Positions 1 to 64,000 of a DNA stretch of 64,000 bases are shown here, piece by piece. The DNA is taken from NCBI GenBank assembly GCA_016191555.1, contig JACPVX010000044.1, forward strand, positions 113,531 through 177,530, written 5' to 3'. The notes under the pieces were generated by a model. That model worked only from the letters and a program-made list of their open reading frames with translations, ran no database searches and was not told the DNA's origin. This stretch comes from Bacteroidota bacterium (GTDB taxonomy: Bacteria > Bacteroidota > Bacteroidia > Cytophagales > Cyclobacteriaceae). Numbering within the stretch: position 1 is the first letter of the stretch; each line of letters opens with the position of its first letter. Both the position numbers and the translations under genes were made by a program.

Positions 1-714
1 GTGCGCAGCATAGCCAAATCAAAAGCGATGGACGAAGAGTTTGAAAAGGAAATTATACCTCCGTTTGTCGTAAAGGCATTAGGTGCAGAAATATTTGATG
101 AGGAATTGTATCAAGGGAATGACATTGCGGGTGTTGTTACGGGTTTAGCCTGGACACAAGTTGGTGGTGATATACTTTTTATAGAATCAAGTTTAAGCAA
201 AGGCAAAGGAGCACTCACGATTTCCGGTCAGTTGGGTGATGTGATGAAAGAATCGGCCATGGCTGCATTGTCGTATTTGAAATCAAATGCGGAGTCGTTG
301 GGCATTGATCATCGCGTGTTTCAGCAATACGATTTGCACATTCACGTGCCGGCTGGAGCTGTGCCGAAAGATGGACCTTCGGCAGGTATTACCATGTTGA
401 CTTCCTTAGCTTCGATCTTTACACAGCGCAAAGTAAAATCCAATCTCGCGATGACGGGTGAAATTACGTTGCGTGGTAAAGTATTGCCGGTAGGTGGCAT
501 CAAAGAAAAAATTCTGGCTGCCAAGCGAAGCGGAATCAAAGAGATTATTTTAAGTGCTCGCAACCAACGCGATATTGCCGAAATAGAAAAAAACTACATC
601 AAAGGATTGACTTTCCATTACGTGGATTCAGTAGAGCAAGTGCTGAAGATTGCGTTATTGAAAGAAAAGGTAGAGAAGCCGATGGAGTTTAGTTTGGCAG
701 AACAGAAATCGTAA
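1..714 (+). CDS. lon: Lon protease, C-terminal part (cut by window edge)
   Basis: Last 237 residues of the ATP-dependent Lon protease; the AAA+ part lies left of the window. What is seen is the S16 proteolytic domain. The Ser-Lys dyad is visible as Ser127 in PKDGPSAG and Lys170 in GGIKEK, 43 residues apart as in E. coli Lon (Ser679/Lys722). Lon degrades misfolded and regulatory proteins in the cytoplasm. The first codon of the window is internal, so no start is called. After the domain there is only a short charged tail ending with TAA. A second ATP-dependent protease subunit, HslU, lies 2.6 kb downstream but is separated by an unrelated receptor gene with its own promoter. Confidence 0.96.
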
Positions 715-733
715 AACGACCGCATATTGATTA

Positions 734-767
734 TTTGTATTGATCGCGGAATAAAACGATAGTTTTG
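734..767 (+). promoter_or_regulatory. Bacteroidota-type promoter before the TonB-type receptor
   Basis: TTTG at 734-737 and TAGTTTTG at 760-767 are 22 bases apart, fitting the Bacteroidota pattern TTTG-N(17-23)-TAnnTTTG. The receptor start codon at 801 lies 33 bases downstream. The match is by sequence only. Confidence 0.6.
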
Positions 768-800
768 TTTGTCTAAGATTAGATTGATCCGACTATCGAT

Positions 801-3197
801 ATGCGCTATTTATTAATTGTTTTCTTTTTGGCGCCTGCGCTGATTTCCCATGGTCAGATCAAGTCAGTTACTATTTCGGGTATTGTCAAAGATAAGTCGA
901 GCAATCTCTCGTACGTAAACGTAGTTTTAAAAAAAGAAATCGACTCTACTTTTGTGACAGGTGCCGTTACAAATGAGGAAGGCCGTTTTCTACTCACCAA
1001 CATCAAGCCCGGTAATTATCTGCTTGAATTTTCATTTATAGGATACAACACGAAGAAGCAGCCGCTTTATGTGGGTAGCCTTACGGAATATTTAGATGTA
1101 GCCTCCGTTTCACTGGAAGAAGATGCGAAGATATTGAACGAAGTAGTAGCTACTGGCCAACAAGATGCAGTAAATGAGAAACTGGATCGAAAAGTTTTTT
1201 CAGTGACCGATAATCTCAGCCAAAGCGGTGGCTCGGTATTGCAAGCGATGCAAAACTTGCCGGGTGTAACGGTGCAAGATGGGAAAGTACAATTGCGCGG
1301 CAATGATAAAGTGGTGATGCTGATTGATGGTAAGCAAACGGCATTGACTGGTTTCGGCAGCCAATCTGGATTGGATAACTTGCCCGCTTCTGCCATCGAG
1401 AAGATTGAAATTATTAACAATCCCTCTGCAAAGTATGATGCCAACGGCAACGCGGGTATCATTAACATCATTTATAAGAAAAATACACACGAAGGATTCA
1501 ATGGCAAGGTAGGCTTTGCGGTTGGGCTTGGCGCATTATGGGTTCGGCAGGATAATCTTCCCACCATTCGTCCGCAGTATCAGGCTACTCCTAAAATTAA
1601 TCCTTCACTGTCACTTAATTATCGGAAACATAAAATCAATGCTTTCTTTCAAGGAGATTATCTGTACACGGAAACACTCAACAAAAATGAATTTGTAACA
1701 CGTACCTATACAGACGGAACGATCATCAGTCAACAGACGAAGCGGAATCGAAATACAGCTTTTACTACACTAAAAGCGGGTATCGACTGGACGATGAATG
1801 ATGCTAATACGCTTACTATTTCAGGGTTGTTTGGCAGCGAGCAGATTATCGATAATGGAGACGAGCCATTCTTTAATGGAAAGACAGGTGAACGATTGCG
1901 TTTGTGGCAATTTTTGGAAGACGAATTGAAGACGACCATCATGGCGACAGCCGCTTATCAGCATAAGTTTAAAGAAGCGGGGCGCTTATTGAATGTAGGA
2001 TTCAACTACACGTTTCATCGAGAAGATGAGCGTTATAATTTCACCAATATTCTTCCAACTTATACCGGATTGGATGCTTTCAAATTAATCTCGGATGAAT
2101 CGGTTTATGATCTTAATATCGACTACATCCGACCGCTTCGATATGGTCGTTTAGAGACAGGGGTAAAATTGCGTAACCGCGATATTCCCACCAATATGCT
2201 TTTCATTCCTGGGCTTAATTCACCCTTGGATGTTAATGCCGGAGGAGTGGCTACTTATAAAGAACTCATTCCTGCTGTGTATGGAAATTATATCTACGAA
2301 AGTAAAAAAGTAGAAGCGGAGATTGGTTTGCGAATGGAGTATGTGCGCATCGATTATGAAGTGGGTCCGAACCATCCGGTGTACAAAACCAGTGGCTATG
2401 ATTATACACAGCCTTTCCCAAGTGTTCGCTTTGCTTACAAATTAAATGATCGTGAGAAGTTGTCGGTGTTTTTTAATCGCAGAGTCGATCGTCCGAACGA
2501 AGTAGATATTCGTATTTTTCCAAAGTATGATGATGCCGAAATTATTAAGGTAGGAAATCCCGGTTTGCGCCCACAGTTTACCAACGCGGTAGAGCTAGGT
2601 TATAAGTCCAGCGGTTTGAAGGGATATATCTACGCTGCGGCTTATCATCGGTTTGCCGATGGCACGATCACGCGCATTTCGAGTACCGTAGGTTCTAGCC
2701 CATTGATTTATGCAATCTTTCAGAATGCAGGTAAAAGTTACAACACAGGCTTGGAAGTAGTGATCAATCAAGAGATATCAACACATTATTCATTTAGCAT
2801 TAACATGAATGGATACCACAATCAGATCAATGCTTTTTCAGTGTTGAATCTGTATCCTGCAACCAATACTTTCTCGGCAGAGAAGCAAGAACTCTTTTCA
2901 GGAAATGTGAAGGTCAATAATCAGTTTCGATTGTCGAATGGAGTGGAGGCTCAGATCACTGCTATCTATCAAGCTCCGGATATTATTCCGCAAGGTACCA
3001 TAGCAGCCCGATTTACAATCGATGCAGGCGCAAAAAAGTCGATACAAAAAGGCAAAGGTGAACTGTTTTTAAATGCTACTGATTTATTGAATTCGTTAAT
3101 TATAAAAAAGCAAGTTCAAGGTCAGGGATTTAATTATACCAGCACAGATTACTACGAGACACAAGTCGTCCGGCTTGGGTACAATTATAAGTTCTAA
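801..3197 (+). CDS. TonB-dependent receptor-like outer-membrane beta-barrel protein
   Basis: 798 residues. A signal peptide ends near HGQ (residue 19). Residues about 24-110 form a carboxypeptidase regulatory-like (beta-sandwich) domain with the typical GxVKD start and FIGY motif. Residues about 115-225 form the plug domain (LPGVTVQDG, VMLIDGKQ, IEIINNPSAKYDANGNAGIINI). The rest is a barrel of the OMP_b-brl_3 type ending in the aromatic NYKF. Such proteins sit in the outer membrane; most use TonB energy to import ligands, but this subgroup is often of unknown substrate. It stands alone: no SusD partner or anti-sigma factor is adjacent, so the ligand cannot be guessed. It has its own promoter, and a weak hairpin follows the stop. 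Confidence 0.9.
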   Translation: MRYLLIVFFLAPALISHGQIKSVTISGIVKDKSSNLSYVNVVLKKEIDSTFVTGAVTNEEGRFLLTNIKPGNYLLEFSFIGYNTKKQPLYVGSLTEYLDVASVSLEEDAKILNEVVATGQQDAVNEKLDRKVFSVTDNLSQSGGSVLQAMQNLPGVTVQDGKVQLRGNDKVVMLIDGKQTALTGFGSQSGLDNLPASAIEKIEIINNPSAKYDANGNAGIINIIYKKNTHEGFNGKVGFAVGLGALWVRQDNLPTIRPQYQATPKINPSLSLNYRKHKINAFFQGDYLYTETLNKNEFVTRTYTDGTIISQQTKRNRNTAFTTLKAGIDWTMNDANTLTISGLFGSEQIIDNGDEPFFNGKTGERLRLWQFLEDELKTTIMATAAYQHKFKEAGRLLNVGFNYTFHREDERYNFTNILPTYTGLDAFKLISDESVYDLNIDYIRPLRYGRLETGVKLRNRDIPTNMLFIPGLNSPLDVNAGGVATYKELIPAVYGNYIYESKKVEAEIGLRMEYVRIDYEVGPNHPVYKTSGYDYTQPFPSVRFAYKLNDREKLSVFFNRRVDRPNEVDIRIFPKYDDAEIIKVGNPGLRPQFTNAVELGYKSSGLKGYIYAAAYHRFADGTITRISSTVGSSPLIYAIFQNAGKSYNTGLEVVINQEISTHYSFSINMNGYHNQINAFSVLNLYPATNTFSAEKQELFSGNVKVNNQFRLSNGVEAQITAIYQAPDIIPQGTIAARFTIDAGAKKSIQKGKGELFLNATDLLNSLIIKKQVQGQGFNYTSTDYYETQVVRLGYNYKF

Positions 3198-3227
3198 TGT
3201 TAGTGCTTCCTAATTTCAGGGTTATTA

Positions 3228-3244
3228 GGAGTCAAAAAGACTCC
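3228..3244 (+). terminator. short hairpin after the receptor gene
   Basis: GGAGTC and GACTCC are separated by five A residues, 31 bases after the receptor stop; a T-rich stretch follows only about 10 bases later. It may end receptor transcription before hslU, but it is a weak terminator by shape. Confidence 0.35.
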
Positions 3245-3308
3245 GTTTAAAATCCTTTTTCATTTCTTCATTTGGTTCTACCTTTACAGTTCATCATTAA
3301 CGCGAAGA

Positions 3309-4703
3309 ATGAAAAAAATAGAAGGATTGACACCGCAGGAGATTGTAAAGGAATTGGACAAATACATTATCGGCCAGCGTGACGCCAAACGCAACGTTGC
3401 CATTGCTTTGCGAAACAGATGGAGAAGAATGAATGTGCAAACAGACATCAAGAACGATATTATTCCCAATAACATTCTTATGATTGGTGCGACCGGGGTG
3501 GGCAAGACGGAGATTGCGCGCAGGCTGGCAAAGATTGCTGATGCTCCTTTTGTAAAAGTTGAAGCATCGAAGTTTACAGAAGTGGGTTACGTGGGGCGTG
3601 ATGTAGAAAGTATGGTGCGTGATTTGGTGGAACAATCGGTCAATATGGTAAAGGCCCGCAAGAAAGAAGAGGTAAAGGAGAAGGCAGCCGTAACTGTGGA
3701 AGAGATCATTTTAGATGCATTAATCCCGCCCATGCGCAAATCTACTGGATTTCAATTGCCTAATGGTGACACAGAAGAAGTGCCTTCATCAGATGTTGAA
3801 TTAAATGAAAGAACGCGCAATTTATTTCGCGAGAAAATTAAAAATGGGGAACTGGAGGAACGGAAAATTGAAATTGATATCAAACAGAGTGGAGCACATG
3901 GTGTAGGTATGATTGGTGCAGGCATGATGGATGAGGTTTCAATGATGAACCTGCAAGAGATGCTCAGTGGCATGATGCCCAAGAAAGCGAAAAAGCGCAA
4001 GGTAACGGTGGCTGAAGCTCGAAAGATTCTAATGGAAGAAGAAGCTGCTAAGTTGATTGATATGGATGAGGTGAAGGAAGAAGCTATTCGCAAAGCCGAA
4101 GATGCCGGTATCATCTTTATTGATGAGATTGATAAAATAGCTTCTGGTTCGGGCAAGAAGGGCGGAGGCGGGCCGGATGTGAGCCGTGAGGGTGTGCAGC
4201 GCGACTTGCTACCAATTGTAGAAGGCAGTACTGTCAACACAAAATATGGCTCAATCAAAACAGACCATGTTTTGTTTGTGGCAGCCGGGGCTTTTCATAT
4301 TTCAAAACCATCTGATCTAATTCCCGAACTGCAAGGTCGATTTCCAATTCGGGTGGAATTAAACAATCTTACGCAAAAGGACTTTGTTAGTATCTTAACA
4401 GAACCCAAAAATGCATTGACCAAACAATACGAGGCATTGTTTCAAGCGGAAAATGTGTCGATAGTATTTGAAGAAGAAGCGATCAACGAGATTGCCCAAA
4501 CAGCTTTTGATATTAATGCCGAAATTGAAAACATTGGAGCAAGACGCTTACACACGGTGATGAGTAAGTTATTAAATGAGTTTTTATTCGATGTGCCAGA
4601 TAAAATTAAACCGCCAGCGTCACTCATTATCTCCAAAGAGATGGTGAAAGAAAAACTAAATGGGTTAATAAAAAATAAGGACTTGAGCGAATACATCTTA
4701 TAG
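3309..4703 (+). CDS. hslU: HslU, ATPase subunit of the HslUV protease
   Basis: 464 residues, normal length. HslU is the AAA+ unfoldase that feeds proteins into the HslV peptidase in the cytoplasm. The N-terminus has the family motif LTPQEIV and GQRDAKRNVAIALRNRWRR. Walker A is GATGVGKT (residues 60-67), Walker B is IIFIDEIDK (near residue 270), the intermediate domain lies between (about 110-230), and sensor-type AxIAxxINxxxENIGARRLH is seen near residue 410. The C-terminus DLSEYIL is the conserved tail that docks into HslV. hslV is not in this window, although the two are often adjacent. A TACCTTTA -7-like box at 3279-3286 lies 22 bases before the ATG. Confidence 0.97.
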   Translation: MKKIEGLTPQEIVKELDKYIIGQRDAKRNVAIALRNRWRRMNVQTDIKNDIIPNNILMIGATGVGKTEIARRLAKIADAPFVKVEASKFTEVGYVGRDVESMVRDLVEQSVNMVKARKKEEVKEKAAVTVEEIILDALIPPMRKSTGFQLPNGDTEEVPSSDVELNERTRNLFREKIKNGELEERKIEIDIKQSGAHGVGMIGAGMMDEVSMMNLQEMLSGMMPKKAKKRKVTVAEARKILMEEEAAKLIDMDEVKEEAIRKAEDAGIIFIDEIDKIASGSGKKGGGGPDVSREGVQRDLLPIVEGSTVNTKYGSIKTDHVLFVAAGAFHISKPSDLIPELQGRFPIRVELNNLTQKDFVSILTEPKNALTKQYEALFQAENVSIVFEEEAINEIAQTAFDINAEIENIGARRLHTVMSKLLNEFLFDVPDKIKPPASLIISKEMVKEKLNGLIKNKDLSEYIL

Positions 4704-4729
4704 CGCAACGACTGCAATTTTGAAATCAG

Positions 4730-6601
4730 TTGACCCGTATATTAATCTTCTGTGTGAAGTCATTACGCAAGTGCATTCTGGCGTTACTATCAAGAAATAG
4801 AAATACGCTTCAACCGAGTGTATCCATTCAGCAATTAATAATTTTCATTCTTGTCTGCATTGGATCAGAATCTTCATTCGCCCAGTCCAAAGATTCTGTA
4901 AAGGCAAGCCCTATTGCCCGAGCGTATCAGCGGGGCATGAAATTGATTACCACCACACCCACGGATACGATTTTAAATGCAAAGAATTCCGATCCTTTTT
5001 TGCCTTATGAAGGCAAGGTGATTCGTTACATCTATTTCCAGCAAATCGGATTTGAGAAGTCCATTTATGATAGCACCAGGAAAATCAATTCAGCTATTAG
5101 TGAATTTGCGAACGACCTACATGCGGCTACACGCGAATCTACTTTGCGTAAGCACTTGTTCTTTCGAGAAAACATGCGTGTGAATCCTTACTTACTAGCC
5201 GATAATGAGCGCTACTTACGTGATCGCGATTTTTTATTGGATGATCGAATTTTGGTAACACCCGTTTCTGCAAACTCAGACTCGGTTGATATCACGGTTA
5301 TTACGCGTGACGTTTTTAGTGGAGGTATTAACATAGAAGGCGATTTACCACGTGCACCTCAGGTAAGTATGTACGATAATAATTTTTTAGGCCGCGGCCA
5401 GCGAATTCAAATGGCTTTGTTGAACGACCCCAACCGAAACCCTGCCTTTGGTTTTGCTACATTCTATCGGAAGAGTAGTGTTTTTGGATCTCTTACGGAT
5501 TTGGAAATAGGGTATACACAAATGAAATCAGGAATTTTATACGGAGCTGAAAATGAATACTCTTACTTTTTTCGATTAAACCGTCCGCTCGTATCTTCAT
5601 ATACTCGATTTGCTGGAGGCGTAGATATCAGTAGTAATAAGTCTCAAAATGTTTTTAGAAAGCCTGATAGCGTATTTACTCAGTATCAATATAATCAGGT
5701 AGACTTATGGACCGGTTATAATTTTGGAATCTATCCGAAAAGAGTAAACGTATTCAGGTATTTTCTGGCTGTGCGATACTTTGATGGCAGCGTATTTGAT
5801 CAACACCGCGAGTTAGAATTACCAGATGCATCGCGCAGTGTGCGTGTGGTCGCGTACTTGTCTGAGTTTACCTTGTATCGTCAGGAGTTTTATAAAACAA
5901 GATTCGTTTTAGGCTTTGGTAGAACCGAAGACGTGCCCTTTGGATTATCGCTTTCGTTCACAGGAGGGCTTGCCTCACAGTATGGAAGTGAACGAGCTTA
6001 TACGGGTGTCAAACTCATGTATTCGTGGGTAAATAAAGTTGGAAGTATTTTTCGTTTAGATTTGCAAACCGGAGCATTTATTAAGAAAAGCATTTTGCAG
6101 GATGGTGTATTCAATGCACGTATGTCGTATTATACGCCTGCTTACAGACTTAGAAAATATAAAGTTCGAACTTTGGTGAGTGGCAGTTATACCACTCTAT
6201 TTCAGCGCACCCTTTCCGGTTACACCACAATTGCCAGAAATGATCTGGAAGGATTCATTACTCCTTTAGCCCAAGGAACTCAGAAATTCCAACTGAAAGT
6301 TGAATCAACTTTATATACACCATGGAGCATACTCGGCTTTCGTTTAGCACCTTTTCTGGGTACAGATGTGGTAACTTTGGATTGTAAGGAATGCACCACC
6401 GTCTCAGGTACTGCATTCGCGCTTAGCTCAGGCATTCGCATGCGAAATGAAAACTTAATTTTTGGAACCATTGAATTCCGGCTAGTATATTTTCCTAAAT
6501 CCGATTGGAGTTCTAGTTTTTGGCAAACCCAATACAATCAAAATTTAAGAATCAAAAGTTCAGATTTAATTGTACGTCCACCTTCATTAGTAGTATATTG
6601 A
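4730..6601 (+). CDS. Omp85/BamA-like outer-membrane protein
   Basis: About 623 residues from a TTG at 4730; the true start is unsure because no ATG precedes the signal peptide, whose hydrophobic core is followed by SSFAQ near residue 52. Residues about 85-185 look like a POTRA domain (GKVIRYIYF, a long helix, then ENMRVNPYLLADNERYLRD, the usual Bacteroidota POTRA wording). Residues about 195-623 form a beta-barrel that ends in VVY. The architecture suggests a BamA/TamA/FhaC-like transporter or assembly factor in the outer membrane, but with one or two POTRA domains it is too short to be BamA itself. It lies 26 bases after hslU and 16 bases before the next gene, so co-transcription is likely. 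Substrate unknown. Confidence 0.75.
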   Translation: MTRILIFCVKSLRKCILALLSRNRNTLQPSVSIQQLIIFILVCIGSESSFAQSKDSVKASPIARAYQRGMKLITTTPTDTILNAKNSDPFLPYEGKVIRYIYFQQIGFEKSIYDSTRKINSAISEFANDLHAATRESTLRKHLFFRENMRVNPYLLADNERYLRDRDFLLDDRILVTPVSANSDSVDITVITRDVFSGGINIEGDLPRAPQVSMYDNNFLGRGQRIQMALLNDPNRNPAFGFATFYRKSSVFGSLTDLEIGYTQMKSGILYGAENEYSYFFRLNRPLVSSYTRFAGGVDISSNKSQNVFRKPDSVFTQYQYNQVDLWTGYNFGIYPKRVNVFRYFLAVRYFDGSVFDQHRELELPDASRSVRVVAYLSEFTLYRQEFYKTRFVLGFGRTEDVPFGLSLSFTGGLASQYGSERAYTGVKLMYSWVNKVGSIFRLDLQTGAFIKKSILQDGVFNARMSYYTPAYRLRKYKVRTLVSGSYTTLFQRTLSGYTTIARNDLEGFITPLAQGTQKFQLKVESTLYTPWSILGFRLAPFLGTDVVTLDCKECTTVSGTAFALSSGIRMRNENLIFGTIEFRLVYFPKSDWSSSFWQTQYNQNLRIKSSDLIVRPPSLVVY

Positions 6602-6617
6602 ATGGTCAGATACGACT

Positions 6618-8489
6618 ATGAAGCTACGATACCTACTCATTGTTTCTTTGTGTCTATTCAGTTTACAACAAGCAGTTGCCTGGGTTTATCCTGAGCATCG
6701 CAGAATAGCCATATTAGCCATTCAAAAATTGTCTGAACCACAACGTATTGTTTTAGAGCGCCTATGGGCAGAAGCACGCCTAGGTCACGAAAATCGATTA
6801 ACATCTGATTTGTTTGACTTACATCCACCGCTTCGCCCACAACAATTGGATTATGCTTCGTGGATGGGTATTGCCGGAGACCACAGTTGTTCTCCGGAGG
6901 CCATGCTAAACACCGTTTTATATAGCGATTGGATTTTACGAGTGGCCGAAATCACTTTTCGTCTCGAAGCGGATTTAGCAAAATCGAAAAATGCCAGTCA
7001 ATTAGTTAATGCTTTGCGCGATTCGGACATCAAATTGCAACATGCTGATATTGATTACGCCACGCGGGCGGGTTCGAATAATGTTCATTTTTTACTTTCG
7101 CGAAGAACCTCCAGTGAACGTGCCGAAGAATTTTTAGCCAACAGCTTGCGCGATAGCGTAGACCTCAATGCCATTGCAGCCTATGCATGGTTTCACACAC
7201 TCGCTCTTCGAAAAGCAGCTCTCTATTCAGCAAACACCACACCTGTCGAACAAAAACCTTCACTCGCTTTAGCAGCGCTTGCCGATGAAGCTTTTGCTAT
7301 TCATTTTTTGCAGGACATGTTTTCTGCCGGTCACATTGCAGGTACATGGGGCAATGCTTCACTTCGCAAAGGCACACACGATTATTACAATGAGCGCGGC
7401 TTAGAAGTAATCACATGGGAAGGAACAAAACGGGTGGCAAAAGGAGATGCATACATGCGTGAGGAGGATGCAGATTTTGCAGCAGAAGCAGTTAAGTTGA
7501 GTTTGCAACAATTGATCAATGCAGCTGAGGGCAATGCGACAAAGCCTAATGCCGATTGGATAAGTGTAAAATTGCGACCCGACACATTGGATATTTGTAA
7601 GAGCGCCCTTTTACCTAATGGCAAACTTGATTTTGATCTGGTGAAAGAGGTGCTAATGAAAACTCCAGTTCCAGGCTTAGGTTCGGGCCTGGGCGAGCTA
7701 CCTCGGTTTCGATCTGAGTTGGGTTTATTTCTGGGACTTTCTACTTCCGTGAATGTTTCGTCTATTCGTGGTGGATTTGCGCAGGGGCAAGAAGTGCCAG
7801 GTAGTGTTGCCGGCCTGGAGGCGGATGTAATGATCGGATATGGATTGGAAGGCGTGCTGAATCAAACTGGTGACGGATTGGTTTTTTTTCAAGCCGGGTG
7901 GCGACAAGATTCACCTTCCTCTACGCAGTTTTCAAACAATGATCCCAATTATCAAGCTAATAGTATCACTTCGATTATTCCGGGACGATCGGCTTATAGC
8001 GTTAGGCTTCGCTTTCCCTTTTGGTTAGTGCCTGGCGATTTATTGCTGGCCGGTCCCATCCTCGGGTTCACACATCCAAAAGCATTTCAAAAAATTGGAG
8101 TGGAGGCAGTTAACGGTGGTGTGATTGGGTGGCAATCGCGATTTGCCACCCCCATCGGCCGGTTTCAATTTATTTTAGGTCGGGAAGTTGGATTATCTAT
8201 TTACGGACTGGGTGGCACTGCCGATGCTTTGTTCGTTCCCACCAGTCCAAATACACTCGCTATCGTAACCTATAAGTCGATCAAATATGACTTTCCATTT
8301 TTGGAATACCAACCTGTTCGATCGTTTTCACAGTCGCAAAGTTCTGCACTCAAGTTGCAGTTTTCTTTTGGTGTGGATACGCCTTTCAAAATGTCTACCG
8401 TTACACCTGCAAATCAAACTGAACTCGATTTAAAACCAATCTGGTATGTATCGGCACGTTTGATTTTTAATTGGCGTTATTATTTTTGA
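6618..8489 (+). CDS. Zn-dependent PLC/P1-nuclease-like domain fused to a C-terminal barrel-like domain
   Basis: 623 residues. A signal peptide ends in QQAVA, so cleavage would expose Trp22 as the first residue, with His27 five residues later. P1 nuclease has Trp1 and His6 as zinc ligands at exactly this spacing. His229, Asp233 and His239 (HFLQDMFSAGH) repeat the His116/Asp120/His126 spacing of P1 nuclease. Asp88, His157, His254 and an acidic residue at 255-259 are possible further ligands. Residues about 360-623 change to Gly/aromatic-rich alternating strands and end in NWRYYF, as outer-membrane barrels do. I infer a zinc hydrolase (phosphodiester or phospholipid substrate) displayed at the outer membrane. 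It follows the Omp85-like gene by 16 bases and ends 5 bases from the convergent phosphatase gene. Confidence 0.65.
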   Translation: MKLRYLLIVSLCLFSLQQAVAWVYPEHRRIAILAIQKLSEPQRIVLERLWAEARLGHENRLTSDLFDLHPPLRPQQLDYASWMGIAGDHSCSPEAMLNTVLYSDWILRVAEITFRLEADLAKSKNASQLVNALRDSDIKLQHADIDYATRAGSNNVHFLLSRRTSSERAEEFLANSLRDSVDLNAIAAYAWFHTLALRKAALYSANTTPVEQKPSLALAALADEAFAIHFLQDMFSAGHIAGTWGNASLRKGTHDYYNERGLEVITWEGTKRVAKGDAYMREEDADFAAEAVKLSLQQLINAAEGNATKPNADWISVKLRPDTLDICKSALLPNGKLDFDLVKEVLMKTPVPGLGSGLGELPRFRSELGLFLGLSTSVNVSSIRGGFAQGQEVPGSVAGLEADVMIGYGLEGVLNQTGDGLVFFQAGWRQDSPSSTQFSNNDPNYQANSITSIIPGRSAYSVRLRFPFWLVPGDLLLAGPILGFTHPKAFQKIGVEAVNGGVIGWQSRFATPIGRFQFILGREVGLSIYGLGGTADALFVPTSPNTLAIVTYKSIKYDFPFLEYQPVRSFSQSQSSALKLQFSFGVDTPFKMSTVTPANQTELDLKPIWYVSARLIFNWRYYF

Positions 8490-8494
8490 TTGAC

Positions 8495-9001
8495 TTAATC
8501 GACCTTTTTCGGATAATGAAACCATTCCATTTTACCACTTCCAAATTGCGCATCGCACCACCGTGCATGCGAAAATGAAATTACGACAACACCACATGTA
8601 GGAATATTCACGATGGCTTCATTAGAAATAGCATTTACAAATTCAGTCAGTCCGGGATTGTGACCAAACAGTAAAGCGATTTCTTCGTGATCGTTTTTAC
8701 GATCTGGAATTTCTTGCACAACCTGTAGGATCAATTCTTTCTCTGCATGATAGAGCCTTTGATCAATGAGGACTTTGTTGGGTGAAAAATCTAATTTTTT
8801 GGAGATATGCTTGCAGGTTTCCATCGCTCGAACCGCGGGGCTTGAAATCACATTGTCGGGTGTGATCTTCATTTCACGAAGCAATTTGCCCATACGAGGC
8901 GCATCTTTCTCACCGCGTTTGTTGAGTTGGCGATCAAAGTCATCCAATGATGGATCTTCCCAACTTGATTTGGCATGGCGAATGATAATCAGCTTTTTCA
9001 T
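8495..9001 (-). CDS. SixA-like histidine phosphatase
   Basis: 168 residues from the ATG at 9001; a TTG 15 bases upstream is less likely because MKKLIIIRHAKSSW is the normal beginning of this family. The histidine phosphatase (phosphoglycerate mutase-like) fold is shown by the RHAKSSW motif with the phospho-accepting His, by ISSPAVRAMET, and by the second catalytic His in LFGHNPGL. SixA removes phosphate from phosphohistidine in HPt domains in E. coli; small bacterial homologues like this one are annotated by similarity and their substrates are usually untested. It is transcribed divergently from the acyltransferase gene and converges on the hydrolase/barrel gene with only 5 bases between stops. 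Confidence 0.85.
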   Translation of the reverse strand: MKKLIIIRHAKSSWEDPSLDDFDRQLNKRGEKDAPRMGKLLREMKITPDNVISSPAVRAMETCKHISKKLDFSPNKVLIDQRLYHAEKELILQVVQEIPDRKNDHEEIALLFGHNPGLTEFVNAISNEAIVNIPTCGVVVISFSHARWCDAQFGSGKMEWFHYPKKVD

Positions 9002-9070
9002 AGGTAATATCTTCAATGGTGATGACTAGATTCGTTGCTCATTCCTAGTTAAATTTACAAATCCTACTCG

Positions 9071-9078
9071 TATCTTTG
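9071..9078 (+). promoter_or_regulatory. -7 promoter box close to the acyltransferase start
   Basis: TATCTTTG matches TAnnTTTG fully and ends 6 bases before the ATG at 9085. This argues against the TTG at 9076, which lies inside the box, and suggests a leaderless or nearly leaderless mRNA. No clear -33 TTTG was found. Confidence 0.55.
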
Positions 9079-9084
9079 CAGTCC

Positions 9085-10005
9085 ATGGAAAAGCGACCTC
9101 TTCGGAAAGAAATCAAATATACCAGCCTTTATTACTTTATTCGGTTTTTGATTTTTACCTCTAATCTTTTGCCACGCAAAATGTGGTTAGCGTTCTGCGG
9201 CTTCTTGGGCAAAGTAGCCTACGCATTTTCGCCAAAGCCGCGTGAGCGTGCAATCTTCCATTTAGGCCTTGCATTCGGTCGTGAAAAGTCACCGCGTGAG
9301 ATTATCGACTTGAGCAAAGAGATGTTTGTAATGTTAGGGAAGAATGCCGGAGATATTTTGCGCTCGCTCAAAGTAAAAACGCTGACTGATCTGGAGAAGT
9401 TTTTAACTACGCATGGAATAGAGAATTATGAAAAGGCCCATGCGAAAGGAAAGGGCGTGATGTTTTTGACCTCGCATTTAGGTGCATTTGATTTGCAAAT
9501 TACCAACATGGCCTTGCGTGGCCTTAACCCCAATATTGTAGGCACGGCATTAAAAGACGAGCGTTTGAACGCGCTTCTTTGGGAGTACCGGAATGCATTC
9601 GGAGCCATTGCCATTGAGCGTGGTAAAGAGAGCGTGCGATTATTCAAAGTATTGAAGTCTGGCGGATCTATTGCAATTTTGATCGATCAGGATACAAAAG
9701 TGAAAAGCCGGTTTGTTAATTTTTTCGGTATGCAAGCCGCTACACCGATTGGCGCTACCGTCTTAGCCTTGCGCACGGGGGCTGCTGTTGTGCCTACTTA
9801 TATTTTTTTAGATGAGAATGGACAACAACAAATGCATATCCTGCCGGAAATTCCTTTGGTAATTTCGGGAGACGATGAGACCGATTTGGTTGTCAATACG
9901 CAACTATTCACTGACTTCACGGAAAAGATTGTACGTGATCATCCGGAACAATGGGTGTGGATGCACGAGCGCTGGAAGACCCGCCCCGGAGAAGAGATTC
10001 GATAG
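9085..10005 (+). CDS. LpxL/HtrB-like lipid A acyltransferase (lysophospholipid acyltransferase family)
   Basis: 306 residues. Enzymes of this family move an acyl chain from acyl-ACP to a lipid A precursor at the inner membrane. The HX4D catalytic motif is seen as SHLGAFD (about residue 125), and the C-terminal QWVWMHERWKTRP matches the conserved end of LpxL-type proteins. An N-terminal hydrophobic stretch (YYFIRFLIFTSNLLP) is the membrane anchor. The start at ATG 9085 is chosen over an upstream TTG because a -7 promoter box covers the latter. The exact position acylated, or whether an ornithine or other lipid is the acceptor, cannot be told. It stands alone, with a 140-base gap before the exporter operon. 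Confidence 0.85.
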   Translation: MEKRPLRKEIKYTSLYYFIRFLIFTSNLLPRKMWLAFCGFLGKVAYAFSPKPRERAIFHLGLAFGREKSPREIIDLSKEMFVMLGKNAGDILRSLKVKTLTDLEKFLTTHGIENYEKAHAKGKGVMFLTSHLGAFDLQITNMALRGLNPNIVGTALKDERLNALLWEYRNAFGAIAIERGKESVRLFKVLKSGGSIAILIDQDTKVKSRFVNFFGMQAATPIGATVLALRTGAAVVPTYIFLDENGQQQMHILPEIPLVISGDDETDLVVNTQLFTDFTEKIVRDHPEQWVWMHERWKTRPGEEIR

Positions 10006-10147
10006 AACTATTTGTTCATTTATTCCATCTATTTGCTAATGACTTGTTAATTCCGAGAAACGGATGGAAAATAATTTGCTATCCACATCGTTTCTTGTAA
10101 CCTTTTAGCAAGGATTGCAGTAGTAACAAATACCCAAACCGTTCGAT

Positions 10148-11473
10148 ATGAAGAGAAATTACGTGATAGCCGCAGGTATTGTTGTTGTGTTGCTTGCCGG
10201 CTTTTTTATTTTTAACCGTACGAAGGCCACTGGTGCCTCTGATATAGTTGCTCTAGTGAAGAAAGGTGAATTTCGATTAGAGGTAGAAACTACGGGTGAG
10301 CTTGAAGCTAAAAATTCAGTGAAGATCATGGGTCCGGGTAGTGTCCGCCAATTTCAAATCTGGGAAGTGACCCTTCAAAATATTGTCGATGAAGGTACGG
10401 TGGTGAAGAAAGGCGACTGGGTGGCTACGCTCGATCGATCAGAGTTTCAAACTAAATTCAATCAAAAGCAAATCGACTTCGAGAAAGCGAATTCCAAGTT
10501 CGTGCAAACGCAATTGGATACAACCCTTCAAATGCGCCAGGCTCGTGATGAGCTGATCAACTTAAAATACGGTGCCGAAGAAAAGGAAATAATCCTTCAA
10601 CAATCGAAGTTTGAACCACCAGCCACTATTAAACAAGCTGAAATTAATCTCGACAAGGCCAATCGTGCCTACGAACAAGCTTTAGAAAATTATAAAATTA
10701 AGCGCAATCAGAATGTAGAAAAGATGCGCGAAGTGGAAGCTGAGTTGCGAAAAGTAAGAGGTGATTTTGATGGTATGAGTAAGACGCTGGAATCATTTAA
10801 TGTAATGGCGCCTGAAGACGGAATGGTGATTTATGAGAAAGGGTGGGATGGTAAACCCATCAAAGCAGGGTCACGGATTGGTATGTGGGAGCCTACGGTT
10901 GCTACCCTGCCGGATCTTACGAAAATGCAATCCAAAACATTCGTGAATGAAGTAGATGTGCGCAAGGTGAAGCCTGGACAAAAAGTGTTGATTGGTTTGG
11001 ATTCTGACCCTGATAAAAAATTGAAAGGAGTTGTTACCAAAGTGGCAAACGTAGGTGAACAACGTCCTAATTCAGACGCAAAGGTTTTTGAGGTATTAGT
11101 AGAAATAGATGGAACGGATGCCTCACTTCGTCCATCCATGACCACGAGCAATAGGATCATTGCACAGATATTAAATGATGTAGTTTTCGTTCCTCTGGAA
11201 AGTTTGCATACACAAAACGATTCGATCACCTATGTCTTCAAAAAGGAAGGAATAAAAACGAGCAAGCAAGAAGTGGTAGTAGGCGAAACAAATTCGAATG
11301 AAGCTGTGATCACGGCAGGTTTACTACCTAATGAAAAGGTATTTCTCTCTGTTCCTGCAGGAATGGAAAATGAGGAAGTGAAATTACTTCCACAACAGAA
11401 CGGGAAACGGAGAAAGAAGGAAGTGAAGGAGGCTCCCAAAGATTCTACCCAAGCAACGAAGCCGACTATTTAA
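10148..11473 (+). CDS. HlyD/MacA-type periplasmic adaptor
   Basis: 441 residues. One N-terminal membrane segment (about residues 5-24) anchors the protein in the inner membrane. A split lipoyl/barrel-sandwich domain (residues about 45-95 and 225-260) surrounds a long coiled coil (about 110-220, rich in Glu, Lys and Gln), followed by a beta-barrel domain and a charged Lys-rich tail. Such adaptors link an inner-membrane pump to a TolC-like outer-membrane channel. It is the first gene of a three-gene operon: the FtsX/MacB-like permease starts 20 bases after it and the TolC-like protein follows. The family member is closer to MacA than to RND adaptors by its partner gene. Confidence 0.85.
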   Translation: MKRNYVIAAGIVVVLLAGFFIFNRTKATGASDIVALVKKGEFRLEVETTGELEAKNSVKIMGPGSVRQFQIWEVTLQNIVDEGTVVKKGDWVATLDRSEFQTKFNQKQIDFEKANSKFVQTQLDTTLQMRQARDELINLKYGAEEKEIILQQSKFEPPATIKQAEINLDKANRAYEQALENYKIKRNQNVEKMREVEAELRKVRGDFDGMSKTLESFNVMAPEDGMVIYEKGWDGKPIKAGSRIGMWEPTVATLPDLTKMQSKTFVNEVDVRKVKPGQKVLIGLDSDPDKKLKGVVTKVANVGEQRPNSDAKVFEVLVEIDGTDASLRPSMTTSNRIIAQILNDVVFVPLESLHTQNDSITYVFKKEGIKTSKQEVVVGETNSNEAVITAGLLPNEKVFLSVPAGMENEEVKLLPQQNGKRRKKEVKEAPKDSTQATKPTI

Positions 11474-11493
11474 CTTGTTTAAATAAACGTTGC

Positions 11494-12870
11494 ATGAAAA
11501 ACCTTTTCAGCGCCCGTGTATTGGCTAATCTCTACATTGCGATTGATGCTGTAATTGCTAACCGTTTGCGGTCACTATTGACAGCACTTGGAATTATTTT
11601 TGGAGTAGCCGCAGTTATCGCGATGCTGGCTATCGGTAATGGAGCCCAGCAAGAAATATTAAACCAAATCAAATTAGTAGGTGTCAATAATATTGTCATC
11701 AAGCCCATCATCGAGCAGAAGGAAGAGAAGATCAGCGAGAAGGTTGGTAAGAAAGAGCAGAAAAAATTCTCGCCCGGATTAACAGTCCGCGATGTGGAAA
11801 GTATTAAAAGTATTCTTCCCGATTTAACGCAAATAAGCCCCGAGATTATTTTAGATACTTATGTGATCCGAAATGGATTTAGAAGATCTGCAAAATTGGT
11901 GGGAGTAGAGCCAGCTTACTTTGCTATTTATGATTTCAAACTTTCAGAAGGCACTATATTTAATGAAGAGCAATTGAAGTTTGGTGCGCCTGTTTGCATT
12001 ATCGGATCAGCCTTGAAGAGTCGATTTTTCCCAACGGAAAACCCGATTGGAAAAAGTATGAAGGTGGGCACCCATTGGCTCACGATTGTAGGTGTGATGA
12101 GCGAACGAGTAGTATCGCAGGCCAGTATCAGCAAATTGGGTATTCGCGATTTTAACATGGATGTGTACATTCCGCTGCAAAGTGTACTGGTTCGCTATCG
12201 CAACCGCGATCTGATTACAGCCGAGGCAATACGATTAGCTGCACAGAATAGTCGAGGCTTTAGTTTTAATAACGGCCAAAACAATTCTACTTCGGAAAAC
12301 GAAGCTGAAAAGAAAAATTATCACCAATTAGATCGATTGGTATTGCAAGTTGATAAAACCGAAAAGCTTCAGGCAACGGCTGAAATAATTTCACGCATGC
12401 TCAAGCGCAGACATTTTGATGTAGTAGACTACGAAATTGAAATACCTGAGTTATTACTGAAGCAACAGCAGCGTACCAATGATATTTTCAATTATGTGCT
12501 CGGGGCGATTGCAGGGATTTCCTTGCTAGTAGGTGGTATTGGTATTATGAACATCATGCTTGCCTCGGTTTTAGAACGCATCAAGGAAATTGGTTTGCGC
12601 CTCGCCATTGGTGCACAGAAAAGCGATGTGGTACAACAATTTTTGTTTGAAGCCATCATGATCAGCGTAAGCGGAGGAATTATTGGTGTGATTTTAGGTG
12701 TGTTGTTCGCCTACCTTGTTTCTTCTTTTGCCGGCATCCCTACGATCATCAGTTTTGCATCAATTGTTTTATCCTTCGGTGTGGCCGCCACGGTTGGTTT
12801 AATTTTTGGCATTGCACCTGCACGCAGAGCTGCCGCACAAGACCCTATTGCATCGTTACGATATGAGTAA
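11494..12870 (+). CDS. MacB/FtsX-type ABC transporter permease without its own ATPase domain
   Basis: 458 residues. It begins directly with the first membrane helix region (LTALGIIFGVAAVIAMLAIGNGA) and has a MacB-type periplasmic core domain (about residues 50-300) with an inserted Glu/Lys-rich piece near residues 75-92. Three more helices form the C-terminal FtsX domain (about 325-450), including the conserved ERIKEIGLRLAIGAQKSDV and the AxxPIASLRYE end. E. coli MacB carries an N-terminal nucleotide-binding domain; here it is missing and no separate ATPase gene is adjacent. The stop overlaps the ATG of the next gene by eight bases. Likely role: mechanotransmission or export of a peptide, lipid or drug with the adaptor and channel. 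Confidence 0.88.
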   Translation: MKNLFSARVLANLYIAIDAVIANRLRSLLTALGIIFGVAAVIAMLAIGNGAQQEILNQIKLVGVNNIVIKPIIEQKEEKISEKVGKKEQKKFSPGLTVRDVESIKSILPDLTQISPEIILDTYVIRNGFRRSAKLVGVEPAYFAIYDFKLSEGTIFNEEQLKFGAPVCIIGSALKSRFFPTENPIGKSMKVGTHWLTIVGVMSERVVSQASISKLGIRDFNMDVYIPLQSVLVRYRNRDLITAEAIRLAAQNSRGFSFNNGQNNSTSENEAEKKNYHQLDRLVLQVDKTEKLQATAEIISRMLKRRHFDVVDYEIEIPELLLKQQQRTNDIFNYVLGAIAGISLLVGGIGIMNIMLASVLERIKEIGLRLAIGAQKSDVVQQFLFEAIMISVSGGIIGVILGVLFAYLVSSFAGIPTIISFASIVLSFGVAATVGLIFGIAPARRAAAQDPIASLRYE

Positions 12871-14317
12871 GACATATACTTTTTTATTTTGTTGCCTGCT
12901 AAGTGTAGCCGCTTTCGGGCAGAATAAATTTACACTGAATGAAGTGATTGAACGCGCACGGGCGCAATCACCGGCCTCGAAGCGAGTCGCTACCACCAAA
13001 GAGACACGATATTGGGAGTATCGTACTTTCAGGGCACGCTATAACCCACAGCTGGCGATCAGTGGAAACGCGCCAAGCTATAGTTTAAACTTTCAACAGA
13101 TTATTCAACCGGATGGGACTAAATTATTTAAACCCATCAACCAAACCAACTCGTTTGCAAATCTTGGTTTGCAACAGCCACTGCGTTGGACGGGCGGAAC
13201 GATTTCAGCCAACACGAACTTTAATTTTTTCACTGACAACGCGCTGAAATCGGAGTTGTGGAGTGGAAACATTTTCAATGTGCGGTTGGATCAGCCGCTC
13301 TATGCCTACAATAGTTACAAGTGGGATCGCAAAACATTACCATTAAAATTTGAGGAATCGAAGCGTGAGTATGTAGAGCAACTGGAGTTTATTTCACAGA
13401 ACGCCTCTGACTTTTTCTTTCGCGTAATCAGCGCACAGATCGATGAGCAGATCGCTAAGTTTAACCTTGCCAATAATGACACCATATATAAAATTGAACA
13501 AGGCCGCTACAACATCGGTACCACTTCGCAAGATAAATTACTGCAAGTAGAATTGCAGTTGCTCAAATCGAAGCAGGATGTGGCGCAAGCAAAAATTAAC
13601 ATTCAGAATGCGAGCCTTTCATTACGAATATATCTGGGCTTGAAGGACGATGAGGAATTTCAATTGGTCTTACCGGAGGAGATACCATTGTTTGCAGTCA
13701 ATTTGGAGGAGGCATTGCAATACGCACGGAAGAACCGGGCTGCTTACATTTCTTTTGAGCGAAGGCGAATTGAAGCAGAGAGCGAAGTGGCGCGAGCGAA
13801 AGCCAGTCGTCTGCAAAATGCATCTTTGACGGCCTCTTATGGATTAAACAACTCTGGTGCGATGGTTAGTGATCTTTATCGGAGCCCGCAAGAGCAGCAA
13901 CAGATCAATGTCGGATTCAGTGTACCCATTTTAAATTGGGGACGCAATAAGGCCACTATGCAGACAGCCTTGGCCAACAAGAAGCTGAACGATTACACCA
14001 TTGCACAAGATGAAATCAATGCGGAGCAGGAGATCATCACGCAGGTTAGACAGTTTGAATTACTTCGGTTGCAAATAGAGATTACGAAGAAGTCGGATGA
14101 GGTGGCGCGTGAGCGATACAACGTGGCGCAAAACCGATACTTGATTGGGAAGATTGATATCACGAATTTGAATATCGCCTTAACCGAAAAGGACGCTGCC
14201 AGAAGAAGTTACCTAGAGGCATTGCGCTCTTACTGGACATCCTACTTCAATCTGCGGAGATTGACATTGTATGATTTTGCTTCGAGTACTTTGCTGTACA
14301 CTCCGGACGCAGATTAA
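12863..14317 (+). CDS. TolC-family outer-membrane channel
   Basis: 484 residues from the ATG at 12863, which overlaps the permease stop; this start puts a signal peptide (MSKTYTFLFCCLLS, ending AFGQ) at the N-terminus. Two repeats of long alpha-helical hairpins rich in Gln, Glu and Arg are separated by short strand regions, the typical TolC/OEP pattern (for example GRYNIGTTSQDKLLQVELQLL and RYLIGKIDITNLNIAL). It would form the outer-membrane duct of the export complex with the two genes upstream. The stop overlaps the stop of the convergent purB by three bases. Confidence 0.9.
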   Translation: MSKTYTFLFCCLLSVAAFGQNKFTLNEVIERARAQSPASKRVATTKETRYWEYRTFRARYNPQLAISGNAPSYSLNFQQIIQPDGTKLFKPINQTNSFANLGLQQPLRWTGGTISANTNFNFFTDNALKSELWSGNIFNVRLDQPLYAYNSYKWDRKTLPLKFEESKREYVEQLEFISQNASDFFFRVISAQIDEQIAKFNLANNDTIYKIEQGRYNIGTTSQDKLLQVELQLLKSKQDVAQAKINIQNASLSLRIYLGLKDDEEFQLVLPEEIPLFAVNLEEALQYARKNRAAYISFERRRIEAESEVARAKASRLQNASLTASYGLNNSGAMVSDLYRSPQEQQQINVGFSVPILNWGRNKATMQTALANKKLNDYTIAQDEINAEQEIITQVRQFELLRLQIEITKKSDEVARERYNVAQNRYLIGKIDITNLNIALTEKDAARRSYLEALRSYWTSYFNLRRLTLYDFASSTLLYTPDAD

Positions 14318-14324
14318 AGTCCGG
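14303..14324. terminator. hairpin spanning the overlapping tolC-like/purB stops
   Basis: CCGGAC at 14303-14308 pairs with GTCCGG at 14319-14324 around the overlapping stop codons of two convergent genes. No T-run follows on either strand, so it may only pause RNA polymerase. Confidence 0.3.
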
Positions 14325-15654
14325 TATAATTAAATGGTGTAATTTTTTTCAGCGTTGCTTTGAGAGCATCGCTCACTGCCAGCGTATCAATAAAATCAGC
14401 CAATGTTTGTTGAGTGATTTTTTCATTCTTTCTTGTCAGTCCCTTCAATGCTTCATACGGATTTGGATAGCCTTCTTTTCGTAAGATAGTTTGAATGGCT
14501 TCGGCTACCACAGCCCAATTATCATCTAGGTCTTTGTCGATCGCAGATTGATTTAATTCTAATTTGCTAATTCCTTTTTCCAACGATTTGAAAGCAATGA
14601 TCGTGTGCGCCATCGGTACACCAATGTTTCGCAAAACGGTGGAGTCAGTCAGGTCACGCTGTAATCTAGAAATAGGAAGCTTAGCTGAGAGATGCTCAAA
14701 CAAGGCATTGGCCAAGCCTAAGTTACCTTCGGCATTTTCAAAGTCGATGGGATTCACTTTGTGCGGCATAGCAGACGAGCCCACTTCGCCTTCTTTAATT
14801 TTTTGTTTGAAATAATTCATGGAGATGTACTGCCATACATCCCTGCTGTAATCCACAAAAATCGTGTTGATGCGTTTCAAGTTATCAAACAGCGCAGCCA
14901 TGTTATCATAGTGCTCGATTTGGGTCGTAGGTGAACTACGCTTTAACTGAAGAGTACTGTTGACAAATTGAGATGCAAATGCACTCCAGTCAATGTTTGG
15001 ATAAGCGATTGCATGTGCGTTTAAATTTCCGGTAGCTCCGCCAAATTTAGCCGAGTGAGGAATATGACTCAATAACTCTAGTTGTTGTTTCAATCGAGCG
15101 GTGAATACTTCGATTTCTTTACCTAATCGGGTCGGAGAGGCAGGTTGGCCATGCGTTTTCGCCAGCATCGCAATGTCCTTCCAGTCAGCCACATTTTTTT
15201 CTAACAGTGAAATAAGTTGGAGAAGAGAAGGTGCGTACACGTCATCTAAAAACTCTTTCAGCAATAAAGGTGTTGCTGTATTGTTGATATCTTGCGAGGT
15301 AAGTCCGAAGTGAATAAATTCTTTGAACGAAGCGAGTCCTAAACGATCAAATTCATTTTTCAAGAAATACTCAACTGCCTTTACATCGTGGTTGGTTGTC
15401 TTTTCGATCTCTTTAATCTTTTCTGCAGCGGATTGATCGAAGGCTGTATACAATTTTCGCAGTGCATCAAATTGTTCTTTTGGAAATGCCACTAATTCCG
15501 GTAACGGCCATTCGCAAAGCGCAATGAAATACTCCACTTCCACGCGCACACGGTACTTGATGAGTGCATATTCAGAGAAGTAGTTTTGAAGCGATTCGGT
15601 GGTTTTGGCGTAACGGCCATCTACCGGGGAAATAGCAAAGAGAGAAGATTTCAC
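14314..15654 (-). CDS. purB: adenylosuccinate lyase
   Basis: 446 residues from GTG at 15654. PurB removes fumarate from SAICAR and adenylosuccinate in purine synthesis. The fumarase/aspartase signature is present as GSSAMPHKVNPIDFENAEGN, with the upstream TSQDINNTA and KTHGQPASPT motifs. The open frame continues to TTG codons at 15672 and 15675, but these overlap or touch a full TAnnTTTG box (15673-15680), so the transcript very likely begins after them; the GTG start also gives the usual length and an N-terminus close to the conserved AISPVDGRY. It converges on the TolC-like gene with a three-base overlap of stop codons. Confidence 0.95.
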   Translation of the reverse strand: MKSSLFAISPVDGRYAKTTESLQNYFSEYALIKYRVRVEVEYFIALCEWPLPELVAFPKEQFDALRKLYTAFDQSAAEKIKEIEKTTNHDVKAVEYFLKNEFDRLGLASFKEFIHFGLTSQDINNTATPLLLKEFLDDVYAPSLLQLISLLEKNVADWKDIAMLAKTHGQPASPTRLGKEIEVFTARLKQQLELLSHIPHSAKFGGATGNLNAHAIAYPNIDWSAFASQFVNSTLQLKRSSPTTQIEHYDNMAALFDNLKRINTIFVDYSRDVWQYISMNYFKQKIKEGEVGSSAMPHKVNPIDFENAEGNLGLANALFEHLSAKLPISRLQRDLTDSTVLRNIGVPMAHTIIAFKSLEKGISKLELNQSAIDKDLDDNWAVVAEAIQTILRKEGYPNPYEALKGLTRKNEKITQQTLADFIDTLAVSDALKATLKKITPFNYTGL

Positions 15655-15672
15655 ACGAAGTTTATTAAGCAA

Positions 15673-15680
15673 CAAAAGTA
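15673..15680 (-). promoter_or_regulatory. -7 promoter box that decides the purB start
   Basis: On the minus strand this reads TACTTTTG, a full match to TAnnTTTG. It overlaps the upstream TTG codon, so translation from there is unlikely and the GTG at 15654 is preferred. Confidence 0.55.
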
Positions 15681-15707
15681 CACAAAATCAGGGAAGAATA
15701 ACCTGAT

Positions 15708-16298
15708 TTAAGAAGGACGGTATTGGTTGGCTCGGATGTTTTGCGCTGCCAGAGAAACAGTTTCTGCAATTCGTTTACTTCTGGTTTCGGGGCGTTTCGC
15801 GTTTAAAATCCATTCAAGTATTCCGCGCTTAGTGGAAGGAGGAAAAGTTTGCCAGTTTTTATAAGCAGTTTTATTTTTTGAAAACTCCTTTTTCAGATCA
15901 TCCGGTTCTTCTAGATTATCTACGGGTGTGAGTGCATCCCAAGTACCCAATTCCTTCGCAAGTGAAATCATTTCCATTCCGGCTGGCGTCATTAATCCTT
16001 CCGCCATCAATCGCTCTACCTTTTCTTTATTGATTTTACTCCATTTGCTTTTGAGATTACGTTTCGCGAAAAACTGATAATAGCTTTCGTGATCTCGTTT
16101 ATTCGGTTTACTATCCACCCAACCAAAACACAATGCTTCGTCAACTGCCTCCGGATAGTACACACTCGGTGTTTTGCTACCTTTGTGATAAATAATCAAC
16201 CAAACCGATTTTTCGGAGCTGCTGTTTTTTTGAAGCCACTTTCTCCAGGCGCTTCTGGTTTTAGCGTGAAATGTTGCGATGCCGTCTTTGGTTTCCAT
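15708..16298 (-). CDS. YdeI/OmpD-associated family protein
   Basis: 196 residues. The sequence matches the YdeI/OmdA family ('bacteriocin-protection' proteins): AWRKWLQKNSSSEKSVWLI, then YYPEAVDEALCFGWVDSKP, FAKRNLKSKWSKINKEKVERL and, at the C-terminus, the helical WILNAKRPETRSKRIAETV. The biochemical role of this family is not established; E. coli YdeI has been linked to resistance to antimicrobial peptides. It is a cytoplasmic protein with no signal peptide. The gene lies 23 bases downstream of the ATG-side of the next minus-strand gene's stop, so the two may be co-transcribed. Confidence 0.85.
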   Translation of the reverse strand: METKDGIATFHAKTRSAWRKWLQKNSSSEKSVWLIIYHKGSKTPSVYYPEAVDEALCFGWVDSKPNKRDHESYYQFFAKRNLKSKWSKINKEKVERLMAEGLMTPAGMEMISLAKELGTWDALTPVDNLEEPDDLKKEFSKNKTAYKNWQTFPPSTKRGILEWILNAKRPETRSKRIAETVSLAAQNIRANQYRPS

Positions 16299-16321
16299 TA
16301 TATTCGATCAAAAAGGAATGC

Positions 16322-17188
16322 CTAATAATTCAATGCGAACTCTTTTTTACTACCGAACTTCTCCATAAGAGTTTTGGCTGTTTGAGTGTCAATCTTTAAC
16401 AGTTGAATGACATGATCAATATCCTTTTTACCCCCACGATCTTCCAATAATACATTATCAACCGACAGGTATTGAATTTGTTCGTCTTTTAAATAGTAGA
16501 TAAGAACTTCCGAATATCGGCCGGGAGCACCATACGATAAAGCTGAAATGGTTGCCTCCGGATTCGACAGCATATCTTCATTGAATTTGATTCGCATAGT
16601 TATCTTTTCAAATTCATAAGTCAGTTTATAGCGTGGATACCATTGATCCAATTGTTCAGAAAAAGGAACAATCGGATGCTTGATCATAATGAAAATAGGA
16701 AAACCGATAATCATGCCGGCTTCAATGGTCCAGATAATCCACAAAGGAAAATCTCTGAACGTTATGCCAAACATACTCCATGATCCAACTTTGCTGAATT
16801 CGATAATTGCAATTAAAAATCCAATGGGGTCATAAATAAAGTTAAAATGGCTGATGTAATCACCGAACGATAGACTATTTGTATTTAGAAAAGCAGCGTA
16901 GGCTATCCATTGAAAATAGAATCCGCAGAAACCGGTTAAGCCTGCCAACAATAAATTATGACGGTTGTTTCTGATTTTTGTTAAACGAGAAATAAATTTT
17001 GAAGTGTATCCCAGTCCAGCCGCGAAAATAGCGGTTATAAACACATTGATGTATACGAAGGGAATATGGATGATCAGTATGTTGTAGATGTATGCAAGCA
17101 GGATGGCAACAATAAACGAAAGAACAATGGCAACCCCCAAGTTAATCGGTGTTGATTTTTCTGAATGCTGATAGAATCGATTATCCAT
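16322..17188 (-). CDS. membrane protein of unknown function
   Basis: 288 residues; family not recognised. Four hydrophobic segments can be seen (about residues 18-38, 43-60, 80-100 and 150-172), followed by a soluble C-terminal domain of about 110 residues that mixes strands and helices (FEKITMRIKFNEDML, YLKDEQIQYLSVDNVLLEDR). The C-terminal part looks like a cytoplasmic sensing or interaction domain, but no motif supports a function. It is transcribed divergently from hrpB across a 96-base gap and precedes the YdeI-like gene on the same strand. Confidence 0.7.
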   Translation of the reverse strand: MDNRFYQHSEKSTPINLGVAIVLSFIVAILLAYIYNILIIHIPFVYINVFITAIFAAGLGYTSKFISRLTKIRNNRHNLLLAGLTGFCGFYFQWIAYAAFLNTNSLSFGDYISHFNFIYDPIGFLIAIIEFSKVGSWSMFGITFRDFPLWIIWTIEAGMIIGFPIFIMIKHPIVPFSEQLDQWYPRYKLTYEFEKITMRIKFNEDMLSNPEATISALSYGAPGRYSEVLIYYLKDEQIQYLSVDNVLLEDRGGKKDIDHVIQLLKIDTQTAKTLMEKFGSKKEFALNY

Positions 17189-17272
17189 AAAGTAAAGTGT
17201 GTTTCAAATATCTTCAATTAATAAGAATTCTGAAATTGATCCAATCGGTAAGTTTCATTTGCATCTTATTCT

Positions 17273-17280
17273 TACTTTTG
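17273..17280 (+). promoter_or_regulatory. -7 promoter box at the hrpB start
   Basis: TACTTTTG is a full TAnnTTTG match and ends only 4 bases before the hrpB ATG, predicting a leaderless mRNA. Confidence 0.5.
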
Positions 17281-17284
17281 CCGC

Positions 17285-19765
17285 ATGTCGTATCCGGTGC
17301 TTGAAGTAGTTGATGAGTTGAAGGGGAAACTCGCTCACCATCCCATCGTTATTTTGCAAGCACCACCCGGTGCCGGAAAATCTACCGTGCTTCCCTTGCA
17401 TTTACTTCACGAGCCTTGGTTAAATAACAAGAAAATCATTCTATTGGAGCCGCGCAGATTAGCAGCACGATCCGTAGCGGCACGACTATCTGATTTGCAC
17501 GGTGAAGAAGTGGGTCAAACCATCGGATATCGTGTACGGTTTGAAAATGTGGTGAGTAAAAATACGCGAATCGAAGTGGTAACAGAAGGGATTTTGACAC
17601 GGATGATTCAAACCGACAACGCTTTGTCCGATGTGGGCTTAGTCATCTTCGATGAGTTTCATGAAAGAAGCCTTCAGGCTGATCTGGCTTTGGCGCTCTG
17701 TTATCAAAGTCAGCAAGTACTTCGCGAAGATTTGCGACTCCTCATTATGTCTGCCACCTTGGATGGCGAAAAGATTTCTTCCGTTTTAGATCAGGCGCCA
17801 ATTGTTACAAGCCTCGGAAAACAATATCCTGTTTCATTAAAATATGAAGCTCCCGACAAGGATAGTTCCATCGCTCATGCAACTGCCCGAGTGATTCGAA
17901 AAGCTTTGACCGAGCAATCAGGAGATGTTTTGGTTTTCTTACCGGGCACCGCAGAAATTCATAAGACAACGGAGTTATTACAAGAACAGAGCCCTGCTGT
18001 TATCATGCCTTTGTATGGCGATTTACCATTGAGGCAGCAGCAAGAAGCGATTCTGCCGCATCCGCAAGGCTTGCGGAAAATTGTGTTGGCTACCTCTATC
18101 GCAGAAACATCTTTGACGATTGAAGGAATCACTACGGTTATTGATTCGGGATATGCACGCGTGCCAAGATTTGATCCACGCAGTGGACTCACCCGTTTGG
18201 AGACCATTCGTGTAACGCGCGATGCCGCTGATCAGCGCGCGGGAAGAGCCGGACGCTTAGGGCCGGGTGTTTGCTATCGCATGTGGGCAGAAAATACACA
18301 CGCGCACCTTCAACCACATCGCCAGCCGGAAGTGTTGGAAGCAGATCTGGCACCGATGCTTTTGGAGGTGTATCAATGGGGTATCAAAAATGTGAATGAA
18401 CTAAAGTGGATTACAGTTCCGCCTGCAGGCACTATCAATCAGGCGAAAGAATTATTGAATGACCTAGGTGCTTTGCGCGATGATCGCATTACCGAACGAG
18501 GTAAAGAGATGCTCAAGTTACCAACGCATCCACGTCTGTCGCACATGCTGCTTTCACCAGCCGATGAAAAAGGAAAGCAACTTGCTACTGATGTCGCTGC
18601 TTTGCTGGAAGAGCGCGATCCGTTGATGAAAGATTCTGGTGCCGATTTAAGTTTGCGTTTGGAAGCACTTCGCAAATGGAGAAAAGGTGAACGAGTAAAT
18701 GCAGATCGAAACGTGATGCAGCGAATCGAACGGTTAGCTGCTTCTTGGAGAAAGATGTTTAGGTTAGATCCTGACAATGGTATTGTAAGTGATACAGAAG
18801 TTGGTAAGTTATTGATGGAGGCTTATCCCGAGCGAATTGCACAGCAGGTGGAGCCACAACGCGAGCGCTACAAACTAGCGAATGGCCGAATGGTTCGGTT
18901 GCCTGATCATGATCCGCTTTTGCGGGAATCGTGGCTGTGTGTAGCACACTTAGATGCCGGTAGCAGAGGAGAGGGAAAAATATTTTTAGCTGCGCCAATC
19001 GATATTTCAGATGCGGAAGAGCATGCTGAAAAAAAAGAATCCATCCGATGGGATGCTGAGCGTGGACAAATCATGGCGGCAGAGGAAAAAAGAATTGGCA
19101 CGTTGGTAATCAGCGCAAAGCCAACCACTACTATTTCAGAAACGCAGCGAATCGAAGTGTTGTGTGATGCCTTGCGACAAGAGGGTTTGCGAATTTTGAA
19201 TTGGGATGATGAGCAAATCAATTGGCAGGCGCGTGTATCGAGTTTGCGAGTCTGGCGCCCCGAGGAAGAATGGCCGATGGTGGATGATGAGCATCTGTTA
19301 CAAACAGCCGATGAGTGGTTAGCACCTTATCTTATTCAAGTGAATAAGCGATCTGATTTTTTTAAGTTGGATATGCATGCCATCCGGAGTGGTTTATTAC
19401 CATGGAATTTGTCGAATCAGTTGGATGTGTTGGCGCCTGCTCGTTTGAAAGTGCCAAGCGGTTCAAACATTGCGCTGCGCTATTTCAATGATGGACAATC
19501 ACCGGTGATGGAAGTGCGATTACAGGAAATGTTTGGATTACTCGAAACGCCTACTGTCAATCAAGGTCGCACGAAGATTATGTTGCATTTACTCTCACCC
19601 GGCTATAAGCCCGTGCAGGTAACGCAAGACCTGAAAAGTTTTTGGCAAACAACCTATCATGAAGTGCGCAAGGAATTGCGGATGCGGTATCCACGCCATC
19701 ATTGGCCGGAAGATCCGTGGACAGCAGAAGCGGTGAGAGGAGCAGTGAAACGGAGATCCTTTTGA
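17285..19765 (+). CDS. hrpB: ATP-dependent helicase HrpB
   Basis: 826 residues, the usual length. HrpB is a DEAH-box RNA helicase family member. Visible motifs: Walker A GAGKST (residues 29-34), DEFH at 123-126, SAT (motif III, LLIMSATLDGE), the motif V region TSIAETSLTI, and QRAGRAGR (motif VI). The C-terminal third contains the HrpB-specific domain with LPWNLSNQLDVLAP and the final YPRHHWPEDPW, which is diagnostic. The cellular role of HrpB is not known in detail. The gene ends 92 bases before the start of the 41-bp repeat array. Confidence 0.95.
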   Translation: MSYPVLEVVDELKGKLAHHPIVILQAPPGAGKSTVLPLHLLHEPWLNNKKIILLEPRRLAARSVAARLSDLHGEEVGQTIGYRVRFENVVSKNTRIEVVTEGILTRMIQTDNALSDVGLVIFDEFHERSLQADLALALCYQSQQVLREDLRLLIMSATLDGEKISSVLDQAPIVTSLGKQYPVSLKYEAPDKDSSIAHATARVIRKALTEQSGDVLVFLPGTAEIHKTTELLQEQSPAVIMPLYGDLPLRQQQEAILPHPQGLRKIVLATSIAETSLTIEGITTVIDSGYARVPRFDPRSGLTRLETIRVTRDAADQRAGRAGRLGPGVCYRMWAENTHAHLQPHRQPEVLEADLAPMLLEVYQWGIKNVNELKWITVPPAGTINQAKELLNDLGALRDDRITERGKEMLKLPTHPRLSHMLLSPADEKGKQLATDVAALLEERDPLMKDSGADLSLRLEALRKWRKGERVNADRNVMQRIERLAASWRKMFRLDPDNGIVSDTEVGKLLMEAYPERIAQQVEPQRERYKLANGRMVRLPDHDPLLRESWLCVAHLDAGSRGEGKIFLAAPIDISDAEEHAEKKESIRWDAERGQIMAAEEKRIGTLVISAKPTTTISETQRIEVLCDALRQEGLRILNWDDEQINWQARVSSLRVWRPEEEWPMVDDEHLLQTADEWLAPYLIQVNKRSDFFKLDMHAIRSGLLPWNLSNQLDVLAPARLKVPSGSNIALRYFNDGQSPVMEVRLQEMFGLLETPTVNQGRTKIMLHLLSPGYKPVQVTQDLKSFWQTTYHEVRKELRMRYPRHHWPEDPWTAEAVRGAVKRRSF

Positions 19766-19857
19766 CCAATTTGTCTAAAAACCATACCAGTTTGAACGGA
19801 TTGAGATGGGCTTAATCTTCTAACCTCCCAAATTGATGTTATTTCAAAGCTTTTAGG

Positions 19858-20390
19858 ATGATTTCAGACTACGTTGGTCATAATTCAGACCTTTTCGATT
19901 GATTTTAGACTATGATGGTCATAATTCAGAGCTTTTCGGATGATTTCAGACTATGTATGTCTGAATTCAGAGCTTTTCGGATGATTTTAGACTATGATGG
20001 TCATAATTCAGAGCTTTTCGGATGATTTCAGACTATGTATGTCTGAATTCAGAGCTTTTCGGATGATTTTGGACTACGTATGTCTGAATTCAGAGCTTTT
20101 CGGATGATTTCAGACTATGTATGTCTAAATTCAGAGCTTTTCGGATGATTTCAGACTATGTATGTCCGAATTCAGAGCTTTTCGGATGATTTCAGACCAT
20201 GTATGTCTGAATTCAGAGCTTTTCGGATGATTTTAGACTATGTATGTCTGAATTCAGAGCTTTTCGGGTGATTTCAGACTATGTATGTCTGAATTCAGAG
20301 CTTTTCGGACGATTTTAGACTATGATGGTCTGAATTCAGAGTTTTTCGAATGGTTTCAGTACAATTTGGTCTTATTTCAGACTTTTAAAG
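19858..20390. repeat. tandem array: 13 copies of a 41-bp unit
   Basis: Thirteen head-to-tail units start at 19858, 19899, 19940 and so on every 41 bases to 20350, with no length change. Copies 3 and 5 are identical; the outer copies (1, 12 and 13) are the most diverged. A typical unit contains TTCAGA, then TCTGAA, then TTCAGA: TTCAGAC and GTCTGAA flank a seven-base loop (TATGTAT), and CTGAATTCAG is a perfect palindrome; the unit ends with GAGCTTTTCGG. A second subtype (copies 2 and 4) has TATGATGGTCATA in the middle, which also folds back. The array fills the gap between two convergent helicase genes, is not a multiple of three in length per unit, and shows no protein-coding potential. Function unknown. 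Confidence 0.95.
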
Positions 20391-20462
20391 TCGGAGAACA
20401 CCCACTTACCTGAAGCCCGCGGGTTTGACTTTCGTGTTACGTGAGAACAAGTACAGCTTCAA

Positions 20463-22388
20463 TCAATACTCAAAAACACTTCGATAAAAGTTGTGGCTCT
20501 GCACATATTCGATCAATTGGGTGTAGAAGGGATGTGAGCCGAGCGTAGCGCTGTCGCCAATCATGATTAGTTTTTTACGTGCGCGTGTCATCGCTACATT
20601 CGTTCTGCGGATGTCGGAAAGAAAACCTACTTCTCCCTTGGCATTGCTGCGGACAAAGCTGATGGCGATCACATCGCGCTCTTGCCCTTGAAAGGCATCT
20701 ACCGTGTTGATGGTGACTAATTTGTTGAGCGGCTCCAGCCAGGCGGAGCTTTCAGCTAAGTGAATGAGGTAATCGACTTGCGCGCGGTAAGGTGTAATGA
20801 TACCTAATGTGATGGATTGCATGATCCATTCTTCTACTCCAATTTCTTCCACCAATTTTTCAACGAGACTGATAAGTTTAGCAGCTTCCTCTTTATTCAA
20901 TCGGCTGAGTGTTTCGGGATCTTGTGTTTCGTTGTAGCCTGCACCGGCCGTGTCGATAAACTCTACCGGTTGTTGGTCGGGGCGAAGTAGTTCGGACTTG
21001 ACCGAGCTATGTGCAATCAGTTCGTTATTGTAAAAGTAATGCGATGAAAACTGCATGATGTTTTCGTGCATGCGGTATTGCACTTGCAGCATCGAAGCTT
21101 TTTGAGGAAATTTTTTAATGCCTTTTTCGAAGAGCGTTTCCGCCAGCCCGTTTTTGGCTGCCTCGTTGGATTTCACTGTTGGCGGCAATTGCATGTGGTC
21201 GCCCGCAAAGATGATTCGCTCGGCTCGCAAGAATGGAATCCAGCAAGCAGGCTCCAGTGCTTGTCCGGCTTCGTCTATAAAGGCTGTTTTGTATTTGCGG
21301 CTGCGCAACACAGGATGTGATGATCCTACCAAGGTGCAGCAGATGACATCACTTTTTTGTAATAAGTCGTTGGTGATGTAAAACTCCAGCATGTCAGCAT
21401 CGGCTTTGAGTTGTTTGGCTTCTTCACGCAGCATTCTGCGCTCCGCTTTTTCAAAGTGGCCGAAGTTGCGTTTGAATTTGTTGGCCATCTGCCGTGTGTG
21501 CTCCATCTTTTTTCGCAGCGCACGTAGCTCATCAAAGTGATCGTGTTCTGCTATACGTGCATCAAGTGTTTTGCTCAGCGATTGCTCCGTGACACGTGCT
21601 GGGTGACCGATGCGAAGAACATTTAGTCCACGCTCGCTGAGTTTGTCCACCAGCAAATCGACTGCGGCATTGCTCGGAGCGCACACTAAAACCTGACTTT
21701 CGCTTTTTACGGTGTGCCGGATGGTTTCGACCAGCGTAGTGGTTTTGCCGGTGCCGGGCGGACCGTGGATGAACGCGATGTCGTGGCTTTGAAGAATGGT
21801 GTGGGCTGCTTGGAGTTGACTATCGTTAAGTACAGGTGATTCTAATTGAATAGGGTTAGCTTCGATTTGCGGATTTTTAATCGGCTGATTTCCTAAGAGC
21901 AGTTCGCGCAGTTCGGCCACGCGGTTGTCTTCGGCTTCAATTACTTTTTTGACGGCATATTCCATTTCGCGGTAGCTCATCTCGTCAAAGAGCACGTTGA
22001 TGCCAAGTGAACCGCTGTCGATCCAATCGGGAAGGTCATCGCCATTGAGGGTGATGACCATCAGGTTATCGCGCACATAGTTGATCACTCCGTTTTGATG
22101 TTCTTGTTCGGCATTGCCGTAGGCGTTGGTAAACACGCTGATCAGCTTGCCACTTTGAAAGGCGTGAGGCTGATCTTTTTGTGTGATGCGTTCAATTTCG
22201 ATGATGATGCGCTCACCTGTGCCGATGTAATCTTTCACGAGACGAACGGGATACCATGTGGTGCCTTCCTTGACGCGTGTGTGCAAGGGGCGTAGTAAAA
22301 CCTTTTGATGGTATTGCTCCATGTCGGCTTGCCGCTCGAGTTGCAGCAGGCCCAGTGTTTTTCTCAGTTGTTCTTTCGATGACTCCAC
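20463..22388 (-). CDS. SF1 helicase of the UPF1/IGHMBP2 type
   Basis: 641 residues from GTG at 22388. An N-terminal beta-barrel-like part (about residues 30-150) precedes the helicase core: Walker A HGPPGTGKTTT (about residue 206), DEAGQALEPACW (motif II), QLPPTV (motif III), MLQVQYRMHENIM (motif IV), and VDAFQGQERDVIAISFVRSN with NVAMTRARKKLIMIGD (motifs V and VI). Related proteins unwind DNA or RNA 5' to 3'; the bacterial ones are poorly studied. A TAnnTTTG box at 22406-22413 supports the GTG start. The gene runs towards the 41-bp array and hrpB. Confidence 0.9.
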   Translation of the reverse strand: MESSKEQLRKTLGLLQLERQADMEQYHQKVLLRPLHTRVKEGTTWYPVRLVKDYIGTGERIIIEIERITQKDQPHAFQSGKLISVFTNAYGNAEQEHQNGVINYVRDNLMVITLNGDDLPDWIDSGSLGINVLFDEMSYREMEYAVKKVIEAEDNRVAELRELLLGNQPIKNPQIEANPIQLESPVLNDSQLQAAHTILQSHDIAFIHGPPGTGKTTTLVETIRHTVKSESQVLVCAPSNAAVDLLVDKLSERGLNVLRIGHPARVTEQSLSKTLDARIAEHDHFDELRALRKKMEHTRQMANKFKRNFGHFEKAERRMLREEAKQLKADADMLEFYITNDLLQKSDVICCTLVGSSHPVLRSRKYKTAFIDEAGQALEPACWIPFLRAERIIFAGDHMQLPPTVKSNEAAKNGLAETLFEKGIKKFPQKASMLQVQYRMHENIMQFSSHYFYNNELIAHSSVKSELLRPDQQPVEFIDTAGAGYNETQDPETLSRLNKEEAAKLISLVEKLVEEIGVEEWIMQSITLGIITPYRAQVDYLIHLAESSAWLEPLNKLVTINTVDAFQGQERDVIAISFVRSNAKGEVGFLSDIRRTNVAMTRARKKLIMIGDSATLGSHPFYTQLIEYVQSHNFYRSVFEY

Positions 22389-22405
22389 GAATTGTAGTTG
22401 AGTGA

Positions 22406-22413
22406 CAAAGGTA
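22406..22413 (-). promoter_or_regulatory. -7 promoter box for the SF1 helicase gene
   Basis: Reads TACCTTTG on the minus strand, a full TAnnTTTG match, ending 17 bases before the GTG start at 22388. Confidence 0.5.
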
Positions 22414-22465
22414 ATGAAATGAGCGAGTGATGTATGTTCGATTCAGATGCACTTGGTGCTGTGCG

Positions 22466-22556
22466 TGGGCAAGCGATTGAAGCGGAAAGCCCGCACCCCG
22501 ATACGCGATAGGCAGCTGGCGGGGGAGGACTTGTAGCGAAAAGCGCGGTGGCCTTG
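22466..22556. repeat. GATTGAAGCG-type interspersed element, two tandem motifs
   Basis: GC-rich intergenic block with two versions of one motif: GCGATTGAAGCGGAAAGCCC and GGACTTGTAGCGAAAAGCGC, each followed by C/G-rich sequence. The same two-motif layout occurs at 33015-33105 and a single inverted motif at 42629-42640. Not coding. Confidence 0.6.
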
Positions 22557-22580
22557 CATAGCTTGGCCATGCCCCCAAAT

Positions 22581-23261
22581 TTATTTTACAGTGTTTAGTT
22601 TGGTGAGGTAGTCGTTGATGTACTCATGTAGCCGCGGGCGCTTGTATTGCATGATGAAGCGCGGATGGGAGAGAGGGATGATGTTTTGAAAGAAGTGATG
22701 CTCGGCATTGAGCTGCTGGAGGAAGTTGAAGTTTTTTCCTTCGCCCAAACAGAAAACAACTTCACGGTTGATGCCCCAACTTAATTGCTCGCGCAACGAA
22801 GCGAGAATGAAGGGCATGAGTTTTTCGGGAAGGCCTTTGACATCGTAGTAGTTGAGGTTTTTTCCGTCTTTGACAAAACCCAATGGTGAGATGGAGCTGA
22901 AATAGAATTTTTGATAGAATGCGGTGAGGCCTCCATAGGCAGTGATGACTTTATAGATAAACTCGGAGGAGAGTTCGTGCTTTTGCGGAAGTTTGTTTTC
23001 GATGCTGCAATAGGTTTGCAGATTGATGGGATCGGTGAAGGGCACACCCGTGAGGCCGGAGCCTAGGCGCCCCGGATTGATGCCGAGGATGAGTGTGCGA
23101 GTTTGTGTATCGTTATAATATTTCTGGTAGAACCGCTGGGTGAGGTAAGCCGTGACGGGATCTTTGAACGGGTTGAGTACAGAGATACCTTTGGGAAGGC
23201 GCGTGTTTATCGTGAGGTTTTGGTTAAAGGCATTTATATGTTGTGCATACTCTTTTGCCAT
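22581..23261 (-). CDS. SMUG-type uracil-DNA glycosylase family protein (DUF4918-like)
   Basis: 226 residues from ATG at 23261; a GTG one codon upstream is possible. The uracil-DNA glycosylase superfamily motifs are visible: the active-site loop LGINPGRLGSGLTGVPF (about residues 77-93), the middle segment SSISPLGF, and the C-terminal LSHPRFIMQYK in the place of the minor-groove intercalation loop. These enzymes remove damaged pyrimidines from DNA as the first step of base excision repair. Substrate preference cannot be read from the sequence. It lies downstream of UPF0114 on the same strand. Confidence 0.82.
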   Translation of the reverse strand: MAKEYAQHINAFNQNLTINTRLPKGISVLNPFKDPVTAYLTQRFYQKYYNDTQTRTLILGINPGRLGSGLTGVPFTDPINLQTYCSIENKLPQKHELSSEFIYKVITAYGGLTAFYQKFYFSSISPLGFVKDGKNLNYYDVKGLPEKLMPFILASLREQLSWGINREVVFCLGEGKNFNFLQQLNAEHHFFQNIIPLSHPRFIMQYKRPRLHEYINDYLTKLNTVK

Positions 23262-23299
23262 CACACGAAACGGTTAGCCCTCTTGCAGAGGAAACTTAG

Positions 23300-23896
23300 C
23301 TATTGGTCGGCTTCGGAAGCCTGTAGTTTAGCTTTTGGTTTTGCTTTTACTTTTTCTTCTTCTCTGGTATCGAGAATGCGAGCAATCCATGCCAGAACAA
23401 GAGCAGATACGATGAACACCATGTGAATAATTATTTCATAGGTGAGAGATTCAATTCCTTTGGTGTTATTTGTTTCCGAGTGGATATCGATGAAGGTTTT
23501 GAGTAGGTGTACACCAGAGATGGAGGCAAGTGAGGTAGCCAATTTTACTTTTAGACGATCGGCATCGAGGTGGTCGATCCACTGCGGCCGATCTTCTTGT
23601 CCTTCAAAATCGATACGGCTGGTGAAAATGGAATAACCCCCGATGATTACGATGATGAGTAGGTTCATGACCATTGAAATATCAATCAAACCTAGCACGC
23701 AAAGCATGACTTGCACTTCGGTAAATTCATCAATGCGGAGGGCCAAAAAGACTAACTCGCCAATGAATTTATAAACGTATAACCCTGAGCCGAAAATAAG
23801 ACCTAAGTAAATGGGTGCTTGAAACCAGCGGGAGGCAAAGATGGAAAATTCGATGATCGACTCGAATCCTTTGCTCAATCCTTTAATAATGTTCAT
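23300..23896 (-). CDS. UPF0114 (YqhA-like) membrane protein
   Basis: 198 residues. Four hydrophobic segments, the family motif SRWFQAPIYLGLI near the N-terminus, GLIDISMVMNLLIIVIIGGY in the second helix pair, and the loop FTSRID followed by HLDADRLKVKLATSLASISGVHLL are the recognisable marks of UPF0114. The E. coli homologue YqhA has no proven function. The C-terminus carries an extra Lys/Ala/Glu-rich tail (about 25 residues). A full TAnnTTTG box (TACTTTTG on the minus strand, 23928-23935) lies 31 bases before the start. Confidence 0.85.
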   Translation of the reverse strand: MNIIKGLSKGFESIIEFSIFASRWFQAPIYLGLIFGSGLYVYKFIGELVFLALRIDEFTEVQVMLCVLGLIDISMVMNLLIIVIIGGYSIFTSRIDFEGQEDRPQWIDHLDADRLKVKLATSLASISGVHLLKTFIDIHSETNNTKGIESLTYEIIIHMVFIVSALVLAWIARILDTREEEKVKAKPKAKLQASEADQ

Positions 23897-23927
23897 AAAG
23901 CCAAGTTTATAGATTAATTACAACAGG

Positions 23928-23935
23928 CAAAAGTA
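23928..23935 (-). promoter_or_regulatory. -7 promoter box for the UPF0114 gene
   Basis: Reads TACTTTTG on the minus strand, a full TAnnTTTG match, 31 bases upstream of the ATG at 23896. Confidence 0.45.
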
Positions 23936-24058
23936 TTAAAATTTATTAATTCTTTAGCTATATACGAAACAACGCGGCTTTTTGGATTTGTCGCTTGTGC
24001 TTTGAGTGGTGAAACTATCAGCTTTTATTGAGGCATAGCCAAGCGCAAGTTTAAGTGA

Positions 24059-24526
24059 CTATTCAATTTTAAAATCGAAATTTTGCTTGGCGTATTTGCC
24101 TTTTCGAATGCCTTCGATGGTGGCAAATAGTTGATCCTTTATTCTACGATAAGCGATGCGTTGTGGGAAGTCGTGTGCTGGATTGCTACTGATAAACTCT
24201 TCTTTACCGATAAAGATAACTTGGAAAGTAGTTGGCTGGTTGTTGTTTTGACCATTGACCGTGGGCACATAAGCCCACTGTCCTTTTCGAAGTCGAAGTT
24301 CAATGATTTCCTGTGGAATGGTATCACCGGTAGATTTTACAAAATAGCTTTTGCCGGAGAGTGTGCTGTCGTTGATGGATTTCCATTGCTCAACGATGGA
24401 TCCGTTGGGGGTAGCAATTTTCCAGGTCCCCGCCAGCCATTCAAAATTATTTTTTTTCTGAGCATGCAGATTGCTACCGTACAAGAGTGCTGTGAGTAAG
24501 AGTAACGTGCGTAAGTAATGATTCAT
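24059..24526 (-). CDS. exported DUF6265-type protein
   Basis: 155 residues from ATG at 24526, chosen because it directly starts a signal peptide (MNHYLRTLLLL, ending NLHAQ). The mature part begins with NFEWLAGTWK and contains ELRLRKGQWAYVP and NPAHDFPQRIAYRR, the pattern of DUF6265, a small beta-barrel (lipocalin-like) domain of unknown ligand. It is probably periplasmic or secreted. It lies 62 bases downstream of the AraC regulator gene on the same strand and may be read together with it. Confidence 0.78.
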   Translation of the reverse strand: MNHYLRTLLLLTALLYGSNLHAQKKNNFEWLAGTWKIATPNGSIVEQWKSINDSTLSGKSYFVKSTGDTIPQEIIELRLRKGQWAYVPTVNGQNNNQPTTFQVIFIGKEEFISSNPAHDFPQRIAYRRIKDQLFATIEGIRKGKYAKQNFDFKIE

Positions 24527-24588
24527 AGTCTTTTTTTTTCTCAAATTTGAAGAAAGATGCACTATAAGAAATTGTAAAAATGCGCCAG

Positions 24589-25401
24589 TTATTGAGTTCC
24601 GATAAAGAGAGCCGACATCTTTAGATTGTCTGCATAAAACTGCTTGGGGCTCAGACCTGTAAATTCTTTAAAGTCTTTGATGAAATGGGCTTGATCGTAA
24701 TATCCACATTCAAGTGCTAATTCGGTGAGGCTTGCAGAATGATTTTGATTTAATATTTTTAGCAGTGCTTGCAGCCGTATGGTTTTGGCGAGATGTTTGG
24801 GGCTGAGGCCGATTTCTTGCAAAAACCTTCTTTCGAGGTTTCTTTTGCTGATTCCCAAACGCTGGGCTAATTCGATTACACTAATTTGACCTTTCATTTG
24901 AAAAAGCAATTCAACACTCTCTTTCGCAATTTCGTTGGCTGACAGAAGTTGAAGCCTTTTTAAAAGAAATGATTCAATTAGTTGTATGCGATGTGTGTGT
25001 GTAGGTGAAGACAAAATAGTTTGTTCTAATTGTATGGCAGGTGGGCCAAATAATTCGTAGAGCGGAACGGCTCTGTTTTCCATATCTGCGGAAGCCATAG
25101 AGATAAATGCAGCATGCCCCGTAGGGTGAAACCTCACGGCAGTTATGTTTGATACACCCATTGGTTCAATTTCAAGGGGAGTTGTAATTTGTCCGAACAG
25201 AAAACTGCGTGGCTGAATGATAAAATCTGTATTAGGAAGAAACTGTTTGTAGAGATCGCCACAATGAAAAATCATCTCCATACATCCATCGGGTACAATG
25301 CGCTGCCGCTCTGGTTTGTTATCAAGAGGAGCTTCCAGTGACCAATAGCATTTGATAAATGGTGCGAGTGAGTCTGATGGCTGATACGTGTGATACTCCA
25401 T
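24589..25401 (-). CDS. AraC-family transcriptional regulator
   Basis: 270 residues from ATG at 25401 (a TTG five codons upstream is less likely). The N-terminal half is the DUF6597-like sensor domain common in Bacteroidota AraC proteins (LAPFIKCYWSLE, IVPDGCMEMIFHCGD, VRFHPTGHAAF). The C-terminal half has two helix-turn-helix motifs: ISVIELAQRLGISKRNLERRF and LTELALECGYYDQAHFIKDF, followed by FTGLSPKQF. It would bind DNA in response to an unknown signal. It is divergent from the DUF5916 gene (156-base gap) and upstream of the DUF6265 gene, its possible targets. Confidence 0.88.
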   Translation of the reverse strand: MEYHTYQPSDSLAPFIKCYWSLEAPLDNKPERQRIVPDGCMEMIFHCGDLYKQFLPNTDFIIQPRSFLFGQITTPLEIEPMGVSNITAVRFHPTGHAAFISMASADMENRAVPLYELFGPPAIQLEQTILSSPTHTHRIQLIESFLLKRLQLLSANEIAKESVELLFQMKGQISVIELAQRLGISKRNLERRFLQEIGLSPKHLAKTIRLQALLKILNQNHSASLTELALECGYYDQAHFIKDFKEFTGLSPKQFYADNLKMSALFIGTQ

Positions 25402-25515
25402 AGATTGATAAAGCAATATACGCTGGAATTAGAAATTGCATCACTTCTTGGGCTTAACAAGCAATTAACAAATAGGAGCTAACCTCTGGGTTTTTTCAGG
25501 CGTTTACACCAGTGG

Positions 25516-25547
25516 TTTTAGCGATCGCATGATGATCATTACTTTTG
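25516..25547 (+). promoter_or_regulatory. promoter before the first DUF5916 gene
   Basis: TTTT at 25516-25519 (one base off TTTG) and TACTTTTG at 25540-25547 are 20 bases apart; the ATG at 25558 follows 10 bases later. Confidence 0.5.
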
Positions 25548-25557
25548 CAGATTCTAT

Positions 25558-27846
25558 ATGATTCGAATTCCCTCATATTCCCTTTCTTTCTTCCTTTTAT
25601 TGGGATTGATACCCACTTTTTCCAATGGCCAAATTAAAAAGAACAAACCCGGCACGGGGCTGGAGATTGTAAAGGCACACGGGGCAATTCAGTTGGATGG
25701 GAAGCTGGAAGAGCCTGATTGGACGAATGCAGCGGTGGCAACTAATTTCTTTTTAAATTATCCGGTCGACTCTTTGCCACCTACCTATCAATCGGAGGCG
25801 CGCATGACCTTTGACGAGCATTTTTTGTATGTGTCGTTTGTGTGTTATGATGACAGCAAGCCAGACATCGTGCAATCGCTGAGGCGCGATATTGACTGGG
25901 ACAAGAATGACAACATCGGAATTTATTTCGATCCTTTTAATGATTATACCAATGGATTTTATTTTACGATCACTCCGTTTGGCGTGCAGTCGGAGGGAAT
26001 CATTTCGGCCGGAGGTCAGGATGGCGATGGTTCGTTTAATAACAGTTGGGATAACAAATGGTACTCGCACGCTACGCGCTATCACGACCGCTGGATTGCT
26101 GAGTTGGCCATTCCGCTAAAATCATTTCGATATAGCCACACCTCCAAAGAATGGAACGTAACTTTTTTACGAAACGATGTGAAGCGCAATCAGGTGTCGA
26201 GTTGGATCGCCACGCCCATCCAATTTATTCCGGCTTCATTTGCGTATTCCGGCAAGCTGCATTGGGAAACATCGGCCCCGCATGCCGGTGCAAATATTTC
26301 GGTGATTCCATATGTGGCGACTGTCGCTTCGCAAAATATTCAGGAGAATAAACCGGTGGGCGCGAGTATGACCGTTGGTGGCGATGCCAAAATTGCCCTA
26401 AGTCCATCACTCAATTTGGATTTGACCATCAATCCCGATTTCTCGAATGTGGAGGTAGATCAGCAGGTGATCAATTTAACACGATTTGAATTTCAGTTTC
26501 CGGAGCGAAGGCAATTCTTTTTAGAGAACAGCGATCTTTTCTCTACTCCGGGTTATCCGGATACGCGGCCGTTCTTTAGCCGAAGAATTGGATTGGCCGT
26601 AGATTCGAAGGGATCGGCTAAGCAAGTGCCAATTCTATATGGAGCGCGCATTAGCGGAAAGATTGGAAAGAACTGGCGGGTAGGTTTGTTGAATATGCGC
26701 ACCGAAGAAAAGGCTTCTTTGGGATTGCCGGATCAAATGTATTCGATGGCCATTGTGCAGCGGCAGATTTTTTCGCGTTCGAATATTGATTTTTTTATTG
26801 TTGATAAGCAATCACTGGGTTTGGGTAGTTTCCAATCCGGAAAATTTTATCAGAAGGACCTCGTCAAAAAAGTTGGCAACGACACGGTGCTGAATTTGTA
26901 CAACAGAGTGTTTGGGGCAGATTTCAATCTGGTCACTAAAAGCAATAAATGGTTTGGCGATTTTTATTATCATCAGTCCATTGATGATTTTCATTCGGAT
27001 AAAAACTATTCGGCCGGAGCTTTTCTGGGTTATCGCGATCGCCACTTGGGTGTATTTTTTGGTAACAATGTGGTGGGTAAAAACTACGTGGCAGAAACAG
27101 GCTATGTACCTAAATTAGATGTGTACCCTGGCTACTTAAGTGGATTTGGGCGTGTGGAAGGCACGGCTTACCCCAAAAGTAAAAAGATAGCTACGATGAC
27201 TTCCGGCTTTGAAACGAATTATACAATTATACCGGACTCTATTCGGACAGACTTGAACCTAGCGATGGACTTCTCCATCAACTTTTTAAATACGTCCAAC
27301 ATCTCACTTTCACTTTCAAACATTTATCAGCGTTTGACGGAGAATTTTTCACCGTTGTCGCCTAAAGTGAGTACTGAGTTATTGGTGGGCGACCCATTTC
27401 ATTGGAATGAGTTTCAGATTGAATACAACTCCAATACTCGAAAACTTTTTACGTACAACTTACAAGCTTCCGGTGGGCAATTTTATTCCGGCCAACGGCA
27501 AAGCTACAGCGGTACACTCAGCTACCGTTATCAACCCTATGGAAGCCTTTCATTGACGGCCGATTACAACAGTTTGCAGATGGGAGAGAATTTTGGCAAT
27601 GCCGAATTTTTATTGATCCGCCCCCGGTTGGATTTCACGCTTAGTACGAAGCTATTTTTGACCACTGTGTTGCAAGCCAACTCGCGCTATGAAAGCTTGA
27701 ATCTGAATACACGCTTGCAGTGGCGTTTCCGTCCGGCTTCGGATTTATTTATTGTTTACAGCTATGTGGACAGTAAGCTACCCGCCACTTCCAAGTCGAG
27801 TGATCAGGCGCTGGTCATTAAGTTTACCTACTGGTTGAATCTGTGA
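25558..27846 (+). CDS. DUF5916 outer-membrane protein with CBM9-like N-terminal domain
   Basis: 762 residues. A signal peptide ends at FSNGQ (about residue 24). Residues about 35-215 form a DOMON/CBM9-like domain (IQLDGKLEEPDWTNA is its standard opening). From about residue 240 the DUF5916 region begins with NPDFSNVEVDQQVINLTRFE and FPERRQFFLEN, then FFSRRIG, and continues as a beta-barrel to the C-terminal FTYWLNL. The function of DUF5916 proteins is not known; they are outer-membrane barrels by prediction. A second, clearly diverged copy is encoded at 36106-38328. It has its own promoter and stands divergent from an AraC regulator. Confidence 0.85.
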   Translation: MIRIPSYSLSFFLLLGLIPTFSNGQIKKNKPGTGLEIVKAHGAIQLDGKLEEPDWTNAAVATNFFLNYPVDSLPPTYQSEARMTFDEHFLYVSFVCYDDSKPDIVQSLRRDIDWDKNDNIGIYFDPFNDYTNGFYFTITPFGVQSEGIISAGGQDGDGSFNNSWDNKWYSHATRYHDRWIAELAIPLKSFRYSHTSKEWNVTFLRNDVKRNQVSSWIATPIQFIPASFAYSGKLHWETSAPHAGANISVIPYVATVASQNIQENKPVGASMTVGGDAKIALSPSLNLDLTINPDFSNVEVDQQVINLTRFEFQFPERRQFFLENSDLFSTPGYPDTRPFFSRRIGLAVDSKGSAKQVPILYGARISGKIGKNWRVGLLNMRTEEKASLGLPDQMYSMAIVQRQIFSRSNIDFFIVDKQSLGLGSFQSGKFYQKDLVKKVGNDTVLNLYNRVFGADFNLVTKSNKWFGDFYYHQSIDDFHSDKNYSAGAFLGYRDRHLGVFFGNNVVGKNYVAETGYVPKLDVYPGYLSGFGRVEGTAYPKSKKIATMTSGFETNYTIIPDSIRTDLNLAMDFSINFLNTSNISLSLSNIYQRLTENFSPLSPKVSTELLVGDPFHWNEFQIEYNSNTRKLFTYNLQASGGQFYSGQRQSYSGTLSYRYQPYGSLSLTADYNSLQMGENFGNAEFLLIRPRLDFTLSTKLFLTTVLQANSRYESLNLNTRLQWRFRPASDLFIVYSYVDSKLPATSKSSDQALVIKFTYWLNL

Positions 27847-27929
27847 TTCCGTTTCGTTTTAAGCGTTTATCGACTCAGCAGAAGCCTTTGAGCTTCAAAA
27901 ATTAAATATTAGAGATCAAACCTTATCCG

Positions 27930-27937
27930 TAAATTTG
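27930..27937 (+). promoter_or_regulatory. -7 promoter box before the ferredoxin reductase gene
   Basis: TAAATTTG matches TAnnTTTG fully and lies 21 bases before the ATG at 27959. Confidence 0.45.
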
Positions 27938-27958
27938 GGTTTTTAATACCAAAAAAGT

Positions 27959-29074
27959 ATGGCATTCGGTTTATTCAAGAAAAGCGCGAAGAAGGAAGAA
28001 GCCCCCGCTGGTCCTCATTATCACGATCTTACTGTAAAGGAAATCATAGCTGAAACGAAAGATGCCATTTCCATTGCTTTTGAGCAGCCGTCTTCGGGTA
28101 CTATTCATTATAAATCAGGACAGTTTTTAACCTTAATCGCCACGGTGGAGGGCAAAGAGGTGCGCAGAGCCTATTCATTGTGCAGCTCGCCTTTTGTAGA
28201 TAAAGATTTGGTGGTAAGTGTGAAGCGCGTTGATAAGGGTTTGATGTCAAATTGGCTCCCGGATAATCTGAAGGCTGGTGCGAAGATGCGCGTGATGGAG
28301 CCGATGGGGCAATTCACTACGGAGTTCAAAAAAGAAAATAAACGTCATCTGATTTTGTTTGCCGGAGGTTCGGGAATTACCCCAATGATGTCGATCATTA
28401 AATCGTTGCTGAATCAAGAACCGGATAGCATCTGCTCGTTGATTTATTGCAACCGCGATATCGACAGCATTATTTTTAAAAATCATTTTGATCAACTTCA
28501 AACCGCGTATGAAGGTCGCTTGCATGTGATTCATATATTGGATAACGCACCGATGAATTGGCAAGGTTACTCCGGTTTGCTGAATAAAGAGATGCTGACA
28601 AAGTTGTTTGAGCGCATTCCAAATTGGGGATTGGAGAAGACAACTTATTTAATGTGCGGACCTGAAGGTATGATGAAGAATGTGGAGGCGCTGTTGGCTG
28701 AGCATTCAATTCCTGCCGATAAGATTTTTAAAGAGAGTTTTGTATCCGGTGTGTTGGATAAAGCAAAGAAAGAAGAAGCAACCGGAAGTTCCGAGAAGAA
28801 AGCGCGCGAAGTGACCATCCGCTACGATGGAAATGAGTATAAAATTCTGGTGGAGCACAACCGTACCATCTTAGAAACCGCTTTGGACAAAGGCATTGAC
28901 TTGCCGTATTCTTGTCAAAGCGGATTGTGTACCGCTTGTCGCGGAAAGGCACTTTCCGGTCAGGTAAAATTAGATGAAGAAGAGGGACTATCGAAAAGCG
29001 AGCGTGCCGAAGGGTACGTGCTTACGTGTGTAGGTCACCCGTTGACAGACGATGTGGTGATTGAGATAGGGTAA
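27959..29074 (+). CDS. PaaE-like FAD/[2Fe-2S] oxidoreductase
   Basis: 371 residues. Three modules in order: a ferredoxin-reductase FAD domain (residues about 18-125, with RAYSLCSSP for FAD), an NAD(P)-binding domain (about 130-250, with LFAGGSGITPMMSIIKS and YLMCGPEGMM), and a C-terminal plant-type ferredoxin domain with CX4CX2C (PYSCQSGLCTACRGK) and the fourth Cys in VLTCVGHP. This is the layout of PaaE, the reductase of phenylacetyl-CoA oxygenase, and of other oxygenase reductases. No paa genes are nearby, so it may serve another oxygenase; the AlkB-type enzyme at 48.6 kb is a conceivable but unproven partner. A bidirectional hairpin follows. Confidence 0.85.
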   Translation: MAFGLFKKSAKKEEAPAGPHYHDLTVKEIIAETKDAISIAFEQPSSGTIHYKSGQFLTLIATVEGKEVRRAYSLCSSPFVDKDLVVSVKRVDKGLMSNWLPDNLKAGAKMRVMEPMGQFTTEFKKENKRHLILFAGGSGITPMMSIIKSLLNQEPDSICSLIYCNRDIDSIIFKNHFDQLQTAYEGRLHVIHILDNAPMNWQGYSGLLNKEMLTKLFERIPNWGLEKTTYLMCGPEGMMKNVEALLAEHSIPADKIFKESFVSGVLDKAKKEEATGSSEKKAREVTIRYDGNEYKILVEHNRTILETALDKGIDLPYSCQSGLCTACRGKALSGQVKLDEEEGLSKSERAEGYVLTCVGHPLTDDVVIEIG

Positions 29075-29075
29075 T

Positions 29076-29106
29076 AAAAAGAGTTAGATTATTTCTGACT
29101 CTTTTT
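29076..29106. terminator. bidirectional terminator between convergent genes
   Basis: AAAAAGAGTTAGA (29076-29088) pairs with TCTGACTCTTTTT (29094-29106) with one G-T wobble and a five-base loop. The A-run and T-run make it usable from both strands; it lies between the stops of the reductase gene and the serine hydrolase gene. Confidence 0.85.
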
Positions 29107-29111
29107 ATCTA

Positions 29112-30608
29112 CTACTTTTTCTCCTTCTTAAACTCCATTCCTTCAAAATTCACTTTCTCCACTTGGCCGGTGACGTCTAGCTGAAAAGTAGCGGTGGCGG
29201 TGCCATACCAATCTTTGTCGTATGGTCCGCGGAAGGTATCGTAGTTCCAATGCGATAATGTGGCTCTCAATAATTGATTGGCTACTACTTCTAGCTTGCC
29301 ATTCACTACTTTGATTTCCACTTCTCCATACAGATTGTCGTTGTAAGTGCCTGCATATTCATCCAATGATTTGCTGGGCGAAGTATTCAACACGCGCTTG
29401 GCTTCAAAATCTTTTTCAGCTTTATCATTTCCTGCTTGAATGTTTTTGTAAAGTGTTAAAAACTCTGCGCTCCAATCGCGGTTGCCGCCTAGTGCAAACA
29501 GATCAAACGCTTTGTAAACTAAGGCATGGCGAACTTCGGCATGATCATAATTGCCGAACACATAGATGCCCAATTTAGCTTCCGGCAGTTGCGCGTTAAT
29601 GGCAACTTGCCCTGCTAAACTGCCGGTGTGAAAGTTAACTTTCTTGCCTTTGTAATCGTGTTGAAACCAGCCAAGTCCATAAGTCGTCCAATTGGGTTTG
29701 GTTAAAACCATGGTAGGATAAAACTGATCATCAGGCACAGTTACTTGAGGCTTGAATAATTCTTTCCAGGTAGCGGTTTTTAATAATCTGCCGCCTTCAT
29801 ATTTGCTGCTATCCAGCATACAATTCATCCATTTGCTCATGTCTTCAATCGAAGCATTCACACTTCCTGCGGGTCCTATTTCATCGGCATTGGTGGGTGT
29901 AATTACTTTGATGGTTCCATTTACGAGGTAATGTGGCTTGGATATATTGGTGGTGGGCGCTGCTTTCAAAATCGCGTAGGAGCGCGTCATTTTAAGCGGA
30001 GCAAATACACGAGCCCGGATAAAATCTTCCCACTTTTGGCCGGAGATTTTTTCAATCACCTTTCCCGCAGCCAGATAAAAAATGTTCTGATAAATGAAAC
30101 TGGAGCGTAGTGAATAACTGGGCTCCACTTCCTTCATTTTGCGTAAGATGTCGTTGGCCGGAATGGTCATGGCACCCCAGAAGAAATCGGTATTGCCTAC
30201 ACCGCTGTTGTGAGTAAAAAGATCGCGGATTTTTAACTCGCGTGTCACATACGGATCGTAGAGTTGAAATTCCGGTAAGTATTGAACAACGGCATCATCC
30301 CATTTTACTTTCCCCTCGTCCACTAAAATGCCCATGCACACAGCTGTCATCGCTTTGGTGGTGGAGGCACACGCAAACAATGTTTGTGTGTCGACTTTAT
30401 CATTAGCATCCAACGCACGCTGGCCGTATCCTTTCATGGAAATCACTTTACCGTCTTTCACCACGGCTACTGCCATGCCGGGCACTTGCCAGGCAAGCCG
30501 GGCTTTTTCTACGTAGGCTTCAAATTCTTTTACTTGCGGTGTGCCCGATTGCGCCAATACAAATTGACTGATCAGCACGGTAACAAGTACAACTACTAAT
30601 TTTTTCAT
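29112..30608 (-). CDS. exported serine hydrolase (class C beta-lactamase fold) with C-terminal DUF3471-like domain
   Basis: 498 residues from ATG at 30608, which begins a signal peptide (MKKLVVVLVTVLIS, ending VLAQ). The serine beta-lactamase-like domain spans about residues 25-370: SxxK is STTK in FACASTTKAM, the YxN position is YQN, and the third motif is HTG in FHTGSLAG. Residues about 400-498 form a beta-rich DUF3471-type domain (LDEYAGTYNDNLYGEVEI). Such proteins are D-aminopeptidases, esterases or PBP-like enzymes; true beta-lactamase activity is not implied. It is the last gene of a four-gene minus-strand operon, 20 bases after a second serine hydrolase. Confidence 0.88.
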   Translation of the reverse strand: MKKLVVVLVTVLISQFVLAQSGTPQVKEFEAYVEKARLAWQVPGMAVAVVKDGKVISMKGYGQRALDANDKVDTQTLFACASTTKAMTAVCMGILVDEGKVKWDDAVVQYLPEFQLYDPYVTRELKIRDLFTHNSGVGNTDFFWGAMTIPANDILRKMKEVEPSYSLRSSFIYQNIFYLAAGKVIEKISGQKWEDFIRARVFAPLKMTRSYAILKAAPTTNISKPHYLVNGTIKVITPTNADEIGPAGSVNASIEDMSKWMNCMLDSSKYEGGRLLKTATWKELFKPQVTVPDDQFYPTMVLTKPNWTTYGLGWFQHDYKGKKVNFHTGSLAGQVAINAQLPEAKLGIYVFGNYDHAEVRHALVYKAFDLFALGGNRDWSAEFLTLYKNIQAGNDKAEKDFEAKRVLNTSPSKSLDEYAGTYNDNLYGEVEIKVVNGKLEVVANQLLRATLSHWNYDTFRGPYDKDWYGTATATFQLDVTGQVEKVNFEGMEFKKEKK

Positions 30609-30628
30609 ATTCAATTTACTTTTGTGAA

Positions 30629-31732
30629 TTAAAGAGAGGATAACCAATTCTGTGATTTTAAATAGCTAAGTACTTTCTCACGAAATGCTTCACGCGGGAA
30701 TGGACGATTGCAAAGTATGACATAGAGTAGTTTCTTTTCCGGTATGCTCACATAATCGGCATAGAAGCCACCCTGTGTGCCGGTGTGGGCAATTAATTGA
30801 ATTGAATCATATTTTTCAATAAACCAACTATAGCCGATGAAAGCCGGAATCTCGCTCTTCCAATTTGGGTAATGGGTAATGGTTCGCGATCTTTTCAAAA
30901 CCTCTGGATTTAGAAATACCGATTTGCGAATTGCTAGCTCGTAGTTGGCAAGTTCTTCAGCTGAGCTCCAAACACCTCCATTGCCGGCAGCGGCAAACGT
31001 AGGTTCTTCACCAAAATCTTTTTCAACGTACTTTCCATTTATTTGGAGATAAGCGTGTGCCACTCCTTCTTGCGGGTACGGCCCATCGGTGATTTTGCTG
31101 GTTGGCATGGAAGAGGGTTTGAATATTTTTTCCACTATTACCTCTTGCCATTTTTTACCGGTCACTTGTTCGATAATCAGTGCCAACCCATTAAAGGCAG
31201 GATTGGAATATTCAAAGCGAGAGCCCGGTTCAAACAGCAGTGAATCACAAAGCATAAGAGGAGCGAAGTTTTGCCGGTCTTTAGCGGTGAGTAAAGCTAC
31301 GCTGTCTAAAAATTCTCTTCGGTTGTCCGGTAAGCCCGATGTGTGTGTGAGCAGGTGATGGATTTTTACTTTTTGTGCGATGGATTTGTTTTTGAAGGAA
31401 GGGAAGTATTTGTAAAGCGAATCATTCAAAGACAGTTTCCCTTCATCGGCCAACATCAAAATAGCGTTGGAGACAAATGTTTTTGAAATGGAACCTGTAT
31501 TGAAAAGTGTTTTCGAAGTGATCGCTTCGCCTGTGCTGATATCTGCTACACCAATGGATTTGGAAAAAACAATTTGTTCATCTTTTAAAATGATGATCGA
31601 TCCACCGGGTTCATTGATTTTAAATTCTTGTGAAAAGAGTTCATCGAGTTCTTTGAATTGATCAACAGGTTGTTTTTGAGCACAACCCAGCGCAAAAAAA
31701 ATAATGACCAATGGCCACGTGAATTTCTTCAT
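30629..31732 (-). CDS. serine hydrolase lipoprotein (class C beta-lactamase fold)
   Basis: 367 residues from ATG at 31732, which gives a lipoprotein signal peptide ending in the lipobox ALGC. The hydrolase motifs are SISK (in NTGSISKTF), YSN (in FEYSNPAF) and HTG (in IAHTGTQGGF). It would be anchored in a membrane and act in the periplasm or at the surface. The ATG overlaps the stop of the small membrane protein gene upstream by four bases (ATGA), so both are translated from one transcript. The substrate is unknown; D-Ala peptides or esters are typical for the fold. Confidence 0.88.
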   Translation of the reverse strand: MKKFTWPLVIIFFALGCAQKQPVDQFKELDELFSQEFKINEPGGSIIILKDEQIVFSKSIGVADISTGEAITSKTLFNTGSISKTFVSNAILMLADEGKLSLNDSLYKYFPSFKNKSIAQKVKIHHLLTHTSGLPDNRREFLDSVALLTAKDRQNFAPLMLCDSLLFEPGSRFEYSNPAFNGLALIIEQVTGKKWQEVIVEKIFKPSSMPTSKITDGPYPQEGVAHAYLQINGKYVEKDFGEEPTFAAAGNGGVWSSAEELANYELAIRKSVFLNPEVLKRSRTITHYPNWKSEIPAFIGYSWFIEKYDSIQLIAHTGTQGGFYADYVSIPEKKLLYVILCNRPFPREAFREKVLSYLKSQNWLSSL

Positions 31733-31974
31733 GAATTGGTCTTTTTGTTTCGGAGAAGTGAAGCAATGGCGATGATCACCCACACCGTGTTGATGAAGGT
31801 AAACGGATAAGCTTCCTTGTAAATACTGTTGGCGATGAGTAAGATTCCGCCAATCAAGTTCATTAACTGGAAAGCCAGCGAACTGGAAGTTATTTTTTGG
31901 TAGCTGTTGAGTCCGTACGCACCAATCACGAGCAGTGAGCCTATCCAGCCGAGTGTAGTAAGAAGAATATCCAT
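31729..31974 (-). CDS. CBU_0592-type small membrane protein
   Basis: 81 residues with three hydrophobic segments (about residues 5-22, 32-50 and 55-72). The pattern GWIGSLLVIGAYGLNS and FQLMNLIGGILLIANS matches the CBU_0592 family, small membrane proteins related to the PQ-loop/SWEET class by layout; function unknown. The start codon shares one base with the TAA of the SMP-30 gene (TAATG) and its stop overlaps the next start by four bases, so it is translationally coupled on both sides. Confidence 0.8.
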   Translation of the reverse strand: MDILLTTLGWIGSLLVIGAYGLNSYQKITSSSLAFQLMNLIGGILLIANSIYKEAYPFTFINTVWVIIAIASLLRNKKTNS

Positions 31975-32969
31975 TAAGGCCGCAATTGAATTTTTAATAC
32001 GTGCATGTCATTCGTAACGAACAAAGCCTTTTCGTCTGTGGACAAAGCGCAATTGGAAGTAGCTTCTTGTAATTTTATTTTACCCAGCAATTTGCCGTCT
32101 GCATTAAAAATCCATACACCACCCGGTCCGGTTCCAAAAATATTTCCTTTGCTGTCAATCTTCAACCCGTCCGGAAGTCCTTTTTCTGTTTTTGTATTAG
32201 CGGTAGCATCATACAAGATTTTACCGGATACAATTTGCATTGAATCGTTGAAGGTGTATTCATACCATCGTGCTTTGTCTGGATCGGAATTGGCCACGAT
32301 CAATTTCTTTCCTCCGGGCATAAATGCAAGTCCGTTGGGGCGCGTGAGGGAGTCGATTAGTAAAATGGTTTTACCATCTGCGGTGGCGCGATACACACCT
32401 TGAAAGGAAATTTCTTTAGATGAATCGGTCATCCCTTGAGGCAAACCATACGGTGGGTCAGTGAAGTAATAATCGTAATTGTAAAATACCACATCGTTCG
32501 GGCTGTTGAAGGGCTTGCCTTCGTAGCGATCGGCAATGGTGGTAAACTCCGGTGTGGGTTGAGAGGTTGAGGTATTCATCAAAGCAATTCTGCGATCGCC
32601 ATGTTGACACAGAACTAAATCACCTTCATCGTTGAGGGTGAGTCCGTTCGATCCTCCTTCGCCATCGCGAGGTGTGGTGCCGGTATAGCCGGAAGGAGTG
32701 AGGTAGACTTCCGCTCCTTTTTCGGCCGTCCATTTGTAGATGGTGTTCTTCGGAACGTCCGAGAAAAGCAACATCTTTTCGGATTCTACCCATACAGGCC
32801 CTTCGCTCCAGTCGTAGCCGGTGCCCAGCACTTGAATTTGTAAGGTGCTGGAAACAACAGAATCCATGGCGGCATCCGCTTTTTCAATGCCAACTGATAA
32901 GGAAACTTCTTTTTTTGAATTGCAACTGATCAGAAGCAAAGCGAGAACTAGAATGGATATAAACTTCAT
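31974..32969 (-). CDS. SMP-30/gluconolactonase-like lipoprotein
   Basis: 331 residues. The N-terminus is a lipoprotein signal (MKFISILVLALLLISC). The rest is a six-bladed beta-propeller of the SMP-30/gluconolactonase family: YDWSEGPVWVESEKMLLFSDVP, NGLTLNDEGDLVLCQHGDRRI, FNSPNDVVF (metal-binding Asn), RPNGLAFMPGGKKLIVANSD (Asn/Asp metal ligands) and KGLPDGLKID. Members hydrolyse sugar lactones with a divalent metal. It is the first gene of the operon containing the small membrane protein and two serine hydrolases, which together look like an envelope hydrolase set. Confidence 0.88.
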   Translation of the reverse strand: MKFISILVLALLLISCNSKKEVSLSVGIEKADAAMDSVVSSTLQIQVLGTGYDWSEGPVWVESEKMLLFSDVPKNTIYKWTAEKGAEVYLTPSGYTGTTPRDGEGGSNGLTLNDEGDLVLCQHGDRRIALMNTSTSQPTPEFTTIADRYEGKPFNSPNDVVFYNYDYYFTDPPYGLPQGMTDSSKEISFQGVYRATADGKTILLIDSLTRPNGLAFMPGGKKLIVANSDPDKARWYEYTFNDSMQIVSGKILYDATANTKTEKGLPDGLKIDSKGNIFGTGPGGVWIFNADGKLLGKIKLQEATSNCALSTDEKALFVTNDMHVLKIQLRP

Positions 32970-33014
32970 AAGTATAGATTAGCTAAATAATGTGATGAGT
33001 GGAGTAGAGCGCAT

Positions 33015-33105
33015 CGGCCAGGGATTGAAGCGAAAATCCCATGCCCTCTGTGCGCACGCGGCATCGGGGCATGGATTGTAGCGTAAAGCCCGCAGGCCGC
33101 CAAAG
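33015..33105. repeat. GATTGAAGCG-type interspersed element, two tandem motifs
   Basis: Two related motifs, GGGATTGAAGCGAAAATCCC and GGATTGTAGCGTAAAGCCCG, lie about 45 bases apart in the intergenic region before pepF, with GC-rich filler. It is the same pattern as at 22466-22556. Confidence 0.6.
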
Positions 33106-33186
33106 AAAATACAGTGTGTTTCTTCACGCGTGTGGTTTTATGAATTGATAAATTTAAAGTTTATTTGGATATAAATTGAAGCTAGT

Positions 33187-34911
33187 ATGAATAATGTGAT
33201 GGATGTGCCGAAGCGCCCTGTGCGCCATTTTTTGCCGGAGAATTTCGTGGTGACAACATGGGAAGAACTGAAGCCTTATTTAGATCAGTTATTGGAGCAG
33301 GATATTAACAGTGCCGCCAGCTTAAAGACGTGGCTGAAGCACCGCAGCGAGGTGGAGTCGGTATTGAGTGAAGATATGGGTTGGCGCTACATTCGCATGA
33401 CTTGCTTTACGGATAATGAAGAATACAGCAAGAGCTATCAGGATTTTGTGCAAAACATTCAGCCGCAGGCGGCTCCTTATTCGGACTTATTGAATAAGAA
33501 AGTGTTGGAGTCTCCGCATTTGAAAAGTCTTGAGCACGAAGCGGGTTACGACATGATGATTCGCAACCTCAAGAAAGAAGTAGAGTTGTTTCGCGAGTCG
33601 AACATTCCGTTGATGACGGAGATTACCACCGAAACCCAAAAGTATGCATCTATTTCCGGAGCGATGATGATTGAAATGGGTGGACAGGAGATAACGCTGC
33701 AACAAGCCGGTGTGATATTGCAATCGACCGATCGTGCGAAGCGTGAAGAGGTGTACCATAAAATTGCTACACGCAGATTGCAAGACAGAGCTACATTGGA
33801 TGAATTGTTTACCAAGCTGATCGGCCTTCGTCATCAGGTAGCGTTGAATGCCGACTTCGTCAACTTCCGCGATTATATGTTTAAGGCGTATGGCCGATTT
33901 GATTATACGCCTGCGGATTGTTTTGCATTTCATGAAGCCATTCAGGCAGAGGTGGTGCCGATTCTCAATGATCTTTCGAAAGAGCGCAAGCAGCAATTGG
34001 GTGTAAGCGAATTACGTCCGTGGGACAAGGCTGTAGATGCCGAAGGTCGCCCGGCTTTAAAAGCTTTTAGCGATGGCAAAGATCTTACCGAAAAATCCAT
34101 TGCTTGCTTTTCGAAGTTAGATCCGTATTTGGGTCAGTGCTTGTCGATCATGCGTGAGATGGGCCATTTGGATTTGGAATCGCGGAAGGGAAAAGCACCC
34201 GGTGGCTACAACTACCCGCTGGCAGAAATAGGAGTGCCATTCATTTTTATGAATGCCACCAGCACCATGCGCGACATGACCACGATCATGCACGAAGGCG
34301 GGCATGCAGTGCATAATTTCTTAACGAAAGATTTGGAATTGAATGATTTCAAATCGCCACCAATGGAAGTTGCTGAATTGGCTTCCATGGCGATGGAGTT
34401 GATCTCCATGGATCAATGGCAGATCTTTTTTCCAAATGAAGAAGATTTGAAGCGCGCCAAGCGCGAGCAGTTGGAAGATATTATTGAAACGCTGCCATGG
34501 GTAGCTACTATTGATCAATACCAACATTGGTTGTATGAAAATCCGAATCACACCGCGGAGGAACGCAAAGCCAATTGGAACCGCATCTTTGATCGTTTTG
34601 CCGATACGGTAACGGACTGGAGTGGATTACAAGAGAGCAAAGATTACCTCTGGCAAAAGCAGTTGCACTTGTATGAAGTGCCGTTTTATTATATTGAGTA
34701 TGGTATGGCGCAGCTCGGTGCCATTGCGGTTTGGAGAAACTATAAACGGGATAAAAAGGCCGGCTTGCAAGGATACATGAATGCATTGCAACTAGGCTAT
34801 ACAAAATCTATTCCTGAGATTTATAAAGCCGCCAATATCAAATTCGACTTTAGTAAAGCGTACATCAAAGAGTTGATGGACTTTGTGAAGGAGGAGTTGA
34901 AGAAAATTTAG
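33187..34911 (+). CDS. pepF: M3-family oligoendopeptidase F
   Basis: 574 residues. M3 metallopeptidases cut short peptides in the cytoplasm. The zinc site HEXXH is HEGGH (His369 and His373) in MTTIMHEGGHAVHNF, and the third ligand glutamate lies in MEVAELASMAMELI. The N-terminal helical domain and the C-terminal YYIEYGMAQLGAIAVWRNY are characteristic of this Bacteroidota group. No signal peptide. An in-frame ATG six codons downstream (ATGGATGTGCCG) could also serve as start. The gene stands alone and converges on the marR gene with 6 bases between stops. Confidence 0.93.
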   Translation: MNNVMDVPKRPVRHFLPENFVVTTWEELKPYLDQLLEQDINSAASLKTWLKHRSEVESVLSEDMGWRYIRMTCFTDNEEYSKSYQDFVQNIQPQAAPYSDLLNKKVLESPHLKSLEHEAGYDMMIRNLKKEVELFRESNIPLMTEITTETQKYASISGAMMIEMGGQEITLQQAGVILQSTDRAKREEVYHKIATRRLQDRATLDELFTKLIGLRHQVALNADFVNFRDYMFKAYGRFDYTPADCFAFHEAIQAEVVPILNDLSKERKQQLGVSELRPWDKAVDAEGRPALKAFSDGKDLTEKSIACFSKLDPYLGQCLSIMREMGHLDLESRKGKAPGGYNYPLAEIGVPFIFMNATSTMRDMTTIMHEGGHAVHNFLTKDLELNDFKSPPMEVAELASMAMELISMDQWQIFFPNEEDLKRAKREQLEDIIETLPWVATIDQYQHWLYENPNHTAEERKANWNRIFDRFADTVTDWSGLQESKDYLWQKQLHLYEVPFYYIEYGMAQLGAIAVWRNYKRDKKAGLQGYMNALQLGYTKSIPEIYKAANIKFDFSKAYIKELMDFVKEELKKI

Positions 34912-34917
34912 AAGGTA

Positions 34918-35367
34918 TTAGCCTCGGCTCTTATCCAGCAAGTCGCTTAGGTGAGTGGCCTCTTCGTTGGTAAGATTTAGAATGGAGACATCTGTTTGAT
35001 CCATTTTACCGTCAATCTTTTTGAGAATCTTGAGCCCTTGATCAGTAATAACCACATCGGCTGCGCGCTTATCATTGGGGCATTGCGATTTAATCACCAG
35101 TTTTTTGGCAATCAACCGGTCGAGTAGCCGGGATACATCCGAATTCTTATCGATCATCCGGCTCTTAATTTCGGCACCGGATATTTTTGAGGGATGTTGT
35201 CCTCGTAAAATGCGGAGGATATTGAATTGTTGGTTGGTAATACCAAATTCTTTAAAGAAGTTTTTGTTTTGATCTTCCAGCCAGGCAGCTGTATAAAGCA
35301 AATTGATCGTCACTTTGTGGTGCACGTTTCGAAATTTGGTTTGCTTTATTTCTTCTTCAATTTTCAT
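34918..35367 (-). CDS. MarR-family transcriptional regulator
   Basis: 149 residues with a winged helix-turn-helix (about residues 45-115: FGITNQQFNILRILRGQHP, KISGAEIKSRMIDKNSDVSRLLDRLIAKKLV, then the wing). The N- and C-terminal helices would form the dimer interface. MarR proteins usually repress nearby genes until a ligand or oxidant releases them; no conserved redox Cys is present apart from one in SQCPNDKR, at the wing. It lies directly downstream of yceI, behind a hairpin, and a palindrome fitting a MarR site sits at the yceI promoter. A TACCTTTT box directly before the ATG suggests a second, leaderless transcript. Confidence 0.9.
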   Translation of the reverse strand: MKIEEEIKQTKFRNVHHKVTINLLYTAAWLEDQNKNFFKEFGITNQQFNILRILRGQHPSKISGAEIKSRMIDKNSDVSRLLDRLIAKKLVIKSQCPNDKRAADVVITDQGLKILKKIDGKMDQTDVSILNLTNEEATHLSDLLDKSRG

Positions 35368-35381
35368 GTACGAAAAGGTAA

Positions 35382-35408
35382 AAGCCGGAGACTTTGATTC
35401 TCCGGCTT
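35382..35408 (-). terminator. terminator hairpin after yceI
   Basis: AAGCCGGAGA and TCTCCGGCTT form a perfect 10-bp stem with a seven-base loop between yceI and marR. On the minus strand the stem's own TT is followed by TTACC, a short T-run, so it may only partly stop transcription and tune the yceI:marR ratio. Confidence 0.7.
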
Positions 35409-35430
35409 CAAACTTTTTTGTGTTCGTGAA

Positions 35431-36000
35431 TTATCCTTTAACGAATTCTGCGTTTGCTGCAATCGTTACTTCATCACTTACAATAGCTGAGGGAGTAGCA
35501 CCACCCACGGCAAAATCAGAACGTTTGATAGTTCCAGAGATTTTGAAACCAGCAATGGTCTTTTTGTTATATGGGTGAGTGGCAGTTCCGTTGAACGTTA
35601 CATCCAATGTTACTGATTTAGTAACACCGTGCATGGTCAAGTCACCAACCAATTTGTATTTCTTTCCTTCTACTTTTGTGAAAGACTTGCTTTTGAAAGT
35701 AACCTGAGCAAATTTTTCAGCATCGAAGAAGTCAGCGCTTCTCAAGTGCTTATCGCGACCTTCGCTGTTGGTGTTGATGCTGGCTGCTTCTGCAGTCAAC
35801 TCGATTACGGCATCACTGAAATCATCTTTTGAGGCAGTGATTTTTGCATCGAATTGGTTGAAGGTTCCTTCTACGTCAGAAACGAGTAAGTGAGTTACTC
35901 CGAATCCAAGTTTAGCATGCGACTTGTCTAATGACCAAGTTTGAGCGGACGCTGCTCCTGCTACCAGCAAGGCAACGAAAAGAATGTTTAGTTTTTTCAT
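35431..36000 (-). CDS. YceI-family periplasmic lipid-binding protein
   Basis: 189 residues. Signal peptide MKKLNILFVALLVAGAASAQ, then the YceI lipocalin-like barrel: TWSLDKSHAKLGFGVTHLLVSDVEGTF, EGRDKHLRSADFFDAEKFAQVTFKS, KYKLVGDLTMHGVTKSVTLDV, GFKISGTIKRSDFAVG. The family binds long isoprenoid or lipid tails in the periplasm. It is followed by a hairpin and marR. The upstream region contains a TATACTTG -7-like box (36021-36028) and a 28-bp palindrome centred about 24 bases further upstream, where a repressor would cover the -33 region. Confidence 0.92.
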   Translation of the reverse strand: MKKLNILFVALLVAGAASAQTWSLDKSHAKLGFGVTHLLVSDVEGTFNQFDAKITASKDDFSDAVIELTAEAASINTNSEGRDKHLRSADFFDAEKFAQVTFKSKSFTKVEGKKYKLVGDLTMHGVTKSVTLDVTFNGTATHPYNKKTIAGFKISGTIKRSDFAVGGATPSAIVSDEVTIAANAEFVKG

Positions 36001-36020
36001 AGTTTGTTTGATTTGAGTTG

Positions 36021-36028
36021 CAAGTATA
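36021..36028 (-). promoter_or_regulatory. -7-like box of yceI
   Basis: Reads TATACTTG on the minus strand, seven of eight positions of TAnnTTTG, 20 bases before the yceI ATG. Confidence 0.4.
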
Positions 36029-36038
36029 ACACAAGTTC

Positions 36039-36066
36039 GATAATATATGTTTAAACATGTATTATC
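36039..36066. promoter_or_regulatory. 28-bp palindromic operator candidate (MarR site) upstream of yceI
   Basis: Left arm GATAATATATGTTT and right arm AAACATGTATTATC form a palindrome with 13 of 14 matching pairs and no spacer. It sits 39 bases upstream of the yceI ATG, just beyond the -7-like box, so a bound dimer would block the -33 region. The adjacent marR product is the obvious candidate to bind it. Confidence 0.65.
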
Positions 36067-36105
36067 TTTTTTGTTAAGTAATTGTTAATCAGGAAGAAAA
36101 AGTGA

Positions 36106-38328
36106 CTACAAATTAATCCAGTAGGTGAATTTAACCACCAAAGCCCGCAATTTGGGCTGTCCGCTCATGTATTGCACGCCCTCTTTAAATTGGTCTTCTA
36201 CGAAGTAATTATCGGTGTAAACCAGAAAGAAGTCGGAGGCCGGCTTGAACCGCCATTGCAGCCGTGAGTTGATATTGACATTATTGTTCTGGTTGTTGTA
36301 CTGCACAAAGGTGGTCCAGAAAAGCTTGCGTGTAAACGTAAAATCAAACTTGGGACTTATTAATATAAGATCAGCCGATTTATAAGGGCTGGGCAAACTA
36401 ATTCTGTTTAAACTAAAGTCGACTGAGACCACCGCTCGGGGCTGAAAGCGGTAACTGATGTTACCATCCAAATTGGCTCGATGGCCATTAAAGTATTGGC
36501 CGGATCGCGTTTGGAGTGAGAAGAAGAATCGCTTACGGGTATTCGATTGGAAATTGGCTATAAAGGAATTGTAGTAGAACTCATTTCCAGCCGCAATTTC
36601 TAAACCTCCCGATCCGGAAGGATCAAAAGGACTGAATAAGTAGACATAATCTCTGCGCAAGCGCATAAAGAAACCAGCCGTATTCTGAAATGAAATCCTG
36701 TACCAGAGATTAAAATCCCAGTCGGTCGTTCCATATAAATCATTGCCAATGATATCCGCATCAAAGCCTGGCCCGTGATTGTTGATAATTTTTGATTTTG
36801 GATACCACGCGTAGTATAACTCAGGTGCAATCCGATTAAATCGCTTTCGCGGAACGTACCCAACTTCCGGATCGTAATTGGCGCCAACGGTTTGTGCTGT
36901 TAAATCAATTTCTAATTTTGGAATGCTATAGATGAAGGCAATGGTAGCTGCATAAGCGCTGTCTTTTTTGGTTTCTGAAAAGGACTGATGATAAAAAGCC
37001 TTTCCGTTCCACTTGTTATTTTTTGAAGCAAGATTGTAGTCAATGCCAATCATGCGATTGTATTTGTTGGGCATGAAAGTAAAACTCGTTCCTGCCGTGT
37101 CCTGAAAAGCCTGCTTGTTAATCACCATCAACCCAATGTTGGAGCGGGCAAAGATTTTTCGCTGAATGGCTGCTACAGTGTAGTTGGTCGATTTTAATTT
37201 GATTGCATTATCTTCAGCTGCTTGCATCGATAGAAACCCGACACGCCAGTTGTTGTCAATTTTTCCGCTTAAGCGTACACCTCCGTAAATTTGATTTTGA
37301 ATGTTTTGTCCGGTGGAAGGATCGCGGGTGATACCGATTCTTCGGGAGAAAAACGGACGAATGTTTCCATAGCCAAAGCTTCCAAACAAATCGGCATTTT
37401 CTAAAAAGAACTGTCTCTTCTCCGGATAGGAAATTTCAAAGCGACTGAGGTTAGTCACTTGTTGATCAACTTCTACTTGTGAAAAGTCGGGGTTTACAGT
37501 CAAGTCAAGATTTAACGCTGGCCCCAAAGCAATCTTAGCATCACCACCTATCGCCATCGATCGGTCAGTCGGGAGTTTATCTTGAAAGTTGTCTACATTT
37601 TTTGCCGCCACATAAGGTATCACCGAAATGTTTCCACCGGGATGTCCCAGCGCCTTGTCCCACTGCAGATCGCGCGAAAAGGCAAGTGTAGTCGGTGAAT
37701 ACACCCGCGGAATGGGCGACCATGTACTTTGTTCATTGTAATGACTGTCGATTCGATAAAAGTTAACATGCCACTCATCAACACCATGTTTGTAGCGAAT
37801 AGTTTTAAAAGGGATCGCGATTTCGCACACCCATCGATCTTCAAACATTTTCGCTTCCGAGTACCATTTATTGTCCCAACTTAAATTCAAATCATCTCCC
37901 TGACTTCCTCCATTGGAAATCAATCCTTCGCGCTGAACGCCAAACGGATTGACACCAAACAAGAAGCCATTGGTTTTGTCTTGGTAGGTATCCAATACAA
38001 TCGAGAGCCCGTCAATGCCCGCACCACGATAATCTCTTTTTAGGGAAGGTGTCACATACTTGCGCGGACCTTCATTGTGCATCACTCCATAGATATAAAT
38101 GAAATGATCATCATAGGTCATGCGTATTTCTGTTTGCACTTTGGCGTATGAGGAGTCGAAGGGAAAGAGTTGTTTGAAATGCGATGCTACCTCAGCCTCT
38201 TGCCAATCGGCTTCATCCATATTACCATCAACAACTACAGTACCGGTGGCCTTTTTGATGTGCAAGCCGGGCAACTGTGCCGCAACCGGAAGCGAAGCGA
38301 TGAAGAGGAGGAGGGTAACTACGCGCAC
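36106..38328 (-). CDS. second DUF5916 outer-membrane protein
   Basis: 740 residues from GTG at 38328; a stop codon lies just upstream in frame, so the start cannot be much earlier. Signal peptide MRVVTLLLFIASLPVAAQ. A CBM9/DOMON-like domain (VVVDGNMDEADWQEAEV) is followed by the DUF5916 part with NPDFSQVEVDQQVTNLSRFE, YPEKRQFFLEN and FFSRRIG, and a barrel ending FTYWINL. It is a paralogue of the protein at 25558-27846 with the same domain order and conserved blocks but much change elsewhere. Function unknown; probably outer membrane. It stands between yceI and trmN6 on the same strand without tight spacing. Confidence 0.85.
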   Translation of the reverse strand: MRVVTLLLFIASLPVAAQLPGLHIKKATGTVVVDGNMDEADWQEAEVASHFKQLFPFDSSYAKVQTEIRMTYDDHFIYIYGVMHNEGPRKYVTPSLKRDYRGAGIDGLSIVLDTYQDKTNGFLFGVNPFGVQREGLISNGGSQGDDLNLSWDNKWYSEAKMFEDRWVCEIAIPFKTIRYKHGVDEWHVNFYRIDSHYNEQSTWSPIPRVYSPTTLAFSRDLQWDKALGHPGGNISVIPYVAAKNVDNFQDKLPTDRSMAIGGDAKIALGPALNLDLTVNPDFSQVEVDQQVTNLSRFEISYPEKRQFFLENADLFGSFGYGNIRPFFSRRIGITRDPSTGQNIQNQIYGGVRLSGKIDNNWRVGFLSMQAAEDNAIKLKSTNYTVAAIQRKIFARSNIGLMVINKQAFQDTAGTSFTFMPNKYNRMIGIDYNLASKNNKWNGKAFYHQSFSETKKDSAYAATIAFIYSIPKLEIDLTAQTVGANYDPEVGYVPRKRFNRIAPELYYAWYPKSKIINNHGPGFDADIIGNDLYGTTDWDFNLWYRISFQNTAGFFMRLRRDYVYLFSPFDPSGSGGLEIAAGNEFYYNSFIANFQSNTRKRFFFSLQTRSGQYFNGHRANLDGNISYRFQPRAVVSVDFSLNRISLPSPYKSADLILISPKFDFTFTRKLFWTTFVQYNNQNNNVNINSRLQWRFKPASDFFLVYTDNYFVEDQFKEGVQYMSGQPKLRALVVKFTYWINL

Positions 38329-38396
38329 AGATTAAAAATGTAAGGTAATGATACGCGAATTAGCGCAATGGGTTTTTGAAAATTTGATGAGTGGTT

Positions 38397-39095
38397 TTAG
38401 AGCTTTAAGTAAAATGAGCGGGTCAGGTTTTGATAATCGTCTGACCACGTTTCACCTTCTCCATGTAGAATGAGTTGTTCTTCCTTGATCGGCAACTTGG
38501 TTTTCGAAAATTCAATTAGCCATCGCTCTTGTGGTTTTCCTTGTCGGGAGTAGAAAGCCAAACGACTGGTAGGAAAGAGTCCATGTTGTTCTGCCAGCGA
38601 TTGAAATAAATTCCCTTCCTCAAATGGTAACACGATGGCGAGTTTCCCTTCGATTGTTAACAGTCGGAGCGAATGGGAAATCAATTCTTCAAAGGAAAGT
38701 GATTGAGTGTGTCTCGCTTTCGCGCGATGTGCAGTTGGCGGCAACTGACTATTAATAAAGTAAGGAGGGTTGCTGACAATTAAATCAAATAGAGCCGGTG
38801 AATGATAATCTTGCAAGGCTACCGAATGAATGTGGACACGATTTGCCCAAGGGGAATGATTTGCATTCTCCATCGCTTGTGCCGCATCAATCGACTCTAC
38901 TTCAATCCCTTCGATCATCACATCGGCCGCGGTGCGTTGTGCCAACATCAATGCGATGATTCCACAACCTGTGCCAACATCTAATATTCGTCTTGTGCCA
39001 GCCACATTTACCCACGCTCCGAGCAGCACCGCATCAGTGCCCACCTTCATCGCGCAGCGATCATCTTCCAGCGAAAATTGTTTGAATCTAAACAC
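38397..39095 (-). CDS. trmN6: tRNA1(Val) A37 N6-methyltransferase
   Basis: 232 residues from GTG at 39095. A class I SAM-dependent methyltransferase: the SAM loop is ILDVGTGCGIIALMLAQ (about residue 40) and the adenine-N6 catalytic motif is NPPY in DLIVSNPPYF. The N-terminus FRFKQFSLEDDRCAMKVGTDAVLLGAW is diagnostic for the YfiC/TrmN6 group, which methylates A37 of tRNA1(Val) in E. coli. Length is usual. It lies 72 bases after kdnB on the same strand. Confidence 0.9.
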   Translation of the reverse strand: MFRFKQFSLEDDRCAMKVGTDAVLLGAWVNVAGTRRILDVGTGCGIIALMLAQRTAADVMIEGIEVESIDAAQAMENANHSPWANRVHIHSVALQDYHSPALFDLIVSNPPYFINSQLPPTAHRAKARHTQSLSFEELISHSLRLLTIEGKLAIVLPFEEGNLFQSLAEQHGLFPTSRLAFYSRQGKPQERWLIEFSKTKLPIKEEQLILHGEGETWSDDYQNLTRSFYLKL

Positions 39096-39167
39096 AATCG
39101 AATTTTGAATGTAGAATTTTTAATGAGGCTTGATCATTCAAAATTCAGAATTGAAAATTCAAAATCA

Positions 39168-40247
39168 TCAGAGTCTCCTAAACAATTTCTCAATGCTCTC
39201 AACCGTCACTTTATCTTTCCAATCCGTGCCAATAGCGTGTGCCCACATGTGCGTGAGGTTGTACGATACTTTCGCCATAGCAGTGATTTGTTCATCCGTC
39301 CAATCTTTCGCAAGACCTTGTGGCAAATCAATTTTGTGCTTGGCAATCATCGTCTTAAATTCTTTCACACCTTCCGGATAATAATCTTCCAGGTGATTGA
39401 AGGCAATACAGTTGGCGTAGCAATGGCGTGTGCCTAATATTTTAGAAAGTCCGTATGACAAGGCGTGGCAAACGCCTACTTCAGAATAAGTTAAACTCAA
39501 TCCACCCATTAAAGAAGCGACCATCAACTTATCATCGTTCTCGGCTGTTTGTCCACTCTTTTCGCCAATGTAAATTTCGCGGCAAAGTTTCAGCGACTGC
39601 TCCGCGTAAGCGTGGCTGTACGCATTGTTCAACGTTCCGTTTTCCGATTCAATGCAATGAATGTACGTATCCATACCTGTGTAGAACCACCAATTGCGCG
39701 GCACCGATGCAATTAAATCCGGATCAAGCACCACTTGATTGAAAACGGTCCACTCGCATTTCAATCCTAATTTTTTCTCAGGGCCAGTCAACACAGCCGT
39801 CATCGAAACTTCGGCACCGGTTCCCGAAATGGTAGGAACACCAATGTGATAAATGCCCGGCTTCTTAATTAAGTTAAGTCCTTGGTAAAGCTGTGAAGAC
39901 CCTTCGTTTGTAAACATTAGTGATACTGCTTTCGCGATGTCCATGATCGAACCGCCACCAATGCCAATAGCGGCAGCCGGAATACCGCGAGTGGTTTTTA
40001 CGGAATCACGGATCAAATCAATTTGTTGTGTGGTGGGCTCATATTGATCCACATCAATGTACATCACAATGTCACCCGCTTTCGTAGGAATGCGATTGGC
40101 CAATTCTTTGCCTTTGAAGTAATTGTCCACCAGGTAAAGCATGAACTGATAATTTTGATGACGCTGTGCTTCTACGATTTCTCCTAATTGATTGAAGCTA
40201 CCACGACCAAACACGGTCTTCTCGATTCCTTTGAAATTTTTGTGCAT
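39168..40247 (-). CDS. kdnB: KdnB-like iron-containing alcohol dehydrogenase (Kdo 8-oxidase)
   Basis: 359 residues. Iron-dependent alcohol dehydrogenase fold: the nucleotide-binding GIGGGSIMDIAKAVS and PTISGTGAEVSMTAVL, and metal ligands in GMDTYIHCIES, GVCHALSYG and GTRHCYANCIAFNH. The sequence resembles KdnB of Shewanella, which oxidises C8 of the sugar Kdo so that KdnA can aminate it, giving 8-amino-Kdo in lipopolysaccharide. The assignment rests mainly on kdnA being encoded 1 kb upstream on the same strand. Two toxin/antitoxin-like genes separate them. In isolation it could be called only an iron-containing dehydrogenase. Confidence 0.8.
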   Translation of the reverse strand: MHKNFKGIEKTVFGRGSFNQLGEIVEAQRHQNYQFMLYLVDNYFKGKELANRIPTKAGDIVMYIDVDQYEPTTQQIDLIRDSVKTTRGIPAAAIGIGGGSIMDIAKAVSLMFTNEGSSQLYQGLNLIKKPGIYHIGVPTISGTGAEVSMTAVLTGPEKKLGLKCEWTVFNQVVLDPDLIASVPRNWWFYTGMDTYIHCIESENGTLNNAYSHAYAEQSLKLCREIYIGEKSGQTAENDDKLMVASLMGGLSLTYSEVGVCHALSYGLSKILGTRHCYANCIAFNHLEDYYPEGVKEFKTMIAKHKIDLPQGLAKDWTDEQITAMAKVSYNLTHMWAHAIGTDWKDKVTVESIEKLFRRL

Positions 40248-40285
40248 ATATTTATAACTCTTGTAATGGATAAACTATCGACACT

Positions 40286-40936
40286 TTAATTTTTACTTGT
40301 ATTGTTTTCAATCATTGATAAATAACTTTTCGCTGCCAGTAACATGGAATGATTGATTTCATCCCAATTTGCTGACAAGAGCATGTCTGGCATAGGTGAA
40401 CTATTTTGTTCGGCTGTCTTTACCTCGGATAGTGCAAACAAAATTGATTTGTGAGATATGAAAGGGTTGTATTCTTTAAACTTTTCCAAAACAGAGGAGA
40501 TTCCCAGTTTTTTGAATAAAAAGAATAAATCGATATAGTCTTTCTTTTCTCTCCGTTCTGTTATTGCATTTAACTTAAATCCTGCCAAGTCTTCCAGAGA
40601 TGCAATTCGGAGGTCCTCTGAATGAATTGAATCTGTTTTAAATGGGATCATCCAATTATCATACAATTCAACCCTTACTCCATTAACCTCACCATTAACT
40701 CGATCTGTTCCAACAAAAAAATCTGTACTGTCGAACTTTTTTGTTAGCACATTCACGATCATTTTTTTGCTCACAATTTCATTTGAGAAAAAGTCGATAT
40801 CAACAGATATACGATGCCCTAATTGCAGCGCCACAGCGGTTCCTCCCACAATTCTAAATGATGCTAATTCTGGTATTGAACACAGCAATCGTGCAGTTTG
40901 AATCAATGGATCAGTTACTGTTTCCTTATGAAGCAT
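40286..40936 (-). CDS. AbiEii/AbiGii-like nucleotidyltransferase (putative toxin)
   Basis: 216 residues. The N-terminal half carries the nucleotidyltransferase motif of the AbiEii/AbiGii toxin family: RIVGGTAVALQLGHRISVDIDFF (Gly-Gly, then the Asp-x-Asp pair), with later RIASLEDLAGFKLNAITERREKKDYIDLFFL supplying the conserved Lys and Asp. AbiEii is the toxin of type IV abortive-infection systems and transfers nucleotides to tRNA in studied cases. Its start lies inside the upstream gene (11-base overlap), typical of a coupled pair. It sits between kdnA and kdnB and has no relation to their pathway. Confidence 0.82.
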   Translation of the reverse strand: MLHKETVTDPLIQTARLLCSIPELASFRIVGGTAVALQLGHRISVDIDFFSNEIVSKKMIVNVLTKKFDSTDFFVGTDRVNGEVNGVRVELYDNWMIPFKTDSIHSEDLRIASLEDLAGFKLNAITERREKKDYIDLFFLFKKLGISSVLEKFKEYNPFISHKSILFALSEVKTAEQNSSPMPDMLLSANWDEINHSMLLAAKSYLSMIENNTSKN

Positions 40937-41216
40937 ATCTGTTTTCAGGATCGAACTGCAAGAATAAATAAGCCATTGATCTTACTAACGGCTTCATTTT
41001 ATTCCTTGACAACATTTCCTTTGACTTTTCTTCACCGTATAAATTAATCACCTCGCGAATGTCGCCTAAAGTCCCATAATCAAAAACGCGAGGGATCACC
41101 CATTCCGGTGATTCCGCAATTACTTTTTCAATATCGCTTTCTTTAATATCCCAAAACAATGGTCTTCTCAGCTTCGACATCATTTCCTGAATTTCTATTG
41201 AAAAGTCTTTCCGCAA
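40926..41216 (-). CDS. DUF6922-like protein, putative antitoxin partner of the AbiEii-like gene
   Basis: 96 residues from TTG at 41216; an ATG at 41183 (MMSKLRRPLFWD) would give 85 residues and matches the usual beginning of this family better. The core LFWDIKESDIEKVIAESPEWVIPRVFDYGTLGDIREVINLYGEEK resembles DUF6922 proteins, which are often found just upstream of AbiEii-like nucleotidyltransferases. I infer an antitoxin or partner role from the 11-base overlap and gene order; no DNA-binding motif is obvious. Confidence 0.7.
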   Translation of the reverse strand: MRKDFSIEIQEMMSKLRRPLFWDIKESDIEKVIAESPEWVIPRVFDYGTLGDIREVINLYGEEKSKEMLSRNKMKPLVRSMAYLFLQFDPENRYAS

Positions 41217-41267
41217 TTCTTAAAAAAAGAATGTCATTATTATTCACAACGACATCCTGATTAACAC

Positions 41268-42476
41268 CTAAGCTGGCACTGTTGCTAATGCATTTTTAAT
41301 GCATCCTGCAATTTTCTGCGCCAACGCTTTCACTTCTTCTTCCTTCCAGGTGCAGCGGATTCCAAACGAAATCAAACGGCCCACCACTTCTTGTGATTTC
41401 GGTAAGCTGAGATTGTTGTAATCTTGAGGAGCACCTACCAAATGGATCGTTAAAGGCGCGGATGATTTCAAATCACGTAAGTGGTTCCACTGATTGATGA
41501 AGTGATACATGTTCGTAAACCAATAGTTGAATCCGGCCACACCCGCTTTGTTAAACTCAGCTACGGTGCGCTTCGCACTTTCGGTATCCGGTAACAAAAT
41601 GTTGAGGAAGGTTGCCGAATCTCCGGAAGGGTCCGCCAGCGTGCTAAAGCTTACACCTTCAATTTTTGATAACTCAGCCGTCAGTAATTTTTTGTATTCG
41701 CGGTTCTTCTCGCGAATGAAAGGCACCTTACGCGTTTGCGCCAAGCCAATCGCAGCGTTGATTTCACCAATACGATAGTTAAAGCCCAACACCGGATGGT
41801 TTTCCATACCACGGTTGTTGCCCACATGGTCGTGACCATGATCCGAGAAGCTGTCCGCAAAGTGATACGCTTGTTCATCATTCGTCACCATCACGCCTCC
41901 TTCACCGCACGTAGCGATTTTAAAGAAGTCGAATGAGTAGCAACCCGTCTTACCGAAAAGCCCTACTGAAGTGCCTTTGTACGAAGCACCAAATGCCTGA
42001 CCGGCATCTTCAATCAACACAATATTTTTCTCTTTGCAGATTTGTAAAATCTCATCCAGCTTCGCCATGCCACCGCACATGTGTACCAGCATGATCGCTT
42101 TGGTCTTAGGCGTAATAGCCGCAAGAATTCCTTCCGGACTCAAACACAGCGATTCATCAATTTCAGCAAACACCGGCAATGCACCGGCATACAATACCGC
42201 CTCTACCGAAGCGATGTAGGTAAAAGGAGGCACAATCACTTCATCGCCTGCGCCAATGCCGGCAGCGGCCAATGCACACGCCACAGCAGTCGACCCGCTC
42301 GATACCGCATGCGCAAATTTGGCACCGGTGATTTTCCGTACTTCGGCCTCAAACTCACGCGCCTTCCAAATATTGTTGCGCTGCGCATCATGATTGTAGC
42401 GAAAAAGGATGCCCGTTTCCAGCACATCGTTTACCTCCTTGCGTTCTTCTATTCCAAATAATTCGGTTCCTGGCAT
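41268..42476 (-). CDS. kdnA: KdnA-like aminotransferase (8-amino-Kdo synthesis)
   Basis: 402 residues. DegT/DnrJ/EryC1/StrS-type PLP aminotransferase: the PLP lysine is Lys186 in SFDFFKIATCGEGGVMVT, with VEAVLYAGALPVFAEIDE and LIEDAGQAFGASYKG as conserved neighbours. The start MPGTELFG and the stretch SDHGHDHVGNNRGMENHP closely recall Shewanella KdnA, which converts 8-oxo-Kdo to 8-amino-8-deoxy-Kdo for the LPS core. Its own promoter box (42497-42504) suggests it heads the minus-strand group kdnA, antitoxin, toxin, kdnB, trmN6. Confidence 0.85.
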   Translation of the reverse strand: MPGTELFGIEERKEVNDVLETGILFRYNHDAQRNNIWKAREFEAEVRKITGAKFAHAVSSGSTAVACALAAAGIGAGDEVIVPPFTYIASVEAVLYAGALPVFAEIDESLCLSPEGILAAITPKTKAIMLVHMCGGMAKLDEILQICKEKNIVLIEDAGQAFGASYKGTSVGLFGKTGCYSFDFFKIATCGEGGVMVTNDEQAYHFADSFSDHGHDHVGNNRGMENHPVLGFNYRIGEINAAIGLAQTRKVPFIREKNREYKKLLTAELSKIEGVSFSTLADPSGDSATFLNILLPDTESAKRTVAEFNKAGVAGFNYWFTNMYHFINQWNHLRDLKSSAPLTIHLVGAPQDYNNLSLPKSQEVVGRLISFGIRCTWKEEEVKALAQKIAGCIKNALATVPA

Positions 42477-42496
42477 AATTGATAAAGATTAGGGTG

Positions 42497-42504
42497 CAAA
42501 AATA
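42497..42504 (-). promoter_or_regulatory. -7 promoter box of kdnA
   Basis: Reads TATTTTTG on the minus strand, a full TAnnTTTG match, 20 bases before the ATG at 42476. Confidence 0.5.
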
Positions 42505-42584
42505 CGAAATCTAGCTATGCCAACGGAAAAAATGTACCCATCAAAATCCGCTGTTTTAGAGCCCGTTTTTTTGTGGGGCCTGCC

Positions 42585-42665
42585 ACTCGAGGCGAGGTGT
42601 TCCGATAGCTATAGGCTCCACCTGCGGGGTGCCGCTTCAATCGCTGGCGCGCGCAGCACGAAGCT
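42585..42665. repeat. GATTGAAGCG-type interspersed element, inverted copy
   Basis: GC-rich stretch before the rhomboid gene with CCGCTTCAATCGC, the reverse complement of the motif seen twice at 22466-22556 and twice at 33015-33105, plus a CCGATAGCTATAGG near-palindrome. Not coding. Confidence 0.5.
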
Positions 42666-42714
42666 TAACGAATAGTTTTACCTGCACATCGAACTTGGGT
42701 TTATAAAGATTGAG

Positions 42715-44238
42715 ATGGTTATATTTAACAAAATATTACCAACCACTATTTTAGCTATGGCAGTCGGACTTACACCCAAACATGTTTTCGAGTACGCATT
42801 AAATGAACTTACACCAGAACGGTTTTTGACATTGGCTCATGAAACAGCTTTGTCATTACAATGGAAGGTAAGTTTTGTAAGTGGTGAAGGTATTTTAGCC
42901 TACACGGATAATGGGGTTTTTTCCTGGAATGCGGAGGTCAAAATAAAAATCGAAGGAGCTGTTGCGAAAATTCAAAGTGCATCGGTGGGAAGTGAAATAA
43001 TGGATCTTGGCAGAAACAAAAGAAACGTTGAAGGATTTGTAAGCGCATTCGAATCTGTGCAAAAGAAGTTATCATCCGAAGAAATAGATGTAAAGTTTGA
43101 ACTGTTAAAACCACAGTTTTCAGTAGATGATAAAGGAGTTTTGAATTTGGATCCTGTCAGTTCAAAAGATAGTATCAAAAATTTCTTTTCAGTATTCGTC
43201 CCTAGCGAAGAGTTTTCGATTACTCCAATATTATTGGACGCTAACATTTTGATTTTTGTTTTGATGGCCATTGACGGAGTGAACATATTCCTTCCTGACA
43301 ATCAAAGCTTGTTGGATTGGGGAGCCAATTTTAAACCAATGACGCTCGAAGGTGGATGGTGGAGACTATTGACTAATTGTTTCTTGCATATTGGTATTGT
43401 CCATCTATTGTTCAACATGTATGCATTGTTATATGTAGGTGTGCTATTAGAACCCTTATTGGGCAAGATTCGCTTTGCTTCAGTGTATCTCCTAATGGGA
43501 ATTGCCGCTAGCGTAGCAAGTCTTTGGTGGCATGATCTCACCATTAGTGCCGGTGCCTCTGGTGCTATATTTGGATTGTATGGTGTTTTCTTTGCATTAC
43601 TTACCACGAATGTTATTGAAAAAGGCGCACGCGAAGCACTCCTGCCCAGTATTTCTATATTTATTGTTTACAATCTTGTAAACGGATTGCGAGGTGGTAT
43701 TGATAATGCTGCTCATATCGGTGGATTGATTTCCGGACTTGTCTTTGGCTACGCTTTACTGCCAAGCATTAAAAAGCCAGCAGAAGAGAAATTTACGTGG
43801 GTTACGGTGGGTTTTTTGACTCTGTTGACATTTGTTTCTTCATTCGTAATCTATCATAAGCTGCCCAACAATATGGGAGAGTATGAATTAAAAATGAAGG
43901 AGTTTGTAGAGAGAGAAGCAATTGCAATGGAAGTCTACCAATTGACGGGGGATACACCCAAGGAAAAGCTGTTGGCTGAAATCAAGGACAAAGGAATTTC
44001 TTCTTGGAAAGAAAATATAAAGCTCATCGATAGCTTTAAGGACGTAGATCTTCCACTTGCCGTACGTACGAGAAATCGGTTGTTAAGAGAATATTGCGAA
44101 CTAAGAATAGCCAGCTTAGAATTACTATACAGGGCAGTGGCAGAAGATACAGATAAGTATAAGGAACAAATTCAGCAGCTTGAATGGCAAGTTGAATCGA
44201 AAATAACAGAAATAACCGGAAAGCAAACCGAAGAGTAA
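42715..44238 (+). CDS. rhomboid-family intramembrane serine protease
   Basis: 507 residues, long for a rhomboid. The catalytic serine is Ser282 in GASGAIFGLYG and the histidine is His334 in NAAHIGGLISG; GWWRLLTNCFLHIGIVHLLFNM is the conserved loop and helix before them. Six membrane helices are expected between about residues 170 and 385. Residues 1-160 form a soluble extension of unknown fold, and residues about 390-507 form a helical, charged tail. Rhomboids cut membrane proteins within the bilayer. The next gene starts 17 bases downstream and is probably co-transcribed. Confidence 0.9.
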   Translation: MVIFNKILPTTILAMAVGLTPKHVFEYALNELTPERFLTLAHETALSLQWKVSFVSGEGILAYTDNGVFSWNAEVKIKIEGAVAKIQSASVGSEIMDLGRNKRNVEGFVSAFESVQKKLSSEEIDVKFELLKPQFSVDDKGVLNLDPVSSKDSIKNFFSVFVPSEEFSITPILLDANILIFVLMAIDGVNIFLPDNQSLLDWGANFKPMTLEGGWWRLLTNCFLHIGIVHLLFNMYALLYVGVLLEPLLGKIRFASVYLLMGIAASVASLWWHDLTISAGASGAIFGLYGVFFALLTTNVIEKGAREALLPSISIFIVYNLVNGLRGGIDNAAHIGGLISGLVFGYALLPSIKKPAEEKFTWVTVGFLTLLTFVSSFVIYHKLPNNMGEYELKMKEFVEREAIAMEVYQLTGDTPKEKLLAEIKDKGISSWKENIKLIDSFKDVDLPLAVRTRNRLLREYCELRIASLELLYRAVAEDTDKYKEQIQQLEWQVESKITEITGKQTEE

Positions 44239-44255
44239 AAGTTAGAAAGTACTTT

Positions 44256-45098
44256 ATGGCATTTCGAATCATTCTCTTTTTTTTACTAACCTTCTTTTTC
44301 CTTTTCATTGGCGGTGTCGCCATTTTTTTCGATGGCTTCGATCTGTTTGCGTTTGTGTGGATTTTTTTAGGAGGCCTAAGCTCTTATGGAATCTATGCTA
44401 CACTGAGGGTTTATCAGCGCATCAAGCTTTCGGGTAACGCGTTGCGGGTAACTAAAATTATGGCAGCCAATCAAACGCTAAATTTAGAAGAACTGCAAGA
44501 GTGGCAGGAGAAGCGATATTACTTGCGAAGCTCACTGCGCAGATCGCTCATCTTATTTTTTCCGAATAACCAGCGTTTGCTACTCTCGAATAAAGATCAG
44601 GCGGAAGAGTTTGAGAAGCTTGCCCACTTTTTACTCACCAATCCCATCACAGCCCTCCGCGATCATTCACCCGATAAAGAGTTGAAGGCAACCCGCGATA
44701 TGTCTTTCGATCAAGTGAAAATATTCAACGCGTGTGCTACGTCTACCGGGTTTCAGGCATGGTGGGCAGCACCCGAAGAATCCTCGTATGTTCTCGCTTT
44801 TAATCCGACACCGGGTGGAATCGTGCACATCAGCATGCACGGGTTTGGAAACATCAAAGTAATGCAAGGTCATTTCAAGGAAGTTCGTCCAGCGGAGTTC
44901 ATTAGTTGGACGCAGGCTGACGCTGTTCCTGTTGAATGGCAAGTGTTCATCGCCAAGAAAACTCCAACGCAATCAACGGTTACCTTAAATGCCATTTATC
45001 CGTCTTTGCCAACGGCAGACGCGGTGCGCGCGCAAGTGATCAAGGAAATAGAGAAGCGATTAGAACAATTAGAGTTGGTGCTGGCCAAATCAAAATAG
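44256..45098 (+). CDS. membrane protein with possible C-terminal SRPBCC (AHSA1-like) domain
   Basis: 280 residues. Two hydrophobic helices (about residues 3-24 and 28-50) are followed by a PH-like beta region (VYQRIKLSGNALRVTKIM .. RRSLILFFPNNQRLLLSNKDQAEEFEKLAHFL), reminiscent of YcxB-like domains. Residues about 150-280 have the order of an AHSA1/SRPBCC domain: DQVKIFNACATSTGFQAWWA, then a Gly-Gly strand pair, GHFKEVRPAEFISWTQ, and a long C-terminal helix. SRPBCC domains bind hydrophobic ligands. The combination is inferred from pattern only. It follows the rhomboid gene by 17 bases. Confidence 0.55.
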   Translation: MAFRIILFFLLTFFFLFIGGVAIFFDGFDLFAFVWIFLGGLSSYGIYATLRVYQRIKLSGNALRVTKIMAANQTLNLEELQEWQEKRYYLRSSLRRSLILFFPNNQRLLLSNKDQAEEFEKLAHFLLTNPITALRDHSPDKELKATRDMSFDQVKIFNACATSTGFQAWWAAPEESSYVLAFNPTPGGIVHISMHGFGNIKVMQGHFKEVRPAEFISWTQADAVPVEWQVFIAKKTPTQSTVTLNAIYPSLPTADAVRAQVIKEIEKRLEQLELVLAKSK

Positions 45099-45105
45099 AA
45101 AAGTC

Positions 45106-45324
45106 GTGAAGTTGAACCGAATAACATGGGCAGCTGCAATTGTAATCCTTTATATCGGCAGCATTGTCGCTTTTCGTAACACCCACCTTGAAGTTTGGCG
45201 TACAGATGGAAAGCAGTACCTCATCTTCCCAAAAGATCAGCTTTGGATCTATTACTTTTATCGGCCAATTACGTATGTGGATAGTAAACTCACTACACTA
45301 CAATTTCATATTGGTCCACATTAA
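45106..45324 (+). CDS. small membrane-anchored protein of unknown function
   Basis: 72 residues from GTG at 45106, 7 bases after the preceding stop. One N-terminal membrane helix (ITWAAAIVILYIGSIVAF) is followed by a short soluble part rich in aromatic residues (QLWIYYFYRPITYVDSK). No family recognised. Spacing to both neighbours (7 and 11 bases) argues that it is a true gene in the rhomboid-to-esterase run. Confidence 0.5.
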   Translation: MKLNRITWAAAIVILYIGSIVAFRNTHLEVWRTDGKQYLIFPKDQLWIYYFYRPITYVDSKLTTLQFHIGPH

Positions 45325-45335
45325 CAATAACTTAA

Positions 45336-45716
45336 ATGAACCTTTCCCTTAGCACCATCATTCTTTTTGTTCATCAAATTGAGCAACAGAAAAAATTCTA
45401 CCGCGATGTATTTCAATTGGAAGTGGTCGAAGAATATCCATCATGGGTTTTATTGAAAACGCCTTCGTGCGCTATTGGATTACATCAAATTCCGGAGGAG
45501 TTTATCGGAGATGATCCAAACTATCAAGTTGAAAATAACGTGAAACTGGTTTTTGATGTAGCGAATATTCCTCTTCAACAATTTCATGATCAACTGACAC
45601 AACAAGGCGTGCGTCTGGAACCCATCACTACCTTCGATAATTATCCTTTTGATCTTTGCGATGGAAAAGATCCCGAAGGAAATGTATTTCAATTGCGTCA
45701 GCGGAAAGAAGCATGA
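45336..45716 (+). CDS. VOC-family (glyoxalase/bleomycin-resistance fold) protein
   Basis: 126 residues, one VOC domain: the opening STIILFVHQIEQQKKFYRDVFQLEVVEEYPSWVLL and the end DPEGNVFQLRQ are typical. The usual metal-binding His/Glu positions are only partly kept, so the reaction cannot be named. The stop overlaps the ATG of the GNAT gene by four bases (ATGA), so the two proteins are translationally coupled. Confidence 0.85.
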   Translation: MNLSLSTIILFVHQIEQQKKFYRDVFQLEVVEEYPSWVLLKTPSCAIGLHQIPEEFIGDDPNYQVENNVKLVFDVANIPLQQFHDQLTQQGVRLEPITTFDNYPFDLCDGKDPEGNVFQLRQRKEA

Positions 45717-46246
45717 ACTTTTTACTCACCGACATTGAAACGGAGCGGATTCGCTTTCGGGAGATTCGCGTGACGGATACTCCGGAATGGATTCAGTTCT
45801 TTGAAGACCCTGCTTCGTTTCGATATTGGAAGGAGGAGCGCATCAACCCGGAAATTGAATGTGCGCGTTGGTACGAGAAGCAGCAATGGCGTTATCAAAG
45901 CAATCGGGGCGGCATGAATGCGCTCATTGAAAAAACTTCAGGGAAACTTATCGGTCATGCCGGATTGGTGGTTCAGACAGTCGATGATATCACGGAACTG
46001 GAAATTGCCTACTCACTCATGCCTGCCTTCCGTGGACGAGGCTTCGCTTCAGAGGCAGCCCAACAATGTAAAATCACTGCCTTTGAAAATCAGTGGGCCG
46101 CTTCACTGATTTCCATCATCAGTGTTACCAACACGCCTTCCATTCATGTGGCAACCCGCAACGGCATGACCATCGACAAGAAGACGATGTATCATGACAA
46201 CGAAGTTTATATCTTTCGCATTACGAATGAAACGCATCTCTCGTAA
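45713..46246 (+). CDS. GNAT-family N-acetyltransferase
   Basis: 177 residues from ATG at 45713. Resembles the RimJ/RimL-type GNAT group: TERIRFREIRVTDTPEWIQFFEDP at the start, LIGHAGLVV, ELEIAYSLMPAFRGRGFASEAAQ with the acetyl-CoA loop (RGRGFA), and NTPSIHVATRNGMTIDK. It would acetylate a protein N-terminus or small amine. The start overlaps the upstream VOC gene; the next gene begins 13 bases later. Confidence 0.87.
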   Translation: MNFLLTDIETERIRFREIRVTDTPEWIQFFEDPASFRYWKEERINPEIECARWYEKQQWRYQSNRGGMNALIEKTSGKLIGHAGLVVQTVDDITELEIAYSLMPAFRGRGFASEAAQQCKITAFENQWAASLISIISVTNTPSIHVATRNGMTIDKKTMYHDNEVYIFRITNETHLS

Positions 46247-46259
46247 CAACAAACCTCAC

Positions 46260-47174
46260 ATGATTCGTATTTGTTTTTTCTTCCTTTGTTTCACTAGTTT
46301 TTCATTACTTATGGCGCAGCCTACTATTCCTTTGTATTCATCCGGTATTCCCAATTCCATTCCCAACTCCACCATTCGCGAAAAGCAAGAAGTAGGTGCG
46401 GATGGCATTTTACGAATCAGCGATGTGACAGAGCCTTCGCTTACGGTCTACCAACCGGAAGCAAGAATCGCCAACGGAACAGCCGTGATTATTTGTCCGG
46501 GTGGAGGTTATTGGATATTAGCAGCCGGACATGAAGGCGCTGATGTTGCTAAGAAATTCACAGCGATAGGGGTGACTGCTTTTGTGTTAAAATATCGTTT
46601 ACCCGATGCACGGTTGCAAACAAACCCAACCATTGCGCCCCTGCAAGATGCGCAGCGCGCGTTGCAACTCGTGCGCGAGCGTGCTTCAGAGTTTCGAATC
46701 GATCCCACGAAAGTGGGCATTCTTGGCTTTTCTGCGGGCGGGCATTTAGCGAGCACAGCAGCAACACAATTTCAAAATCCGAAGATTGACAACCCTACTA
46801 AAATCAGCTTGCGCCCCGATTTTCAAGTATTAATTTATCCGGTGATCAGTTCTGATCCCGCCATTGCGCATGGAGGTTCTTTTGAAAAGTTAGTAGGGAA
46901 AGAAAGTACGGCAGAACAGCGAAGTGCTTATTCTTCGGATAAGCGCGTGACCCCGCAAACTCCACGTGCATTTCTGGTTCACGCCAGTGATGATGGAGGT
47001 GTGAGTTCACTCAACAGCGTGCGATATTACGAAGCACTTTTACAAAACAAAGTACCTGCTGAATTGCATTTATATCAGCGCGGTGGCCATGGATTCGGAT
47101 TGGAAAATCCAACTACGAATGATGAATGGTTCGATCGATTAAAGAATTGGATGATGGCGAATGGTTGGTTGTAA
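46260..47174 (+). CDS. exported alpha/beta hydrolase (acetyl-xylan-esterase-like)
   Basis: 304 residues from ATG at 46260, which begins a signal peptide (MIRICFFFLCFTSFSLLMAQ). The esterase oxyanion motif is CPGGGYWILA, the nucleophile serine is in GFSAGGHLAS, and the acid and base are in HASDDGGVS and GGHGFGL. This is the BD-FAE/hemicellulose esterase group (peptidase S9-like), which deacetylates plant sugars or hydrolyses similar esters outside the cytoplasm. No other polysaccharide genes are nearby. It is the last gene of the plus-strand run from the rhomboid and ends 9 bases from the convergent serine hydrolase. Confidence 0.87.
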   Translation: MIRICFFFLCFTSFSLLMAQPTIPLYSSGIPNSIPNSTIREKQEVGADGILRISDVTEPSLTVYQPEARIANGTAVIICPGGGYWILAAGHEGADVAKKFTAIGVTAFVLKYRLPDARLQTNPTIAPLQDAQRALQLVRERASEFRIDPTKVGILGFSAGGHLASTAATQFQNPKIDNPTKISLRPDFQVLIYPVISSDPAIAHGGSFEKLVGKESTAEQRSAYSSDKRVTPQTPRAFLVHASDDGGVSSLNSVRYYEALLQNKVPAELHLYQRGGHGFGLENPTTNDEWFDRLKNWMMANGWL

Positions 47175-47183
47175 CTTAATTTT

Positions 47184-48554
47184 TTACTCCAACGATTTCA
47201 ATACATCACGAACAAACGCATTTACATCAAAGTCTCTCTTCTGACTAAGACCGAGTCGAACGATCACCACATCGCGGGAAGGAATCATGATAACCGATTG
47301 CCCTTCGAAGCCATCCATCAGATACATATCATTCGGCACATCGGGAAAGCGCTTGTCTTTCGGATTGTTTTTGTTGCCGGCATTCAACCAGATTTGTGCA
47401 CCGTATTCTCCTTGCGGTGCAGCATCCGCTGCCGTAGTTGAGTATTGCACCCATCCTTGAGGTAGGATTTGCTCTTGGTTCCAAATGCCACCTTGCAAAT
47501 AAAGTAAACCGAACCTTGCCCAATCACGTGCGGTTGCGTAACTGAAAGACGATCCCACGAAAGTGCCGGAAGCATCCGGCTCAATCACCATGCTGTAAGC
47601 ACCCAGTTTATGAAACACTTCACGATATGGAAATAAAGTATAGTCGGCCTCGCCAATGGTTTGTTTCGTGATGCGCGAGATAATATTAGTAGTGCCACTG
47701 CTGTAATACCACTTGGTGTTGGGTGCTACTTCGGCTTTGGATTGTGCGGCAAATGCTCCGGCATCTTTCTTTTTAAAGAGCATGTTTGTGGCAGTGCTGG
47801 GTCCTCCATAGATTTCTTCCCAAGCCAGGCCGCTGCTCGCTTGCAGTAAATGGTGCAAGGTGATTTTCGAACGCTCATCATTTTTCCATTCACTCACCGG
47901 TGCAGGCTCAGATACTTTTAGTTTGCATTGCTTCACGAGTACGCCCACGATGGCGTTGGTAATCGTCTTCGTCATACTCCATCCGATTAATCTGGTTTGT
48001 GCATTAAAGCCGGGCGCATATTTTTCGGCAATGATATTTCCTTTATGAAGAACGACAACCGCGCGTGTGTTCACCGGATTGGCGGTGTCAGGTTCGGCAA
48101 AGGCAGCATCCACAACTTTATTTAATGGTGTATTGTATCCTACCAACGAATCAATCACCCGATTGCCATTCGGCCACGCGATGGTATCTTGATTGATAGC
48201 CGGTTTTGCGATTACCGGAATAGGTTGCTTTCTTAATTCTTCCTCACTAATTTCAGAAATCAAAGTACAGCCTAGTCCTTTGCGGTAGATGGCTTTGCGC
48301 TCACTCAAGCCAAACACCGAGCCGGTAGCAGACGAATCTTCATAGTGTGCTTCGAAGGTTCCTAAGTTGATGAGTGCACCACCGAGTTCTTGCGCAATCA
48401 CTTGCTGTGGATCACGACCCGCCACAAACACACACGAGCATAAATTTTTAGCACCATAGCCGGAGATAATCGGCAATGCTTGTGAGAGATAATAGGTAGC
48501 ATAGCCAAGCACGGCCAGCAATACCAGGAGCAAAAGGCGTTTGATCAACTTCAT
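47184..48554 (-). CDS. membrane-anchored serine hydrolase (class C beta-lactamase fold)
   Basis: 456 residues. One N-terminal helix (LIKRLLLLVLLAVLGYATYYL) anchors the protein; the catalytic SxxK is SMTK in IGWSMTKTITNAIVG, and WYYSSGTTNII supplies the Tyr motif. It has an additional N-terminal stretch with a CSC motif (NLCSCVFVAGRD). This group is related to 6-aminohexanoate-dimer hydrolase and other esterases of the fold. It is only distantly like the two at 29-32 kb. The AlkB gene lies 17 bases upstream on the same strand, so they are probably co-transcribed. Confidence 0.87.
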   Translation of the reverse strand: MKLIKRLLLLVLLAVLGYATYYLSQALPIISGYGAKNLCSCVFVAGRDPQQVIAQELGGALINLGTFEAHYEDSSATGSVFGLSERKAIYRKGLGCTLISEISEEELRKQPIPVIAKPAINQDTIAWPNGNRVIDSLVGYNTPLNKVVDAAFAEPDTANPVNTRAVVVLHKGNIIAEKYAPGFNAQTRLIGWSMTKTITNAIVGVLVKQCKLKVSEPAPVSEWKNDERSKITLHHLLQASSGLAWEEIYGGPSTATNMLFKKKDAGAFAAQSKAEVAPNTKWYYSSGTTNIISRITKQTIGEADYTLFPYREVFHKLGAYSMVIEPDASGTFVGSSFSYATARDWARFGLLYLQGGIWNQEQILPQGWVQYSTTAADAAPQGEYGAQIWLNAGNKNNPKDKRFPDVPNDMYLMDGFEGQSVIMIPSRDVVIVRLGLSQKRDFDVNAFVRDVLKSLE

Positions 48555-48571
48555 TTTTCTTGATTATTAAT

Positions 48572-49669
48572 TTAAGCGGCCTGTGATGGCTGATATATTT
48601 TTTGTTTCCATGTATGAAGCAAGGGATTCATGCGTGCATACCACAGTGGAGGAACTAACGCAATTAAAATCATGGTAGGATAGCCATGCGGTAGTTGCGG
48701 ACTTTCATCATAATGATTCAACACCTGATAGCGCTTGATGGCATTGGCATGATGATCGGAGTGCCGCTGCAATTGAAATAAAAAGAAATTGCTGATGAGG
48801 TGACTGGCATTCCACGAGTGCAAGGGATTGACACGCTCGTATTTTCCGCTCGTATCTTGCTTGCGCACGATGCCGTAGTGCTCAATGTAGTTCACTAATT
48901 CTAAAAGAGTAAATGCAATCACACTTTGCGCAAAGAAAAAGATAGGCACTTCCCACACGAACCGGCCGCTCAGTTGACTGATCACCAACGTGAGCAATCC
49001 GCAAAACAAAACAGGCGCGAGGGTAAACCCGATCATTTCGTTTCGCCAATGCCATACTGAATACCCTTTGCGTTGCAAACTTTCCTTTTCCAATTGCAAG
49101 GCGTGTGCATAACCATGAAACACCGAGCGAAACCAAAATGCATAAAAACTTTCGTTGAATCGGGACGTAGCCGGATCATCCGGTGTGGCCACCTGCACGT
49201 GGTGCCCGCGATTGTGCTCTATATAAAAGTGCATGTAGCTCACCGTCATCAATAAAACTTTGCTGTAGAATTGTTCCAGCTTTGATTTTTTATGTCCGAG
49301 TTCATGCGCCACTGTAATACCAATGCCACCGGTGACTAACCCTACGCCCATGACAAAGCCAAACCATTCAACAAAAGATGAAAGTCGGTGGAGTGAAATC
49401 ACGTAGCAGGCCCACACCACAAATGAAAATTGCACAAAAGTCCATGCATAGGTTACGAATCGATAGAACCACTCTTCGCTGATAACAGAGACTTGTTCTT
49501 TCGGCACGTTGGAAGTATCGAGGCCCACCCAGCGATCGATGGAAGGCATCAACACAAAGACGAAACCAATCGTCATCAAATTCCAATACCCACCGGCATA
49601 AAAACCAACCATTACCAGTGCAGGAAGAATAAAGGCGGTAAAGAATCCTATCTTTTTGATGAAGCTCAC
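48572..49669 (-). CDS. AlkB-type alkane 1-monooxygenase
   Basis: 365 residues from GTG at 49669. Integral membrane diiron hydroxylase of the AlkB family: the histidine boxes HELGHKK, EHNRGHHVQVATPDDPATSR and LQRHSDHHANA are all present, with HYGIVRK giving another conserved His and five or six membrane helices. AlkB oxidises the terminal carbon of medium-chain alkanes with electrons from a rubredoxin; no rubredoxin gene is nearby. In Bacteroidota similar proteins may act on other fatty substrates. Confidence 0.9.
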   Translation of the reverse strand: MSFIKKIGFFTAFILPALVMVGFYAGGYWNLMTIGFVFVLMPSIDRWVGLDTSNVPKEQVSVISEEWFYRFVTYAWTFVQFSFVVWACYVISLHRLSSFVEWFGFVMGVGLVTGGIGITVAHELGHKKSKLEQFYSKVLLMTVSYMHFYIEHNRGHHVQVATPDDPATSRFNESFYAFWFRSVFHGYAHALQLEKESLQRKGYSVWHWRNEMIGFTLAPVLFCGLLTLVISQLSGRFVWEVPIFFFAQSVIAFTLLELVNYIEHYGIVRKQDTSGKYERVNPLHSWNASHLISNFFLFQLQRHSDHHANAIKRYQVLNHYDESPQLPHGYPTMILIALVPPLWYARMNPLLHTWKQKIYQPSQAA

Positions 49670-49779
49670 AACCTAAAGTTAGTTAAAAAAATGGCACGGT
49701 GAGCACCCTTTATTCCACCGTTCGACCAGTGTGTTTTTTTTACACAAAAGATTCTTTAGTTTTAAAAAAGTTAACTGGC

Positions 49780-51045
49780 ATGTTGAAGAAGTGGTTGCAG
49801 ATACTGAAGTTCCCGGACGAAGAAAGGGGCTTGTCGATTGAGCGGAGAGCGGTTCTCAGCAATCGACTGATATTGTTAATCTTAGCACTGTCTTTTGTCT
49901 ATTATTTGATCGATCGGTTGATCAACTCGCAGGTTACTCACTTGATCTTCATTGCCGTTTCGTTGATATGCGTGATCGCCCTGGTCATTAATGGACTAGG
50001 CTATTATAAGCAGGCAAAGATCATTGGCTTGCTGATGTTTAACTTTGTTTTGTACAACCTGAGTGCGAGTCAACCATTTAACACCGGTGTTCATTTGCAT
50101 CAGGTGACGGCCGCTTTTGTGGCCATGATTCTTTTTGGATATGAAGAAAGAAATTGGGGCATTGCGTTTACATTACTGACCATCGCAGCGCTGGTCACTG
50201 CTTTTTTTACGCAAACTTCTTTGATTCCCTACCGCACGTTCACCGATTATCAAACCAGTGTGTTGTTCATGGCCAACCTAACGGTATTTGCGGCCATCAA
50301 TATTTACATCACCTACATGATTCTCCGGTTGAACTATAAAGTAGAGCGCGCGTTGATGATCCGAAATCAGGAACTGGAAAAGACAAACGTTGAGTTAGAT
50401 CGATTTGTCTACAGTGCGTCTCACGATTTGCGCGCTCCGCTGAATTCCATTTCCGGGTTGCTCAACTTGCAACGACTCGACCCGAGTTCCACGGCATACG
50501 TGGATATGATTCAGAGCCGCGTCACGATCATGGACAAATTCATTCGTGATATCATCGACTACTCGCGCAACTCCCGCACCGCTATTGTAAAAGAAACGTT
50601 TCGCCTGCGCGAAGTGATTGATGAAATTGTAGATGTGCTGAAGGTATCACAGTTAAAGCATTCCGTGGCCTTTCAGGTAGAAGTAGATGCACAACTGGAA
50701 ATCACTTCTGATTTGCCCCGCCTGCGCGTGGTACTCAATAACCTGATCTCGAATGCGATGAAGTATAGCGATGGTAACAAAGCAGATTCTTTCATTCGAA
50801 TCAGAGCGTGGCAAGAACTGAATCAAACGATGATGGTGGTAGAAGACAATGGCATCGGCATAGATGCGGCATTGCAGCCGAAAATATTTGAGATGTTCTT
50901 TCGTGCCACCACTGTTTCATCCGGATCCGGTCTGGGCCTTTACATTGTGAAGGAATCACTGGAGAAGATCAAGGGAACAATCACCCTGCATTCTGAAATG
51001 GGCAAGGGCACTACCTTTCGCGTGGTGCTTCCGAATGAATTTTAA
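49780..51045 (+). CDS. sensor histidine kinase with membrane input domain
   Basis: 421 residues from ATG at 49780; an upstream in-frame start would add about 27 residues of little character. Six hydrophobic segments (about residues 28-185) form the input domain, then a coiled coil, then HisKA with the phospho-accepting His215 in SASHDLRAPLN, and the ATPase domain with NLISNAMKYS (N box), DNGIGID (G1) and SGSGLGLYIVKESLEK (G2). No response regulator is adjacent; the REC-Hpt protein at 53.5 kb is the closest two-component gene but is not in the same operon. Signal unknown. Confidence 0.9.
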   Translation: MLKKWLQILKFPDEERGLSIERRAVLSNRLILLILALSFVYYLIDRLINSQVTHLIFIAVSLICVIALVINGLGYYKQAKIIGLLMFNFVLYNLSASQPFNTGVHLHQVTAAFVAMILFGYEERNWGIAFTLLTIAALVTAFFTQTSLIPYRTFTDYQTSVLFMANLTVFAAINIYITYMILRLNYKVERALMIRNQELEKTNVELDRFVYSASHDLRAPLNSISGLLNLQRLDPSSTAYVDMIQSRVTIMDKFIRDIIDYSRNSRTAIVKETFRLREVIDEIVDVLKVSQLKHSVAFQVEVDAQLEITSDLPRLRVVLNNLISNAMKYSDGNKADSFIRIRAWQELNQTMMVVEDNGIGIDAALQPKIFEMFFRATTVSSGSGLGLYIVKESLEKIKGTITLHSEMGKGTTFRVVLPNEF

Positions 51046-51146
51046 CAAAGCCTTTCATTTTTTGTTACTAGCTTGCCGGTGGTAGGATTCGATGATTTTA
51101 GAATCCGCAGCACAAGGATCAATCATTCTATTTTAATGAGTAAGAT

Positions 51147-51860
51147 ATGAAACACACAAAAACACTATTGATCACAGGCGGCAGCAAAGGAATTGGTTAC
51201 GGCATAGCCGAAGTAATGATTCGTGCGGGCTGGAACGCAGCGATCACAGGACGCAATCAGAAACAGGTGGAGGAAGCGGCCGCACAATTAAATACCATTC
51301 GAAAGGATAGTGCATTGGGCATGGTGGCAGATGTGCGCAACCTTGCACACCAACAAGCAGCGGTAGAAAAAGTGTTGAGCCAGTGGGGCCAGTTGGATGT
51401 GATGGTGGCGAATGCAGGCATCGGACATTTTGGTTCGGTTGAGACGCTCACCGAAGAACAATGGCATGAAACGATGGACACGAATTTGACGGGCGTGTTT
51501 TATAGCGTGAAGGCCAGCGTGGAAGCGCTAAAAAAATCGAAGGGATATATTATCACCATCGCAAGCTTAGCAGGAACGAATTTCTTTGCCGGTGGCAGTG
51601 CTTACAATGCAAGCAAGTTTGGATTAGTAGGATTCACACAAGCGATCATGCTCGACTTGCGCGCACACGGAATTAAAGTGAGCACGATCATGCCGGGATC
51701 GGTGGCTACTTATTTTGCCGGACACGTGCCCAATGAAAGCGATGGCTGGAAAATTCAACCGGAAGATGTAGGACAACTGGTGTTGGATTTATTGAATATG
51801 AATCCACGCACTCTGCCTAGCAAGATTGAAGTGCGACCATCGTCTCCGGGTGGGAAGTAA
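51147..51860 (+). CDS. SDR-family oxidoreductase
   Basis: 237 residues. Classical short-chain dehydrogenase/reductase: TGGSKGIG (NAD(P) binding, residues about 10-17), VANAGIG, the catalytic Ser in IASLAG and the YNASK motif (Tyr-x-x-x-Lys). Likely a 3-oxoacyl-ACP-reductase-like enzyme; substrate unknown. It stands alone with about 100 bases either side. Confidence 0.9.
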   Translation: MKHTKTLLITGGSKGIGYGIAEVMIRAGWNAAITGRNQKQVEEAAAQLNTIRKDSALGMVADVRNLAHQQAAVEKVLSQWGQLDVMVANAGIGHFGSVETLTEEQWHETMDTNLTGVFYSVKASVEALKKSKGYIITIASLAGTNFFAGGSAYNASKFGLVGFTQAIMLDLRAHGIKVSTIMPGSVATYFAGHVPNESDGWKIQPEDVGQLVLDLLNMNPRTLPSKIEVRPSSPGGK

Positions 51861-51888
51861 ATGATAACTAACCGTTATTCGTGAATGG

Positions 51889-51971
51889 TTAATTGTTAGT
51901 CGTTAGTTGCTGTCATTAACTATTAACTAATAACCATTAACGCTTAACTGTTAACCATTAATCCTTAAACG
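51889..51971. repeat. heptad repeat run, TTAACNN units
   Basis: Seven-base units starting with TTA or TAA follow one another: TTAATTG, TTAGTCG and TTAGTTG (51889-51909), then, after six other bases, TTAACTA, TTAACTA, ATAACCA, TTAACGC, TTAACTG, TTAACCA, TTAATCC and TTAAACG (51916-51971). The SemiSWEET stop codon lies in the last units. The same heptads are found in the four intergenic repeats at 57.6-63.8 kb. Confidence 0.75.
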
Positions 51972-52215
51972 TCAGCTTGAAGAACAGTAGGGTAGAGGCG
52001 AGCAACAGCGTGAGAAAGTTGGCAGCGATCACTGGAATATCGTTGACTAAAATGCCGTAGGCCAGCCACATGGCTACACCGGCACAGAAAAACAGAAACA
52101 TACCCAGTGATAAATCTTTGGCCGAGCGACTCTTCCAGGTTTTAACAACCTGTGGAAGAAACGCGATGGTAGTGAAAGCTCCTGCCGAAAGACCCAACAA
52201 TTGAATCGGATTCAT
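51958..52215 (-). CDS. SemiSWEET sugar transporter
   Basis: 85 residues with three membrane helices, the size of a SemiSWEET. The PQ-loop motif is present as IAFLPQVVKTWKSRSAKDLS in helix 1 to the loop, and WLAYGILVNDIPVIAANFLTLLLAS forms the last two helices. Two copies assemble into a sugar transport pore in the inner membrane. A full TAnnTTTG box is found 22 bases before the start. The C-terminal codons run into the heptad repeat. Confidence 0.88.
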   Translation of the reverse strand: MNPIQLLGLSAGAFTTIAFLPQVVKTWKSRSAKDLSLGMFLFFCAGVAMWLAYGILVNDIPVIAANFLTLLLASTLLFFKLTFKD

Positions 52216-52237
52216 AATTGTATTTTAGATTACGATG

Positions 52238-52245
52238 CAAAGATA
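52238..52245 (-). promoter_or_regulatory. -7 promoter box for the SemiSWEET gene
   Basis: Reads TATCTTTG on the minus strand, a full TAnnTTTG match, 22 bases before the ATG at 52215. Confidence 0.5.
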
Positions 52246-52352
52246 CGGCTTCGGCAGTGCGATTGTTGTCGAATGTAATTTATTCCATCGGAACGCTTAG
52301 AAAAACGATTGCGGTAGTTTAGGGTAGCTTTTTGAGTGAATCGGGCTCCCGA

Positions 52353-52859
52353 CTAGATATGCAATATCCGCAGCTTCGTTCTTCTTTTGATTTTAATTTT
52401 ATTGCTGATCAACAGTTTAGCAATCAGTCCCACGCCTATGATGGTGCCACTCACCGCTAGCGTCTGTTGATTGATCTTTCCGGTATTGATGGCATCTAAC
52501 GATAAATAGCCGCCACCGGTAATGAGCGATAGCTGGGCAATTTTATAGCGCAGCCACCATCTTGTTTTCTCATCGATGTACAGGCAACGGATCGATGCAA
52601 CAGGCACTTCCAATCCGTTAAATACAATCACGCTGTCTCGGAAGCCTGTAATGGTTGCGGTTATTCTCGTTTTTCCTCCGTTTACCTGAAAGGAGATCGT
52701 CTCACCTATTTCATAATACACATTTTTGTTTTTGTTTTTCTTCTGGAGCATCAAAAGCGTGTGGGGTACGCGGAGCGTAATTTTATCCGCTTGCCGCTGC
52801 GATTGCCCGCGAATGTTCAGCAACAGCACCGCGCACAAAATAAGAAGGATTATTCTCAC
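52353..52859 (-). CDS. exported or membrane protein of unknown function
   Basis: 168 residues from GTG at 52859. The N-terminus is a signal peptide or anchor (IILLILCAVLLLNIRGQSQ). The middle part is beta-rich (YEIGETISFQVNGGKTRITATITGFRDSVIVFNGLEVPVASIRCLYI), like a small envelope domain that reads out 'function' via a regular strand pattern, and the C-terminal third has a hydrophobic stretch (TLAVSGTIIGVGLIAKLLI) followed by a Lys/Arg-rich tail. No family recognised with confidence. It is alone on this strand between the SemiSWEET gene and the KEKE protein. Confidence 0.6.
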   Translation of the reverse strand: MRIILLILCAVLLLNIRGQSQRQADKITLRVPHTLLMLQKKNKNKNVYYEIGETISFQVNGGKTRITATITGFRDSVIVFNGLEVPVASIRCLYIDEKTRWWLRYKIAQLSLITGGGYLSLDAINTGKINQQTLAVSGTIIGVGLIAKLLISNKIKIKRRTKLRILHI

Positions 52860-53058
52860 TTTTAGGTTAGGGTAACGAGTAGACGATGCTTTACCGACAC
52901 AAATAGTTTGATTTTTACATTCAAAATGGCTCTACTTCTCCGTGCAAATCTATGTGTTAATCGAGGTTTACAGTTGGTCAAACGAGTTGCGCGGGGCGAG
53001 ACAATGGAAAGAAATTATCTTTACTTTCAGAAATTTGAAACTAAAAAAACTAATCCCC

Positions 53059-53463
53059 ATGACAATGAAAGCTTTAATAATGAGTGCAGTGATGCTATTC
53101 GCGATGAATGTAGCCTTTGCCCAAGAAAACCCGTTAGAAAAAGAGAAGCGTGAGCGAAAAGAAAAAATAGAGAAAGAGAAAAAAGAATGGGAGAAGAAAG
53201 AGAAAGAACTTAAAGACACCACCAAGGCAACGATAGACAAAGCCGGCAAGCGCCTGGAGAAAGAAAAGAATGAAGCCGAAGAGGCGGCCAAAGAAAAGGT
53301 GAAAGAAGGAAAGGCCTACGGTAAGGAAAAAGAAAAGGAAGGCAAAGAGTTCGCCAACAAAAAGAAAGAAGAGGCTAAAGAGAAAGTGAAGGGACAAAAA
53401 GAAAAAGAGAAGGCCAAAGTGAAAGAGAAGGTGAAAGAAAAAGAGAAGGAGAAAAAGAATTAA
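53059..53463 (+). CDS. secreted Lys/Glu-rich (KEKE) protein
   Basis: 134 residues from ATG at 53059 (a second ATG at 53065 is possible); both give the signal peptide that ends MNVAFAQ. After it almost every residue is Lys or Glu with a few Ala, Arg and Asp, in KEKE-type repeats that predict one long charged helix with little tertiary structure. Composition alone gives no function; such proteins could bind other charged polymers or act as spacers in the envelope. A strong terminator follows immediately. Confidence 0.65.
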   Translation: MTMKALIMSAVMLFAMNVAFAQENPLEKEKRERKEKIEKEKKEWEKKEKELKDTTKATIDKAGKRLEKEKNEAEEAAKEKVKEGKAYGKEKEKEGKEFANKKKEEAKEKVKGQKEKEKAKVKEKVKEKEKEKKN

Positions 53464-53474
53464 TTGTTAATTTG

Positions 53475-53509
53475 AGAGAGTTCTGGTCAATCAGAACTCT
53501 CTTTTTTTT
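53475..53509 (+). terminator. rho-independent terminator after the KEKE gene
   Basis: An 11-bp stem made of GAGAGTTCTG and CAGAACTCTC plus one outer A-T pair, six-base loop, then eight T residues (53502-53509). The next ATG (53512) begins two bases after the T-run. Confidence 0.93.
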
Positions 53510-53511
53510 AA

Positions 53512-54243
53512 ATGCCTGAGTCCATGTGCAAAATAGTGGTAGGAGAAGATAACGTGATTACGCAGCAGGTGATTGAAGCCATGCTGGAAGGTCGATGCAG
53601 CAAATTGTGGATCGCTGGCAATTATGCCGAGCTGCTGCAATACCTGAAAGAAGAATCACCGGATCTGTTGCTCCTCGATTATCATTTAGATAAAGATGCC
53701 AATGAAGGCATTGCCGAAATCAGAGCCATCAACAAAACCATTCCCATATATATATTGTCGGCCGATGCCGAGCCCGCCATCAGCAGAAAGATGAAAGGAG
53801 CCGAGGTGGCGGGATTTCTTCAAAAGCCACTCAACCTGCCGATGCTCGAGCAGATCATGCGTCCTTTTTCTGCGAAGGTAGGAGAGGCGGCTGCGAGCCC
53901 GGTGGCAGGCGAGTACCTCGCCAACCTGAAAACATTGTTGGGTCACAACCCCGAGCGGCTCCAGCGTATTGTGAAAATATTTATTGAAGAGGCGCCATCG
54001 CATTTTGCTGCGATGCAAACCTTGATCGATCAAAAGCAATGGCCTCAGCTGAAGGCCCTCGTCCACCGGGTGCGCGCCAGCTACGGCTATCTCGGACTAC
54101 AGACATTGCATCAGCGCATCACGCAGTGGGAGACCGACATCGAGCACCAGCGAAACACAGAATCGTATCCATCCATCCTGCAAGAAATCAAATCCGCTAC
54201 CGAAAAACTGATTGAGGAAATACGGCAGGCAGTAAAATCCTAA
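53512..54243 (+). CDS. response-regulator receiver plus Hpt protein
   Basis: 243 residues; an alternative ATG lies four codons in. Residues about 5-125 are a REC domain with the phospho-accepting Asp56 in LLLLDYHLD, an acidic pair near the N-terminus (GEDN), and the Lys of QKPLN. Residues about 135-243 are an Hpt four-helix domain with His185 in LKALVHRVRASYGYLG. REC-Hpt proteins pass phosphate between hybrid kinases and other regulators; there is no DNA-binding domain. The start lies directly behind a strong terminator and no promoter fits between them, so expression is puzzling. Confidence 0.88.
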   Translation: MPESMCKIVVGEDNVITQQVIEAMLEGRCSKLWIAGNYAELLQYLKEESPDLLLLDYHLDKDANEGIAEIRAINKTIPIYILSADAEPAISRKMKGAEVAGFLQKPLNLPMLEQIMRPFSAKVGEAAASPVAGEYLANLKTLLGHNPERLQRIVKIFIEEAPSHFAAMQTLIDQKQWPQLKALVHRVRASYGYLGLQTLHQRITQWETDIEHQRNTESYPSILQEIKSATEKLIEEIRQAVKS

Positions 54244-54386
54244 TCGCTAGGTCCGAAGTCCTAATCCCAACTTCATTTCTCCGGCCACCGGCAACGAGAT
54301 ATTCGGCAACCCTTGCTCTCAGTTTGCCTACGCTCTATTTTAGAGTTTCATGATTATCTTTGTTTAGGCTTACTTTTCGAGCATGC

Positions 54387-54428
54387 CTTTTAGAAACGAG
54401 TATTGACCGGGTCGTCTTCAAAGTACCT
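54387..54428. repeat. copy 1 of a duplicated 42-base intergenic motif
   Basis: TTTTAGAAACGAGTATTGAC continues into CGGGTCGTCTTCAAAG; a close copy with one inserted base occurs at 55301-55343. Each copy lies 115-135 bases before the start of an exported protein. Confidence 0.5.
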
Positions 54429-54502
54429 AGGAGAATACGCTCGGGAGTTACATTTAAATGAAGAGGAGTTCATCAGCATTAAATAATCAATCAGTTAATA
54501 CT

Positions 54503-55243
54503 ATGAGACAGTTGGCGATCATTCTAGTTTGTTTGTTTACAATGTGTAGTTGTAGTCAGGATCGTGTATTTAATAGCGATGTAGAAAAACTGACAGCCAA
54601 CCGATTGCTAAACAATCAAATTGAAATAGAGAATATTCTAAAGGAGGCAGAAAAAAGGGGAGGACAATCAAAGGAAACGAATATGCCTTTTGTTAAGCGA
54701 ATGCAGGATTTACATCAATCCATACTCGATCTGAACAAAGAGGTTGATGCAATGGATAAGAACACGGCTTTGCACCGAGTGAAAGATTTTGTTGTTCTTC
54801 ATTTTGAAAAAATGGAGAGCAATAATCGAACGAATACAGCATTGGATCAGGAAACACCAAAGTCCTTGATGAAATTGCACTTGGCAACATTAGAAGCATT
54901 CTTGATTCAGGAGTGGGCAGATGAATTATATGGCAAAGTAATGCGGCTGGATAGTATAGCCGTGGTGATTGTGCCCTCAAAGATGGTTGTAAAGAAAGGT
55001 GAAAAGATTACAGGTAAAGCCGCGATAGCTTTATTTTCTCGGTATGCTGATACAAAAGTCATGTTTAGTCAGATAGTAATTAATGGAAGAGAATTGAAAC
55101 ACGGAAAAGATGCATGGGAGTTTGAACTGGAGGCGAAATCGAAAGGAGCGGAGCCGATTGAATTATCGGCTGAGGCAGTTTATAGCGATCCAAAAATAGA
55201 GCACAGGGTAAAAGGTAGGCAAATAGTTCATGTACAAGAATGA
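54503..55243 (+). CDS. lipoprotein with GldM-like domain
   Basis: 246 residues from ATG at 54503, which gives a lipoprotein signal ending MCSC. Residues about 20-135 are helical and polar. The C-terminal half resembles the beta-domain of the gliding-motility protein GldM: DSIAVVIVPSKMVVKKGEKITGKAAIALFS, then QIVINGRELKHGKDAWEFELEAKSKG. GldM is the rotor shaft of the type IX secretion motor in Bacteroidota; this gene is not next to gldKLN, so it is a stand-alone relative whose role is unknown. Confidence 0.6.
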   Translation: MRQLAIILVCLFTMCSCSQDRVFNSDVEKLTANRLLNNQIEIENILKEAEKRGGQSKETNMPFVKRMQDLHQSILDLNKEVDAMDKNTALHRVKDFVVLHFEKMESNNRTNTALDQETPKSLMKLHLATLEAFLIQEWADELYGKVMRLDSIAVVIVPSKMVVKKGEKITGKAAIALFSRYADTKVMFSQIVINGRELKHGKDAWEFELEAKSKGAEPIELSAEAVYSDPKIEHRVKGRQIVHVQE

Positions 55244-55300
55244 ACGCTGGTTTGTGGCAACGTGTACATAAGAGTTAATGAAGTGATGAACGCCATTACA

Positions 55301-55343
55301 CCTTTAGAAACAAATAGTTGACCGAGTCGTCCTCAGAGCCTCC
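55301..55343. repeat. copy 2 of a duplicated 42-base intergenic motif
   Basis: CCTTTAGAAACAAATAGTTG continues into ACCGAGTCGTCCTCAGAG; it aligns to 54387-54428 with few changes and one extra base. Confidence 0.5.
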
Positions 55344-55415
55344 GGCACGAATCTGCTGCGATAGGAGATTTTTCAACTTCGCAAGATTTGCACATTTCCG
55401 AGTGCTTGCATCCAT

Positions 55416-55423
55416 TACTTTTG
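55416..55423 (+). promoter_or_regulatory. -7 promoter box for the secreted VOC protein
   Basis: TACTTTTG, a full TAnnTTTG match, 12 bases before the ATG at 55436. Confidence 0.5.
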
Positions 55424-55435
55424 GTAAAAAACAAA

Positions 55436-55894
55436 ATGAAAAAGTACTTGATCATTGCACTGATCCTGCTAGTACATACATCAAGCGCTCAAAACAACTC
55501 AACTAACAAACCAATGACCATGGAAACCGTTTCACCAAACATTTTTGTCAACGACATTCACGCTACTGTTCAATTCTATAAAACTCTCGGATTCACGGTT
55601 ATAGCCGCTGTGCCGGAGCAGAAAAACCCGATCTTTGTGATGATGACGTGCGGAAGTGTAACTTTTATGTTTCAAACATTTGCCAGCATCGAAAACACGT
55701 TACCACTGGTTAACAGAAGCAAGGGCGGTTCATTGCTGCTATATATTAAAGTGAAAAATATCCGTGCATTCTTTGAGAAGATCAATGATAAGGTCACCGT
55801 TTTGCACGGACTGGAAAAGACGTTTTATGGCGCCACCGAGTTTTCAATTCAAGACAATAACAATTACATGTTAACTTTCGCGGAAGATGAATGA
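55436..55894 (+). CDS. VOC-family protein with signal peptide
   Basis: 152 residues from ATG at 55436. A signal peptide (YLIIALILLVHTSSAQ) precedes a VOC domain: VSPNIFVNDIHATVQFYKTLGFTVIAAVP, then TCGSVTFMFQ and a final GATEFSIQDNNNYMLTFAEDE. An exported VOC protein is unusual because most are cytoplasmic. Its end overlaps the next gene by eight bases. Function unknown. Confidence 0.82.
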   Translation: MKKYLIIALILLVHTSSAQNNSTNKPMTMETVSPNIFVNDIHATVQFYKTLGFTVIAAVPEQKNPIFVMMTCGSVTFMFQTFASIENTLPLVNRSKGGSLLLYIKVKNIRAFFEKINDKVTVLHGLEKTFYGATEFSIQDNNNYMLTFAEDE

Positions 55895-56732
55895 CGCAAA
55901 TCGCCTGGACATATTAATCACAGAGAAAAAAAAGCTGAGGGCGAACAAGATCAAGCTGAGTGAAATCCATCGCCATTCTGCAGAAGACCTGCGAGCTCTT
56001 TTGGACATCTCAAAAATACGGGCGATGGAACTGAGAGCGATCTCCGAATTTCAAACCATCCCTTCTATTGGAATCCGGTTTGCCTTCGACCTTATTTCAC
56101 TGGGTTTTTATTCAATTCAAGAGCTCAAAGGGAAAGACCCTGCCAAACTTGTCGACCGACTGGAGCGTCAATTAGGCGCCTGGATTGATCCATGTGTCGA
56201 AGACCAAGTGCGTCTTTGCGTTCACTATGCCCAGCATTTTGATAGCCGCATGAATTGGTGGGATTTTACCAAAGAGCGAAAAGACTTCCGACAGCAATAC
56301 GGTTATCCGGCCAGCCGGCCGAAAACAGCTTGGCATCAATTGGAACAATACAAGCCGACTAATAGAATTAAAGCCCAAAATGAAATCACAAAAAAAGATT
56401 TGACCAACAAGCTAAAACGTGCTCTTCAATTGATGAGAAAGAATATAAAAAGCGGTGTTACGTTGGCGCAATTGGCGGACGCGGCCAATCTATCACCTTT
56501 TCATTTTCACCGGTTGTTCAAGAATGCCTATGAGCTAACACCACTTCAATACTTTACGCGCCTTCGCATGAAAGAAGTATGCAAGCTTCTGACAAAAACG
56601 AAGAGGCCCATTTCTTTCGTGGCAGCTTCTTGTGGATTTGAAGATCAGAGCTCTTTCATACGCCTTTTCAAAAAAGAATTTAAGCAGACCCCACTTGCTT
56701 ATCGCAAATCTAAAAGTAGTGTACAGAGATAA
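55887..56732 (+). CDS. Cdd1-like helix-hairpin-helix plus AraC-type DNA-binding protein
   Basis: 281 residues. Residues about 50-135 fit the Cdd1 ('pathogenicity locus') helix-hairpin-helix pattern: FQTIPSIGIRFAFDLISLGFYSIQELKGKDPAKL, then CVEDQVRLCVHYAQH and NWWDFTKERK. Residues about 175-278 are an AraC HTH pair: TLAQLADAANLSPFHFHRLFK and ISFVAASCGFEDQSSFIRLFKKEFKQTPLAYRK. The start overlaps the secreted VOC gene by eight bases, so the two are coupled. Likely a transcription factor with an extra DNA-binding module; targets unknown. Confidence 0.8.
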   Translation: MNDANRLDILITEKKKLRANKIKLSEIHRHSAEDLRALLDISKIRAMELRAISEFQTIPSIGIRFAFDLISLGFYSIQELKGKDPAKLVDRLERQLGAWIDPCVEDQVRLCVHYAQHFDSRMNWWDFTKERKDFRQQYGYPASRPKTAWHQLEQYKPTNRIKAQNEITKKDLTNKLKRALQLMRKNIKSGVTLAQLADAANLSPFHFHRLFKNAYELTPLQYFTRLRMKEVCKLLTKTKRPISFVAASCGFEDQSSFIRLFKKEFKQTPLAYRKSKSSVQR

Positions 56733-56968
56733 TCGAGCGCGCCAAAAATAGAGATTGTGTTAGCCGGTGTTCGTATTTTCACCGATCACCTAAACACACT
56801 CAGCAGCATGCTTCCGGTCTTATTTCTCTGAATAAAGTTTTATCTTCGTTCAATGTTTTCGTTTTCCTGCGAGGCGCGGGGCAGGCAGTGGGTCAGGCCG
56901 CAGCTTTGATAAGGCACCCTGAAGAAACATAAACTTTCGGGTAATTAATTCTGAACAATTTCCATATC
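56733..56968. other. intergenic stretch, no gene seen
   Basis: 235 bases without a supported gene; contains a GC-rich segment (GCGAGGCGCGGGGCAGG) and no clear promoter, hairpin or repeat copy. Confidence 0.5.
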
Positions 56969-57508
56969 ATGATAATAAAACTCTACTGGACAACTTTAAT
57001 TCTTACTCACATCATACAATTGGCCTTTGGTCAGTCGAATACCATTCAAGGATTCAACCCCAACGAGGAATTGATTGAAAAGAAGTTCTTTAATAAGATG
57101 ATATTGCTTATTCCTAAGAGCTATTCCAGAACAGGTAATAAAGCAGTTGGCGAAATGTTTGACATTATCTCGTTTGAAAATGCCAGCGAGACGGTCTGGT
57201 TTTATATCAGAAAGAAAAGTGGAGAGGGGAATCTTGATGTCGCGAAAACTGTTCACGAATCGATGGCAACCTCATTATATAAAGGAGAAATCCATAAAAG
57301 CGAATTCAGGAAAATTAATAATCGGACAGTTTACATTTTTGAAATGACCGGGTATTGGAACGGGTCATCAACAAAGGAATCTTGGACTAAAATTTTCACG
57401 GTTGATAATGGCGACTTATATCAATGCTTGATAAAATATCCTGAAAAAGACCGAATACCAACTCAAAATATCCGCGACAAGATTATCGCGTCTTTTAAAA
57501 TAGATTGA
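56969..57508 (+). CDS. exported protein of unknown function
   Basis: 179 residues. A signal peptide ends in QLAFGQ (about residue 22). The mature part is a mixed alpha/beta domain with alternating strands (LIPKSYSRTGNKAVGEMFDIISFENASETVWFYIRKK, NNRTVYIFEMTGYWNGSSTKESWTKIFTVDNGDLYQCLIKYPEKDR), which might be PsbP-like, but I do not recognise a family. It is the last gene before the repeat-punctuated region. Confidence 0.65.
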   Translation: MIIKLYWTTLILTHIIQLAFGQSNTIQGFNPNEELIEKKFFNKMILLIPKSYSRTGNKAVGEMFDIISFENASETVWFYIRKKSGEGNLDVAKTVHESMATSLYKGEIHKSEFRKINNRTVYIFEMTGYWNGSSTKESWTKIFTVDNGDLYQCLIKYPEKDRIPTQNIRDKIIASFKID

Positions 57509-57556
57509 AATAAACAGCCCCAAGCTTTCCTCTGTCCGAGCAGAGTTCTCCGCACC

Positions 57557-57582
57557 GCTCCCCTCCTGATAAGGAGGGGAGC
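57557..57582. repeat. perfect CTCCCCTCCT hairpin
   Basis: GCTCCCCTCCT and AGGAGGGGAGC form a perfect 11-bp stem with a four-base loop (GATA). Similar C-rich/G-rich hairpins are common intergenic elements in Bacteroidota genomes; it may also end transcription. Confidence 0.7.
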
Positions 57583-57603
57583 TCGGCGGGGTGGTCACAG
57601 ACA

Positions 57604-57749
57604 TAAGTCTTTTAATCAAGTAGAATCCATTGACTTGTTGACTGCGCTCTGTTTCGCAACTCACTCCCCCGATTAACCATTAACGATTAACTCTCAACTT
57701 TCTTACACAAGACTTTATTTGGGGGTGTGGCAGGGAAGAACGAAATTTG
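57604..57749. repeat. composite intergenic repeat, copy R1
   Basis: Shares with R3 the segment AAGTCTTTTAATCA..GTAGAATCCATTGACTTG, then a CTCCCCC tract, four heptads (TTAACCA, TTAACGA, TTAACTC, TCAACTT at 57673-57700), and an end reading TTTG-N20-GAAATTTG (57718-57749). About 130 bases separate it from the next gene, with a small TGTTG/TCGC hairpin at 57817-57840. Confidence 0.85.
57718..57749 (+). promoter_or_regulatory. promoter-like end of repeat R1
   Basis: TTTG at 57718-57721 and GAAATTTG at 57742-57749 with exactly 20 bases between; the -7 box differs from TAnnTTTG only in its first base. The same arrangement is kept in R3 and R4. Confidence 0.5.
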
Positions 57750-57879
57750 TAAGAAGGCAACAGGGAATAGACAAGTAACATAGGAGCGAGTGTTATGTAA
57801 ACCGCGCTTAGCCTAGTGTTGATCGCAATGCGACACAACAAGCCGTTAAAATTAAATGTAACAATTAAGTTTAGACCAA

Positions 57880-58407
57880 ATGACTAACTATTTACTTGTT
57901 CCGGGACTTGGCAATTCAGGACCTGAACATTGGCAGACTTACTTTCAGAACGCAGGCGACAACTTTTTTAGAATTGAACAACAAGAGTGGGACGCACCAA
58001 CTTGTAAAGAATGGATTGAAACAATTGACAAGAAAGTTTTAGAGTTTGACCTTTCAACTGTTGTGCTTGTCGGTCACAGTTTAGGTTGCTCCTCCATTGC
58101 TCATTGGGCGACAAAATACAAACGTAAAATTAAAGGTGCGTTACTTGTTGCCCCAAGTGACCTTGAAGCGCCACAATACACTTTTCCTGCCACTGGCTTT
58201 ACTCCAATACCAATTGGCAAAATAAATTTTAAGACAATTGTTGTTGCAAGTGCAGACGACATTTGGGTTTCGTTAGACAGAGCTAAGTTTTTTGCAGACA
58301 ATTGGGGAAGCGAATTTCTTAATATAGGCAACGCTGGACATATCAACGTGGCTTCTGGACACACAAATTGGGACGAAGGAATGAAGATATTAAAAACACT
58401 TGGCTGA
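57880..58407 (+). CDS. RBBP9/YdeN-type alpha/beta hydrolase
   Basis: 175 residues, one domain. The family opening VPGLGNSGPEHWQTYF, the nucleophile serine in VLVGHSLGCSSIAHW, the acid in VVASADDIWVS and the histidine in IGNAGHINVASGH are all present. These small serine hydrolases are of unknown substrate. It is the first cargo gene after repeat R1. Confidence 0.88.
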   Translation: MTNYLLVPGLGNSGPEHWQTYFQNAGDNFFRIEQQEWDAPTCKEWIETIDKKVLEFDLSTVVLVGHSLGCSSIAHWATKYKRKIKGALLVAPSDLEAPQYTFPATGFTPIPIGKINFKTIVVASADDIWVSLDRAKFFADNWGSEFLNIGNAGHINVASGHTNWDEGMKILKTLG

Positions 58408-58414
58408 CAAAATG

Positions 58415-58450
58415 CTCCACCCTCGATGGCGTTCTTCACCAACGAGTAAC
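58415..58450. repeat. composite intergenic repeat, partial copy R2 (hairpin part only)
   Basis: CTCGATGGCGTTCTTCACCA continues into ACGAGTAAC, matching the hairpin part of R3 (CTCGTTGGTG-TTCTT-CACCAACGAG). The later parts of the repeat are absent. Confidence 0.6.
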
Positions 58451-58502
58451 CTATTCATCAGATATTTTCTAACTTTATTGTCTTGTAACTGCAAAACGTT
58501 GG

Positions 58503-58531
58503 CGGTCGTGCATGACGACCGTGCAAATTTG
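58503..58531 (+). promoter_or_regulatory. hairpin and promoter-like box before the interrupted gene
   Basis: CGGTCGT (58503-58509) and ACGACCG (58515-58521) form a 7-bp stem. CAAATTTG (58524-58531), one base off TAnnTTTG, lies 15 bases before the ATG at 58547. Confidence 0.35.
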
Positions 58532-58546
58532 AAACTGACTAAAAAA

Positions 58547-59326
58547 ATGAACTGTAAACTGATCGGAGGTTACTTGACATTGATACTTTCACTTGTATGA
58601 ACGTTTTCTTATGGGCAGACAAATTCCTGTGAAGAAGTTGGCAACGACCTTACGAAACTACACAATAAAATTTTATCGTTTTATCGTGATAATTATGACT
58701 CATTAAGTTTTTACAGCGACCTTTTTTCAACAAAGCTGACAGATTATATTAAAAAGAATCCTTCCACCTTAGATTGTAAGTTCAAATCATTAACCGACAG
58801 TAATACGTGTGGTATCGTGACAAGTGCTGATAATTCATTCAGGATTTACAGTTGGGATACTTGGCTGGGCGGGAGCATGCACAATTACAAAAATCTTTTT
58901 CAATTCAAATCGGGAGGAAAAGTTCGCACATTAACATTTGATTATGGCGAGGGAGACATGGGAACTTATTTCACAGATGTTTTTTCTCTTAAGGCGAATG
59001 GGAAAATATATTTCTTAGGGGTTAGCGGTGGAAGCGAATCAAGTAAATATGCTTATCAAGTGATCAGAGCGTATTCCATTACAGACAGCACAATTGATGA
59101 TTCGATTAAACTAATTAAAACTAAAAGCGGACTGCAAAGCTCTATTCTTATTGAATATGATTTTTTTAGCGTGGTTGACAGACCTGAAAGACCAATAAAG
59201 CTAATCAAGTATGATGCTGATAAAAAGATAATTTACATTCCTATTGTTTGGGAAAACGGAAAGGTGACGAACAAATTTATTCGCTATCAATTCACAGGAC
59301 AATATTTCGAAAGACTCTCACAATAG
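58547..59326 (+). pseudogene. exported-protein gene interrupted by an in-frame TGA in the signal peptide
   Basis: From ATG at 58547 the frame reads a signal peptide (MNCKLIGGYLTLILSLV), then TGA at 58598-58600, then TFSYGQTNSCEE and on to the TAA at 59324-59326 without further stops. The first part has the hydrophobic core and the part after the stop supplies the SYGQ cleavage region, so the two halves clearly belong together. Without the stop the protein would have about 258 residues. The mature part has no family I recognise (GGSMHNYKNLFQFKSGGKVRTLTFDYGEGDMGTYF). It may be a recent nonsense mutation, a sequencing error, or a gene translated from a later start (GTG 58817) as a leaderless fragment. 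Confidence 0.75.
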
Positions 59327-59368
59327 ACGTGTTAAACTGACCGAAATAAATCCGAGAAATATCTATTG

Positions 59369-59767
59369 ATGGAAAAAACAAGATTTTCTTTTGGATTACT
59401 GAAAGTTGCAAGCTTGGGACTAATAATGGTTTACTTGGCGGCAGTAATTACAGTTGGGGCTGCTGGACATGATTCTTGGGACACAGTTTCTTTTCTGGCA
59501 ATTTTTATTTATTTAATTTTTCTTGTAACGCTACTTTTCAAGTTCCAAAAGAATAAAAACAAGACAACAGGGACATTTTTACTCGTTATGTTAATTCCTG
59601 CTGTTGCTCTACTCTCTTTTTACGTCTTCATGATTCTGGCTGACATCTTCTCGGGAAAATCAGGAATTATTGAAATTGAAATTCTGATAGCATCAGTTTT
59701 GTTGGTGTTCATTGCATCAAGCATTTTGGTTATCAGAGAGATATTATTTAGGAGAAGGCCAAATTGA
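59369..59767 (+). CDS. small integral membrane protein
   Basis: 132 residues from ATG at 59369 with four hydrophobic helices (about residues 12-34, 41-60, 74-94 and 103-123) and short charged loops. No family recognised. It follows the interrupted gene by 42 bases. Confidence 0.65.
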   Translation: MEKTRFSFGLLKVASLGLIMVYLAAVITVGAAGHDSWDTVSFLAIFIYLIFLVTLLFKFQKNKNKTTGTFLLVMLIPAVALLSFYVFMILADIFSGKSGIIEIEILIASVLLVFIASSILVIREILFRRRPN

Positions 59768-59781
59768 CAGCCCTTGCTATC

Positions 59782-59969
59782 CTCGCCCTCGTTGGTGTTC
59801 TTCACCAACGAGTAACACCTCTGACGCAAGTCTTTTAATCAGTAGAATCCATTGACTTGCTGACTGCGGGCTGTTTCTCAACTTACTCCCCCGTTAACTA
59901 TTAACGATTAACTCTGAACTTCTTACCACAACACTTTTTTGGAGGTATGGCAGAGATAGGCGAAATTTG
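59782..59969. repeat. composite intergenic repeat, copy R3 (most complete)
   Basis: Contains, in order: a perfect 10-bp hairpin (CTCGTTGGTG, loop TTCTT, CACCAACGAG; 59788-59812), AGTAACACCTCTGACGC, AAGTCTTTTAATCAGTAGAA, CTCCCCC, heptads TTAACTA, TTAACGA, TTAACTC and TGAACTT (59894-59921), and TTTG-N20-GAAATTTG (59938-59969). Confidence 0.9.
59938..59969 (+). promoter_or_regulatory. promoter-like end of repeat R3
   Basis: TTTG (59938-59941) and GAAATTTG (59962-59969) with exactly 20 bases between, 40 bases before the Tdi1-like gene. Confidence 0.5.
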
Positions 59970-60009
59970 GTTGAGCAAACTATTACTCAGGCAAATTGGA
60001 TTTCGATAA

Positions 60010-60486
60010 ATGAGAATAAATCTGGATGACTTAACGGTAAAATTCAATGAGGTAGTGGCTGACAAATTAACTGTGAGCTGGACTTGGTTAATAGGCACAA
60101 ACAAAAAGCCAATATTGGTTTCTGCAATCGGAGACATGTTTTTACAAGCTAATAGTAAAGAGATTTACTGGTTGGACGTTGGTGGCGGTGAAATGAGACT
60201 AATTGCAAATGGTATTCAGGACTTTGAAGAGAAACTTAAAAACATTGAACAAGTGAACGAGTGGTTCATGATTGACTTAGCTATGAACCTTAGACTATCC
60301 GATAAAAAGTTAAAAGACGGTCAACTTTACTCTTACAAGAAATTGCCCATTATCGGTGGCGATTACACGGCAGACAATTTTGTACCGTTGGACATTGTCG
60401 AACATTTCTGCTGTACCGGGGACCTTCACAAGCAAATCAAAGACCTACCGGACGGCACGATGGTGGAAATTAAGATTGTAGAGTAG
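60010..60486 (+). CDS. Tdi1-type T6SS immunity domain protein (DUF1851)
   Basis: 158 residues. The pattern TWLIGTNKKPILVSAIGDMFLQ, IYWLDVGGGEMRLIANGIQDFEEKL, NEWFMIDL, YSYKKLPIIGGDYTADNFVPLDIVEHF and GDLHKQIKDLPDGTMVEIKI follows the DUF1851/Tdi1 family, whose Agrobacterium member neutralises a type VI DNase toxin. There is no toxin or secretion gene here, so it would be an orphan immunity gene or a relative with another role. It directly follows the promoter-like end of R3. Confidence 0.8.
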   Translation: MRINLDDLTVKFNEVVADKLTVSWTWLIGTNKKPILVSAIGDMFLQANSKEIYWLDVGGGEMRLIANGIQDFEEKLKNIEQVNEWFMIDLAMNLRLSDKKLKDGQLYSYKKLPIIGGDYTADNFVPLDIVEHFCCTGDLHKQIKDLPDGTMVEIKIVE

Positions 60487-60505
60487 ATTGCAGCTCCAAT
60501 TACTG

Positions 60506-60901
60506 ATGACGAAAATTGTTATAACCATTTTATGTTTACTGACTCCACGGGCGTTTTCACTGCCAGACTCTGTTCGCGGAAAGCAATATGAATTGGCGGG
60601 GAAAATAATTGGTTAGGTCCAGTTGACTCCTGACTGTGGGATGATAGCTTGGGGAACAGTTATTGAATTTGAAATAATTAAATTTTCTAATTCGGACTAT
60701 AAATCTACAAGCATAGGACTTATATTCACCTGTCCGGAGTTTTATAAAGATAATTTCTTTCAAGTTGGACAGACTTACAACGTTAAAATCGCGGATGAGA
60801 ATCAGGCAGATTTTGGGTGGACAATTCCTAATCAATCTTTATTAGACAAGTATAAATTGGACAAGAAACTTTGGGTTACTGAGGCAGAGCTGGTTAAATA
60901 A
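60506..60901 (+). pseudogene. exported-protein gene interrupted by an in-frame TAG
   Basis: From ATG at 60506 the frame reads a signal peptide (MTKIVITILCLLTPRAFS), LPDSVRGKQYELAGKIIG, then TAG at 60614-60616, then VQLTPDCGMIAWGTVIEFEI and on to the stop at 60899-60901. One in-frame stop splits an otherwise normal gene of about 131 codons. The beta-rich mature part (YDVKIADENQADFGW-like) is not in a family I can name. Like the gene at 58547, it seems to have decayed recently, or the stop is an error. Confidence 0.7.
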
Positions 60902-60931
60902 CAGCCGGCAGCAGTATAAACAAGAACAATC

Positions 60932-61519
60932 GTGAGAACACTCCTGAAATACCTGATACTTTTGACAGTCTTTGTTCTCTGTGCTTGTGCAAGGAAGAAT
61001 GAAAATACAGAGGAGCAACGACTGGCGCATGTGCGGGCTTTAATTAAGAGAGTCGGATTTCAACAATTACCCTACACCTACGACTTGGCAGAAAGTAATA
61101 TAGAAGCGAAATACACGGTGGACATGAATTCGATGGACACACTGTTTTTTGATTCCGGTAGCTTTGGCGGAGTATTGCCGGACACCACGAAATACTTTGC
61201 CTTTCTCTATTATCAGCCGGGCGACTCTCTTTACCCTTTTCTAACAACCATCGATAAGAAGGGAAATTTAATTGACACGAAGATTATTGGAATTGGAGCT
61301 TGTCGGGGTTTACTAATTGATATCGACAGTTGTGTAGACAAGGTATCGATCAATAACGATCTCGAGATTGAGTTACTATATAAAATGCGAGGCACCACTG
61401 AAACCAATGATAGCATACCCAAGATCATTGCTATTTGCAACCAGATTATGGGTACCGGAAAAATTACGATAGATGGAAGAATCGTAATTTACAAAAGTGA
61501 ACGAATGAATTGCGATTAG
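60932..61519 (+). CDS. lipoprotein of unknown function
   Basis: 195 residues from GTG at 60932. Lipoprotein signal (LLKYLILLTVFVLCAC). The mature part has a beta-rich stretch (FFDSGSFGGVLPDTTKYFAFLYYQPGDSLYPFLTTIDKKGNLIDTKIIGIGAC), several Asp-rich turns (SCVDKVSINNDLEIELLYKM) and a C-terminal strand. It resembles small Bacteroidota lipoproteins without a known role. Confidence 0.65.
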   Translation: MRTLLKYLILLTVFVLCACARKNENTEEQRLAHVRALIKRVGFQQLPYTYDLAESNIEAKYTVDMNSMDTLFFDSGSFGGVLPDTTKYFAFLYYQPGDSLYPFLTTIDKKGNLIDTKIIGIGACRGLLIDIDSCVDKVSINNDLEIELLYKMRGTTETNDSIPKIIAICNQIMGTGKITIDGRIVIYKSERMNCD

Positions 61520-61526
61520 TCATAAC

Positions 61527-61758
61527 TCGCCCTCATTGACGTTCTCCAACAACGAGTAACACCTCTGGTGCAAGTCTTCTAATCAGTAGAAGCATTGACT
61601 TGTTCCACTCATCCTGCCAATCCTAAAATCCTGATTCAGACATTGAGCAGTCTGCCCGCCTCGCAACACGCACCCCCGATTAACCATTAACGATTAACTC
61701 TCAACTGCCTCCGCGGCAACACTTTTTTTGGATGTCTGGCATGGAAGCGCGAAATTTG
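61527..61758. repeat. composite intergenic repeat, copy R4
   Basis: Begins with a weaker form of the hairpin (CTCATTGACG..CAACAACGAG), keeps AGTAACACCTCTGGTGC, AAGTCTTCTAATCAGTAGAA, an inserted segment shared with R5 (ATCCTGATTCAGACA, then GAGCAGTC), the C-tract, heptads TTAACCA, TTAACGA, TTAACTC and TCAACTG (61680-61707), and TTTG-N20-GAAATTTG (61727-61758). Confidence 0.88.
61727..61758 (+). promoter_or_regulatory. promoter-like end of repeat R4
   Basis: TTTG (61727-61730) and GAAATTTG (61751-61758) with exactly 20 bases between; the ATG of the next gene at 61764 is only 5 bases after it, predicting a leaderless message. Confidence 0.55.
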
Positions 61759-61763
61759 TTAAC

Positions 61764-62228
61764 ATGACAATTCTATTAGACATCGATGGAGTTTTAGTAA
61801 CAACACCAAGCTGGCAACCGACCGAACAATTGTCGGACGGCTTCATGAAATTCAATCAAGCTGCCGTTGAGAATCTAGCAATTGTATACAAGGAGACAAA
61901 CGCTTCTATAATTTTGACAACAACCCACAGAATAAATTTTGACGAAGCGAAGTGGAAAGACATCTTTAGAACACGTGGACTGAATTTTCAGACAATCACA
62001 AAATTGAATAACAAGACAAGAATTGATCAGTTGTCTGACAGATCAACTGAGATTAGAGAATGGGTTGAGCAAAATGGACAAAACGAAAACTATGTAATAA
62101 TTGACGATGACGCTTCGCTAAATGGTTTGACAAACGATATTAAAGAACGTTGGGTTTCGACTAAACCATTAATCGGTTTTGACAAAGATGCAAGAGTAAA
62201 AACATTGAATATCTTAACAAATAATTGA
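61764..62228 (+). CDS. HAD-domain protein (HAD_SAK-like)
   Basis: 154 residues from ATG at 61764, chosen over an upstream ATG (61728) because the latter lies within the repeat R4 promoter. The HAD nucleophile motif is LLDIDGVLV; ASIILTTTHR and YVIIDDDASLNG are the later HAD motifs II and IV. It matches the small HAD domains found in Swiss Army Knife RNA-repair proteins. Substrate unknown; a phosphatase activity is likely by family. Confidence 0.78.
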   Translation: MTILLDIDGVLVTTPSWQPTEQLSDGFMKFNQAAVENLAIVYKETNASIILTTTHRINFDEAKWKDIFRTRGLNFQTITKLNNKTRIDQLSDRSTEIREWVEQNGQNENYVIIDDDASLNGLTNDIKERWVSTKPLIGFDKDARVKTLNILTNN

Positions 62229-62275
62229 GCTGACGGAAAAATTAGTAACTAACGACACATTAAAACCCGGAGAAA

Positions 62276-62731
62276 ATGCCAGAGAATGTTGATACACAAA
62301 ATCAGGAAAGTAAACCAGTCAAAACAAACGCGTGGACAAAAAACATTGTTAACGACCTGGACGCACCTCTGTTTTATTCACCCAGAGCAATTTGGGGCTT
62401 CTCTGTATTCTTCACAGTTATATTTGGCGCAGTCCTTCTGGCATCGAACTTGACGGACAAAAAAGCAAAGTGGATGGTGATTGGATTTGGTATTCTCTAT
62501 TCAGCGTTCGCAATTGTTGTCATGGATTTACTTCGGCAGCCGAGCAGAGGACTAGCAATCGGTTTGAATGGCGGGGGAGCACTCATTTTGACAAATATAT
62601 TTTGGAGTAAGTATGTTGGTATGGAGACCAAGTTTAGAACGAAACCTATTTGGAAACCACTAATAATTTCTATGCTCATCGCGATTCCATATATTTTGGT
62701 ACTTATCTTAGCTGCGGGTAAACGAAATTGA
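62276..62731 (+). CDS. small integral membrane protein
   Basis: 151 residues; four hydrophobic helices (about residues 40-58, 67-85, 94-112 and 128-148) preceded by a 35-residue polar N-terminus. No family recognised. It lies 47 bases after the HAD gene, probably in the same transcript. Confidence 0.65.
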   Translation: MPENVDTQNQESKPVKTNAWTKNIVNDLDAPLFYSPRAIWGFSVFFTVIFGAVLLASNLTDKKAKWMVIGFGILYSAFAIVVMDLLRQPSRGLAIGLNGGGALILTNIFWSKYVGMETKFRTKPIWKPLIISMLIAIPYILVLILAAGKRN

Positions 62732-62766
62732 GAATAACTTCAATGCCGTTGATGGTAAAGCTCACT

Positions 62767-62795
62767 AAGAATGGTAGAAGAGCGAAATTGGATTT
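62767..62795. repeat. degenerate remnant of the repeat end
   Basis: GGTAGAAGAGCGAAATTGG resembles the GGCAGAGATAGGCGAAATTTG end of R3; the rest of the repeat is missing. Similarity is limited. Confidence 0.3.
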
Positions 62796-62847
62796 GCATT
62801 TGTGCAATAAGAGGATATAAACGAGACAGCAACTTTAGATACTACCC

Positions 62848-63606
62848 ATGGGTAGAATAGATATGACAGGGAACGAAGAATTCATTTATGAAGCCATTTT
62901 TACCCAAGTTCGAATGGGGTTTCTATCAATCCGAGATATTAAGGAAAATATTAATGAAGCCATTAAGGATAATGGATTTGATGAAGAGATTTCTGAAAAA
63001 TGGGCTGCCGAGAATATTGAAAGAGAATACAACAAATTGTTAATAGAAAGCGAAAAATGGAAAAGTCCAACAGACACAGAAAAGCTGATTGAAGCTTTTG
63101 ATGAATTATGTAAACAAAATATCATTGCTCTTCACAATGCGGGTTATACCACTAGTGACGGAGAATCCGAAGTAGTCGAAGTAGAAAAGGTATTGCGGGA
63201 AAATGGAGTAGTTTCAGACGGGTATTGTTTTTATCACGAGCAAGATCTTTCAAGGGCTATTAGCCCTGAGGACTCAAATCTTTACATGGCATACCAAAAA
63301 GTCGATAATTCAAATGATAGCGTAACATTGGAAGTGGGACGAAAGGTCGCAAAAGTTTTAACCGACAAGGGGTTCAAAGTAGAATGGAATGAAGATGTGA
63401 ATAGGAAAATTTTAATTCCCGATTTCAAATGGCAACATATCTATCGCGAACGAAAGCGAGATTTGCTGAATTATGATCAAGTTGTTGAAATGATGCTGCG
63501 ACACAAGCAGCCAACTATACATAACAGCAATGGCGAAGACAATTCGAAATCAACCAGCGAAGCGAATCATAAACCAAAGTTTTGGTGGAAAAAGTTGTGG
63601 GAGTAA
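62848..63606 (+). CDS. DUF6891-type protein
   Basis: 252 residues, no signal peptide. Residues about 65-200 fit DUF6891: KLIEAFDELCKQNIIALHNAGYTTSDGESE, GYCFYHEQDLSRAI, YMAYQKV, GRKVAKVLTDKGFKVEWNEDVNRKILI. The N-terminus is a helical extension and the C-terminus has a basic/aromatic end (KPKFWWKKLWE). Function unknown; proteins of this kind are common in accessory gene sets with immunity proteins. Confidence 0.72.
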   Translation: MGRIDMTGNEEFIYEAIFTQVRMGFLSIRDIKENINEAIKDNGFDEEISEKWAAENIEREYNKLLIESEKWKSPTDTEKLIEAFDELCKQNIIALHNAGYTTSDGESEVVEVEKVLRENGVVSDGYCFYHEQDLSRAISPEDSNLYMAYQKVDNSNDSVTLEVGRKVAKVLTDKGFKVEWNEDVNRKILIPDFKWQHIYRERKRDLLNYDQVVEMMLRHKQPTIHNSNGEDNSKSTSEANHKPKFWWKKLWE

Positions 63607-63643
63607 ATCCGCCACCCCGTATTCTATCTTCTGTCTACACCCA

Positions 63644-63785
63644 ACAATCCTGCCAATCCTGATTCAGACAGAGAGCAGTCCACTCGCCTTGCAATACGAA
63701 ATCCCCCAATGCCTAATGACCATTGACTGCGCACTGTTTCGCAACTCACTCCCCTAATGACCATTGACTAATGACCAACGAGGTA
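63644..63785. repeat. composite intergenic repeat, copy R5 (variant)
   Basis: Shares with R4 CAATCCTGATTCAGACA and GAGCAGTC; with R1 the GACTGCGCTCTGTTTCGCAA-like stretch and ACTCCCC; its heptads have changed to ATGACCA, TTGACTA and ATGACCA (63757-63777). The promoter-like end is missing. Confidence 0.75.
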
Positions 63786-63802
63786 AGTGTATGCTAGACC
63801 AT

Positions 63803-63838
63803 TTTTCGTTATATAAAACGAAAGTTTTCGTTGTATAT
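63803..63838. promoter_or_regulatory. repeated TTTTCGTT operator-like site
   Basis: Three half-sites: TTTTCGTTATATA (63803-63815), the reverse-complement form ATATAAAACGAAA (63811-63823), and a forward copy TTTCGTTGTATAT (63826-63838). The last two form an inverted repeat with 12 of 13 matches. It looks like the operator of a small regulator, about 110 bases before the next ATG. Confidence 0.45.
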
Positions 63839-63950
63839 CGTTAGTTGAGCTCCCTCTCTGCAGCGCAAACTGGCAAATCTCATTGGAAACAGCATAATTA
63901 AGTTTGGCACGAGATATGTAAGTGTCTTTTCAAAACTTAAATACAATTTT

Positions 63951-64000
63951 ATGAAAAAACAAAATGATTCCGGTTATCCTGTAAACGTACGCAACTTCAA
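63951..64000 (+). CDS. start of a gene cut by the window edge
   Basis: ATG at 63951 opens MKKQNDSGYPVNVRNF and continues past the window. No signal peptide in the part seen. Too short to name. The operator-like repeats at 63803-63838 lie upstream. Confidence 0.45.
   Translation, partial: MKKQNDSGYPVNVRNF

Follow-up and report, generated by a model that had tools for sequence, protein, structure and literature searches.

What is the composite intergenic repeat that lies between small accessory genes at the end of this Bacteroidota contig, and are those genes cassettes? The repeat stands in the window, the whole stretch of 64,000 nucleotides that was analyzed, whose end is the exact end of the contig. 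We consider it likely, with a probability of roughly 0.7, that the repeat is a dispersed landing platform, with a putative promoter and an attI-like site, of an integron-like cassette system, of which the window is a decayed stretch. Such arrays are rarely reported in this bacterial group.

Organization of the array

The main genes of the array lie on the plus strand, as the initial annotation had proposed, and two of them, genes 2 and 5, are indeed broken, by one in-frame stop each (Table 1). It had also described five copies or part-copies of the repeat in the same order. Sequence comparison in the window gave identical parts in identical order for R1, R3, and R4, whereas R2 is the hairpin part alone (58420-58450), a palindrome also solitary in relatives, and R5 has only the middle and heptad parts. 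The array was there, with its left start further out than had been thought, at an attC relic (56833-56960), and R1 runs beyond 57749 to an attI-like site that ends in the GTT at 57818-57820. The window holds one attC relic, one attI-like site (that of R1), R3 and R4 with the promoter-like part and no attI part, the R2 hairpin, and the R5 fragment.

Table 1. Features of the array, with positions in the window
Feature	Position	Strand	Evidence or remark
Decayed attC (3' half) before 179-aa gene	56833..56960	+	blastn
179-aa predicted exported protein, likely cassette gene	56969..57508	+	
Terminator-like inverted repeat left of R1	57550..57589	+	R3 and R4 have the CTCGTTGG hairpin at that spot
R1, composite repeat with promoter-like end	57604..57749	+	Promoter-core profile match 57713-57749, E 7.1e-9
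attI-like site type A, divergent copy	57769..57826	+	Predicted crossover GTT 57818-57820
Hydrolase cassette, own attC lost here	57818..58415	+	Conserved unit in relatives
175-aa serine hydrolase	57880..58407	+	PF06821, E 3.7e-52
R2, dispersed hairpin unit	58420..58474	+	Occupies the place of the cassette's attC in relatives
GTTGGCGG, possible next cassette start	58498..58505	+	Suggestive only; position-11 A not kept
Gene 2, one in-frame stop, no product assigned	58547..59326	+	
Small membrane protein	59369..59767	+	By eye; no family above cut-off
R3, composite repeat with hairpin and promoter-like end, without attI part	59782..59969	+	
Orphan T6SS Tdi1-type immunity domain	60010..60486	+	PF08906, E 1.3e-13
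Gene 5, one in-frame stop	60506..60901	+	
Lipoprotein-like protein	60932..61519	+	By eye; no family above cut-off
R4, composite repeat without attI part	61527..61758	+	5 bp from end to next start codon
HAD_SAK_2 protein	61764..62228	+	PF18143, E 1.2e-26
151-aa membrane protein	62276..62731	+	Cassette-gene homologs in G007 and G022 (48% and 58% aa)
DUF6891 protein	62848..63606	+	PF21831, E 2.4e-53
R5, only middle and heptad parts	63644..63785	+	

The attC covariance model found no intact attC in the window and also missed the relic, which blastn aligned with stretches overlapping or inside attC matches of contigs C63 (E 1.2e-16), C69, and C58 of the same genome and of the relative G055. A paralogue of the immunity domain (77% aa) stands at C66:9-410 and is followed by what looks by eye like an attC. 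PADLOC gave no matches among nine window proteins. Left of the array, an AraC-type gene (55887-56732) is present in 9 of 58 genus genomes, this one included, and a VOC-AraC pair is common to the four closest genomes (3.6- to 3.8-kb loci); because nothing beyond the pair is conserved, this flank is not usable for an empty-site test. A hairpin 3' of R5 (63800-63850) was considered as a second attI and rejected because it belongs to the upstream region of the next gene; the same region precedes ORFs of about 250 aa in G070 (two contigs) and G064.

The composite repeat in the genome and in relatives

The repeat is real and far above chance. Its best full-length pair, R1 and R3, is 86% identical (E 6.6e-39), and the genome-wide search that the initial annotation had called for yielded 22 places for R1 (E<=1e-3) and 24 for R3 in the 4.1-Mb metagenome-assembled genome (MAG), the window's own and partial copies counted. 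Among relatives, 9 of 38 match R3, every listed place falling inside its first 35 bases, that is, in the hairpin part. The link to accessory genes that had been supposed was seen in the genome's loci, those viewed having been chosen for their matches. The promoter-like core faces the next gene in all 36 of 36 copies, at a median distance of 82.5 bp, and 4 of 37 core copies lie inside a called ORF. Promoters of Bacteroidota carry a -33/-7 motif. The core profile was built from seven stretches, R1 among them, so that the R1 match is not independent. The promoter-like end of R4 is so close to the start codon that a message from it would be almost leaderless, which counts against the platform reading. 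Single modules of the repeat also occur solitary in this genome. Rfam, at the gathering threshold and across six sources, returned only group II introns.

The 3' end of the repeat and the sites beside integrase genes

A profile was made blind from 14 composite 3' ends of the genome, with C58 and C69 excluded and one badly cut row (C63 4598) retained, and was searched against 90 loci around integrase genes, 1.28 Mb in all. The best matches lie just after integrase stop codons, at L051, which is the genome's own C58 (E 3.4e-10), L082 (E 3.4e-9), and L083 (E 2.7e-4); two further rows are the same palindromes on the opposite strand. Weaker matches (E 0.08 to 0.95) were found downstream of the integrase at L088, L090, L084, L086, and L200, along with a stray one at L142. 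A hairpin plus GTT directly follows the integrase stop on C58, in UBA5008, and in others. A second end type, type B, has three copies (C63, C44, and C69), and in a search of 1.35 Mb at E<=0.1 its sole match, one place represented by two loci, was about 40 bp after the integrase stop of G064 (E 2.5e-13). The C58 match indicates homology between the composite 3' end and the attI-like site that adjoins this genome's integrase.

An attI covariance model, of whose 13 sites R1's own is one (matched at C16:171299-171356, E 6.5e-9), found 22 distinct attI-like sites of type A in the genome, against one integrase; two further matches are reverse reads of palindromes, and because 12 of the 13 rows come from this species, low counts elsewhere do not show single sites. 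With the three type B sites there are about 25 attI-like places, the integrase-adjacent one included, and 17 have the promoter-like block: for 14 of 22 type A sites and all three type B sites, a core copy is present no more than 120 bp upstream. Two of the 22 sites had no readable core and were dropped; the remaining 20 cores read GTT or, in three cases, GCT. An A at position 11 of the cassette follows 18 of the 20 sites, and 7 of 8 outside the model set, versus 34% at 1694 control TGTT sites, in which multi-site loci were counted more than once. At 10 of the 20 sites the cassette's own end was recognized by its complementarity, which no more than 7 of 200 controls equalled; at the other ten it was not found in the available DNA. 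One of these, on C57, appears by eye to have that end one locus further on. The attI hairpin showed no significant covariation of paired bases (29 to 103 of 500 shuffles).

Cassettes in relatives and the pairing of their ends

That the genes form cassette units was upheld by gene order in relatives, where the same hydrolase cassette recurs amid differing neighbors. The unit is common to four relatives, and no neighboring ORF of at least 80 aa is shared across the loci of about 1.7 to 3.5 kb. Homology begins at 57818 in G055, G048, and G057 and stops at 58415 in G055 and 58412 in G048; in these last two the unit shares its GTT start and continues into an attC. The junction of R1 with this cassette is the one recognizable junction left in the window. 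Here the cassette has no matching end, its 9 of 15 complementary positions being equalled by 184 of 200 controls. The 151-aa membrane protein offers a second case: its G007 homolog is a lone cassette with an attI-like site and an attC, and its G022 homolog lies in a unit with cassette ends and no attC.

The parent form of the system was seen in relatives, notably in G055, in which 249 attC-like sites occupy 240 kb downstream of an integrase of this kind, versus 1 to 2 sites in five shuffles and 0 to 1 in four ordinary 20-kb regions. The G055 alignment (A1) kept 31 of 35 diverse candidates, one false-looking and three others being left out. The two ends of one cassette are complementary at a mean of 12.4 of 16 positions, compared with 7.9 for random ends and 8.2 for ends of the same site. 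Pairing is 0.92 to 0.95 at positions 4 to 8 and about zero at position 11, where A faces T in 1 of 214 cases; the ends tend to pair and to leave this A unpaired. The pairing of same-cassette ends is not universal, since a score of at least 13 of 16 was seen in only 46.5% of 241 cassettes of G055. As modelled, the bottom strand has just a small stability advantage over the top (-33.3 vs -31.3 kcal/mol), and matches of the structure scan are strand-symmetric by construction, so strand is uninformative there. An early scan of the genome's own loci gave little above shuffles; the same scan succeeded on G055 with the right lengths.

The attC model gave matches in 52 of 58 genus genomes, this one included, in a survey that scored at most 58 candidates per genome and whose counts are lower bounds; 30 sites are in this genome. 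Sites of attC type thus stand at cassette ends in the genome, in G055, and in the genus. A cluster of at least two attC sites without integrase (CALIN) would describe contig C53, with eight attC sites; the window has one relic and no model match. On C63 a putative group II intron appears to begin after the ..CACAAACG of an attC; it encodes an RT/maturase (TIGR04416, E 5.1e-121) and matches RF00029/RF01999.

An integrase on another contig

The initial annotation had set the array apart from integrons for want of an integrase, which is true of the window alone and does not hold for the genome. One integrase was found at E<=1e-60, on C58, with the same site as its neighbor. Since the MAG is 77% complete and the contig ends within the array, the window is not placeable relative to C58. 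Three proteins score 213 to 224 of 265 bits with TIGR02249, in two stretches, and the integrase falls below the integron-integrase cut-off; 58 profile positions are a gap in it, and 61 residues of IntI4 (2a3v) are replaced by 18. It has no IntI-specific additional domain, carries an extra N-terminal region, and reads toward the array, with the attI-like site on the 3' side of its gene, an assignment made from sequence alone. TIGR02249 on this genome matches in all 14 control genomes too, so a match by itself is uninformative; on 241 genomes of the order nothing was found at E<=1e-60, and the controls were silent too, which is no evidence of absence. The additional domain is described in a passage of PMC9668308 as necessary for integron recombination, and its necessity is also the subject of a title in the reference list of PMC2426708 (Messier and Roy 2001). 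The integrase being without it, the system would be integron-like in its working and is outside the usual definition.

Interpretation and alternatives

With the repeat, each gene group would acquire a predicted terminator, promoter, and point of insertion. The C58 tyrosine recombinase would act on circular cassettes, the two ends of which may pair into an attC-like hairpin, and would join them at the GTT of the attI-like site. This site adjoins the integrase and heads one long array in relatives such as G055; in the present genome scattered sites would give many small cassette groups, each expressed separately, and decay would since have removed most of the window's attI and attC parts, with the promoter-bearing repeats remaining. 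Site homology, direction, cassette boundaries, same-cassette complementarity, and presence in relatives support this directly. From the sequences we infer catalysis by the C58 integrase, promoter activity, the manner of platform copying, and the identity of the site-specific enzyme that moved the window's units. More tentatively, and at somewhat under even odds, this may be a many-port integron of a Cyclobacteriaceae-type bacterium, one recombinase without the IntI domain serving more than 20 attI-like platforms across the chromosome, the majority of which carry a promoter, and taking in cassette circles whose unpaired-A hairpin is completed only after their own ends join.

Alternatively, the window might be what decay has left at the end of a single ordinary chromosomal integron (a CALIN), in which repeat insertions overwrote the attCs and the attI-like ends are functionless old array heads. 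The attC relic, the two broken genes, the lack of an intact attC in the window, and the related cassettes in intact settings elsewhere would all fit. We hold it unlikely: the integrase is not a standard IntI, and cassettes with their own ends are still present at the sites on C44, C63 (two), C76, C69, C73, and C84, so that not every platform remote from the integrase is dead. Rather less probable is an ordinary dispersed intergenic repeat, a REP palindrome with promoter-like and heptad sequence, that plays no role in cassette movement and has simply built up among accessory genes. The CTCGTTGG...CCAACGAG hairpin does have the features of a REP element, being extragenic, palindromic, short, and dispersed, and it is scattered alone through the genus with some copies as inverted pairs; R2 and R5 are fragments, and lone modules occur; the hairpin is, however, one module of the composite, 3' ends of which match integrase-adjacent sites of two lineages, and neither the cassette starts with position-11 A nor the constant orientation of the core would be expected of it.

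The shuffling of units by homologous recombination between repeats, which the initial annotation had suggested, appears very unlikely. Same-order repeats do separate accessory genes of differing cargo, but even the best full-length pair is too diverged to favor it, and exchange points in relatives are the GTT core and the attC end of the cassette, outside the repeat; in G048, G055, and G057 an attC end, not the composite repeat, precedes the hydrolase cassette. Least credible seems a role of the terminal hairpin in the downstream mRNA, as leader or attenuator, in place of one as a recombination site. It follows promoter-like sequence, and the core's distance from the next gene would suit a leader, but the same site is found behind integrase stop codons, its end is where cassettes begin, and the next bases fit the cassette signature.

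Significance and comparison with known systems

Passages in PMC8618304 and PMC2426708 report integrons from Bacteroidota, and the text on IntegronFinder 2 in PMC9024848 mentions for that group an earlier survey with only cassette-less integrases and, later, a single complete case, that of Salinibacter ruber M1. The G055 array and the attC sites of the genus would change this picture. An integrase that lacks a domain described as required would point to a second mechanism of cassette movement, or to an earlier stage. A directly testable recognition rule follows from the conserved mismatch and from the hairpin that circle formation completes. Among the open-access matches listed, judged by title and start of abstract, no paper on such a system was found. 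Long arrays usually have the problem that expression is limited to the first cassettes. Dispersed platforms with their own promoters could ease it.

The system shares with Vibrio superintegrons long unidirectional arrays of small cassettes, imperfect palindromes of attC type, about 130 nt long with AAC and GTT at their bounds, and an integrase with attI at the array head. It differs from them in its integrase, which lacks the IntI additional domain, has the extra N-terminal region, and reads toward the array, in end-to-end pairing that extends over about 16 nt and has a conserved position-11 mismatch, and in many attI-like sites away from the integrase; R-box pairing is given in a passage of PMC2727003 as reaching 9 to 11 nt for most classical cassettes. 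In Treponema chromosomal integrons, as described in part of PMC3607928, intI likewise reads toward attI in the cassette direction, with one attI per integron, whereas here about 25 attI-like sites go with one integrase that scores below the integron-integrase cut-off. Class 1 cassettes of the Delta-attI type also have an attI-type site in place of the cassette attC (PMC12901181), but they are single cassettes in mobile integrons, unlike this many-place repeat family with its promoter-like block and hairpin. REP palindromes resemble just the one hairpin module. In Vibrio promoter (gene-less) cassettes, according to a passage of PMC11014356, a noncoding unit likewise supplies a promoter to the next cassettes; those units are attC bounded, whereas the composite repeat ends in an attI-like site.

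Composite repeat and promoter-like core

We read the composite intergenic repeat as a probable dispersed platform, with a putative promoter and an attI-like site, of an integron-like cassette system. The initial annotation counted five copies or part-copies; R1, R3, and R4 proved genuine, with their parts in one common order, while R2 is the hairpin alone and R5 a fragment. The search of the whole genome and relatives that it had called for placed R1 at 22 and R3 at 24 sites in the source genome (E ≤ 1e-3; these counts take in partial copies and those of the window itself), on contigs C16, whose positions 113531 to 177530, up to the contig end, are the window, C44, C57, C63, C84, C21, C73, C25, C69, C36, C86, and C13. 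That genome is a 77% complete MAG, broken within its arrays. The hairpin part on its own was present in 9 of 38 relatives.

A promoter-like core profile found 37 copies in 25 source-genome loci, which were picked for having repeat matches and are therefore not a genome-wide sample. The gene after the core lies on the same strand in all 36 copies having one (median distance, 82.5 bp), as does the gene before it in 32 of 35; 4 of the 37 copies fall inside a called ORF. The promoter motif of Bacteroidota is of the -33/-7 type, and the repeat end is a candidate promoter. In R4, only 5 bp separate that end from the start codon, which argues against a usual leader.

Integrase and attI-like sites

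Contig C58 encodes a 481-aa tyrosine recombinase, the sole one of its kind in the source genome at E ≤ 1e-60, a threshold passed in 37 of 58 genus genomes; the integrase of Flammeovirgaceae bacterium UBA5008 is 92% identical. Directly 3' of the C58 integrase stop codon lies a hairpin with the end CTAAT|GTT, followed by a unit with a 155-aa gene (start GTTGTAGGCAACCCC, end GGGGCAGCCTACAAC) and an attC-like site (attC covariance model, E 6.2e-18). By eye, the order integrase, inverted repeat, and GTT plus cassette recurs elsewhere in Bacteroidota, Algoriphagus and Roseivirga among them; in four loci (L087, L088, L090, and L092) the integrase is followed instead by a gene that, by eye, resembles one for a single-strand-binding protein. 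Acinetobacter contigs (L102 to L104), including a chromosome and a plasmid, encode relatives of the catalytic part (59 to 60%, residues 243 to 480).

A profile from the composite 3' ends alone finds sites directly after integrase stops in 1.28 Mb of integrase loci. Three other composite copies (type B) end in a different hairpin, whose sole match in 1.35 Mb (E ≤ 0.1) is the site after the integrase of relative G064. An attI-like covariance model (model R2) found 22 distinct attI-like sites (type A) in the source genome, 12 of them its own input. The core was readable in 20, with GCT for GTT in three. Position 11, counted from the cassette start, is A at 18 of these 20, versus 34% of 1,694 control TGTT sites, and at 7 of 8 sites outside the model input. 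A matching end of the site's own cassette accompanies ten of the 20 (C44, C58, C63 [two], C76, C69, C73, C84, and C66 [two]), a level reached by at most 7 of 200 controls; for the C57 site the end, AAGTTGCTGCTAAC, was seen by eye in a neighboring locus. Of the 22 type A sites, 14 have a copy of the promoter core in the 120 bp upstream, as do all three type B sites; the remaining type A sites, such as those on C58, C69, and C76, had no match in that interval.

In 39 other genomes, model R2, which is biased to its own species, had no match in 29, one in nine, and six in G044. The G044 matches (contig C1, L291 to L294) are accompanied by two weak attC matches and, at E ≤ 1e-60, no integrase; this is perhaps another genome with dispersed sites.

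Cassette arrays

The one-contig genome G055, of the same genus, has 249 attC-like sites downstream of its integrase (arm-complementarity scan, 100 to 140 nt). Five shuffled versions of this stretch gave 1 to 2 each, and four ordinary 20-kb regions gave 0, 1, 0, and 0. The attC-like sites are dense from about 2.10 to 2.29 Mb, with a median spacing of 455 bp, and attC model matches continue below 2.07 Mb. The two ends of a given cassette tend to be complementary: across 241 cassettes the mean was 12.43 paired positions out of 16, and 46.5% of the cassettes reached 13. Random pairs averaged 7.94, and the two arms of a single array site 8.18. Pairing is 0.92 to 0.95 at positions 4 to 8, extends to position 16, and is about zero at position 11. 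Of 249 starts, 247 have A at this position, and among 214 well-paired cassettes it lies opposite T in 1. In 171 of 200 cases the modelled circle site had a more stable fold than its array counterpart (mean, -33.3 versus -25.8 kcal/mol; random other start, -25.5; circle-site top strand, -31.3). A gene-poor cassette (start GTTATGCGCAAGCCCCGCG) recurs many times along the array, by eye. Further attC-like matches and another integrase lie near 0.18 to 0.32 Mb; this chromosome perhaps carries two large arrays.

With an attC covariance model built from 31 G055 sites (E ≤ 0.01), 52 of the 58 genomes of the genus gave attC-like matches, the source genome included with 30: eight on C53, five on C63, three each on C69, C64, and C80, and one each on C58, C76, C73, C36, C84, C21, C44, and C83. 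On C53, position 11 is A in 7 of 7 cassettes, and 13 to 15 of 16 end positions pair in six and 10 in the other. Group II introns that target attC sit at the crossover point, and one with an RT/maturase seems to do so here, starting directly after the attC end ..CACAAACG; sequence past an intron end starts TGGCAGTAATTTTGC, like a cassette start. About 21-bp tandem repeats (TCCACTCGCTACTGC..AACG-like) lie in the first ~340 bases of L035 (C73, minus strand), at the contig end.

Features of the window and of related loci
Feature	Location	Strand	Remark
R1	57604-57749
R2	58420-58474
R3	59782-59969
R4	61527-61758
R5	63644-63785
Hydrolase cassette start (GTT)	57818		Directly after R1 attI-like site
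attC relic	56833-56960
VOC-like and AraC-type gene pair	55366-56732
Protein with homologs in G007 and G022	62276-62731
G055 integrase	2303880-2305244	Minus	64% identical
G055 attC-like sites	2.07-2.31 Mb
G055 gene-poor cassette, example	2226943-2229766
G055 further attC-like matches	C1, about 178-323 kb	Both
G055 other integrase	322957-323775
Group II intron	C63:1-2053 (L030)	Minus
Sequence past intron end	C44:3751-3870 (L031)	Minus

Cassette units of the window

The hydrolase cassette start is identical in relatives G055, G048, and G057. At its other end, the unit of G048 and G055 has CTACCAAC plus an attC, a place that R2 occupies in the window. A comparison of gene order around the repeats had been proposed as a check. 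Beside this unit, no neighboring ORF of at least 80 aa is common to the genomes in these short loci; a single further match, over 45 residues, concerns an ORF that runs antisense to the hydrolase of G055. For the 62276-62731 protein, the G007 homolog forms a solitary cassette, with its attI-like site and attC, amid other genes; the G022 homolog is a unit that has cassette ends and lacks an attC. The attC model found no intact attC in the window. The VOC-like and AraC-type pair is common to four relatives (80 to 88% DNA identity). Since no DNA beyond it is shared with those four, and in G011, judged by eye, the next feature is an attC-like 3' end, the pair may be a two-gene cassette.

Relation to known integrons

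The integrase sequence displays the catalytic motifs R, H-x-x-R, H, and Y. In its predicted function the system resembles an integron, and by definition it is not quite one, because the best family of the C58-type integrase is TIGR02249, yet it scores 213 to 224 bits, in two stretches, where 265 are required, and because 18 residues replace 61 of IntI4 (2a3v), the best solved relative. Treponema integrons share the integrase reading direction (PMC3607928). The nearest parallels to the composite repeat are Delta-attI cassettes (PMC12901181) and promoter cassettes (PMC11014356).
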